Source: Emcibacteraceae bacterium (lineage in GTDB: Bacteria > Pseudomonadota > Alphaproteobacteria > Sphingomonadales > Emcibacteraceae). From it: DNA of 36,061 nt. Location of the stretch: assembly GCA_028281625.1 (NCBI GenBank), contig JANQJN010000156.1, positions 1-36,061 on the forward strand. The letters are read 5' to 3'. The first letter of the stretch is position 1; each line of letters starts with the position of its first letter. The notes beneath the pieces were generated by a model. The model did not search any database. It worked only from the letters and a program-made list of their open reading frames with translations, and was not told where the DNA came from. Position numbers and translations under genes: made by a program. Below, one piece after another: positions 1 to 36,061 of the stretch.

Positions 1-434
1 TTGACGGTACCATTAATTGCCGGGCCTTCCTCATCGCCGGTAATCAGCAGACTGATAGATCCCTCAAAATCATCCAGTTCCGCCACAGCGGAAACGAATG
101 ACGCAATCCCACCCTTCATATCACTGGCACCACGGCCATATAAAATACCTTTATCAATCAATGCTTTAAAGGGTGAAAAATCCCAATCGGAGCTGTTCCC
201 TTCGGGGACAACGTCCGTATGACCTGCATAACAAAAATGCCGCCCTTTGGTACCAAGACGCGCATATAAATTATCCACATCCGCGGTACCGCGCTCCTTG
301 AAGGGAAGGCGTGTACAGATAAAACCCAATGCTTCGAGTTCATTTTGAAGCACACCAAGTGCACCTGCGTTTCTCGGGGTCACGCTGGGACAGCGTACCA
401 GTCTCTGGGTTAGCTCTACCGGATCAATCGACAT
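1..434 (-). CDS. dapE: Succinyl-diaminopimelate desuccinylase, N-terminal part (runs off the window)
   Basis: This is an M20-family metallopeptidase that hydrolyses N-succinyl-LL-2,6-diaminopimelate to LL-diaminopimelate and succinate in the lysine/peptidoglycan pathway. Reading down from ATG at 434 there are 144 codons and no stop; the C-terminal half lies outside the window. Visible motifs are [20 protein letters not shown] at the start, [11 protein letters not shown] (metal-ligand His and neighbouring Asp), [10 protein letters not shown] (bridging Asp) and [12 protein letters not shown] (catalytic Glu-Glu), all in DapE order. A purine-rich AAGAGA precedes the ATG. It starts 15 bp after dapD, so the two are almost certainly cotranscribed. 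Related M20 peptidases exist, but the dapD linkage supports DapE. Confidence 0.95.
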
Positions 435-449
435 ATTCGTTCTCTTGCC

Positions 450-1295
450 TTAGTCGCGAAGGAGATCGTTTATGGATGTTTTGGATCGCGTCCGCTCATC
501 CACGCGCTTTACAATAATTGCCGCATATAAATTTGGCCCAGGTGAGCCGTCCGCCATGGGTTTTCCGGGAAGAGTTCCCGGTACAACAACGCTGTAAGCC
601 GGAACCCGGCCCATGAATATTTCACCTGTCTGCCGGTCAACGATTTTGGTGGAAGCGCCGATAAAGACGCCCATGCTCAGCACGGCACCTTCTTCGACAA
701 CCACGCCTTCGGCTACTTCGGAACGTGCACCGATAAAGCAATTGTCTTCAATAATCACGGGACCCGCCTGAAGCGGTTCAAGGACACCACCAATACCGAC
801 ACCGCCAGAAATATGCACATTTTTACCAATTTGCGCACAGGACCCCACCGTTGCCCAGGTATCGATCATCGCCCCCTCATCAACATAGGCTCCCAGATTA
901 ACAAAAGACGGCATCAGCACCACATTGGGTGCAATATAGGCAGAATGACGCACCACTGCCGTTGGTACCGCTCGAAAGCCGGCGTCATCAAACTTCGCCT
1001 GATCCCAACCTTCAAACTTTGACGGTACTTTGTCGTACCAGCTGCTGTCCTCTCCTGGTCCTCCTGGAATACGCACCATTGCATTTAGCCTAAACGAAAG
1101 CAGCACTGCCTTTTTTAGCCATTGATGGACTATCCAGGTGCCATCCTGTTTCTCGGCGACGCGCGCTTTTCCACTATCCATTAAACTGAGTGCTGCCTCA
1201 ACAGCGTCCCGCACTTCGCCACCCGTGCTGGTGCTAAGCGTATCCCGGTCTTCCCATGCCTTCTCGATGGTATTGATCAATGACTGATCGTACAT
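450..1295 (-). CDS. dapD: Tetrahydrodipicolinate N-succinyltransferase
   Basis: DapD transfers succinyl from succinyl-CoA to tetrahydrodipicolinate, the step before the aminotransferase and DapE in the succinylase branch of lysine/DAP synthesis. The protein is 281 aa, the normal length. It has an alpha-helical N-terminal domain (residues 1 to about 100), then a left-handed beta-helix with hexapeptide repeats such as [21 protein letters not shown] and [16 protein letters not shown], and a short C-terminal tail. It is cytosolic and trimeric in characterised homologues. It sits between the HAD nucleotidase gene (66 bp upstream) and dapE (15 bp downstream), all on the minus strand. Nothing is truncated. 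Confidence 0.97.
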
Positions 1296-1361
1296 ATCGG
1301 TATTCCTTAATATGTTGATTTATGTGCTGACCATATCCGCTATTTGGTCGCTGTCAAGCGA

Positions 1362-2051
1362 TTAAAGATTGCGCGTAAGATTGTTCAACCAACTGGGTAA
1401 ATCAGTCGTAATGTGATCAACTTTTTCATGATCCAGCCCCTTTTGCGCCCAGTCCGTATTGCTTTCAATCCATACCGTTCTCATGCCTAGTTCAGCAGCC
1501 GGGTTTAGATTACACGCAATGTCTTCAAACATAATGGACTGGTCAGGATCAATACCAAATTTGTCGATCATTTTATAATAGCTTCTGATATCAGGTTTTG
1601 GATAAAAATCAGCATCATGAATATCAAAGAAATCTTTGAAGCAATCGTCCAGACCTATTTCAGCCAGTACATTTTTGGCATATGGTGTAGATGCGTTGGT
1701 ATATATAAATTTCTCACCCGGCAGTTTTTCCAATGCCTGTCTCAGGGTCTCATCCACATTTAGCACTGTAAAATCAATATCATGGACATATTCGAGATAG
1801 CCAAGAGGGTCAATGTCATGCTCGGTCATAAGGCCTCTTAATGTTGTGCCATGATTTAGAAAATAATGCTTCTGCTGCATTTTAGCTTCGGTGTAAGACA
1901 CTTTGAAGCGTTCCTGGATATAAAGCCCCATGCGGTGGTCCACTTGACCAAACAGATTAATATCATGTGGATACAGGGTGTTATCAAGATCAAACACCCA
2001 GTGTTTAATCTCTTGGGGATCAAATTTTACGCTCTCTTTTTTATCGGTCAT
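1362..2051 (-). CDS. HAD-family pyrimidine 5'-nucleotidase-like phosphatase
   Basis: This is a 229-aa haloacid-dehalogenase phosphatase resembling the SDT1/PPN-type pyrimidine 5'-nucleotidases, which dephosphorylate nucleoside monophosphates. Motif I is DLDNTLYP at residues 21-28 (nucleophile Asp21, general acid Asp23). Motif II is the YTNAS segment near residue 116, and motif III/IV is the MFEDIACNL acidic motif near residue 174. The cap region is helical (residues 30-100). It is the first gene of a minus-strand run into dapD and dapE, an association I recall as common in Alphaproteobacteria; a direct role in DAP synthesis is not implied. The upstream neighbour at 2164 is divergent, so 2052-2163 should hold both promoters. 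No clear pair of promoter boxes was identified there. Confidence 0.85.
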   Translation of the reverse strand: MTDKKESVKFDPQEIKHWVFDLDNTLYPHDINLFGQVDHRMGLYIQERFKVSYTEAKMQQKHYFLNHGTTLRGLMTEHDIDPLGYLEYVHDIDFTVLNVDETLRQALEKLPGEKFIYTNASTPYAKNVLAEIGLDDCFKDFFDIHDADFYPKPDIRSYYKMIDKFGIDPDQSIMFEDIACNLNPAAELGMRTVWIESNTDWAQKGLDHEKVDHITTDLPSWLNNLTRNL

Positions 2052-2163
2052 AGATGGGTCAATTTATCAAATGTGTAAACCAAATGTTAATACTAAATCG
2101 CTACATTATTTTCCATTAGAATTTAGAAAGTATTAGTAACCATTTAAATCAGTTTTGGGCACC

Positions 2164-3918
2164 ATGGACAGTAACATTGCACGCATTCTCTCAAATTCCG
2201 CTGAGTCTGATGAAAAATCAGCATCAACTCCTTCCGGCAAAAAGATAAAAATCGACTATGAACTTGTCGAAAATTTGAGTGGTCCTGCATTGATCACCAA
2301 CGAATCATTGGAGATCATCGAAAAAAATGTTTATGCAGACAATCTGATTGATTCTGTAGAAAATAAAAACCCTACCATTCACGGAATGGTGATCCGAAGC
2401 ATCACCAACAATTGTCCAGAAAACCAGAAGCTGATGATAGAAGACGAAACAGGCAGCCGTCACTATGATCTTTTCAGCTTTCCGATCACGACGGACGAAA
2501 AGCAAGGTCCACAGGTCTTACTTTTTGGAAAAGACATCACCGTTGAGCAGCACTTGACAAAAGCGCTCGTTCAATCCAGGCAAATGTTCAAGGATCTTGT
2601 ATCTTGCTCCACGGACTTTGCATGGGAAACAGATAACAAGGGACGTTTCAAATATGTCTCCCCAAATGGTATCCTGGGATACACAGCTTATGAACTTAAT
2701 GACAAACGCGCAGCAGACTTGATCGTCGGTCAGGACGGATTAAATCCATTTGATACATTGGATGCTATTCATGACGTTGAAATCTGGCTGCAAAGAAGCG
2801 ATTCATCATTTGCCTGCGTGCAAGTATCGGCAAACCCCATCATTGACAATAATTCAACATGGCAGGGTGCCCGCGGTGTGTGCCGCGATGTTACGGAAAT
2901 GAGGGAACGTGAAGCTGCCCTTCGCCGCATCAAGAAAAGCGAACAGGTACTTCGTAAGATCATCTCCACAATCCGTGACGAAGTTGATCCTTCCAAAATT
3001 CTCGGAACCACGGCAACGGTCGCACTTGAAGGCATTACCGCCAAAAATTGTTACATTACGCGCATTCATCAAAACCAGGATGGCACTTTCGCCACCGAAC
3101 TTAAAGCCCATAGCGGTGAAATTTCCGATATCGCCATATTTGATGAGCTGAGCAAAAAAGCCATTGAAATCTGTAACACGGCTGATAATAACCTGCCACC
3201 CAGCTACATTGAGGAAGAAGTAGACGGTCAAAAGATCATCTTCGGTTTTTCAAAGCATCACAGCAAGGTCAATGGTGCAATGTTCGTGATTGCTGGCAAT
3301 AATGAACACAACTGGCATAAGGATGAAAAATCATTGTTCACAGGCATTGTTAGCCATCTTGGTGTTGCATTTGAGCAAATCAAGAATTACGAACGCCTTG
3401 AACAGCTTTCCAATACTGATGAACTCACCGCACTTTACAATCGCAGAGCTTTCTGCGAAGAAGCAAATAAACGCCTGACGATCCAAAAGAGACAAAAAAA
3501 CAGTTGCGCACTTCTTTACATCGATCTGGATAATTTCAAGCAAATCAATGATACACTCGGTCATGCCACCGGCGATCGTGTCCTTCAAAAGCTTTCAAAC
3601 ATATTACAGAAAAATATCCGTACGGAGGATTTCTGTAGTCGTCTGGGAGGTGATGAATTTGCTGTCTGGCTTGAAAATGTCAGTGAAGACAGTGCTAATC
3701 GCCAAGCAAAGCGAATTCTTGAAAGCGTAAATGATCTTAGAAACATTGCCAACGACAAAGAAAAACCACTCTCGCTTTCGATCGGAATTGCCATGAGTGG
3801 CGGTGATAAGATTCTAACTTTGGATGAACTGATGGAACATGCGGATAAGGCGCTTTATGCCGTAAAACATGACGGGAAAAATGGTTCTGCTGTTTATTGC
3901 ACAGAAATGAAATCGTAA
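2164..3918 (+). CDS. PAS-GAF-GGDEF diguanylate cyclase
   Basis: This is a predicted soluble sensor that makes cyclic di-GMP. Residues are numbered from ATG 2164 (584 aa); a TTG three codons upstream is an alternative start. There is a PAS-like region at about 35-130, a second PAS at about 138-250 (MFKDLVSCSTDFAWETDNKG, then GVCRDVTEMRERE as the usual PAS exit helix), a GAF-like region at about 265-410, and a GGDEF domain at 415-584. The active-site loop is LGGDEFAVW with GGDEF at 495-499. An RTED I-site (486-489) sits five residues upstream, so product inhibition is likely. No transmembrane helix or EAL domain is seen. It ends 15 bp before the DUF2336 gene, implying one transcript and a shared signalling output. 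Confidence 0.93.
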   Translation: MDSNIARILSNSAESDEKSASTPSGKKIKIDYELVENLSGPALITNESLEIIEKNVYADNLIDSVENKNPTIHGMVIRSITNNCPENQKLMIEDETGSRHYDLFSFPITTDEKQGPQVLLFGKDITVEQHLTKALVQSRQMFKDLVSCSTDFAWETDNKGRFKYVSPNGILGYTAYELNDKRAADLIVGQDGLNPFDTLDAIHDVEIWLQRSDSSFACVQVSANPIIDNNSTWQGARGVCRDVTEMREREAALRRIKKSEQVLRKIISTIRDEVDPSKILGTTATVALEGITAKNCYITRIHQNQDGTFATELKAHSGEISDIAIFDELSKKAIEICNTADNNLPPSYIEEEVDGQKIIFGFSKHHSKVNGAMFVIAGNNEHNWHKDEKSLFTGIVSHLGVAFEQIKNYERLEQLSNTDELTALYNRRAFCEEANKRLTIQKRQKNSCALLYIDLDNFKQINDTLGHATGDRVLQKLSNILQKNIRTEDFCSRLGGDEFAVWLENVSEDSANRQAKRILESVNDLRNIANDKEKPLSLSIGIAMSGGDKILTLDELMEHADKALYAVKHDGKNGSAVYCTEMKS

Positions 3919-3933
3919 GGACAAGGGCAAAGT

Positions 3934-5187
3934 ATGCTGAATATATTTAAGCGAAAAAACAATCGGGCACAGGAACTCTCTTCTTATGAGGAAGCAAGGG
4001 ATGCACTTGAGGCAAAAAAGCTTGATGATAAAATGATCCTCGCGGGCGGTGAAAGCACACCGCAGGAAGTGCTTTACTATTTGGCGGAAGACGAAAATGT
4101 GGAAGTTCGAAAAAAAATTGCTGGAAATACACGCACACCTGTGCAGGCGGATAAGATCCTTTCAAAAGACGCAAGCGAAGAAGTAAAGCACGAACTTGCA
4201 CGTAAAATTACCCGTTTCTTCCCCAATATCCCGCTCGAAGGCACTGAAGAAATTCGTGATAAAGCGCTTGAAATGCTGGAAATACTCGCCAACGATCAAT
4301 TGCCGTCAGTACGCCAGATCCTTGCCGAAGAGCTTAAAGCGTCTGCAACAATCCCAAGAAATATTGCGATCAAGCTGGCAACCGACCAGGTGTTGTCTGT
4401 CTGCGCGCCAATTCTTGAATATTCACCACTTCTAAGCGATACGGACCTAAAGGAAATCATTGCCGCCACAACTCTTAGCGGCGCGCTGGAAGCCATCGCT
4501 AAAAGAAATGAACTAAGCGGCGATGTCTGTGATGCAATTGCAAACACACTCGAAATTCCTGCGGTATCAGCGCTGCTCGCCAATGAAAACGCACAGATTC
4601 GTGAAGAAACACTGGATAGCATCATTAATGAAGCGCAGAACCAGAACATTGAAGCCTGGCACGAACCGCTTGCCAAACGCCCTAACCTTTCCATGCGGGC
4701 GATGAAACGGATCGCGACATTTGTCGCCTCATCACTTGTGGATACAATGATTACACTTAACCACCTTGAGCCAGAGCAAGGCGAAGAACTTCTTAGTCGC
4801 GTTCGTAACCGCATAAAGGACCGCGAACCGGAACCCGGGGACACGCGCACCATTGCTGAACAGGCCGCGGATCTTTACGAACGGGGTGTGATCGACGATG
4901 AATTTATCCAAAACGCCATAAAGAACAAACAACGTGAACTGGTGATCCAATCACTAGTCCTGCTTTCTGGCCTTCCTGATACCTCCGTACGTGCGATTAT
5001 TAATAAGAAAAAAGGGTCACTGGTCGTATCCCTTGCCTGGAAAGCCGAACTTAACATGCGCACAGCGCTTCAAATGCAAAATGACCTCGCCCATGTAGCA
5101 CGACCGGATTTTATAAACGCCAAAAATGGCCTCGACTTCCCCATGACAGCTGATCAGATGGAATATGAAATCGCTCTTTATGAGTGA
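3934..5187 (+). CDS. DUF2336 family alpha-helical protein
   Basis: This 417-aa protein matches the DUF2336 family, alpha-helical proteins found mainly in Alphaproteobacteria. The chain consists of consecutive short amphipathic helices resembling HEAT-type repeats: NVEVRKKIAGNTRTP, EEVKHELARKITRF, LPSVRQILAEELKAS and LSMRAMKRIATFVASSL. There is no signal peptide or membrane segment, so it is cytosolic. ATG 3934 is preceded by AAGGGCAAAGT, an acceptable ribosome site. Only 15 bp separate it from the diguanylate cyclase stop. The pairing suggests it works in the same c-di-GMP or two-component output, but that is inference; the biochemical role of the family is not known to me. Confidence 0.85.
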   Translation: MLNIFKRKNNRAQELSSYEEARDALEAKKLDDKMILAGGESTPQEVLYYLAEDENVEVRKKIAGNTRTPVQADKILSKDASEEVKHELARKITRFFPNIPLEGTEEIRDKALEMLEILANDQLPSVRQILAEELKASATIPRNIAIKLATDQVLSVCAPILEYSPLLSDTDLKEIIAATTLSGALEAIAKRNELSGDVCDAIANTLEIPAVSALLANENAQIREETLDSIINEAQNQNIEAWHEPLAKRPNLSMRAMKRIATFVASSLVDTMITLNHLEPEQGEELLSRVRNRIKDREPEPGDTRTIAEQAADLYERGVIDDEFIQNAIKNKQRELVIQSLVLLSGLPDTSVRAIINKKKGSLVVSLAWKAELNMRTALQMQNDLAHVARPDFINAKNGLDFPMTADQMEYEIALYE

Positions 5188-5271
5188 TTGATACACTTAT
5201 TGTGACGGAACCTATGTAACAAACATAAACAAGTTTAAATAAATCAAGGGTTCCACGAAGGAGCATACCTC

Positions 5272-5322
5272 ATGCCACTTCAAAAGCCTTCTTTCTTGAC
5301 ACAAACAAATCGCCCGCGCTAA
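5272..5322 (+). CDS. Possible 16-codon leader peptide
   Basis: A 16-codon reading frame (MPLQKPSFLTQTNRPR, stop TAA) begins 8 nt after a perfect AAGGAG Shine-Dalgarno at 5258-5263. It lies in the 246-bp gap between the DUF2336 gene and the GPH transporter. A TTGACA hexamer (5296-5301) falls inside it; no good -10 follows at 16-18 bp (best candidate TAACGT). It may be a regulatory upstream ORF, a remnant, or chance. The rest of the gap (5188-5271 and 5323-5433) shows no other gene that I can support. Confidence 0.3.
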   Translation: MPLQKPSFLTQTNRPR

Positions 5323-5433
5323 CGTGATCACAACCGTGGGACGGGAATTAAAATAGGGTATACAGGCATCTTCCTAACTTGATGATCATTTCGTGGCACT
5401 ATAAAATCTGATCGTGGGAATTCTCAAAAACAT

Positions 5434-6861
5434 ATGCCAAATTCAAATTCATCAATCGTTTCTCAACGCACACTCGGCTTTTTCAGTAGTGGTGGCCTGG
5501 CATGGGGTGTCATCAGAAACGGAGAATATGTTGTTCTCATGTATTATAGCCAGGTGTTGGGCCTGGACCCGGGGATGGCCGGTCTGGCGCTTTTCATTGG
5601 CTTGATCATTGATGCAGTGAGTGATCCGCTGGTCGGCTATTTATCAGATAACACACGCAGTAAGTGGGGACGACGGCACCCTTATTTATATACTTCGGTA
5701 ATACCACTGGCACTTTCCTTCTACATGTTATGGCACCCACCAACATTTGTACTGGGCGATGATGTCCCGCTCTTTGCTTATCTGCTTCTTTGCAATTCTA
5801 TACTACGTATCAGTACCACACTGTTTCTGATCCCGGCCCTCGCCATGGTGGCGGAACTCACGAGCGATTATGATCAGCGCACCCGCCTGCTGAGCGGACT
5901 ACAATCCATATACTCAATCGTGATGAATGGTATGTCGTTTCTCATGTATGCGCTCTGGCTTGTCCCCACCGATGAAATTGTTGACGGCGTCATGAATGTC
6001 GATGGCTACCGAGAGGCGGGCTTATTTGGCGCAGTTGTAATCGGCATCTCGGTGCTAATGTTTAGCGTCGGGCTGCGTCGCGATGTCCCACGCACAAGAG
6101 GAGAAACAGCCAAAAAGTTATTAGATTTTGATCAGTTCGTGGAGCAAATGATCACCCTATTTCAGATCCAGTCCATGCGGGTTGTTATGGCAGCGGGTGT
6201 CGTCTATTATGCGGGTATTGGCGCTTACTCTGTGATGTGGGTCTATATTTATAGCTACTTTTGGGAATTCACAACAGCGCAGCTCTCTCTGATCGTTATT
6301 CCAATGATTTTGGGCGGCTTGTTCCTGCATCCTTTTATGGTCCGATTTATCAAAAACCGTGAGAAAAAGAATGTTGCCATCTTTGGTCTGCTGATGGCCA
6401 GTCTGGTAAATGTTGTCCCTGTTGGAATGCGCTTGTTGGATTTATTCCCGGAGAACGGCACAGAAGAACTGTTCTGGATCATGCTCACCTTGGGATTTTG
6501 GGAAACGATATTTTTTCTGGTGTTTCAAGTTGGCTGGTACTCCATGTCCAGCGATATTACAGAACAAATTGAGCTTGAAACAGGCAGGCGCAATGAAGGA
6601 ATCATCTCCTCAACCATGACCTTTGCCCAAAAATGCGCCACTGGAATAGGCACGTTTCTCGCTGGCATACTGCTGGCCCTGATCGCCTTTCCAACAGAAA
6701 CGGCAGTAGGCGATGTTCCCGCAGATACTCTGTTTAATTTGGGACTTATTTATGGACCGATGATACTGTTGATCTTTCTGGTCTGTTGTTATGTGTTGAG
6801 CCGCTATAGCATCAGCCGATCACATCACGGCAGCAATGTCGAGCACCTGCCTCATGACTAA
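5434..6861 (+). CDS. GPH-family (MFS_2) sodium/sugar-type symporter
   Basis: This 475-aa, 12-helix transporter of the glycoside-pentoside-hexuronide:cation symporter group (melibiose-permease-like) sits in the inner membrane. The family signature is visible at the end of helix 2: LIIDAVSDPLVGYLSDNTRSKWGRRHPY, where the Asp pair, DPLVG and the following basic loop are typical. A central loop holds RRDVPRTRGETAKKLL. The substrate cannot be read from the sequence; sugars or glycosides are usual. The start is preceded by a weak GGGAA site. It is convergent with the aminotransferase (9 bp between stops) and probably monocistronic. Confidence 0.85.
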   Translation: MPNSNSSIVSQRTLGFFSSGGLAWGVIRNGEYVVLMYYSQVLGLDPGMAGLALFIGLIIDAVSDPLVGYLSDNTRSKWGRRHPYLYTSVIPLALSFYMLWHPPTFVLGDDVPLFAYLLLCNSILRISTTLFLIPALAMVAELTSDYDQRTRLLSGLQSIYSIVMNGMSFLMYALWLVPTDEIVDGVMNVDGYREAGLFGAVVIGISVLMFSVGLRRDVPRTRGETAKKLLDFDQFVEQMITLFQIQSMRVVMAAGVVYYAGIGAYSVMWVYIYSYFWEFTTAQLSLIVIPMILGGLFLHPFMVRFIKNREKKNVAIFGLLMASLVNVVPVGMRLLDLFPENGTEELFWIMLTLGFWETIFFLVFQVGWYSMSSDITEQIELETGRRNEGIISSTMTFAQKCATGIGTFLAGILLALIAFPTETAVGDVPADTLFNLGLIYGPMILLIFLVCCYVLSRYSISRSHHGSNVEHLPHD

Positions 6862-6869
6862 CGGACTGA

Positions 6870-8009
6870 TTACCCGTCCGCTATTAGTTTTGAAAGCCGT
6901 TCAACGCCGTCGCGAATATCATCTTCCCAATAGTAAGAAAAACTAAGGCGCAGAAAGTGCTTAAGCTTACCACGGCTTGAAAAGCGTGAGCCCGGCTGAA
7001 AGCCAAGATCATAACTATCCGCCTTGGCACGCAGCTCATCGGCGTCCATACCATCCGGCAGCGTAAGCCAGAAGAAATACCCACCCTTGGGTCGCTGCCA
7101 GGAAAGTGTATCTCCTAGCACGCTGGTAAGCGCGTCGTCCATCGCTTCGACCCTTTTTTTGAAGGTCGTACGCAAATGTACAAGATGATCTTCCTGAAGT
7201 CCTAGCTCGATAGCGTATCTCGCAATATGCGACGTATAATGGTTCAGTGATCCTCCGCTGTTGATCACACCATATTCAAGGGCTTTCTGAATGAGCGACG
7301 GTGAGGATTGTATCCAACCGAGTCTCATACCCGGTGAAAGAATTTTTGAAAATGATCCCATAGATATTACCGTACCAGATTCAGTCATTGACCCGAACGC
7401 CATTGGTGGATCTTCATAATAACTGAGCATTTGATAGACCTCATCAGCAACAATTAAAAAATCATGGGACTGACTGAGCGCGATAAGCTCTCTTCTGCGC
7501 GCTTCGCTCGTGGTATAGCCGGTTGGATTATTGAAGCTCGGAATTGTATAGAAAATACTTGGCTTATGTATTTCGAGCGCTTTTTTAATTTCCTCGATAA
7601 TGATACCGTCTTCGTCGATGGGAATACCGACAATATTTAGGCCATGATCCGCGAGAATTTTAAACGCGAGAAAATAACTTGGCTCTTCTACAAAAACCGT
7701 ATCACCCGGCTTGGTAAAAATGGTGCAGACAAAATCTAGCGCCTGAGAATTGCCGTTGGTCACCATCAAAGAGCTGGCATCCGCCTTTACGCCATACTCA
7801 CGCGTGAGAAATTCCGCCAACGCATGGGTAAAACGCGGGTCCCCCGCTGCGGATCCATAATTCAGATCCAGCGGCCGCGCGTCCTGAATAAAGGCTTCTG
7901 AAGCCTTTTTTATGATCGGCACAGATAAGAGTTCTGGGGACGGCTGACCAAGACCAAAATTTATGGTGCCTTCAGGTGGCGTTTCATCGAATGTAAGAGT
8001 TTTCGTCAT
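6870..8009 (-). CDS. PLP-dependent class I/II aminotransferase
   Basis: This fold-type I aminotransferase is similar to the 2-aminoadipate/MocR-catalytic-domain group but has no GntR DNA-binding domain. Starting at ATG 8009 it has 379 aa; a TTG at 8030 would add seven residues, and neither start has a strong ribosome site. Visible landmarks are NFGLGQPSPELL near the N-terminus, the cofactor-stacking region MVTNGNSQALDFV, SFNNPTG (Asn binding the cofactor oxygen), ADEVYQML, and SMGSFSKILSPGMRLGW carrying the Schiff-base lysine. C-terminal LKHFLRLSFSYYW supplies the substrate-carboxylate Arg. It is cytosolic. The substrate is unknown; it lies downstream of the secreted esterase with 150 bp between them. 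Confidence 0.88.
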   Translation of the reverse strand: MTKTLTFDETPPEGTINFGLGQPSPELLSVPIIKKASEAFIQDARPLDLNYGSAAGDPRFTHALAEFLTREYGVKADASSLMVTNGNSQALDFVCTIFTKPGDTVFVEEPSYFLAFKILADHGLNIVGIPIDEDGIIIEEIKKALEIHKPSIFYTIPSFNNPTGYTTSEARRRELIALSQSHDFLIVADEVYQMLSYYEDPPMAFGSMTESGTVISMGSFSKILSPGMRLGWIQSSPSLIQKALEYGVINSGGSLNHYTSHIARYAIELGLQEDHLVHLRTTFKKRVEAMDDALTSVLGDTLSWQRPKGGYFFWLTLPDGMDADELRAKADSYDLGFQPGSRFSSRGKLKHFLRLSFSYYWEDDIRDGVERLSKLIADG

Positions 8010-8099
8010 TTTAGATTTTTGCTTATTCAAATTCAGGATGATTGGTCCGTTAATCGCTTATGCACTCTAAGAAGATTATCGCACCGGTTCTACTGTGCG

Positions 8100-8128
8100 G
8101 GACCGACCGGAAGGTCCGCTATCGGTCC
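8100..8128. repeat. Inverted repeat, possible weak terminator after the esterase gene
   Basis: The arms GGACCGA (8100-8106) and TCGGTCC (8122-8128) are perfectly complementary around a 15-nt loop. They lie between the esterase stop (8159) and the aminotransferase start. No T-run follows on the minus strand, so rho-independent termination is doubtful; an RNA hairpin or an operator is equally possible. Nothing else is seen in 8031-8158. Confidence 0.3.
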
Positions 8129-8158
8129 AAAGTAGATGTTCACAATCATGCGAAAAAA

Positions 8159-9661
8159 TTATTCCGCCGCCTCTTCTTGCGGTGCCTCGGTTTTAACCCC
8201 TGTGATGGTCTCCAACATCCCGCTCCAGATGTTTGGCGCGAAGGTGTGCGGCAAGCCTGGGACGATCTCCACCACGGCATCACTGCCAAGTTCCTCGAGT
8301 TCCGCCTTTAGCAGGCGCACTGCACCCTCTAGGTAAAAACTATCAAATTCGCCAGCATAGATGAACAGTTTACCTTTGATCTTGTCTTTAAGCGTTGGCC
8401 AGTTTTCCCGAACCTTTAATGTGATATCGTAAGGCTTCCAGCTTTCTGTGACATTTCTGTCCACCTGCCCCGTATCACGATCGAAAAAGGGCAGCGGCTC
8501 ACCATCCTCACCACGGGGACTAAATACAGCCTCAAACGCATGATACTGGCCACCTGGCCCTTTTGCGCGCTCCATAGCTGCAAAATTATCCACGTAAATG
8601 ACATAGCCCGCGTCGTTAAGCGGTCTCGAAATGGGGCGTCTGTTGCCGTCTTCGTCCGTATAAACATTAGTCTCCTCCGCATAGAGGTTCATTTGCTGAA
8701 AATCCCTGAAATCCACAGAATCCGGAACGTGGGACCAGGCGCCGGCAAATTCATCAGGATAGCTGATCTGCAGCCAGATGCTTGACCAGCCGCCGGAAGA
8801 AATCCCCGTCACATATCGTTCCGAAGGACCCTTGCCGCCAAAATTCTCGTCAATATAGGATGCCATTTCATGAACCAGCATATATCCCCAAGGGCCGTTG
8901 TTCGCTGAATCGGCAAACACCGTATGACCGCGGTAACTTTCCGCGCTTGGTGCAACGACAATCGCCTGATCAAGTGCCGCTTTTAAGTGAGCATTGCCCC
9001 GCTCGACATATAAAAATTCTTCGTACCCCCCACCAAAACCGGTCACATAATAAATGACCGGCCATTTTTTATCATCGTCCTCTCTCCAATCCTTGGGAAG
9101 TCTGACAAGCGCGGGAACTGAATACTCCATGTCATGAAAAGCACTTAAACTGTCACTTTTAAACTCAATATATCTATAATTATCAGGGATCGTTGGCAGT
9201 TCTTTCGTTACAACTTGGTCAAGAACTAAGGCGATCTTTGTCATCCCGTCTGCGCTTACAGTGACGGAAACGGGTTGGCTATAAATATCCCCTACACCGG
9301 ATCCCGCGTTACCGTTTGTTTTATTAAGCCGAATGAAGGCTTGTGCGGAATAATCACCAGCTTCAATCTCACTTAATTTAACCGGGTAGCTTAAAGGATC
9401 CCCAGAGATTGTTACCGGATCAGCCCCCTGCCAATTTTCCACATCTGTGACAAATAAGGGTGCGTGGGTGACCCAGCCCATTTGTGACATGGGATCGCCG
9501 CCATCTGCGGATCCAAGGACAACATAAACGCGACCGTTATAGGACGAACTCAGAAGACCGTCTTTTACACTCACTTGAAAGGATATATCTGCGGCTTGCG
9601 CATTTACCGCAAAGCATAAACCGACAAATACCAGTGAAACTATTTTTGCCATTTTGAGCAT
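8159..9661 (-). CDS. Secreted alpha/beta-hydrolase esterase (PF00756-like)
   Basis: This is an exported putative esterase of the esterase-D/enterochelin-esterase type. ATG 9661 follows AGGGAGAT at good spacing and gives 500 aa; the frame is open 19 codons further up, but that segment lacks a ribosome site. The signal peptide is residues 1-23 with cleavage after NAQA. Residues 24 to about 165 form a beta-rich N-terminal module. The hydrolase domain follows: GISSG at 286-290 is the nucleophile elbow (Ser288), an Asp in IYAGEFDSFY and a His in VPGLPHTFAP can complete the triad. It probably acts in the periplasm. The substrate is unknown; a 150-bp spacer with an inverted repeat separates it from the aminotransferase gene. 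Confidence 0.85.
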   Translation of the reverse strand: MLKMAKIVSLVFVGLCFAVNAQAADISFQVSVKDGLLSSSYNGRVYVVLGSADGGDPMSQMGWVTHAPLFVTDVENWQGADPVTISGDPLSYPVKLSEIEAGDYSAQAFIRLNKTNGNAGSGVGDIYSQPVSVTVSADGMTKIALVLDQVVTKELPTIPDNYRYIEFKSDSLSAFHDMEYSVPALVRLPKDWREDDDKKWPVIYYVTGFGGGYEEFLYVERGNAHLKAALDQAIVVAPSAESYRGHTVFADSANNGPWGYMLVHEMASYIDENFGGKGPSERYVTGISSGGWSSIWLQISYPDEFAGAWSHVPDSVDFRDFQQMNLYAEETNVYTDEDGNRRPISRPLNDAGYVIYVDNFAAMERAKGPGGQYHAFEAVFSPRGEDGEPLPFFDRDTGQVDRNVTESWKPYDITLKVRENWPTLKDKIKGKLFIYAGEFDSFYLEGAVRLLKAELEELGSDAVVEIVPGLPHTFAPNIWSGMLETITGVKTEAPQEEAAE

Positions 9662-9732
9662 ATTGATCTCCCTATTTGTATAATATGGATAACAAACTAA
9701 GCATATTGGTAGAGCCAAGCTCCATACACTTT

Positions 9733-10632
9733 TTATTTTTTAATAAGCGTTCCCGCGCCATGTTCGGTGAATAGCTCAAGTAGCAGTGCATGTTCCACGC
9801 GGCCATCAATAATCACAGAAGCGCCCACATCATCATGAATGGCGCGAATGCAGGTTTCCACTTTCGGGATCATGCCACCTTCAATAGTGCCGTCAGCAAT
9901 TAATGCCTGCGCTTTTAATTCGTCCATATCCGCGATCAGGTTTTTGTTCTTATCCAGCACGCCAACAACATCGGTAAGAAGCAGAAGTCGTTCTGCATCA
10001 AGGGCACCCGCTATTGTTCCAGCCATGGTATCGGCGTTGATGTTATAGGTTTCGCCATTTTCACCAAGTCCAATGGGCGCAATCACCGGGATCACATCGG
10101 ACTGCTCAAATGTACGTAGAAAATCTGCGTTCACCTGCTTGGGATGACCCACAAAGCCAAGATCAAGGATTTGCTCAATATGACTATCCGGGTCTTTTTT
10201 GGTGCGGCGAAGTGGTTCCGCAATTACGAGGCCGCTGTCTTTTCCTGAGAGCCCAACGGCTTTACCTCCAATTTTATTTATCGAACCGACGATGGATTTA
10301 TTGATACTCCCGGAAAGAACCATTTCAACCACTTCGATGGTTGCTTTGTCCGTGACCCTCAGACCGTCAACAAACGAACTTTCAATCTGCAGGCGTTCTA
10401 GCATATTACCAATCTGTGGCCCGCCGCCATGAACCACAATCGGGTTCATTCCCACCTGTTTCATCAGGACAATATCACGGGCGAAATCTTCGGAAAGCGC
10501 CTCATCAACCATGGCATGACCACCATATTTGATGACAAAAGTTTTACCCGCATGGCGGCGCATATAGGGAAGCGCTTCCGTTAATGTACGTGTTTTTTCA
10601 AGTAAGGTGTCTTTGTCGATTTTTGTTGTCAT
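9733..10632 (-). CDS. argB: Acetylglutamate kinase
   Basis: ArgB phosphorylates N-acetyl-L-glutamate with ATP, the second step of arginine synthesis. The length of 299 aa is typical of the longer N-terminally extended form, which in other bacteria is hexameric and arginine-inhibited. Clear motifs include [12 protein letters not shown] (33-44), [13 protein letters not shown] (67-79), [16 protein letters not shown] and EGGMIPKVE. The initial helix (residues 1-28, [18 protein letters not shown]) is the type linked to arginine sensitivity. It lies 9 bp after ysxC in the same minus-strand run, an arrangement I know from Alphaproteobacteria. Confidence 0.97.
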
Positions 10633-10641
10633 TATACGGTC

Positions 10642-11298
10642 CTACACCATGTCGGCGATCGTAGCGCGAAGTTCGTCAAGACCATAACCCTTCATGGAAC
10701 TGGTAATCAACACTTTTGGATGGGCGGCAACATTTTTTGAGATGGCCTTCTCTGTTTTGACAATCAACTTTTCCTGCTCAGCCAGTTTTACCTTATCAGA
10801 CTTGGTCAGCACAATCTGATAAGAGACTGCTGTTTCATCAAGCATGGACATGAGTTCCCGGTCACTGTCCTTAAGACCGTGACGACCATCCACCAGCACA
10901 AAAACACGGCGGAGGTTGGGTCGGCCGCGCAGGTAATCCCGCATCAGCTTCACCCATTCTTTCACCAGCTTCTTGGATACTTTAGCGTAGCCATAGCCTG
11001 GAAGATCCACCACATAGAGACCGCTATCTTTACGGTCCCCAAGAAAGAAGAAATTAAGTTGCTGGGTCCGTCCCGGTGTATTGGAAGTGCGTGCCAGACC
11101 ATTGCGGCCAGTCAGCGCGTTAAGTAGACTTGATTTTCCCACATTGGAACGGCCAGCAAAGGCAACTTCCACCGCGTCAGGCGCCGGAAGCTGCGAAAGC
11201 GACGCAGCCCCTAATAGAAACTCGCATTTCTCACGAAAAAGCAGGCGCCCCTTTTCAAGGAATTCCGCCTGCTCATCTGGTGTCATATTACCTTGCAC
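10642..11298 (-). CDS. ysxC: Ribosome biogenesis GTPase YsxC/YihA (EngB)
   Basis: This essential small GTPase assists 50S ribosomal subunit assembly; it has 218 aa. The G motifs are all present: G1 GRSNVGKSS (49-57), G2 TPGRTQQLNFF, G3 DLPGYGYA, G4 LTKSDK and G5 TSSMKGYG. The chosen start is a GTG whose first base directly follows the yidC stop TAA; GAGGAAA about 8 nt upstream, inside the end of yidC, supports it. ATG 11286 is an alternative with a weaker AAGG. Its tight junction with yidC implies coupled translation. Confidence 0.95.
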   Translation of the reverse strand: MQGNMTPDEQAEFLEKGRLLFREKCEFLLGAASLSQLPAPDAVEVAFAGRSNVGKSSLLNALTGRNGLARTSNTPGRTQQLNFFFLGDRKDSGLYVVDLPGYGYAKVSKKLVKEWVKLMRDYLRGRPNLRRVFVLVDGRHGLKDSDRELMSMLDETAVSYQIVLTKSDKVKLAEQEKLIVKTEKAISKNVAAHPKVLITSSMKGYGLDELRATIADMV

Positions 11299-13047
11299 TT
11301 AGGTTTCCTCTAATGCAGCCACTCTACGCATGATCACCCATTGCTGTGCGATGGTCAGGATGTTGTTCCATGTCCAGTAAATCACGAGCCCTACGGAGAA
11401 GCCTGCCAGGATAAAGGTGAAAATGATCGGCATAAAAGCAAAGACCTTTTGCTGTACAGGATCAGTCGGTGGAGGGTTGAGTTTTTGCTGAAACCACATG
11501 GTAAAGCCCATAAATACTGGCAGAATTCCGATGGCAAGGAACCCCGTCGGCTCCCAAGGAATAAGTCCAAACAGGTTGGTTACCAATAGTGGATCCGGAG
11601 CGCTTAAGTCTTTAATCCAGCCAAAAAACGGCGCGTGGCGCATATCAATGGTCACATAAAGCACTTTATAGAGTGAGAAAAAGATCGGAATTTGTATCAG
11701 GATCGGCAGACAACTGGCCAAAGGATTTACATTTTCCTTCTTATACATGGCCATGGTTTCCTGCTGCATTTTCGCTCTGTCATCGCCGTATCGCTCTTTA
11801 AGCTCCTGCATTTTCGGCGCAAGCTTTTTCATGCGCGCCATGCTTTCATATTGTTTATTGGCCATTGGGAACAGCACTGCTTTAATCACCACCGTAAGCA
11901 GCAGGATCGAAATACCGAAGTTACCAACGAACCCGTAAAAGAAGTTAAGCCCCCAATAAATCGGAATGGTAATAAAATAGAACCAGCCCCAGTCAATGGC
12001 ATAGTCCAGCATCCGAACGCCTTCAATTTCGGTATAATGTTCCAGCAGTTCCACTTCCTTGGCACCAGCAAAGAAACGCGCAGTCTTCTGCGCACTGGCA
12101 CCTGGTGCAATTTGGATGCCATTGGTGGCGAAATTTACATGGAATTGCTCGCCACCATTTTCTGTTGTCCTGAGCACATTGGTCGCAAAATCTTCATTTT
12201 GATCGGGAATTACTGCAACCAACCACTCTTTGGTGGTGATGCCGGCCCAGCCTCCTTCAGATACTTCATCGCGGGGATATTCATCATCTTCCAGATCCTC
12301 GAAAGAAATTTCCTCTTTGCCGTCGGTGCCAACACGAACAGGCCCTTCGTGAAGGATGAATAGTGGTGGTTCGTCCGTACGGCCGGAGCGATACACCCGA
12401 CCATAAGTCGCCGCACCAACCGTCGCATCACTGTTGTTCTGGATTTGCTGTGTGACCGTAAACATATAGTCGCTGTCAAGCGCAATCGTACGGGTAAATA
12501 CGAGTCCCTCGCCGTTGTCCCAGGTAAAGACGACACTGTCATTGGCACCAAGCCTCGATTTATTTGCTGTCCACACACTATCAACATTTGGCATTTGCGC
12601 GCTACTGATCCAACCAAATTCGCCAAAGTAGCCATCCGCCGAGCTTTGAGGGTTAAGTAGTGTTACGATTGGTGATGTTTGGTCAACGGTTTCATGATAG
12701 TCCTTTAATGAAAGATCATCAAAACGCAGACCTTGAAGACTTATACTTCCCGTGAGGCGCTCTGTTTCTATCGTCACGTTCGAACGGCTGCTGATCACGT
12801 CATCTCGTACTGCAGAAAAATCATTGATCACGGGCGCCGCCATACCTGGAATTGTACCGCCGGTGTCGGAAGAACCTGCTGCGCTGTTTGGCACACCTGC
12901 CTCACCACCACTTGAGGTCACATCAACCTGTTCAGTTGCGGCTGGATCCTGGGGTGGTGGGGGCGTAACACCAAAGAAATACTCCCATCCGATCAGGATG
13001 CCTATGGTCAGCACAATCGCCAAAATAAAATTACGGTTTTCTTCCAT
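11299..13047 (-). CDS. yidC: Membrane protein insertase YidC
   Basis: YidC inserts and folds inner-membrane proteins, alone or with SecYEG. The protein has 582 aa, the normal proteobacterial size. The N-terminal helix (residues 5-25, FILAIVLTIGILIGWEYFFG) is followed by a Pro/Ala/Ser/Gly-rich linker, the large periplasmic beta-supersandwich domain (about 75-350), and the conserved core of five helices from about residue 355. Core landmarks are WGWFYFITIPIYWGLNFFYGF, KQYESMARMKKLAPKMQELKERYGDD (cytoplasmic coiled hairpin) and NPLASCLPILIQIPIFFSLYKVL. It follows yidD by 10 bp and abuts ysxC. Confidence 0.98.
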   Translation of the reverse strand: MEENRNFILAIVLTIGILIGWEYFFGVTPPPPQDPAATEQVDVTSSGGEAGVPNSAAGSSDTGGTIPGMAAPVINDFSAVRDDVISSRSNVTIETERLTGSISLQGLRFDDLSLKDYHETVDQTSPIVTLLNPQSSADGYFGEFGWISSAQMPNVDSVWTANKSRLGANDSVVFTWDNGEGLVFTRTIALDSDYMFTVTQQIQNNSDATVGAATYGRVYRSGRTDEPPLFILHEGPVRVGTDGKEEISFEDLEDDEYPRDEVSEGGWAGITTKEWLVAVIPDQNEDFATNVLRTTENGGEQFHVNFATNGIQIAPGASAQKTARFFAGAKEVELLEHYTEIEGVRMLDYAIDWGWFYFITIPIYWGLNFFYGFVGNFGISILLLTVVIKAVLFPMANKQYESMARMKKLAPKMQELKERYGDDRAKMQQETMAMYKKENVNPLASCLPILIQIPIFFSLYKVLYVTIDMRHAPFFGWIKDLSAPDPLLVTNLFGLIPWEPTGFLAIGILPVFMGFTMWFQQKLNPPPTDPVQQKVFAFMPIIFTFILAGFSVGLVIYWTWNNILTIAQQWVIMRRVAALEET

Positions 13048-13057
13048 TTAACTATCT

Positions 13058-13360
13058 CTAATTTTTGCTGCTTAACTCAGCATGACAATTACAATCTTTT
13101 GATCCATTTTTTGGTGGCACTGGATCGTAGCCACTGTCACCCCAGGGATGACATCGCAGTAGTCGTTTGGCACCAAGCCAGGTTCCCTTAAACGGACCAT
13201 GTATTTCAATGGCTTCCATGGTGTAAGAAGAGCAGGTCGGCAGGTACCTGCACTTCGGCCCCAGCAGCGGCGAAATGACATACTTATAGACAGTGATCAT
13301 GCCTTTCAAGACATAAGAGAGCACCGCGCTTAAATATTTAAAGAGTGAGCTAAAAATCAA
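13058..13360 (-). CDS. yidD: Membrane protein insertion efficiency factor YidD
   Basis: YidD is a small inner-membrane-associated protein implicated in YidC-dependent insertion. The diagnostic segment [18 protein letters not shown] (29-46) and the following [20 protein letters not shown] are clear. The start is unusual: a TTG overlapping the rnpA stop by 4 bp (TTGA), with GGGAG about 9 nt upstream. The internal ATG at residue 21 would cut into the conserved N-terminal helix, so the TTG is preferred. The 100 aa exceed the common 70-90 because of the N-terminal extension and a Cys-containing tail (DCNCH). Confidence 0.93.
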
Positions 13361-13758
13361 TTATTATGGCTCCCGCTTTTCCCTGCAGCTTTATGTAGTC
13401 TTTTTAAAGCCCATTTCAAGTCACGAATCAATTCTTTAAATTTGATCTCGGCGATTTGTTGGCGGGCGATCAAGACATAATCATGATTTTTAACGGCCGA
13501 AACTCCCATCACCTGTTTAGCAGCTTCACGAAGTCTACGCTTTGCATGGTTACGCTTTACAGCATTACCAACCTTTTTGCTGGCGGTATAGCCTACACGG
13601 ACAGTGCTAGAATCATCAATCGTGTTTTCACAAGTCTGGACAATCATTGCTGGAGTTATCCACTTTTTGTTGGCAGCCGCAATCCGAAGAAAATCACTTC
13701 TTTTCTTAAGCGTATCTATCGTTAGTCCTTTATTTTCAATAACTTGCGTCATTATCAT
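13357..13758 (-). CDS. rnpA: Ribonuclease P protein component
   Basis: RnpA is the protein subunit of RNase P, which matures tRNA 5' ends with the M1 RNA. The signature [26 protein letters not shown] (residues 54-79) is the conserved RNA-binding region. The early [11 protein letters not shown] matches the family N-terminus. It has 133 aa, normal for the family. Two ATGs (13758 and 13752) are possible; GTGGATC precedes the first. It overlaps yidD by 4 bp and lies 65 bp after rpmH, from which it is separated by a terminator-like hairpin. Confidence 0.96.
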
Positions 13759-13765
13759 TGATCCA

Positions 13766-13800
13766 CAAAAAAACCGGTCGCTTTGATCAAGGACCGGCTT
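13766..13800 (-). terminator. Terminator-like hairpin between rpmH and rnpA
   Basis: On the minus strand a CCGGTC/GACCGG stem (13792-13797 with 13774-13779) encloses a loop that is itself nearly palindromic (TTGATCAA). It is followed at once by seven T residues. It lies between the rpmH stop (13832) and the rnpA start (13758), so it probably terminates part of the transcripts and lowers rnpA expression relative to the ribosomal protein. Confidence 0.75.
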
Positions 13801-13831
13801 TCAAAATCGTGTGTTCACGGCTATCAGTGCA

Positions 13832-13966
13832 TTATGCTGACAGGCGCTTACGTCCTTTCGCACGGCGGGCAGCAAGAACACGTCTTCCACCAACTGTCGC
13901 AGAGCGCGAACGGAAGCCATGGCGGCGTTTACGAACCAGAACACTTGGTTGATATGTACGTTTCAC
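13832..13966 (-). CDS. rpmH: Large ribosomal subunit protein bL34
   Basis: The gene encodes 44 aa: it begins [20 protein letters not shown] and ends [11 protein letters not shown], a near-consensus L34 of normal length. It is a small basic protein of the 50S subunit. The start is GTG at 13966, preceded by GGAGAAG seven nt away. It is the first gene of the rpmH-rnpA-yidD-yidC-ysxC-argB run and has a strong sigma-70 promoter upstream. Val9 where many homologues have Lys is a small departure from consensus. Confidence 0.97.
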
Positions 13967-14046
13967 TGGACTTCTCCAACTGCCATAAAGGCGATTAATA
14001 AAAATTCCTACAGACGATTTTGTCTGAATTAGCTTATGAAGTGCGG

Positions 14047-14075
14047 TGTATAATGGGTATGATACTATAAGTCAA
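14047..14075 (-). promoter_or_regulatory. Sigma-70 promoter of the rpmH operon
   Basis: On the minus strand TTGACT (14075-14070), a 17-bp spacer and TATACA (14052-14047) form a near-consensus promoter about 80 bp ahead of the rpmH GTG. The remainder of 13967-14239 holds no gene that I can support; the plus-strand gene at 14240 starts on its far side. Confidence 0.75.
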
Positions 14076-14239
14076 TGCCCGATAACCCATATTTTACAGA
14101 AAATTACTGGGAAATTTGTTACTGGCCGATCACTTGGCTTCACGCTTCCGTGAAATGATTTTATTTCTTTTCTTTCCTATAGTTCCATATGTTTATTTCG
14201 GGTAAGCTGCACTAAAAATAACAAGAAAGAAAACGATAA

Positions 14240-14938
14240 ATGGACATCAAGCGTTTAATACCCATTGCCGTAATTGGGATCGGTCTTCTGGCCGCGCTCG
14301 CTTTTGATGTCCATAAACTGCTCACATTCGAAGTCATCGGCGAAAATTATGCTGAGCTTAAGGGCTACATCGAAAATCAGTTTACGCTCAGTCTTCTTCT
14401 CTTTGCACTGGTTTATATTGCCAGTGTCGCCTTTTCCATTCCTGGCGCTTCCATACTTTCACTTCTATATGGTGCGCTACTTGGAACCATACTTGCAGGA
14501 TCGCTTATTGTCTTGTCCGCCACCATTGGAGCCACCCTGATTTTTCTGGCGGCGCGCTACGCGTTTCACGATGCCTTAAAGGAGCGCGCAGGACCATGGC
14601 TTTCCAAAATGCAGAATGGCTTTAATGAAAATGCGGTGAGTTACATGCTATTTTTGCGCCTTGTTCCTGCTTTTCCATTTTTCGTGGTGAATTTGGTGCC
14701 AGCATTTTTAGGAATAAGTCTTAAGGTTTATTTTTTCACTACACTGGTGGGTATTATCCCCGGTACGTTCGTTTATGTCAGCATCGGAAGCGGCATCGGT
14801 TTCGTGCTTGAGCAGGGACGTACACCGGATTTATCCGTGCTTTCTTCGCCGCAGGTTTTGCTGCCACTCGCTGCCCTGGGCTTACTCGCGCTGATTCCGA
14901 TCCTCTATAAGAAAATAAAAGGCAACAAACCGGCATGA
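14240..14938 (+). CDS. TVP38/TMEM64 (VTT/DedA-like) membrane protein
   Basis: This 232-aa inner-membrane protein belongs to the SNARE-associated/VTT family related to DedA. An N-terminal helix (7-24) is followed by the conserved core: the AFSIPGASILSLLYGALLG segment (about 68-86), an amphipathic central region containing KERAGPWLSKMQNGFNENA, and FLRLVPAFPFFVVNLVPAFLGI (about 139-160). The last helix is at about 205-223. Relatives are implicated in lipid scrambling and envelope homeostasis; the substrate here is unknown. Its stop overlaps the next gene's ATG (ATGA), which indicates translational coupling to the flavoprotein. Confidence 0.9.
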   Translation: MDIKRLIPIAVIGIGLLAALAFDVHKLLTFEVIGENYAELKGYIENQFTLSLLLFALVYIASVAFSIPGASILSLLYGALLGTILAGSLIVLSATIGATLIFLAARYAFHDALKERAGPWLSKMQNGFNENAVSYMLFLRLVPAFPFFVVNLVPAFLGISLKVYFFTTLVGIIPGTFVYVSIGSGIGFVLEQGRTPDLSVLSSPQVLLPLAALGLLALIPILYKKIKGNKPA

Positions 14939-16347
14939 GTGAAATCGTTAAAGCAGATATCTGTGTCATTGGTGCCGGAAGCGGCGGATTAAGTGTCGCT
15001 GCGGGCGCAAGTCAGCTGGGCCGTAAAACGGTCCTTGTTGAAGGCGGTAAAATGGGTGGTGACTGCTTGAATTATGGCTGCGTTCCGTCAAAATCACTCC
15101 TTGCCGCGGCAAACGCAGCAGAACACATTAGAAAACCCATTGATGTTGGCATATCCCCAAACATACCTGAAATTGATTATGCAGCCGTTCAAAATCATGT
15201 ACAGGACGTAATTGCCGGAATCGCACCTCACGATTCCGTTGAACGCTTCGAAGGGTTGGGGGTTCACGTTATTCAAGAATACGGAACTTTTGAAGACAGA
15301 AACACCTTGCGAGCAGGCAACCACATAGTGAAAGCGAAGAGATTTGTGATTGCTACAGGTTCTTCACCGGCCGTACCACCCATTGCGGGCCTTGAAGATG
15401 TTCCTTACCTAACCAACGAAACAGTTTTCAATTTAACAGAAGCCCCGGAGCATCTGATCATCATAGGTGGCGGGCCGATCGGCTTTGAAATGGCCCAGGC
15501 CCATAGAAGGCTTGGCTGCAACGTAACGGTTGTGGCTCTTAAATTTATGGAAAATGATGATCCGGAACTGGTTGAAATTTTGCTTGCCCAATTAAAGTCT
15601 GAAGGCATCAATATGAGGGAAAATGTCAGTATTCAAAACATCTCTCAGGAGGGACGCAGCATCGAAGTGGATCTCGGCAGTGAAGCCATCAGCGGCTCGC
15701 ATTTGTTGGTTGCAACAGGACGCCAACCCAATATTGGTAGACTTTCGCTCGACAAAGCAAACGTCCAACATTCGCCAGCCGGTGTAAAAGTGGGTGCAAA
15801 TTTACGTACCAGTAACAAAGCCATTTACGCCATCGGCGACGTTACTGGCGGGCTGGGCTTTACACACAAAGCGGGCTATGATGCCGGCATCATCATCCGA
15901 CGCATTGTTTTCGGAATGTTTTGGGCCAAAGCGGACTATAAAGCGATGCCCCATGCAACTTACACCGAACCTGCGCTGGCTAGTGTTGGCCTTAGTGAAG
16001 CGAAAGCAAAAGAAAAACATGGGGATATCAAAGTTCTGCGCTGGGAGTATGCAGAAAATGATCGTGCACGGGCAACACGTGCCACAACAGGTCTGGTCAA
16101 AGTCATCACGACAAAAAAAGGCCATATTCTCGGCGCATCTATAGTGGGTAAGTCAGCGGACGAGCTCCTAGCAACCTGGACGCTGGCGATCAACGAAGGA
16201 CTAAAGATAGGGGCGATGGCCAATGTGATCAGCCCTTATCCAACATTGGGTGAAATTAACAAAAGAGCTGCATCAAGTTTCTATACGGATGCGCTCTTTG
16301 GTGATAAAACGCGAAGACTGGTAAAATTCCTGTCAAAGCTTGGATAA
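14935..16347 (+). CDS. FAD-dependent pyridine nucleotide-disulfide oxidoreductase (mercuric reductase-like)
   Basis: This 470-aa class I flavoprotein disulfide reductase is related to MerA and dihydrolipoamide dehydrogenase. The FAD-binding GAGSGG (13-18), redox pair GGDCLNYGCVPSK (Cys44 and Cys49), second dinucleotide motif IIGGGPIGFEMA and YAIGDVTGG are all intact. The C-terminal dimerisation domain reads ISPYPTLGEINKRAA, where lipoamide dehydrogenases have the catalytic His-x-x-x-x-Glu; the His position is Ser here. There is no MerA C-terminal Cys-Cys pair and no N-terminal HMA domain, so mercury reduction is unlikely. The gene overlaps the TVP38 gene by 4 bp and is followed after 4 bp by a histidine kinase. 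Confidence 0.88.
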   Translation: MSEIVKADICVIGAGSGGLSVAAGASQLGRKTVLVEGGKMGGDCLNYGCVPSKSLLAAANAAEHIRKPIDVGISPNIPEIDYAAVQNHVQDVIAGIAPHDSVERFEGLGVHVIQEYGTFEDRNTLRAGNHIVKAKRFVIATGSSPAVPPIAGLEDVPYLTNETVFNLTEAPEHLIIIGGGPIGFEMAQAHRRLGCNVTVVALKFMENDDPELVEILLAQLKSEGINMRENVSIQNISQEGRSIEVDLGSEAISGSHLLVATGRQPNIGRLSLDKANVQHSPAGVKVGANLRTSNKAIYAIGDVTGGLGFTHKAGYDAGIIIRRIVFGMFWAKADYKAMPHATYTEPALASVGLSEAKAKEKHGDIKVLRWEYAENDRARATRATTGLVKVITTKKGHILGASIVGKSADELLATWTLAINEGLKIGAMANVISPYPTLGEINKRAASSFYTDALFGDKTRRLVKFLSKLG

Positions 16348-16351
16348 TAAT

Positions 16352-17758
16352 ATGCTGGGGAACATAAAATTTCTGTCGATAAAAGAGAGCCTCTCTGCGA
16401 GGCTGCTTCTGTTCACATTTTGCTTTGTCCTCATTGCTGAAGTTGTCATTTATGTACCCTCCATCGCCAATTTTAGGGAAAACTGGATTAATCAGAAACT
16501 GGCCGAAGCCAACATCGCCATCCTGGTGATTGAAGCTGCTCCTGATTTTATGGTGAGTCGATTGCTCGCTGATGAGCTTCTAACATCAACAGAAAATTAT
16601 TCCATCGTACGCACATTTGAAGGTGCCGAAGATTTCCCACAAGCCCTCATGGCGGCCGATCCGTTCGAAGTATCAGAATATTTCGATATGAGGAACTTGT
16701 CCTGGTTCCAATCGGTTCGGGACGCACTTGATACACTCGTGAATATGAACCGCACAGGATATTTGATTGAAGCCAGAGGCACATCTATGGGCGACGAGCC
16801 GGGAGAAATTATCATCGTATTTGATGAAGCGCTACTTTGTGCGGACATGCTCACTTATTCGCTCAACATCGTTATTCTTTCGATCATTATTTCGATCCTC
16901 GTGGCCGCACTTTTATATTACAGCTTATCCAACTTGTTGGTTCGTCCCGTAAAAAACATCACTGACAATATGATTGCTTTTCGTCATGCACCCGAAGATA
17001 TGACCAGACAGTTTGAGCCAGAAGACCGCGAAGACGAGATTGGCGTGGTGATGCGCGAACTTGCCAAGATGCAGGATGATGTACGAAAGGCGCTCAATCA
17101 AAAAGACCATTTGGCCAAGCTGGGTGGTGCCATCAGCAACATCAATCATGACTTACGCAATATGCTCTCCAGCGCGCAGTTGGTTTCGGACCACCTGAGC
17201 ACCATTGATAACCCTGTTGTGCAGCAACTCGCGCCAAGGTTCGTGAAGGCGATCGACCGGGCCATCAGACTGTGTGAGCATACACTTGAATATGGCGGTA
17301 GCCAGGCCGAAGAACTTCACGTTCGAACATTCAATCTTCACAATTTGGTGGATGACGTCACCACATCACTTGGACTTTTTGACCAAAGTCAGATCACTCT
17401 TCACAATAAGGTGGATAAGGACCAAAAACTCACCGGGGACAATGACCAGATCTTCCGCGTGCTGATGAATATTTGCCGCAATGCAGTTCAGGCAATCGGC
17501 GAAAGCGGTAATATCATAGTAAAAAGCGAGCAAAGCAACGATCGGATCACAATCGACATTACCGATGATGCCCTTGGTATTCCAGAAAAGATCAAAGAAA
17601 ACCTGTTCCAGCCATTTAAGACCGGAAGCCGTGGCGGTACAGGGCTTGGGCTTGCTATTTCGAAAGAAATTATAACCGCCCATGGTGGCACGCTTGATCT
17701 TCTTGAAAGCAGCCCCAAAGGCAGTACCTTCAGGATCATTTTACCGATCCATCATTAA
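16352..17758 (+). CDS. Membrane sensor histidine kinase (orphan)
   Basis: This is a 468-aa two-component sensor kinase numbered from ATG 16352; a TTG four codons earlier overlaps the previous gene. TM1 is about 15-37, a roughly 130-residue periplasmic sensor follows, TM2 is about 171-193 and HAMP about 195-250. The H-box SNINHDLRNML carries His266. The ATPase domain shows an N-box (MNICRNAVQAI) and GTGLGLAI. The G1 box reads DDALGIPE where DxGxG is usual, so one glycine is replaced. No response regulator lies nearby. Position behind the TVP38-flavoprotein pair suggests envelope or redox sensing, which is inference. Confidence 0.9.
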   Translation: MLGNIKFLSIKESLSARLLLFTFCFVLIAEVVIYVPSIANFRENWINQKLAEANIAILVIEAAPDFMVSRLLADELLTSTENYSIVRTFEGAEDFPQALMAADPFEVSEYFDMRNLSWFQSVRDALDTLVNMNRTGYLIEARGTSMGDEPGEIIIVFDEALLCADMLTYSLNIVILSIIISILVAALLYYSLSNLLVRPVKNITDNMIAFRHAPEDMTRQFEPEDREDEIGVVMRELAKMQDDVRKALNQKDHLAKLGGAISNINHDLRNMLSSAQLVSDHLSTIDNPVVQQLAPRFVKAIDRAIRLCEHTLEYGGSQAEELHVRTFNLHNLVDDVTTSLGLFDQSQITLHNKVDKDQKLTGDNDQIFRVLMNICRNAVQAIGESGNIIVKSEQSNDRITIDITDDALGIPEKIKENLFQPFKTGSRGGTGLGLAISKEIITAHGGTLDLLESSPKGSTFRIILPIHH

Positions 17759-17760
17759 AA

Positions 17761-18156
17761 TTAACTATCAGGGTTCATTTTCGAAGAATGATCGGTTGGA
17801 TGTGGTGTTGCTGTTAGCACCGTTACGCCCTTCGGTGCTATAAATCGGTGCCAAAGGCCTTTTGGCACCACCGTGACCATACCGCCTTTAAGGTCCAGCA
17901 CTTGGTCGCCATCATCTGTGCGGATCACCAACTCCGTCTCCCCTTTTAAGATATGCACCAGCTCATCCCCACCTGTATGACGTTCCCATGGGCTTTCACC
18001 ACTGAAACTTCCAGTAAAAACGCCGCCGGTATCAAACGGTGCCAGCGTGGCAAAGGCCGCATCCGATTGTTCTTCCGGCGTATGCGCCGTCCGCCCTTCA
18101 AGGGGAGTTAGTTTTGAAAGTTCTTCTTCAATATTGGCGACATTTATCGTGGTCAT
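17761..18156 (-). CDS. Small cupin-domain protein
   Basis: This 131-aa protein has a single cupin barrel. WERHTGGDELVHILKGETELVI matches cupin motif 1 (H, E and H ligands), and VPKGLWHRFIAPKGVTVLT matches motif 2 with its His. It is probably a cytosolic metal-binding protein; the reaction cannot be told from the sequence. Its ATG overlaps the ggt stop by 4 bp, so it is translated from the ggt transcript. Its stop faces the kinase stop 2 bp away. Confidence 0.82.
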   Translation of the reverse strand: MTTINVANIEEELSKLTPLEGRTAHTPEEQSDAAFATLAPFDTGGVFTGSFSGESPWERHTGGDELVHILKGETELVIRTDDGDQVLDLKGGMVTVVPKGLWHRFIAPKGVTVLTATPHPTDHSSKMNPDS

Positions 18157-20363
18157 TGCGCAACAAACCCTTCTCTTCTATGATCCGCGCCACCCTCAAG
18201 GGACCGGGTCCCGTCATCATTATAGCGAAGGCGAATGCCGTGAAGGCCACTCATTAAAGTCACAGCATTTACTTCGTGACCCAGTGCCTGTAGCGGTTCA
18301 ATCAACGCTTCCGCTTCCGTGCCTTCTTCCACCAGTGCCGGACCATTACGACTGATCACATGGGGCGCACTGATAGCTGACTGCATATCCATGTCCCAAT
18401 CAAGGACATTTATCACTGTCTGGGTGACATAATTGATAATGCTTGATCCCCCCGGGGAACCAATAATCAGAACTGGACGGTTTTCAGGGTCAAACACAAT
18501 GGTTGGCGTTTGTGAACTCATAGGCCGTTTCCCACCCTGAACACGGTTCGCAACCAATTTTCCTTCATCGTCCCTGGGGATTAGTGAAAAATCGGTAAGT
18601 TCATTATTAAGCATAAAGCCCTCAACCATAAGGCGGCTGCCAAACATACTTTCCACGGTTGCCGTCATGGAAACTACATTGCCCCACCCATCAGTGATGC
18701 TGAAATGGGTGGTGGATGGAATATCGAGCACAAGCCCTTCACCATTATCAAGGGCAATTTCTGATGGCGGGTTTCCGTACGGCGCACGTCCCATGGACGT
18801 GCCGGGATTAATCAACTTCGCCCGTTCGTCCAGATAGTCCGGATCAATCATGCCTTTTATCGGCACATGTATGAAATCCGTATCGCCCGTATATTGATTG
18901 CGGTCGGCATAAGCAAGGCTTTCGGCCTCGAGTATAATATTGTAGGCTTCGGCCGAATGGGGCGTCATTTGATCAATGCCAAATTCATCGATCATACCGA
19001 GCGTCGCGATCATGGTGTGACCACCGGACGAGGGCGGCGGGATGGAACAGACTTTATAAATCCGGTAATCGCCGCAGATCACATCCCGCTCCTTTGCACG
19101 ATAAGTAGCCAAATCCTGCACTTCCATAAGTCCCGGATTATTGGGCGCGTTTTTGATTGTCTCAACAATTTTTTCGGCGATCTCACCAGTGTAAAAAGCG
19201 GAAATGCCTTCGTTCGCAATGCGTCTAAGTACTTCTGCTTGTTTAGGATTTTTAAGAAGGTGCCCTGCCTTTAACGGGTCCCCATTCTCATCATAAAAAT
19301 AAGCCCGCGATTCCGGTACCAGCATCAGCTTGGTATCAATGGTGATATAATGCTCAAGTCGTGGGGAAACGGTGAAGCCTTCTTCCGCAAGCCTGATCGC
19401 CGGCTCAAACACCTCCTCCCAAGGGAGAACGCCATGTCGATCATGTGCCATTTTAAGGGCCGCCAGCGCCCCCGGCACCCCAACTGAAAGGCCGCCAAAA
19501 ACCGCATCAAGCTTCACATATCCCGGAACATCAGTCACAGATTTGAATAGATCCGGCGTCGCTGCTATTGGTGCCGATTCACGACCATCATAGAAATTCA
19601 TCTGCTCGGTGGTTGGATCAAAATGAAGCAGGAACGCACCACCACCAATGCCAGAGGACTGCGGCTCAACCAAACTAAGTACCGTTTCCACGGCTATAGC
19701 CGCATCAACAGCGCTGCCACCACGCATGAGGATCTCAAGCCCTGCCTTCGCCGCATAAGGATTTGCCGCCACCACCATTTGGTTCTCATAAGAAGATGCG
19801 CTCGGCGCAACCGCATCCTGCATCGATGCAAGTGTAAGGCCTGCGGGTCGGGGCGGGATTAACCTGTTGGTGCGACTAAGAAGAACATCGGTAAATCGAC
19901 GTTCATTAAAGGCATCATCGCGGTCTTTAAGCTTGAATGCAAGATCCCGAAGCCGGGACGCAACATCATTAAGCCTTGAAATTTCAATTTCGACGCCGCG
20001 CCAATGACGTGCACTGTCTTCATCGGACGATGCTTCAAATACATCCAGCGCTTTTGACATATTTTCCGCGTGAAGCGGCAAGTCCCTTTCAATCTCATCC
20101 AGGATCACCCGGGCATCAATAGGGCTGATCGTCGGGCCATCAAAGGGGGGAGTTGAGGGACTCGGGCGATCATTTTCCACCGATGTCTGGTGGGTACTTG
20201 TGGCTTCAACGCTTTGATGCTGTTCAAGCTCTTGCCAAAGGGTGTCTGCCCGCATGGCCGGCCAATCCTCGGAACTGCTGTTGCTGCAAGCCGCAATGAC
20301 AGTTAGCGAGGCAATTGCCACGCCAGCCTTTAACACATTGATATAATTAAATTTATTTGCCAT
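18153..20363 (-). CDS. ggt: Gamma-glutamyltransferase with N-terminal lipoprotein extension
   Basis: Gamma-glutamyltranspeptidase cleaves glutathione and other gamma-glutamyl compounds after self-cleavage into two chains. Of 736 aa, the family core starts near residue 194 (NQMVVAANPYAAKAGLEILM). The predicted processing site is before Thr551 (DIPSTTHFSITDG). PPPSSGGHT (443-451) and GSPGGSS (635-641) line the active site. Residues 1-26 form a lipoprotein signal with lipobox VIAAC (Cys26). Residues 27 to about 190 are an additional charged, helix-rich region that common 560-590-aa GGTs lack. It is probably anchored in the periplasm. The overlap with the cupin gene suggests joint function. Confidence 0.93.
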   Translation of the reverse strand: MANKFNYINVLKAGVAIASLTVIAACSNSSSEDWPAMRADTLWQELEQHQSVEATSTHQTSVENDRPSPSTPPFDGPTISPIDARVILDEIERDLPLHAENMSKALDVFEASSDEDSARHWRGVEIEISRLNDVASRLRDLAFKLKDRDDAFNERRFTDVLLSRTNRLIPPRPAGLTLASMQDAVAPSASSYENQMVVAANPYAAKAGLEILMRGGSAVDAAIAVETVLSLVEPQSSGIGGGAFLLHFDPTTEQMNFYDGRESAPIAATPDLFKSVTDVPGYVKLDAVFGGLSVGVPGALAALKMAHDRHGVLPWEEVFEPAIRLAEEGFTVSPRLEHYITIDTKLMLVPESRAYFYDENGDPLKAGHLLKNPKQAEVLRRIANEGISAFYTGEIAEKIVETIKNAPNNPGLMEVQDLATYRAKERDVICGDYRIYKVCSIPPPSSGGHTMIATLGMIDEFGIDQMTPHSAEAYNIILEAESLAYADRNQYTGDTDFIHVPIKGMIDPDYLDERAKLINPGTSMGRAPYGNPPSEIALDNGEGLVLDIPSTTHFSITDGWGNVVSMTATVESMFGSRLMVEGFMLNNELTDFSLIPRDDEGKLVANRVQGGKRPMSSQTPTIVFDPENRPVLIIGSPGGSSIINYVTQTVINVLDWDMDMQSAISAPHVISRNGPALVEEGTEAEALIEPLQALGHEVNAVTLMSGLHGIRLRYNDDGTRSLEGGADHRREGFVAQ

Positions 20364-20487
20364 CTGACCGCACTTTACTCTTTCTATTTTGCAAAAGACA
20401 GTTTCACTTTAAAACATGTCATTTCTGGGAACAAGCACAAGCAAGAGGCATATTTCAAAAAAAAGTCATATATTTATCAAATGAGGC

Positions 20488-20516
20488 TTGCATTCGAAGG
20501 CTGATATGAGTAGGTT
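20488..20516 (+). promoter_or_regulatory. Probable promoter of the tRNA-Arg gene
   Basis: TTGCAT (20488-20493), 17 bp, then TAGGTT (20511-20516), about 23 bp ahead of the tRNA. The -35 is good and the -10 moderate. Nothing else is recognisable in 20364-20487. Confidence 0.5.
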
Positions 20517-20539
20517 GCCTCTCACATTTTGAATGAATA

Positions 20540-20616
20540 GCGCTTGTAGCTCAGCTGGATAGAGTACTTGACTACGAATCAAGGGGTCGGGAGTTCGAAT
20601 CTTCCCAAGCGCGCCA
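20540..20616 (+). tRNA. tRNA-Arg (anticodon ACG)
   Basis: A 77-nt cloverleaf with encoded CCA. Acceptor arms are GCGCTTG and CAAGCGC with discriminator G. The D arm contains AGCTCAGCTGGATAGAGT. The anticodon stem CTTGA/TCAAG encloses CTACGAA with anticodon ACG at 20574-20576. The T arm is GGGAGTTCGAATCTTCCC. It decodes CGN arginine codons, probably after A34 is edited to inosine. Confidence 0.97.
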
Positions 20617-20623
20617 TTCAACC

Positions 20624-20659
20624 AAAAAAAGCCCGGTGATCAGTCGCCGGGCTTTTTTG
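20624..20659 (+). terminator. Rho-independent terminator of the tRNA gene
   Basis: GCCCGG-TGA/TCG-CCGGGC pairs over nine base pairs (one T-G wobble) around a TCAG loop. It is flanked by A-run and T-run, so it may work in both directions. It starts 8 nt after the tRNA. Confidence 0.9.
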
Positions 20660-20697
20660 TTTACAGACACGATCCTTGTCCCTAATCTTTTCATATT

Positions 20698-21126
20698 ATG
20701 ACAAACTCTCTCCACGGCAGCTGCCATTGCGGCAATATTGAACTGGATCTGAAGACCGATAAGAATGTGTCTGAATTTTCACCGCGAACATGCGCCTGTT
20801 CATTTTGCAAGCGACATGGTGGTCTTTACATTTCGGACCCCGAAGGTTCGGTTGAAATCAGGCTTAAAAATAATAACGACGTAAACTTCTATCAGTTCGG
20901 CCACAAAACAGCGGATTTTCTGATTTGCAAGAAATGCGGCGTGTTTGTTTGCGCCACTTGTGATATCGACAATATGAAATATGCGGTGATTAATATCAAG
21001 ACCATGATTGATTACGACTTTCCGCCTTTAGGGGCGTCAAATGATTATGACGCTGAAAATACTGGTTCAAGACTAGAACGACGCGCGAAGAACTGGACCC
21101 CGCGCGTCGTCATAAATGAAATCTAA
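20698..21126 (+). CDS. GFA/CENP-V-type zinc protein
   Basis: This 142-aa protein is of the glutathione-dependent formaldehyde-activating (GFA) superfamily. Zinc ligands are seen in GSCHCGN (Cys9, Cys11), CACSFCKRHGG (Cys32, Cys34, Cys37) and ICKKCGVFVCATC. The family binds zinc and sometimes glutathione; true formaldehyde activation is unproven for most members. No signal peptide. It lies 80 bp after the tRNA-Arg. Parts of its sequence recur as a broken copy at 24131-24266. Its last codons hold a long inverted repeat (21078-21110). Confidence 0.88.
   Translation: MTNSLHGSCHCGNIELDLKTDKNVSEFSPRTCACSFCKRHGGLYISDPEGSVEIRLKNNNDVNFYQFGHKTADFLICKKCGVFVCATCDIDNMKYAVINIKTMIDYDFPPLGASNDYDAENTGSRLERRAKNWTPRVVINEI
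21078..21110. repeat. Ten-bp perfect inverted repeat in the GFA 3' end
   Basis: ACGACGCGCG (21078-21087) and CGCGCGTCGT (21101-21110) pair perfectly around 13 nt. The stem is kept, one pair shorter, in the broken copy (24218-24226 with 24242-24250). It lies where GFA and NHL genes converge, so it may act as a shared terminator; there is no T-run. Confidence 0.5.
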
Positions 21127-21127
21127 T

Positions 21128-21151
21128 TTATAGTTCCCAAGGAGCAGGTAT
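21128..21151 (-). pseudogene. 3' remnant of an NHL beta-propeller gene
   Basis: Reading on the minus strand, the last codons before TAA give IPAPWEL. The intact NHL gene at 24268-25320 ends IPAPWEQ. The remnant stands one base beyond the GFA stop, exactly as the intact NHL gene stands one base beyond the broken GFA copy. Upstream of these codons the similarity ends and unrelated sequence begins. It is too short to be functional and marks the left edge of the inserted segment. Confidence 0.7.
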
Positions 21152-21170
21152 CCGCCGTGTTAAATGCTGT

Positions 21171-21231
21171 GATGGAGGAAACTAAGTTCGCCGCATTGGG
21201 GGAACAACGGACTACAACCGCTTCCTCCATC
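21171..21231. repeat. Long-loop inverted repeat after the 29-aa membrane peptide gene
   Basis: GATGGAGGAA (21171-21180) and TTCCTCCATC (21222-21231) are perfect arms around 41 nt. The loop contains a smaller GTTC...GAAC dyad. It lies about 20 bp past the last stop of the minus-strand quorum-sensing genes. No T-run follows. It could be a processing or termination structure or a mobile-element relic. Confidence 0.45.
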
Positions 21232-21251
21232 TTCCGACAGTTTGCCGCCGG

Positions 21252-21341
21252 TTATTTCTTACGTAACATCCAGAGAGAAATCATGATAAACATCAAAATT
21301 ATGCCCCACATTACAAAGTCCACTAACGAGTAGCTTGTCAT
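21252..21341 (-). CDS. 29-aa single-helix membrane peptide (new small ORF)
   Basis: ATG 21341 overlaps the stop of the PhyH-like gene in an ATGA junction. The peptide begins MTSYSLVDFVMWGIILMFIM and ends ISLWMLRKK. Residues 6-26 are continuously hydrophobic, and the C-terminus is Arg-Lys-Lys, so a one-helix inner-membrane peptide with a cytoplasmic C-terminus is predicted. AAGG about 11 nt upstream is a weak ribosome site; coupling through the overlap is likely. I do not recognise a family. An inverted repeat follows its stop. Confidence 0.5.
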   Translation of the reverse strand: MTSYSLVDFVMWGIILMFIMISLWMLRKK

Positions 21342-22183
21342 TCTGCAGCTGACCTTTTCAAGGCTTCCAACTGCGCCAGAATTTCATCTGGCAAGCAGTC
21401 AACGGCTGGCAATATGTCAGGACGATTTCCACTTAGCAAAACTGATGGACAATGGTTTTCATACCCCCCCAAGTTAGGTTTATGAATACGATATCCTATC
21501 AAATCTTGGATTTCTTTCGAAAACGTTGACGCTACTTCTTCAGGATAGGCAAGAAATTGATTCTCATATTGCTTGAGCCATCCTAGTGAATAACTCATAA
21601 TTATTCCGGTCCTCCCACTTTTGGAAATATTTGCACCCCCTGCATGCGTAAGAGAACCAAGAAACAATAATGCAGATCCTCGAGGCATTTCCGCAACAAT
21701 AGCATCTGTTTCATCCATATCTCGGGTGAGGGCGTTGTAATGACTACGCGGCCAAATTCGCGTCGCACCATTCTCTTCAGTAAAATCGTCAATAGCCCAC
21801 ATTACGTTAACTAAATACTCGCAATCCTTATGGCAGGACCACATTTCGTCATCCCTATGCGGCGGTTGCATGGCAGATCCTGGATGTATTCTGACGGCTT
21901 GGCTAAGATTCAATTGCCACCAATCGCAGTTGGGACCTAAGATTGCGTCTATGAGCGAAGTTATCTCAGGCTTTAGAACTAAATCTTGTGTAGAAGGTGC
22001 CTTACTTAGTAGCGAGCCAAACCGAGTGGTTTTCCAACCATAAAAGTCGCCCTGGCATTTGGGTGTTTCTTTGAACCAACAGTCTAATTCGCTTGAAATT
22101 TGATCCGTCAGTCTTTTGCCCAAAACATTTTCTATGATTACATATCCCTTAGCCCTCAACTCATCAAGCGCGTTACTAGTCAT
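21338..22183 (-). CDS. PhyH-type Fe(II)/2-oxoglutarate dioxygenase
   Basis: This 281-aa protein is of the phytanoyl-CoA dioxygenase superfamily; members hydroxylate acyl-CoAs, fatty acyl groups or other small molecules using Fe(II) and 2-oxoglutarate. The facial triad is visible: His109-x-Asp111 (QPPHRDDEMW) and His180 (GSLTHAGGAN). Arg191 (SKSGRTG) would bind 2-oxoglutarate. No signal peptide. ATG 22183 is set by GGAGG nine nt upstream and lies inside the end of the 72-aa gene (8-bp overlap). It is third in the luxI-type operon, so its substrate may be the acyl-homoserine lactone, its precursor or another cell-signal molecule; that is inference. Confidence 0.88.
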   Translation of the reverse strand: MTSNALDELRAKGYVIIENVLGKRLTDQISSELDCWFKETPKCQGDFYGWKTTRFGSLLSKAPSTQDLVLKPEITSLIDAILGPNCDWWQLNLSQAVRIHPGSAMQPPHRDDEMWSCHKDCEYLVNVMWAIDDFTEENGATRIWPRSHYNALTRDMDETDAIVAEMPRGSALLFLGSLTHAGGANISKSGRTGIIMSYSLGWLKQYENQFLAYPEEVASTFSKEIQDLIGYRIHKPNLGGYENHCPSVLLSGNRPDILPAVDCLPDEILAQLEALKRSAAE

Positions 22184-22394
22184 TGCTTGCCTCCAAAGTT
22201 GGTAAATCTTCAAATTCAATATTTCCCGCCGCGTAGCACTCAATACACATCATGAGACATTTTTGCTGCTCATAATTCAAATCAGTCATGGCATATTCAA
22301 TGCGTACCATCATTGTTTTAAAGTCAATTGCTGTAATCGCCTTATCACATTCATTTACAATTTCTTCTGAGGTTGACGCACGAGTTTTTGACAT
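22176..22394 (-). CDS. 72-aa protein of unknown function in the LuxI operon
   Basis: ATG 22394 has an excellent AAGGAG seven nt upstream, overlapping the LuxI-type stop. The protein is predicted soluble and helical, with four Cys (16, 46, 50, 53); the last three form C-x3-C-x2-C within KCLMMCIECYAAG. Its end overlaps the start of the PhyH-like gene by 8 bp, and the GGAGG for that gene lies inside it. I do not recognise a family. The tight packing argues for a real, coupled gene whose product may bind metal or partner the dioxygenase or synthase. Confidence 0.75.
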   Translation of the reverse strand: MSKTRASTSEEIVNECDKAITAIDFKTMMVRIEYAMTDLNYEQQKCLMMCIECYAAGNIEFEDLPTLEASND

Positions 22395-22405
22395 GCTAAC
22401 TCTCC

Positions 22406-23032
22406 TTAAGCAACCAGTAGATTTGATGGTAAAATTTTCAGTGTGGGAAATCGCAATGAGGCATTATTCCTAACCGCATGCAACCCCGCTCGCGTTACCT
22501 TGACCTCGAAAGCGCATATTGATTGCCCATTATCCTTTTGAGGCAACCCAAGCGGCCTTATCTCCCAGCCGCATCCTATACAATGTGGGATTAAAGCAGT
22601 TCCTATCACAAATGTAAGCTTTTCCCATCCGTAAAGAAGGGCGCATTCCATTACTCCACACATGATTTCCGTAAGAGCTCTTATGCGGTCGGCTCGCTTT
22701 GTGTAGTCTGGATTATAACAATATCTGGAGATTTCCCACACTTCATTACCTCTGGGTACGCCATCAACACAGAGCTCGGAAAAAAGCTCTGACATTAGAT
22801 GTGGATTTATAGTTGGATTTAACCTTAGTGAACTCCTGATATCGCCCTTATTATCGTCGACAACGATCAAATAAATCGTGTCGTTTGTATCAAATGCGTC
22901 TCGTTCTTCGCCATTTGGGGCAACCAAATTCCAATCCAGCCGATCAATAAATACACTTTTTCTGTCCTGGAACATTTTGCTAAGCAATTCGCCATACAAA
23001 TGTTTATTGTCATTGGAAATTAAATGTATCAT
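22406..23032 (-). CDS. LuxI-family acyl-homoserine-lactone synthase
   Basis: The enzyme makes an N-acyl-homoserine lactone from S-adenosylmethionine and an acyl-ACP or acyl-CoA. From ATG 23032 (AGGA six nt upstream) it has 208 aa, and the invariant LuxI residues fall at the family positions: Arg24, Phe28, Trp34, Glu43, Asp45, Asp48, Arg70, Glu100 and Arg103. This supports the chosen start over an in-frame ATG 26 codons upstream. Acyl chain length cannot be read. It is 122 bp downstream of the LuxR gene and 11 bp ahead of the 72-aa gene. No convincing lux box was found in the gap. Confidence 0.95.
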   Translation of the reverse strand: MIHLISNDNKHLYGELLSKMFQDRKSVFIDRLDWNLVAPNGEERDAFDTNDTIYLIVVDDNKGDIRSSLRLNPTINPHLMSELFSELCVDGVPRGNEVWEISRYCYNPDYTKRADRIRALTEIMCGVMECALLYGWEKLTFVIGTALIPHCIGCGWEIRPLGLPQKDNGQSICAFEVKVTRAGLHAVRNNASLRFPTLKILPSNLLVA

Positions 23033-23107
23033 GCCGATCCTATGAGTAGTTTCTACTAGCATTCGGAGAAGCGTAAGATAATTTGTGAATGTGTAAAATC
23101 CCCCGTT

Positions 23108-23134
23108 CAAGTGAAGGCTTTCGCCCTATACTTG
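23108..23134 (-). other. Hairpin with GAAA tetraloop between luxR-type and luxI-type genes
   Basis: On the minus strand CAAGT...ACTTG encloses AGGGC-GAAA-GCCTT, a stem of about ten pairs (one wobble) with a GNRA loop and a small internal bulge. It starts about 20 bp beyond the LuxR stop. GGGGGATTTT follows, so partial termination or a structured 5' leader for the synthase gene are both possible. Confidence 0.4.
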
Positions 23135-23154
23135 CAGTGGATCTATCTTGCTAT

Positions 23155-23958
23155 TCAGGATTGTATTATTATCACATTTTCATTTGAAAGAGCTTGGTCG
23201 TTTGCTGAGTTGCTCACTTGCAAATCTTGAAACCCAACCTCACCTTTGAACAAGGCTTTAGCAACGGCCTGCGATCTAGTATGCACGTTTAATTTCAGCA
23301 TGAGATTTTTAACATGTGTACTTACAGTATTTTCACTGGTCCCAAGGATCTGGCTGGTTTCCCAGTTGGTTTTCCCGTTAGCAATCTCCTGAAGTACGGC
23401 CCTTTCCTTTTCGGTCAGTGTTTTTAGAAATAGTTCGCTGCGCTTTACTTTCAGCGAAAGTGCAGACTCGTACAAATACATCGACATAAGTTCCAAGCTA
23501 AGTATCGCGTCTTCATTCAGTTCCCCTTTTTCAAATACTACGGAAACAGACGCTGGATAACCGATAGAAGAATGTATAGGAAAAGTTATACCTTCAGAGA
23601 TGCCTACCTCACTTGCTTCGTTAAGTATATTTCCTTGCTCAAACGTAAGCAGCGCCCGCCAACTTTCGTCGGACCATTTAAATGAAGTGAGCAATTTTTC
23701 TGCACTCTTCAATACCGGATCAATTTTATAATAATGTTGTTCGCTATGCCACTCTGCCCAGGACATTGGATAGTTTGTTAAGAGTATGGCATGAGGGGGT
23801 GGATTTAATGGATCAACGCTTGAAGCGCAGACAAAATGCTTGCATCCCATAGGCTTTATTTTTTTCCAAAAAAGCTCTGCAAGAGCATGCAATGAAGCAG
23901 CCCCCCTTGTTTCTTCCACAAACGACTTTGCACTACGCCAATATTCGATTTCATCCAT
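23155..23958 (-). CDS. LuxR-family quorum-sensing regulator
   Basis: This 267-aa regulator has an N-terminal autoinducer-binding domain (about 20-165) and a GerE helix-turn-helix (about 178-235, LTEKERAVLQEIANGKTNWE then TSENTVSTHVKNLMLKLNV). The ligand pocket signature is present: Trp67/Trp70, Tyr76/77, Asp80-Pro81 and Trp95. A polar 30-residue tail follows the HTH, which is longer than usual. It precedes the LuxI-type gene on the same strand and is its likely partner. The ribosome site is weak. A TATAAT at 24066-24071 (minus strand) is about 110 bp upstream and could be its -10, but no matching -35 was found. Confidence 0.94.
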   Translation of the reverse strand: MDEIEYWRSAKSFVEETRGAASLHALAELFWKKIKPMGCKHFVCASSVDPLNPPPHAILLTNYPMSWAEWHSEQHYYKIDPVLKSAEKLLTSFKWSDESWRALLTFEQGNILNEASEVGISEGITFPIHSSIGYPASVSVVFEKGELNEDAILSLELMSMYLYESALSLKVKRSELFLKTLTEKERAVLQEIANGKTNWETSQILGTSENTVSTHVKNLMLKLNVHTRSQAVAKALFKGEVGFQDLQVSNSANDQALSNENVIIIQS

Positions 23959-24066
23959 AGCTTAGGATACATAATAACTGCAGTTAAATCAAATCTCTGG
24001 TTCATAGATAGCAACACACACCAAGGCTGAAGTAGCCCAGACTGATTGGCATCAGGTACTGAGGGA

Positions 24067-24120
24067 TTATACCTGCATTTTCTCAATGTCTCTCTTCAAT
24101 GCCGCTAGCTCATCACTCAT
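24067..24120 (-). other. 17-codon coiled-coil-like fragment upstream of luxR-type gene
   Basis: The minus strand reads MSDELAALKRDIEKMQV then TAA. The in-frame codons before ATG 24120 (VDAD) also look protein-like, so it may be the tail of a gene cut at the boundary with the broken GFA copy at 24131. No ribosome site precedes it. The rest of 23959-24130 holds nothing else recognisable. Confidence 0.25.
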
Positions 24121-24130
24121 ATCGGCGTCA

Positions 24131-24266
24131 ACATGGAAGCCTTTACATTTCCGACCCCGGAGGTTCGGTTGAAATCAGACTTAAAAATAAAGCTAAAAAT
24201 ACGGGCTCAAGACTATAACGACGCGCAAAGAACTGGTCTCCGCGCGTCGTCATAAATGAAATCTAA
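24131..24266 (+). pseudogene. Broken second copy of the GFA gene
   Basis: The copy lacks the 5' third of the gene and roughly 180 bp of its middle. What remains aligns closely with 20814-20873 (HGSLYISDPGGSVEIRLKN against HGGLYISDPEGSVEIRLKN) and with about 21053-21126 (KNTGSRL, stop, RRAKNWSPRVVINEI). A GAA-to-TAA change adds an internal stop. Roughly one base in ten differs by eye, so this is not a recent identical duplication. It is followed one base later by the NHL gene stop, as the intact copy is followed by the NHL remnant. Confidence 0.85.
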
Positions 24267-24267
24267 C

Positions 24268-25320
24268 CTATTGCTCCCACGGGGCTGGTATCGTTCCTCT
24301 CGGTACATATTTACGAAGATTTCTTTCTTCCACTTCGGCGCCGTAAACATTGCCCTCGTCATCAGCTGTTACCCCTTCGGCGCGGCTGAACGCGATCCCT
24401 TTGTCGGGGTCTGGAATAAAGGCTGTTACCCATCCTGTGATGGCGCTACCGATACGAATACCACGGTCAAAGCCCGGGTTACGGGTTCCACCAGAGTTAC
24501 TTTCACTATCAGCAACATAAAGAATATCATTGGCATCAATATAAACACCGCTTGGACGGCCAAACTGACGCCAGGTCATTAGAAACTCACCATCCTGGCT
24601 GAAAATCTGTACCCGGTCGTTATAACGGTCGGCCACAAACAGACGACCCTGACTATCCATAGCGAGGCCATGTGGTTCATTCATTTCACCAAATTCAGCA
24701 CCCAAACCGCCGAATTCCATAATGTACTCACCCTCGGAATTAAACTTCACAACACGGTTATTGGGGCCTGGTCCACCTCTTCTTTGATGACCATCGGCGA
24801 CAAAAATATCACCATTTGGGGCCACCAGTACATCACATGGCATATCAAAATGATCTTTTCCTGAACCTGGCTTACCGGGCTGGCCTAGGGACATTAGAAG
24901 CTCGCCGTCCGGGCTAAATTTATGAACCTGGTGCCCGACACCCGCTTCTTCATCACCACGACCATCCGCGATCCACACGTTGCCGTCATGATCCACATGA
25001 ATACCATGCGGCCATACGATCAGACCACGGCCAAACATTTTAAGGATATTACCGTCCTTATCCAGTTGCATGATCATGTCCCGGTCCGGTGTATCCAGAC
25101 AGCTTCCATTGGCACCGCATCTCTCCGCAGCCCAGATTGTGCCATCACCACCATAATAAACGGTGCTGGTTGATCCCCACTGATTTCCATTGGGAAGTGG
25201 GGCCCAAACCCCTTCTATTTCCTCATACGGATTGTCTTGCGCATTGGCGGCACCTGTAAGGGTCAGTGCTGCAACACCGGCAAGCAATGTTGCTTTTGTA
25301 ATTTTTTTAATAATTTTCAT
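24268..25320 (-). CDS. Exported NHL-repeat beta-propeller protein (copy 1)
   Basis: This 350-aa protein has a signal peptide (1-27, cleavage after ANAQ or NAQ) and six-bladed NHL repeats such as WPHGIHVDHDGNVWIADGRG, PCDVLVAPNGDIFVADGHQ, PHGLAMDSQGRLFVADRYND and PSGVYIDANDILYVADSES. Such proteins are often labelled peptidyl-alpha-hydroxyglycine amidating-lyase-like, but an enzymatic role is not established from sequence. It is probably periplasmic. GGGAGATAA precedes the ATG. It is a tandem paralogue of the gene at 25436-26470, from which a terminator separates it. Confidence 0.87.
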   Translation of the reverse strand: MKIIKKITKATLLAGVAALTLTGAANAQDNPYEEIEGVWAPLPNGNQWGSTSTVYYGGDGTIWAAERCGANGSCLDTPDRDMIMQLDKDGNILKMFGRGLIVWPHGIHVDHDGNVWIADGRGDEEAGVGHQVHKFSPDGELLMSLGQPGKPGSGKDHFDMPCDVLVAPNGDIFVADGHQRRGGPGPNNRVVKFNSEGEYIMEFGGLGAEFGEMNEPHGLAMDSQGRLFVADRYNDRVQIFSQDGEFLMTWRQFGRPSGVYIDANDILYVADSESNSGGTRNPGFDRGIRIGSAITGWVTAFIPDPDKGIAFSRAEGVTADDEGNVYGAEVEERNLRKYVPRGTIPAPWEQ

Positions 25321-25380
25321 TATTTATCTCCCATATATTGCAACATAACAAGATAAAGAACTCACCGCCAAATCACAATT

Positions 25381-25410
25381 AAAAAAGGCCCGAACAAATA
25401 TGTCAGGCCT
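25381..25410 (-). terminator. Rho-independent terminator of NHL copy 2
   Basis: On the minus strand AGGCCTGA pairs with TCGGGCCT (one T-G wobble) around a 12-nt loop and is followed by six T residues, 25 bp past the copy-2 stop. Copy 1 then needs its own promoter within 25321-25380; none is convincing. Confidence 0.85.
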
Positions 25411-25435
25411 CTTAAAACTACAATTTTATGAATTC

Positions 25436-26470
25436 CTAGCGTCTTGGACGCGAGCCACGTGGTATATATTTTTTAAGAGCCCCTACTTCAACTTCTGCGC
25501 CATAAATATTACCTTCATCGTCTGCGGTTACACCTTCTGCCACGTTGAAACGCGTGCTCTTATCCGGATCACGAATGAAAGCATGTACCCATCCGGTCTT
25601 GGCGCTACCGATACGAATCCCACGGTCAAAACCCGGGTTACGGGTGCCGCCGGAATTACTTTCACTATCGGCTACATACAGGATATCATTATCATCAATG
25701 TAAACGCCACTGGGACGCCCAAACTGACGCCATGACATTAGGAATTCTCCGTCCTGAGTGAAGATTTGCACCCGGTCATTGTAACGGTCGGCGACAAACA
25801 GGCGACCCTGACTGTCCATAGCCAGGCCGTGTGGCTCATAAAGCTCACCGAATTCAGCGCCAGCGCCGCCAAACTCCATAATATATTCGCCGTCACTGTT
25901 ATATTTTACGATGCGATTGTTTGGTCCAGCACGACCACTACCAGAATGGCCATCGGCAACAAAAATATCCCCATTTGGCGCAACAAGCACATCACATGGC
26001 TGGTTAAAGGTATAATTGTCCTTACCCGCCACGCCGGCCTGACCCAAAGACATCAGAAGTTCCCCGTCCGGGCTAAATTTATGAACCTGGTGACCAACAC
26101 CTCGTTCTTCGTCACCGCGACCATCGGCAATCCACACATTGCCGTCATGATCCACATGAATGCCGTGCGGCCAGACAAACATGCCTTTTCCAAACATTTT
26201 TAGGATATTACCGTCTTTATCCAACTGCATAACCGGGTCAATTTCAGGAGTATCCTGGCAGTTGCCGTTTCCACCACAGCGCTCTGCGGCCCAGATGGTA
26301 CCATCACCACCATAATACACGGTACTGGTGGATCCCCAAACGCGACCATCAGGAAGTGGTGCCCAAACACCGGGTATTTCTTCATACGGATTTTCCTGTG
26401 CTTGCGCTCCACAGATCAGTGCTGTCGTCGCGGCCCCTGCAAGCAAGGTCAGCTTTATTAGTTTATTCAT
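25436..26470 (-). CDS. Exported NHL-repeat beta-propeller protein (copy 2)
   Basis: This 344-aa paralogue of the neighbouring gene is nearly collinear with it through all blades (for example FGRPSGVYIDDNDILYVADS), with divergence in the signal peptide, the residue 70-90 loop and the C-terminus (YIPRGSRPRR). ATG 26470 follows GGGAGAAAAT, which is why it is preferred over an ATG ten codons upstream. The signal peptide ends at CGAQAQ, so the product is periplasmic or secreted. Its promoter overlaps a perfect palindrome (26491-26507), suggesting control by a repressor or activator. Function is unknown. Confidence 0.87.
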   Translation of the reverse strand: MNKLIKLTLLAGAATTALICGAQAQENPYEEIPGVWAPLPDGRVWGSTSTVYYGGDGTIWAAERCGGNGNCQDTPEIDPVMQLDKDGNILKMFGKGMFVWPHGIHVDHDGNVWIADGRGDEERGVGHQVHKFSPDGELLMSLGQAGVAGKDNYTFNQPCDVLVAPNGDIFVADGHSGSGRAGPNNRIVKYNSDGEYIMEFGGAGAEFGELYEPHGLAMDSQGRLFVADRYNDRVQIFTQDGEFLMSWRQFGRPSGVYIDDNDILYVADSESNSGGTRNPGFDRGIRIGSAKTGWVHAFIRDPDKSTRFNVAEGVTADDEGNIYGAEVEVGALKKYIPRGSRPRR

Positions 26471-26490
26471 TATTTTCTCCCAATTTAAAT

Positions 26491-26526
26491 GCCTATCCAC
26501 GATAGGCGGCCCTGCCTAAATGTCAA
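26491..26526 (-). promoter_or_regulatory. Promoter with overlapping palindromic operator for NHL copy 2
   Basis: On the minus strand TTGACA (26526-26521), a 16-bp spacer and TATCGT (26504-26499). The perfect palindrome GCCTATC-GTG-GATAGGC (26507-26491) covers the -10, a classic repressor position. It could instead form a hairpin at the transcript start. Confidence 0.55.
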
Positions 26527-26614
26527 TATTATAAGATTCACAGTGCATGCTGCAATTCACCATGAGTTGTGTTATGGTTAATTTAGGGGCAACTTATAAA
26601 AAACAGGCATAATA

Positions 26615-27424
26615 ATGAAAGCTATACTCTACACATCACTTTTTTGTTTGATAACTTCACCGCTGTACGCTGATGAGATTGTTGAGATCACAGAAAGAAA
26701 CTTAAACGATCCAAATGCCAGTGAAAATACCATCCGCTTTATGTTTGCGGACGGTTTGATGAAAATGTCTGGTCAGGATGACACAGATATGATCTTTAAC
26801 AGTGAAAATAAAGTCATCACTGTGATATCCCATAGTGACAAGTCTTACATGACCTTTGATCAGGATACAGTGTCAAATGTTCAATCCGACATCCAGGCCG
26901 CCATGGAACAGGCGTTAGCGCAAGTGCCACCAGAACAAAGAGCGATGGTGGAGCGGATGATGCAAGGGAATATGGGCGGATTAGGGGGTATGGGAGGACC
27001 ATCACCGATTGAGGTTGAAATGCCGAAAATAGAGATCCGTGAAACATCACGCACAGATACCATCAATGGATACGATTGCACCTACTTTGAAAGTTATGAG
27101 GACAATCAAAAAGAGGGTGATCACTGCGTGGCCACATGGTCCGAGCTTGGCGTAAGCGATAATATTCAACATTCCTTTAACGCTATGGCAGAAATGATGG
27201 AAGGTTTCCTTGAGCAACTTGGAAGCATGACCGGAGGAGAAGTTGATAGCAATGTCCTGGCTTATTTGAAGGACATGGAAGGCTACCCGGTTCTGAGCAG
27301 ACAATATTCAAATGGTCAGGCAGAGAGCGAATCTATTCTTTCCTCCATCGTTGAACAGGATCTGGACGAAAGTGAATTTTCGCCGCCGGAAGGCTATTCA
27401 CAGCAATCAATGGGGTTAAATTAA
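26615..27424 (+). CDS. Exported DUF4412-like protein
   Basis: This 269-aa protein has a signal peptide (1-19, cleavage after LYA), then a beta-rich region in which KMSGQDDTDMIFNSENKVITVISHSDKSYMTFD resembles the DUF4412 type of periplasmic proteins. A Met/Gly-rich stretch (MMQGNMGGLGGMGG, about 115-128) divides the halves. Two cysteines (in GYDCTYF and DHCVATW) may form a disulfide. A role in the envelope is likely; no activity can be assigned. It is divergent from the NHL genes and its stop abuts that of the LytTR gene. Confidence 0.7.
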   Translation: MKAILYTSLFCLITSPLYADEIVEITERNLNDPNASENTIRFMFADGLMKMSGQDDTDMIFNSENKVITVISHSDKSYMTFDQDTVSNVQSDIQAAMEQALAQVPPEQRAMVERMMQGNMGGLGGMGGPSPIEVEMPKIEIRETSRTDTINGYDCTYFESYEDNQKEGDHCVATWSELGVSDNIQHSFNAMAEMMEGFLEQLGSMTGGEVDSNVLAYLKDMEGYPVLSRQYSNGQAESESILSSIVEQDLDESEFSPPEGYSQQSMGLN

Positions 27425-28231
27425 TCAACTGGCAAGTTTCAGGTTTTCATTATAACGACGCGAGAGACGAAGTTCTGTTCCATCTTTTAAATATAGAGTT
27501 TTATCGCCGCTCATCGCCGGTTTAATACTGTCAATAAAGTCACGGCGGACAATGGTAGAGCGATGTATACGTGCGAAATCCTGTGTGCCGAGCCGGAGCC
27601 CGATCTCTTTCATTGTGGCACGAAGCATGTAGGTTTCCTGACCAACATGCAGCTCCACGTAATTGCCAGCTGCCTCAACCCAATCGACACTGCTTGGTTC
27701 AATAAATTTAAACATACCAGATTTACTGACCATAATGCGTTCTTCTTCGGAACTCTCGATTTGCGCCTCTCCGCGGCGTAGCCGCAGAATTTCCCGATAA
27801 GCGTAAATTACGATAAGAATACTAATGTATGCCACTAGATCCTTACGATATTCATAAAGGATCGTGAAATTGAGATCCGTCATCGAATATACTTCATCCA
27901 TGGTGGCAAATATTAGTTTACGGATCGCCACGAACCCTGCCACATGCACAATTGAAAAAACCACACTCAATGGGATGTGCACCAGCAGTCTGTTTACCCA
28001 GTTTTTGCTGGCAATGGGAAATCTTTCATCAAACATGATGATGAAAGGCACCAGCAGAAATACCATATAGGTGCTGGAAAATTCCCAGACAAATGGCTTC
28101 CATGCTTCAACCGGGGTGCCCCGATTGTTATATTCCATAATTAGTGATGTTGAGCGGACTATTGCCTCCAGTGTCACCCAGGCAAATACGATGGATAACA
28201 TCTTCCAGTGGCGCTTTATCGTTTGCAGCAT
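27425..28231 (-). CDS. Membrane-bound LytTR-domain transcription regulator
   Basis: The 268-aa protein has about four transmembrane helices in residues 10-145 (for example SSTYMVFLLVPFIIMF and SVVFSIVHVAGFVAI), a short linker, and a LytTR DNA-binding domain at about 168-265 (VDWVEAAGNYVELHVGQETYMLRATMKE ... FARIHRSTIVRRDFIDSI). It has no response-regulator receiver domain, so the membrane part may sense a signal directly. No clear ribosome site precedes ATG 28231. Three 21-bp-spaced direct repeats upstream are likely its operator and may control both this gene and the divergent acyltransferase. Confidence 0.87.
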   Translation of the reverse strand: MLQTIKRHWKMLSIVFAWVTLEAIVRSTSLIMEYNNRGTPVEAWKPFVWEFSSTYMVFLLVPFIIMFDERFPIASKNWVNRLLVHIPLSVVFSIVHVAGFVAIRKLIFATMDEVYSMTDLNFTILYEYRKDLVAYISILIVIYAYREILRLRRGEAQIESSEEERIMVSKSGMFKFIEPSSVDWVEAAGNYVELHVGQETYMLRATMKEIGLRLGTQDFARIHRSTIVRRDFIDSIKPAMSGDKTLYLKDGTELRLSRRYNENLKLAS

Positions 28232-28241
28232 TATAAAAACG

Positions 28242-28300
28242 TTCCGTTTATCACAATTTCCCTACCGCTTATCACAATCGCCCTTCCGATTGTCACAAAT
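28242..28300. promoter_or_regulatory. Three direct repeats with 21-bp period, probable LytTR operator
   Basis: CCGTTTATCACAAT (28244), CCGCTTATCACAAT (28265) and CCGATTGTCACAAA (28286) begin exactly 21 bp apart. LytTR proteins are known to bind paired direct repeats about two helical turns apart. The array lies 13 bp upstream of the LytTR start and ahead of the acyltransferase gene. The remainder of the gap to 28385 is AT-rich with no clear promoter boxes. Confidence 0.7.
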
Positions 28301-28385
28301 ACTGGCCCGCTATCCCACTCTTCTGGAATCAAGTGTCCAATAAATACATTATTATTTCAATGAATTAATTATTTGGAGAAGAAAA

Positions 28386-29573
28386 GTGACTAAAGAGAAC
28401 ATAAATAATCGCTTCGGTGCACGGCAGCACTTTCTGGATTGGCTGCGGGTGCTGGCCTTTGCTTATCTGGTTTTATACCACACAGGAATGATGTTTGTAG
28501 AATGGAACTTTCACATTGAAAGTGGTCATGACAGTTCATTTCTGAGATCGATTATGTTGCTATCTTCGAATTGGCGCCTGGATTTGCTATTTCTTGTGTC
28601 TGGTGTCGCCATAAGCGTGATGATGACTAAAATGACTATTAGAGAATTTTTGTGGCAACGGGTGATAAAATTATTCATTCCGGCAACATTTGCAATCGCA
28701 GTCATCGTGACACCACAGTCATATTATGAAGCGCTGTTTAAGGGGTTAATCGAACCTGGCTACTGGCAATTCTGGGCAAACCAGTATTTCACTTTCACTT
28801 GGCTTGAGGGTATGATCGCACCTTTCCCGACATACAATCATATGTGGTATGTTGTTTATCTGTTCACATATACAGTCATTCTGGTGCCACTCTTCATGTA
28901 TATTAATTCTGAAAACGGTAAGCGCACTCTCGGCAGATTTGAGAACTGGTTGAGCGAAGGTATTCGTGTTCTCTGGGTGCCCTATATCTTGTATCTGGCA
29001 GTTTTCCTTTACACTGGTCACAATGATATAACTCACGCGATAAATGACGACTGGTTCGGTCATTTCATTTATGCCTATATCCTGATCATGGGTGTTCTGT
29101 TTGTGCGTATGCCCAAATGCTGGCAGGCCTTTGAAGATATTCGCTATTGGTCCTTGACGCTGGCGCTGACTTCTTATGGCGTTATCATGATCAAGTACAA
29201 CTGGAATACACCACTGGACGTTATTCCATGGGACTTCGTGGAAATGATTATTAAATGGTCTTGGGTTGCTATGCTAATAGGCTTTGCCCGTCGTTACCTG
29301 AGTTTCGCAAACAGTGCTCTAAAATATTGTAACAGTATCGTCTATCCGTTTTTTATACTTCACCAAACGGTTACGATAGTTATCGGTTACTATATTATCG
29401 ATTGGGGACTAAACGGCCCAATGGAGTTTGTTGTCATTGCGGCCGGTACATATGTTATATGCCTTTTACTTATCGAAATTGTAATAAAGCGACTCAATAT
29501 ACTAAGACTGCTATTTGGTCTTAAACTCAAAAAGAAAGAGCGCGAATTCGCCTTGAATTCGAGCTCTTCGTAA
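28386..29573 (+). CDS. Acyltransferase 3 family membrane protein
   Basis: This 395-aa integral membrane protein is of the acyltransferase-3/OpgC-like group, which transfers acetyl or succinyl groups to extracytoplasmic glycans or lipids. The family opening HFLDWLRVLAFAYLVLYHTGMMF contains the DWLR segment and the His used in transfer. About ten hydrophobic helices follow, including SNWRLDLLFLVSGVAISVMM and YPFFILHQTVTIVIGYYII (the usual FILHQ signature). The start is GTG 28386 with GGAG seven nt upstream. It is divergent from the LytTR gene, its probable regulator. Confidence 0.88.
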   Translation: MTKENINNRFGARQHFLDWLRVLAFAYLVLYHTGMMFVEWNFHIESGHDSSFLRSIMLLSSNWRLDLLFLVSGVAISVMMTKMTIREFLWQRVIKLFIPATFAIAVIVTPQSYYEALFKGLIEPGYWQFWANQYFTFTWLEGMIAPFPTYNHMWYVVYLFTYTVILVPLFMYINSENGKRTLGRFENWLSEGIRVLWVPYILYLAVFLYTGHNDITHAINDDWFGHFIYAYILIMGVLFVRMPKCWQAFEDIRYWSLTLALTSYGVIMIKYNWNTPLDVIPWDFVEMIIKWSWVAMLIGFARRYLSFANSALKYCNSIVYPFFILHQTVTIVIGYYIIDWGLNGPMEFVVIAAGTYVICLLLIEIVIKRLNILRLLFGLKLKKKEREFALNSSSS

Positions 29574-29588
29574 AACTTCTTAGGATTG

Positions 29589-30137
29589 TTAATCCCATTT
29601 CCAGTATTTTGTACCCTGAAGGGTCGCTTGCAGCGCAAGCCCCTTCTCGGTCATGTTATAAACGGTAATGCCACTGACCACTGAATCGGTGGCATTGGCT
29701 TCGCCGCCCTGACCATCAATGGTTGCTGCAGCATCCGCCTGACCTGAGAGGTCCCAGCCCTTATCAACAAATTGATCAAACATTGCGCGCTTATGAAAAA
29801 TCATCACCGTACGGTAATCTTTAATGCCAAGGCCGATACCAACACCACCGGTCGCCATACGCATAAATGTGTCTTTTCCGGATTTATTATCATGGGCAAT
29901 GCCTTTTCCGCTACCGGCGGAAAGCAAAATTAGATTTACACCACCGTTATTAAATACTGCGTATCCTTCAGCGTTGGCAATCATATCCTCTGCTTCAGGA
30001 TTGTTAGCATAAAGCTGGGCAAGAACCTCCTGCCTCATTTCCAGTGTTTCACGCTGGTTTTTTTCTGAAATTTCTGCACTGGCTGTGAGCGGAATCAACA
30101 GCATCATCAGGACTATTGAAAGTTTTTTGATCATCAT
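29589..30137 (-). CDS. Exported SYLF/Ysc84-domain lipid-binding-type protein
   Basis: This 182-aa protein has a signal peptide (about 1-22, ends LTASA). The mature part matches the SYLF domain: AEGYAVFNNGGVNLILLSAGSGKG, TFMRMATGGVGIGLGIKDYRTVMIF and the glycine-rich C-terminal strands. SYLF proteins bind phosphoinositides in eukaryotes; the bacterial role is uncertain. Its stop faces the acyltransferase stop 15 bp away. Confidence 0.87.
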   Translation of the reverse strand: MMIKKLSIVLMMLLIPLTASAEISEKNQRETLEMRQEVLAQLYANNPEAEDMIANAEGYAVFNNGGVNLILLSAGSGKGIAHDNKSGKDTFMRMATGGVGIGLGIKDYRTVMIFHKRAMFDQFVDKGWDLSGQADAAATIDGQGGEANATDSVVSGITVYNMTEKGLALQATLQGTKYWKWD

Positions 30138-30194
30138 CGAACCCCTTTATTTCTGCGGTTAGTGTAGCACCTGAGTAATTATTTTCAAATTTTT

Positions 30195-30222
30195 TGCATC
30201 CAAATGTGGCAAAATTGGCGTC
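30195..30222 (+). promoter_or_regulatory. Candidate ECF-type promoter upstream of the sigma-factor gene group
   Basis: TGCATCC (30195-30201), 17 nt, then CGTC (30219-30222). The CGTC -10 is common in promoters of ECF sigma factors, so autoregulation by the sigma factor two genes on is possible. A single sequence cannot confirm it. Confidence 0.25.
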
Positions 30223-30266
30223 TAAGTGGGTAATTCAAATTTTTTTTTAATTAAAAGGAAAACTTC

Positions 30267-30632
30267 ATGGAAGAAATTCTCATCCCAATGACAGTATTCG
30301 GCGCCATCGCATTTTGCTTCTGGTGCACATATCACTATAAAAACAAAGAAAAAGAAAAAGTACAGGATACACTTTGCAAAGCGATTGATGCGGGTCAGCA
30401 ATTGAGCCCTGACACAATTAAAGCGTTGGGCGTCAGAAGCATCAGTGCCACTTTTGCCGACCTTAGAAAAGCTGTACTTTTTGTTGGTTTTGGTATCGCC
30501 TTCATTATCTTTGCGCAAGTGATCCCCGATGAAGAAGCGCCGCAAATCCTGACCGGAATGTCGGCCTTTCCCATAATGCTTGGTGTGGGCTACTTTATCG
30601 TCTATCGTTTAGGTCTTAAAGAACCACAGTAG
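30267..30632 (+). CDS. Small membrane protein (DUF6249-like)
   Basis: This 121-aa protein has an N-terminal helix (5-22, IPMTVFGAIAFCFWCTYHY), a charged cytoplasmic segment with LSPDTIKALG, and two further helices (66-85 and 95-113). The layout resembles DUF6249 proteins that accompany ECF sigma genes in Alphaproteobacteria, from memory. AAAAGGAAAAC precedes the ATG. It is 14 bp ahead of the sigma-factor gene and likely takes part in the same regulation. Confidence 0.7.
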   Translation: MEEILIPMTVFGAIAFCFWCTYHYKNKEKEKVQDTLCKAIDAGQQLSPDTIKALGVRSISATFADLRKAVLFVGFGIAFIIFAQVIPDEEAPQILTGMSAFPIMLGVGYFIVYRLGLKEPQ

Positions 30633-30646
30633 GGCTTGGACGCATC

Positions 30647-31219
30647 ATGCGTGATTTTGAAAAGCAGTGGATTAGCGCTGCCGTCATCAACAAAGACCCG
30701 AAATATTTTGGCTATCTGGTAAGTGAACATCAGATAGCCGTTCGTGGCTATCTGCGCCGCCTGACCAAAGGCAACGAAGCGCTTTCCGATGACCTGGCGC
30801 AGGAAACCTTCCTGAACGCATTTCGAAAAATCACAACCTACAAAAGCACGGGATCATTTAAGTCATGGCTCTTTACTATAGCGTATCGCTGTTTTCTTAC
30901 CCATATCCGCAAAAATTCCTCTAACCCACTTATGAATTTTCCGCTGGATGATTTTGAAGAAACAGAATTTGTTGAAAGGGAAGGGACGAAAGATGCGTCT
31001 AGTCAGGTCACAGATAAGATTGATATAGAAAACGCTTTTAAACATTTAAAGAAAAACGAGCGTTCAACAATCTCGCTTTGTTATACTTATGGAATGTCTC
31101 ACTCCGAGATATCAGAAATAATGGATATGCCACTCGGCACAGTGAAATCACACATTTTAAGGGGAAAAGAAAAACTTGCAAAAATTTTAAACCCCGCGCA
31201 GGAAGATGTGTTATGCTAA
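30647..31219 (+). CDS. ECF-type RNA polymerase sigma factor
   Basis: This 190-aa group 4 sigma factor has region 2 at about 25-92 (DDLAQETFLNAFRKITTYKS, then FKSWLFTIAYRCFLTHIRKN) and region 4 at about 125-180 (LKKNERSTISLCYTYGMSHS ... MPLGTVKSHILRGKEKL). No region 3 or C-terminal extension. The acidic linker (93-125) is long. The gene overlaps the next small membrane protein by 7 bp and follows the DUF6249-like gene by 14 bp, a layout expected for a sigma factor held by membrane partners. Confidence 0.92.
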   Translation: MRDFEKQWISAAVINKDPKYFGYLVSEHQIAVRGYLRRLTKGNEALSDDLAQETFLNAFRKITTYKSTGSFKSWLFTIAYRCFLTHIRKNSSNPLMNFPLDDFEETEFVEREGTKDASSQVTDKIDIENAFKHLKKNERSTISLCYTYGMSHSEISEIMDMPLGTVKSHILRGKEKLAKILNPAQEDVLC

Positions 31220-31578
31220 AGATGTTGGAAGATAAAATGAAACATGAAAATGATAAATGGCTGGAAGACCAGCTTAAGTCAGAACCCAAGATTGCGGAGG
31301 ACGACTTTTTTAATCTCGTAATGGATGATGTGAAAGCGATTCATGCACGTTCTGGCGCGCGCCGAAAAATAGTTTTATTTTCTACCTATCTGATTGCCTT
31401 CGTTACGTTTGCGATCGTAACGCCATGGCAATGGATTTCCACACAAATAAGTTCTGGTAGAGCAGAAATTCTTAATAATTTTTCTGCTGGCGCTGAAATG
31501 CAAACCCCAATCATGACGCTTTCGGTCATATTTATTATTTCATTCTTGGGCGTGGTGTTGGGGCTCGAGCAAAAATAA
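31213..31578 (+). CDS. Small membrane protein, candidate anti-sigma partner
   Basis: This 121-aa protein starts at ATG 31213, inside the sigma-factor stop region (ATGCTAA), with AGGAAG about 7 nt upstream. The charged N-terminal half (KMKHENDKWLEDQLKSEP, residues 8-25, then a helix through DDVKAIHARSG) precedes helices at about 53-72 and 98-116. The cytosolic N-terminus plus membrane part is anti-sigma-like, but there is no zinc HxxxCxxC motif. Overlap with the sigma gene makes it the best anti-sigma candidate. Confidence 0.72.
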   Translation: MLKMLEDKMKHENDKWLEDQLKSEPKIAEDDFFNLVMDDVKAIHARSGARRKIVLFSTYLIAFVTFAIVTPWQWISTQISSGRAEILNNFSAGAEMQTPIMTLSVIFIISFLGVVLGLEQK

Positions 31579-31584
31579 TCAACC

Positions 31585-32082
31585 TCAAATTTGCTGCTTA
31601 TATTTTTTGACTTTTTTAAGCAGCATTTTCCGTTTCATTGGCGATAGATAGTCAAGAAATGTCTTTCCCATTAAGTAGTCCATTTCATGTTGAATAACCG
31701 TCGCAAGGAAACCATCGGCCTGGATCTTTTCTTGCACACCATCTGGAGTCAAATACGCAACTTCAATTTCTTTAGGCCGTTCAATTTCTGCAGAAATACC
31801 GGGAAAACAAATAGACGCTTCTTCATATATTTGAATTCCGTTGCCTCGGTGCTCAATGACAGGATTAATCATGACTAAAAGATTATTTTTGCCCCCTTCC
31901 TGAAGGTCCACGGCAATCACCTGTTTCAAAACACCAATCATTGGCGCCGCCACACCAACAGCGTTTTCGCGGTAGAGCAGATCTTCCAACTGACCACATA
32001 GATCCAGGACATCGTCGTCTATTGTTTCAACTGGTATGCTGCTCTTTTTAAATATTGCATCCGGTCCATAAATCAGCTTCAT
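31585..32082 (-). CDS. Peptide deformylase homologue with degenerate metal site
   Basis: The 165-aa protein has the PDF fold length and all three motif regions, but key residues differ. Motif 1 is GVAAPMIG (Met48 where the oxyanion Gln is expected). Motif 2 is EASICFPG (Ser90 where the metal ligand Cys is expected, with Cys two positions later). Motif 3 is QHEMDYLMG (His132 and Glu133 kept, Tyr136 in place of the second His). Two of three metal ligands are thus lost. It is probably not a normal deformylase and is likely a paralogue; a standard def would be elsewhere. Confidence 0.85.
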   Translation of the reverse strand: MKLIYGPDAIFKKSSIPVETIDDDVLDLCGQLEDLLYRENAVGVAAPMIGVLKQVIAVDLQEGGKNNLLVMINPVIEHRGNGIQIYEEASICFPGISAEIERPKEIEVAYLTPDGVQEKIQADGFLATVIQHEMDYLMGKTFLDYLSPMKRKMLLKKVKKYKQQI

Positions 32083-32173
32083 TTTGATCCTTCACATATT
32101 ATTGATTGGCGCTGAACGCGAAATTTACGCTAACCTTAGTAAAGAGCAAAAATTATGGGAAGGACAATTTAGA

Positions 32174-32665
32174 ATGAAGAAACTATTTATACTTATCTCG
32201 GCGCTTCTTTTACCTTGTGGTGCAATGGCGCAACAACAAATCCCAACCTGTGATAGCGAGATGCATGACGATCTTGATTTCTGGGTCGGTAAATGGGATG
32301 CCGTATGGGAAGGAGGGTCCGGAACCAATGAAATCACAAAGGAATATAAAGGATGTCTCATTCGTGAAAACTTCAGAGGGTCCAGCTTACTTGGTATGAG
32401 TGTTTCCAGCTATAGCCAGGCCGACAAAATGTGGCGGCAAACCTGGATCGACGAACAAAATGGATACCTGGACCTCAAGGGTTATTATGAAGGGGACAAT
32501 TATATTTTCCACACAACGCCCAACGCCGATAATCCTGATACCCAGCTCAGAATGGTGTTTTCAGATATCAAGCAAGACAGCTTCACCTGGACCTGGATGG
32601 GCACCACGGACGGCGGTGAAAATTGGAACACCCGCTGGCAGATCAGTTATACAAGGGCAAAATAA
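32174..32665 (+). CDS. Exported DUF1579-like protein
   Basis: ATG 32174 gives 163 aa with a signal peptide (about 1-20, CGAMA before QQQ); the frame is open 30 codons further up but that part overlaps no ribosome site. The mature protein has DFWVGKWDAVWEGGSGTNEI and repeated Trp-rich strands (MWRQTWIDEQNGYLDLKG, FTWTWMGTTDGGENW), as in DUF1579-type lipocalin-like proteins. Two Cys (CDSEM, KGCLI) may pair. Periplasmic location expected, ligand unknown. Confidence 0.72.
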   Translation: MKKLFILISALLLPCGAMAQQQIPTCDSEMHDDLDFWVGKWDAVWEGGSGTNEITKEYKGCLIRENFRGSSLLGMSVSSYSQADKMWRQTWIDEQNGYLDLKGYYEGDNYIFHTTPNADNPDTQLRMVFSDIKQDSFTWTWMGTTDGGENWNTRWQISYTRAK

Positions 32666-32670
32666 TGCCG

Positions 32671-34032
32671 CTAGATTGAAACACTGTCCCAGGGACCTGT
32701 GATCGCCAACGTTGTTGTCGGGTTTTGAACATTTACAAACAAAGTGCTGCCGTCCGGTGAGAAACAAGCCCCGGCCGTTTCACTATCCACATTGACTTTT
32801 GCCAAATTATATACTGCGCCCTCTGGTGAGATACCACGAATGTGATTGACAGTAGTGTCATAATGATCTTCGCATACAATCAGATGACCATTAGGAGCGA
32901 CAACCAGATTATCGCCTAAACCAAAAGTAGTGATATCTGTCGATTCAAAAAAGAGTTGCAGTTTACCTGGATCATTTTGCTCCGCGTCCGTACCTTCTGA
33001 TTTTGATGGTACATAGCGCATAACCTGCCCCACTTTTGCAGCACCGCCAGTTGAGCAGCAGAAATAAAGCTCGCCATCCCCCCAAATTATGCCTTCGCCG
33101 CGAGCAAACCGCACGGCACCATCGTTGTAACCGCGGACACGAAGATCATCATTAGGGCTATGTGTATCTTCCAGGTCAATCCACTCCGCATCGCGCCAGC
33201 TACCAGGTGCAATTGCAATACCATCCCAGTTGCGACTATCGAATCCGCCATTATGTCCTTTGAAACCCAGCGCTTGCAATTTGCCACCTTTTTCAAGTTC
33301 ACCATAAACATTCGGGATAAATCGGTAAAACAGGCCGTTGGATCGATCTTCGGTTAGATAAACAATACCGGTTGCCGGATCCACTGCCGCCGCTTCGTGA
33401 TTGAAACGTCCCATATCTTTTAAAGGTACTGGCTCAATAAGCCCGGTTGCGTTTGCCGGTACTTCAAAAACCCAGCCATGATCTTTTTTCACACCTTCGC
33501 CGGCTCTGTCCATTGTTTCTTCGCAGGTAAGCCAGGTGCCCCAAGGGGTTATGCCACCCGCACAATTAGTGGAGGTTCCAACCAGACTATAGAATTCATT
33601 GACGCGCTTGCCGGTGGCCAAGTCATAAATGATTGTGGTTGTTCCGCCCGGAATCACATTCCCATCGTCATTTACATCATAAGCGAAGGGTCGCAACACG
33701 TCCTGTTTATCGCTTTGACCGGGACCGTGCCTTGTCAGCCATGCTTCATGGTTCCGAACCAGCGCAACCTTGCTTCCATCAAGCGCAAAACAGCCCATGC
33801 CATCGGCTTTGTCCGGCACCGGCACGCCATCATCCATCACGTCACCGATTTTTGAGATAACCTTATAGCTAAAGCCCTCCGGCAGGTCCAAAATAGCGTT
33901 ATTGTTTTCAACCAGTGAGCCATATCCACTGACAGTTAAATTCGGGGAGCTCCTGAACGCACAGTTGTTTAACAGGCCCGCAAATGCCAATGCGCTAGCT
34001 CCGGCAACAAATTTTCTACGTGTGGTTTTCAC
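32671..34032 (-). CDS. Tat-exported PhoX/DUF839-family protein
   Basis: This protein resembles the PhoX/DUF839 family, calcium-dependent beta-propeller phosphatases. GTG 34032 has AAAGGG seven nt upstream and gives 453 aa beginning MKTTRRKFVAGASALAFAG, a twin-arginine signal; an ATG ten codons earlier (34062) has no ribosome site. The signal ends near LLNNC, a poor lipobox. Later motifs include LVRNHEAW, GTWLTCEETMD, GRFNHEAAAVDPATGIVYLTEDRSN and LVVAPNGHLIVCEDHYD, matching the family metal-binding loops. Phosphatase activity is plausible but substrate and activity are unproven. Convergent with the DUF1579-like gene. Confidence 0.87.
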   Translation of the reverse strand: MKTTRRKFVAGASALAFAGLLNNCAFRSSPNLTVSGYGSLVENNNAILDLPEGFSYKVISKIGDVMDDGVPVPDKADGMGCFALDGSKVALVRNHEAWLTRHGPGQSDKQDVLRPFAYDVNDDGNVIPGGTTTIIYDLATGKRVNEFYSLVGTSTNCAGGITPWGTWLTCEETMDRAGEGVKKDHGWVFEVPANATGLIEPVPLKDMGRFNHEAAAVDPATGIVYLTEDRSNGLFYRFIPNVYGELEKGGKLQALGFKGHNGGFDSRNWDGIAIAPGSWRDAEWIDLEDTHSPNDDLRVRGYNDGAVRFARGEGIIWGDGELYFCCSTGGAAKVGQVMRYVPSKSEGTDAEQNDPGKLQLFFESTDITTFGLGDNLVVAPNGHLIVCEDHYDTTVNHIRGISPEGAVYNLAKVNVDSETAGACFSPDGSTLFVNVQNPTTTLAITGPWDSVSI

Positions 34033-34179
34033 TGTTATCCCTTTACTCAATTGATATGCCATATTTAATTCAAAAATAATTTTAGCACATAAAATTCCTG
34101 TTGGTTAGCGTTCAGTGGTGAAAATTTTGTTACAATACTGATAAAGCCAAATTTCAATTTTCTACCCATAAACAGAGAT

Positions 34180-34208
34180 TAGACAAAAAGACTATACATA
34201 CGTATAAT
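34180..34208 (+). promoter_or_regulatory. Sigma-70 promoter of the MFS gene
   Basis: TAGACA (34180-34185), exactly 17 bp, then TATAAT (34203-34208), about 43 bp ahead of ATG 34252. The surrounding 34063-34251 is AT-rich with no gene supported. Confidence 0.75.
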
Positions 34209-34251
34209 CAATCAAAATATAATAATTAAGTTCACATAATCGGGGAAAAAC

Positions 34252-35505
34252 ATGAGTTCTTCTGGTCGCTGGGTTACAATGGCCACGCTGTGCCTTTCAG
34301 GTGGCACGATCTTTATGCTACCTTTTTTACGCGAGTATTATCTGAATCCAATGCAGGATGCTTTCGGTTTTACAAATACCGAGCTTGGCATTTTGATGAG
34401 CACTTTTGGCACTTTTTCTTTGATCGGATATTTTCCTGGTGGGTGGATCGCGGATAATTTTTCACCACGCATTCTGATTAGCTTTGCACTCGGTCTCACT
34501 GGTCTCACCGGAATATATTTTTCCTCATTGCCGTCGTTTGAAATTTGCCTGATCATCCACGCATTCTGGGGCCTCAATATGTCCATGGTGTTCTGGAGCG
34601 CCATGATTAAAGCCACCCGCAATTGGGCGCCGAAAGAAGAACAGGGGCGCGCCTTTGGTTTTCTGGAAGGCGGTCGTGGAATAACGGAAGCCATGTATGG
34701 CAGCTTACTTGGCAGTATTTTTATATGGCTGGGAAGCAGTGCCGGTACAATGTCTATTCTCATTAACATTTATGCGGCTGCCAATCTGTCGCTTGCGATA
34801 CTCGCGTGGTTTGCACTCAAAGACTCAGGGCACGGACAGGACGAAGAAGAGGATGCAACCGACAAAGTAGAACTCCGTGATGTCATAAGCGTCCTCAAAA
34901 TGAAAGAAGTCTGGCTCATATCCATTGTAATCTTCACTTCTTACAGCGCTTACTGGGGAACCATCAATTTTGGTCATTTCGTAGAAAGTGCCTTTGCCGC
35001 AAGCAGCGCCATTGCGGTCGCCATCGTCATGGGCAAAGTATGGCTAAATCCGGCCTCGGCAATCACATCCGGATTTATTGGTGACAAATTTGGCGTTTCC
35101 CGTGCTATTTTTTGCTTACTGTCACTCGTGGTTACCGTATTTGTCATATTCGGCATCATGCCCTACGGTGTTCACATGATTTACTTCATGCTGATCGGCG
35201 TGGTCCTTGGCGCCTTTGCCGTTTACGCAATACGTGGCATTTATTTCGCACTGCTTGAAGAGGGAGGCATACCCGCAAAACTTACCGGTACCGCGGCAGG
35301 CGTGGTTTCGGTGATCGGTTTTGTCCCTGACATTTATGTTCCTTATCTACATGGCGTGCTGCTTGATCGCTACGGCGAGCAAGCGGGTTACAGATATTAT
35401 TATCTAATCACCGCCGCCATCTGTCTTGTCGGTGTTGCAGCAGCCTACATCATTTTGAAGCGAACCCAAAAAAGGCAACAATTAAAACGCAACCAAAGCA
35501 GTTGA
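34252..35505 (+). CDS. MFS transporter (YihN/GlpT-NarK-like)
   Basis: This 417-aa, 12-helix transporter opens with FMLPFLREYYLNPMQDAFGFTNTELGILMSTFGTFSLIGYFPGGWIAD, where the loop 2-3 signature GGWIADNFSPR is the MFS motif. RNWAPKEEQGRAFGFLEGGRGITEAMYG (about 124-151) resembles the organophosphate/nitrate-type group. A charged central loop (DSGHGQDEEEDATDKVE) splits the two halves. Substrate cannot be inferred. GGGGAAAAAC precedes ATG. It has its own strong promoter. Confidence 0.85.
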   Translation: MSSSGRWVTMATLCLSGGTIFMLPFLREYYLNPMQDAFGFTNTELGILMSTFGTFSLIGYFPGGWIADNFSPRILISFALGLTGLTGIYFSSLPSFEICLIIHAFWGLNMSMVFWSAMIKATRNWAPKEEQGRAFGFLEGGRGITEAMYGSLLGSIFIWLGSSAGTMSILINIYAAANLSLAILAWFALKDSGHGQDEEEDATDKVELRDVISVLKMKEVWLISIVIFTSYSAYWGTINFGHFVESAFAASSAIAVAIVMGKVWLNPASAITSGFIGDKFGVSRAIFCLLSLVVTVFVIFGIMPYGVHMIYFMLIGVVLGAFAVYAIRGIYFALLEEGGIPAKLTGTAAGVVSVIGFVPDIYVPYLHGVLLDRYGEQAGYRYYYLITAAICLVGVAAAYIILKRTQKRQQLKRNQSS

Positions 35506-35598
35506 AGATCAAAATAACCCTTCAAGGCGCCCTCTTTCCTAAACCGACTATTGGTGCTAGTGTTTCTCCATAATTAAGAATATTGTGGGAGAGAAGTG

Positions 35599-36061
35599 AT
35601 GCGCCTTTATCGAAATGCTGGCCTTGTGGCTGGCTTCCTTTTATCAAATTTGGTTGCAACAGCGTTTTCAGCAGATCAGGAAGGCTATTACCGAATGCCC
35701 ACCCTTCATGGTGAGACGCTGGTTTTTTCTTCTGAAGGTGATCTTTGGAAAGTCTCCTCTGCAGGTGGGGATGCGCAGCGGCTTACCACCCACGCGGAGA
35801 GAGAGCTCAATCCGGTGATATCACCAGACGGCAGCCTGATCGCCTATACGGCAAGCTATGACAGCGGAGAGACGGAAGTTTATGTTATTCAAATTGGTGG
35901 CGGCATTCCCAAGCAGGTGAGTTTTGACGGCTCCGGCGTAATCACTCAGGGATGGACACCAAACGGCGAGGTGATTTACACAAGCATGAATGGAAGCACA
36001 CCGGAGGGGCGCCGTGTTTTTACGGTGAACCCGGAAACTCTTGCAACAAATGAACTTCCTC
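35599..36061 (+). CDS. Tricorn/S41-type secreted protease, N-terminal part (runs off the window)
   Basis: From ATG 35599, preceded by GGGAGAGAAGTG, 154 codons are open to the window end. A signal peptide (1-24, ends ATAFSA) is followed by YYRMPTLHGETLVFSSEGDLWKVSSAGGDAQRLTTHAERELNPVISPDGSLIAYTASYDSGETEVYVIQIGGG, the TolB-like beta-propeller typical of tricorn-protease N-termini. The protease domain would lie outside the window. A TolB-like or dipeptidyl-peptidase protein is the alternative. Confidence 0.75.
   Translation, partial: MRLYRNAGLVAGFLLSNLVATAFSADQEGYYRMPTLHGETLVFSSEGDLWKVSSAGGDAQRLTTHAERELNPVISPDGSLIAYTASYDSGETEVYVIQIGGGIPKQVSFDGSGVITQGWTPNGEVIYTSMNGSTPEGRRVFTVNPETLATNELP

Follow-up and report, generated by a model that had tools for sequence, protein, structure and literature searches.

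Organization of the locus

The window, the whole 36,061-nucleotide stretch of Emcibacteraceae DNA that was analysed, carries on its minus strand luxR, luxI, a gene for a 72-residue protein, phyH and a 29-residue open reading frame, in that order (Table 1). The gene order and spacing given in the initial annotation were confirmed from the ORF coordinates: the luxI stop lies 11 bp from the gene for the 72-residue protein, which overlaps phyH by 8 bp (22176-22183), while phyH and the 29-residue frame share 4 bp, ATGA (21338-21341). The view that this is a coupled unit held for luxI, the 72-residue gene and phyH, which form one packed unit, and the genes of the cassette are presumably co-transcribed. 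Promoter and terminator scans performed no better than chance. The sequence AAGGAG is located 8 nt before the ATG of the 72-residue gene.

Table 1. Features of the cassette and its flanks in the window
Feature	Position	Strand	Basis or remark
luxR-type AHL receptor/regulator, 267 aa	23155..23958	-	Autoind_bind PF03472 and GerE PF00196
luxI-type AHL synthase, 208 aa from ATG 23032	22406..23032	-	PF00765
72-aa protein, class A small family	22176..22394	-	leave-one-out HMM, 9 members
PhyH-superfamily Fe(II)/2-oxoglutarate dioxygenase, 281 aa	21338..22183	-	PF05721
29-aa hydrophobic ORF, status uncertain	21252..21341	-	ATGA overlap with phyH
Left copy of direct repeat D2: intact GFA gene end and ~26 bp matching NHL-gene 3' end	21047..21152	+	
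Right-hand GFA-gene remnant	24131..24292	+	matches 20814-20873 (90%), 21047-21152 (85%)
10-bp perfect inverted repeat, 41-nt spacer	21171..21231	.	just past 29-aa ORF 3' end

The cassette lies between partial duplicates, the left copy of D2 being 85% identical to 24187-24292, and the inverted repeat is possibly a terminator or an insertion scar. In two related genomes (G009 and G003) the NHL and GFA genes were adjacent with no cassette at that position. Since this adjacency was seen in only 2 of the 7 stretches from relatives that were compared (an eighth, L288, was left out), the reading of an empty site rests on two genomes. The cassette is apparently mobile.

The LuxR-LuxI pair

LuxR matched the Pfam families Autoind_bind (82 bits, cut-off 23) and GerE (68.1 bits, cut-off 23.5), and LuxI matched Autoind_synth, PF00765 (85.3 bits, cut-off 24), the single match to this family in the genome. 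The luxI frame is open from TTG 23110, but the start is probably ATG 23032; luxI of the G009 relative begins at the same place. Arg24, Phe28 and Trp34 fall exactly at the positions described as absolutely conserved in LuxI proteins (excerpts of PMC3704786), and the synthase with these residues stands beside a LuxR that has both domains. The claim that all invariant LuxI residues are present was borne out for these three, while the remainder (D48, D51, SLRL and WEISRY) were compared only by eye against a consensus. A scan of the 190 nt preceding luxI detected no palindromic lux box of 18-22 bp at the chosen cut-off; degenerate boxes would escape it.

PhyH and its linkage to LuxI

The dioxygenase matched PF05721 with 102.6 bits (Pfam cut-off 22) and has the HxD...H iron triad and the 2-oxoglutarate-binding arginine of the PhyH superfamily; H109, D111, H180 and R191 were invariant in all 23 luxI-linked PhyH sequences aligned. 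The nearest solved relatives by sequence were the natural-product tailoring dioxygenases AndA (3.2e-35), TlxJ, PrhA and SptF, whereas human PHYH scored only 2.9e-5. Because the protein is far closer to the tailoring enzymes, its sequence indicates that the label phytanoyl-CoA hydroxylase applies at the superfamily level only.

Among the best 80 of at least 587 confirmed PhyH relatives, luxI was present near phyH in every named locus (80/80) and was directly upstream on the same strand in 79, in records labelled Alphaproteobacteria and Gammaproteobacteria. The window has this sphingomonad-type arrangement, phyH following luxI on the minus strand. The pairwise distances were correlated (LuxI-PhyH 0.887, LuxI-LuxR 0.856, PhyH-LuxR 0.853) in a set of 86 distinct loci from 96 usable of 104, values that are confounded by common descent, and none of 2000 permutations reached any of the three. 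The partial correlation of LuxI with PhyH, given LuxR, was 0.58 and that of PhyH with LuxR, given LuxI, was 0.39. These PhyH proteins are dedicated partners of LuxI and track it as closely as LuxR does.

The luxI-phyH link in sphingomonads that was mentioned initially is real and published (excerpts of PMC3704786, PMC4288048 and PMC5012321), and the function of the luxI-adjacent PhyH was still undescribed as of 2016 (PMC5012321, in part). None of the open-licence PMC papers found on PhyH with AHLs settles its role; in the excerpts of PMC12654047 and PMC11582366, PhyH denotes EctD or a phytol gene with no tie to luxI. Given this close bond between PhyH and LuxI, action on the AHL signal or its precursor, as originally suggested, is its likeliest role. 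Simple 3-hydroxylation, however, is a weak candidate, as Novosphingobium luxI genes cloned in Agrobacterium already gave 3-OH-AHLs (excerpts of PMC5012321) and PhyH is thus probably not needed for 3-OH signals.

The 72-residue protein

Neither Pfam nor NCBIfam gave a match to the 72-residue protein at E <=1, and a single-sequence search found, besides its own genome, only G009 (2 of 99 genomes). A family, designated class A, was recovered by position plus HMM at nine loci in the taxonomic family of the window, each directly after luxI, six with phyH and three without; the relatives have 54-70 residues. All nine members passed a leave-one-out test at 21.3-38.2 bits, which is partly circular because the members were first chosen by eye from position and pattern, while shuffled sequences reached at most 11.6 bits and 56 other small ORFs at most 8.8 bits. 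The window protein scored 21.3 bits, a value attained by none of 500 shuffles. One member, G021, was spotted by eye, kept out of the seed set and recruited by the first class A model. Only a weak link was found between class A and a 116-residue Kordiimonas protein (hhalign probability 12%); in the cultivated Kordiimonas marina the 116-residue gene occurs with luxI and phyH.

The small gene goes with luxI, not with phyH. From the best 80 of at least 587 relatives, 76 of the 79 named luxI-phyH pairs had no class A or class C small gene in between, the other three being loci G010, G025 and G082; the locus with the closest PhyH (G014, 70%) had none, either. Together with the three members found at luxI genes that lack phyH, these counts make it unlikely that the protein is a partner of PhyH, as had been suggested. 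The refuting condition named at the outset, absence of the small frames beside luxI-phyH in related genomes, gave a mixed picture at the seven luxI-phyH loci of the window's family: the 72-residue gene was present in six, the 29-residue ORF only in the window itself. In the open-licence PMC literature on small quorum-sensing proteins, as far as excerpts extend, CinS and MmaP appear and the class A family does not. The composition of the cassette was thus undescribed only in part: the luxR-luxI-phyH core is published, and the small protein and the wider pattern appear to be new.

Other small genes and oxygenases after luxI

Elsewhere in the Alphaproteobacteria the slot after luxI is occupied by a different, unrelated family of small proteins, the widespread class B, often with a cytochrome P450. 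Of the luxI genes tallied, 8 of the 63 from the order and 9 of the 48 from the class were followed by a P450 gene at a distance of up to 2.2 kb; one P450, checked by Pfam, scored 309.7 bits. Both P450 and PhyH were present in the related genomes G050 and G067. The small-ORF survey comprised 184 distinct luxI, with 2 dropped for lack of downstream sequence; its tally is one of fetched luxI loci, and the small ORFs classed as other still include spurious frames (e.g. L013 and L026). No luxI-P450 operon was named among the open-licence PMC papers found on luxI with P450, including excerpts of PMC5479921, PMC6749037, PMC3704786 and PMC12654047. Classes A and B resemble each other, but hhalign gave no detectable relation (probability 0.4%) and hence no support for a common origin.

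The 29-residue open reading frame

The proposal that the 29-residue peptide is a partner in the cassette found no backing, and the frame is probably a chance one rather than a gene. It belongs to no Pfam family, and a search at E <=1 gave hits in 8 of 99 genomes including its own, all those elsewhere at chance level (best E 0.22 in the 98 other genomes). Inspection by eye of 23 other luxI-phyH pairs revealed no counterpart after phyH, and an ORF of at least 25 residues arose in 32% of 5000 dinucleotide shuffles. Against a chance origin stand the ATGA overlap with phyH and a membrane-like 17-residue stretch with a mean hydropathy of 2.4, since an ORF with such a stretch of mean at least 2.0 occurred in only 0.6% of the 5000 shuffles. 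Short membrane ORFs of dissimilar sequence are likewise found after phyH in G025 (77 residues) and after the small gene at the second luxI of G014.

PraR-type regulators

CinS of Rhizobium leguminosarum (67 aa) and MmaP of Methylobacterium fujisawaense (59 aa) bind PraR (excerpts of PMC4149787 and PMC10790750). The window protein is similar in size and position, 72 aa and 11 bp after luxI, and the genome has an intact PraR-like gene of 143 aa (G000:C5), which is weak evidence because such genes are common (257 of 337 class genomes). The sister cassette of G009 likewise has a PraR-like gene, 58 bp ahead of its luxR, and in G094 one lies ~100 bp past a luxI; in G010, where the small gene is present, the PraR-like match was weak (1.1e-5, 33% over 67 aa). 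Overall, such genes lay within ~3 kb of 10 of the 184 distinct luxI compared with 0.48 expected, a ~20-fold enrichment; its control drew on a hand-copied table and took 3.1 Mb as the mean genome size, an assumed value, and the luxI sample was uneven. By analogy, the best reading of the 72-residue protein is that of a CinS/MmaP-like regulator.

In the precedents praR adjoins the SAM-synthetase gene (same excerpts); in the window's genome a praR beside metK was rejected, the gene upstream of metK being hydrolase-like, not PraR-like. A class search with a CinI relative gave matches in 2 of 385 genomes, in neither of which a CinI-CinS pair was evident, and plasmid and class searches identified no CinS beside the CinI relatives found. 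An 87-residue ORF after the CinI relative of Rhizobium sp. T1473 matched neither small-family model.

Proposed function and alternatives

We tentatively propose, with somewhat less than even confidence, that the locus is a mobile luxR-luxI-phyH operon in which PhyH oxidises the signal and to which a small CinS/MmaP-like regulator has been added. LuxI would make an acyl-homoserine lactone (AHL) sensed by LuxR, and PhyH, dedicated to this LuxI lineage, would oxidise the AHL once made, or else its acyl donor, away from C3, so that the signal would be private or short-lived. The 72-residue protein may be a quorum-induced adaptor that binds a PraR-type Cro/CI regulator and so couples cell density to a second regulon. 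Co-transcription, mobility, the substrate of PhyH, the position oxidised and the binding of PraR are the inferred parts of this scheme.

Two other roles for PhyH are each unlikely. If the enzyme inactivated the AHL, it would be a built-in quencher that shortens the signal pulse rather than the maker of the active form. AHL oxidation by a Bacillus P450 was reportedly described by Chowdhary in 2007. The linkage and co-variation data would fit a quencher equally, and PMC5479921 (excerpt) cites that study for P450 oxidation of such chains, but the correlation of PhyH with LuxR that remains after removing LuxI (0.39) fits a form seen by the receptor slightly better, weak evidence though this is. 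PhyH could also be a quorum-regulated output enzyme that acts on an unrelated metabolite and lies near luxI only for the promoter, in keeping with the diverse natural products on which its nearest solved relatives act and with the quorum-sensing regulation of phyH proposed by Hao et al. 2010 (cited in excerpts of PMC3704786 and PMC5012321). That role is at odds with 1) the genes after phyH, which vary among the inspected loci so that no other pathway gene is evident, 2) the near-absolute linkage to luxI in the best 80 of at least 587 relatives across both proteobacterial classes and 3) the unrelated oxygenase, a P450, that fills the same slot elsewhere.

It is doubtful, if less so than either of these roles, that the 72-residue protein acts within the circuit, on LuxI or LuxR, as a synthase modulator or TraM-like antiactivator rather than on PraR. 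Small quorum-sensing antiactivators such as TraM, QteE and QslA are known, and all nine class A members directly follow luxI, three of them without phyH; yet the protein is not TraM by profile, given the lack of a family match at E <=1, and PraR-type genes cluster with luxI.

A broader generalization, fairly unlikely as it stands, is that many alphaproteobacterial AHL operons consist of a synthase, a fast-evolving PraR adaptor and an interchangeable oxygenase (PhyH or P450) that makes an undescribed final class of AHL, the true LuxR ligand. If so, the window cassette would represent a complete and mobile case.

The near-absolute linkage of PhyH, its co-variation with synthase and receptor, and the occupation of this slot by a P450 elsewhere open to direct test the idea that the final signal is set by the oxygenase. 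If it is, AHLs assigned from LuxI in other hosts may not be the final ones. The class A family offers a second handle, a likely quorum-sensing link to conserved PraR regulators beyond Rhizobium and Methylobacterium.

Comparison with known systems

AndA, TlxJ, PrhA and SptF act on fungal terpenoids and similar compounds. They are the best solved sequence relatives of the window PhyH and align with it at the HxD and H motif. The novR-novI-phyH cluster (luxR-luxI-phyH, topology T) of Sphingomonadaceae has the same three genes in the same order, with phyH adjoining luxI. The available portions of PMC3704786, PMC4288048 and PMC5012321 do not mention a small gene between luxI and phyH, and none was seen in the opened luxI-phyH pairs of family f6, which we infer to be Sphingomonadaceae. 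The window's genome belongs to a different family of the same order, and the 72- and 29-residue ORFs are additions. The luxI-class B-P450 loci share the layout of the window, synthase, small gene and oxygenase, but differ in both the small family and the oxygenase.

In CinI-CinS and MmaI-MmaP, as in the window, a small gene directly follows the synthase gene, with which it is co-transcribed in the two precedents; no PhyH is mentioned with them in the excerpts available. The likeness of the 72-residue protein to CinS and MmaP is one of position and size. The target of CinS and MmaP in these partial sources is a PraR-type regulator, and a gene of this type is present in the window's genome.

Composition of the cassette

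The cassette consists of the known luxR-luxI-phyH core and a newly recognised small family, that of the 72-residue protein. A recheck of the ORF coordinates bore out the strand and spacing of all five reading frames in the initial annotation. The LuxR, LuxI and PhyH domains greatly exceeded their Pfam cut-offs, while neither the 72-residue nor the 29-residue protein matched any Pfam or NCBIfam family. The luxI gene, which most likely starts at ATG 23032, was the only match to the autoinducer synthase domain PF00765 in the genome (96% complete, 205 contigs).

Positions of the cassette genes and flanking features in the window
Feature	Position	Remark
luxR	23958-23155	minus strand
luxI	23032-22406	minus strand
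72-aa ORF	22394-22176	minus strand
phyH	22183-21338	minus strand
29-aa ORF	21341-21252	minus strand
Direct partial repeats flanking the cassette	20814-21152 and 24131-24292	GFA gene end + adjoining NHL gene end
Perfect 10-bp inverted repeat	21171-21231	41-nt spacer; just outside 29-aa ORF, within inter-duplicate segment
NHL-repeat protein, tandem duplicate	24268-25320 and 25436-26500	76% DNA identity over 300 nt

Association of PhyH with LuxI

The luxI-phyH link in sphingomonads is published: the order luxR-luxI-phyH was reported for four of five Novosphingobium pairs (PMC3704786), is "topology T" of the Sphingomonadaceae (PMC4288048) and also occurs in N. subterraneum (PMC5012321).

The window PhyH, used as query, had a match in 45 of 99 order-relative genomes, and 24 luxI-phyH pairs, including that of the window, were opened among the order relatives. 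A profile scan of named genomes gave at least 587 confirmed PhyH relatives, of which the best 80, the closest relatives only, were kept. Among these 80, luxI lay within the fetched stretch in all 80 and luxR in 74, and phyH was directly preceded by a same-strand luxI in 79; the labels of these genomes included Sphingomonadaceae, Hyphomonadaceae, Phenylobacterium, Kordiimonas, Marinicaulis, Steroidobacter and Gammaproteobacteria-labelled MAGs. The single divergent case, locus L150, has a luxI with a P450 gene and a small gene of a second family, class B, adjoining the divergent LuxI-type phyH. Remoter PhyH proteins occur apart from luxI, for example two in the window's own genome (37-40% identity). 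PhyH of the window's kind is a dedicated LuxI partner.

Residues H109, D111, H180 and R191, the iron and 2-oxoglutarate ligands of the PhyH superfamily, were invariant in all 23 aligned sequences, and the solved structures closest in sequence were natural-product tailoring dioxygenases. Over 86 distinct loci (from 96 usable of 104), the distance correlations were 0.887 for PhyH-LuxI, 0.853 for PhyH-LuxR and 0.856 for LuxI-LuxR, each equalled by none of 2000 permutations, and the partial correlations were all positive (0.58, 0.39 and 0.41, respectively). Because common descent contributes to these values, they show co-inheritance rather than mechanism.

The reaction of bacterial PhyH has been termed yet to be described (PMC5012321). 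In the same paper, Agrobacterium carrying three vector-cloned novI genes produced C8, 3-OH-C8, 3-OH-C10 and other acyl-homoserine lactones (AHLs); its plasmids are listed as carrying the novI gene, with phyH unmentioned alongside, so that 3-hydroxylation of the AHL probably does not require PhyH. For the poly-hydroxylated AHLs produced by one marine Rhodobacteraceae strain, the authors of that study suggested a P450 (PMC5479921).

The small genes

The taxonomic family of the window (32 genomes) has seven luxI-phyH pairs. Both small genes had been expected beside such pairs. The expectation held for the 72-residue protein, whose family, class A, has an ORF between luxI and phyH in six of the seven (G014 being the exception), but not for the 29-residue ORF, for which a dedicated search of 98 other genomes gave no relative (best E 0.22 outside its own genome) and no match at a luxI-phyH locus. 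Visual inspection of the other loci showed just one membrane ORF with an ATGA overlap downstream of phyH, an unlike one of 77 residues in G025. The 29-residue ORF does not count as a demonstrated gene.

Class A genes also follow three luxI genes that have no phyH (the second luxI of G014, a luxI of G015 and the second luxI of G025); therefore, class A travels with luxI, not with phyH. At the second luxI of G014, a 42-residue membrane ORF follows the small gene. Each of the nine members scored 21.3-38.2 bits against a model of the others. None of 500 shuffles reached the score of any member, and among 56 further small ORFs located after luxI the top score was 8.8 bits.

Outside the class A loci, the unrelated class B family followed luxI in 24 ORF hits, which include at least one overlapping artefact frame and three near-identical hits. 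In the tally, class B was accompanied by P450 at 6/6 loci from the order, 6/16 from the taxonomic class and the one PhyH-selected locus. Within 2.2 kb after luxI, PhyH and P450 were found at 22 and 8 of 63 tallied loci in the order and at 2 and 9 of 48 in the class, although the short fetched stretches may conceal genes farther off. At two loci (L058 and L059, in G050 and G067), luxI is followed by a class B gene, a P450 gene, phyH and another small ORF, which places the two kinds of oxygenase together in a single operon-like series. In another (L057, in G058), a 67-residue ORF, class B-like by eye, follows phyH instead of luxI. The general gene pattern of synthase, small gene and oxygenase, either PhyH or P450, is what would surprise specialists.

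Probable mobility of the cassette

The partial copies of the GFA and NHL gene ends that flank the cassette are 85-90% identical, and between them lie the five ORFs and no further recognised gene. When the site was compared in stretches from seven relatives, it was empty in two, G009 and G003, where NHL and GFA are adjacent, the flanking genes match and the cassette is absent between them. In G008, GFA is about 2.6 kb from NHL, and in four of the seven stretches there was no GFA near NHL, so the evidence for an empty site comes from two genomes. The cassette of G009 is on a different contig from its NHL-GFA site, and that of G010 is several kb off, on the far side of an NHL-lytTR cluster. Taken together, the flanking repeats, the empty site and the cassettes located elsewhere point to mobility of the quorum-sensing unit, which seems from these arrangements to have moved as one. 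The NHL-repeat protein has four strong matches in the window's genome and three in several relatives.

Comparison with CinS and MmaP

The genes for CinS (67 aa) and MmaP (59 aa) come immediately after cinI and mmaI, and both proteins bind PraR, an HTH regulator (PMC4149787, PMC10790750). The window's genome has an intact 143-residue PraR-like gene, which adjoins a gene named by eye as lnt-like. The congeneric genome G009 has a second PraR-like gene 58 bp upstream of the luxR in its cassette, and G094 has one after a luxI. A PraR-like ORF was found within about 3 kb of 10 of 184 distinct luxI genes, compared with 0.48 expected if such genes occurred at their density in the class, about 0.52 per Mb for an assumed mean genome size of 3.1 Mb; outside the fetched loci, G224 has luxI and PraR-like hits within 1.3 kb. 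Against a PraR link, however, the PraR-like match in G010 was weak, genes of the PraR type are widespread in any case (present in 257 of 337 class genomes), and the metK neighbour in the window's genome was not PraR-like. One class genome, G341, has unusually many PraR-like matches, eleven in 1.6 Mb. Compared by position, the likeness of the 72-residue protein gene to those of CinS and MmaP is the slot right after the synthase gene, and it is this slot that the newly recognised family occupies.
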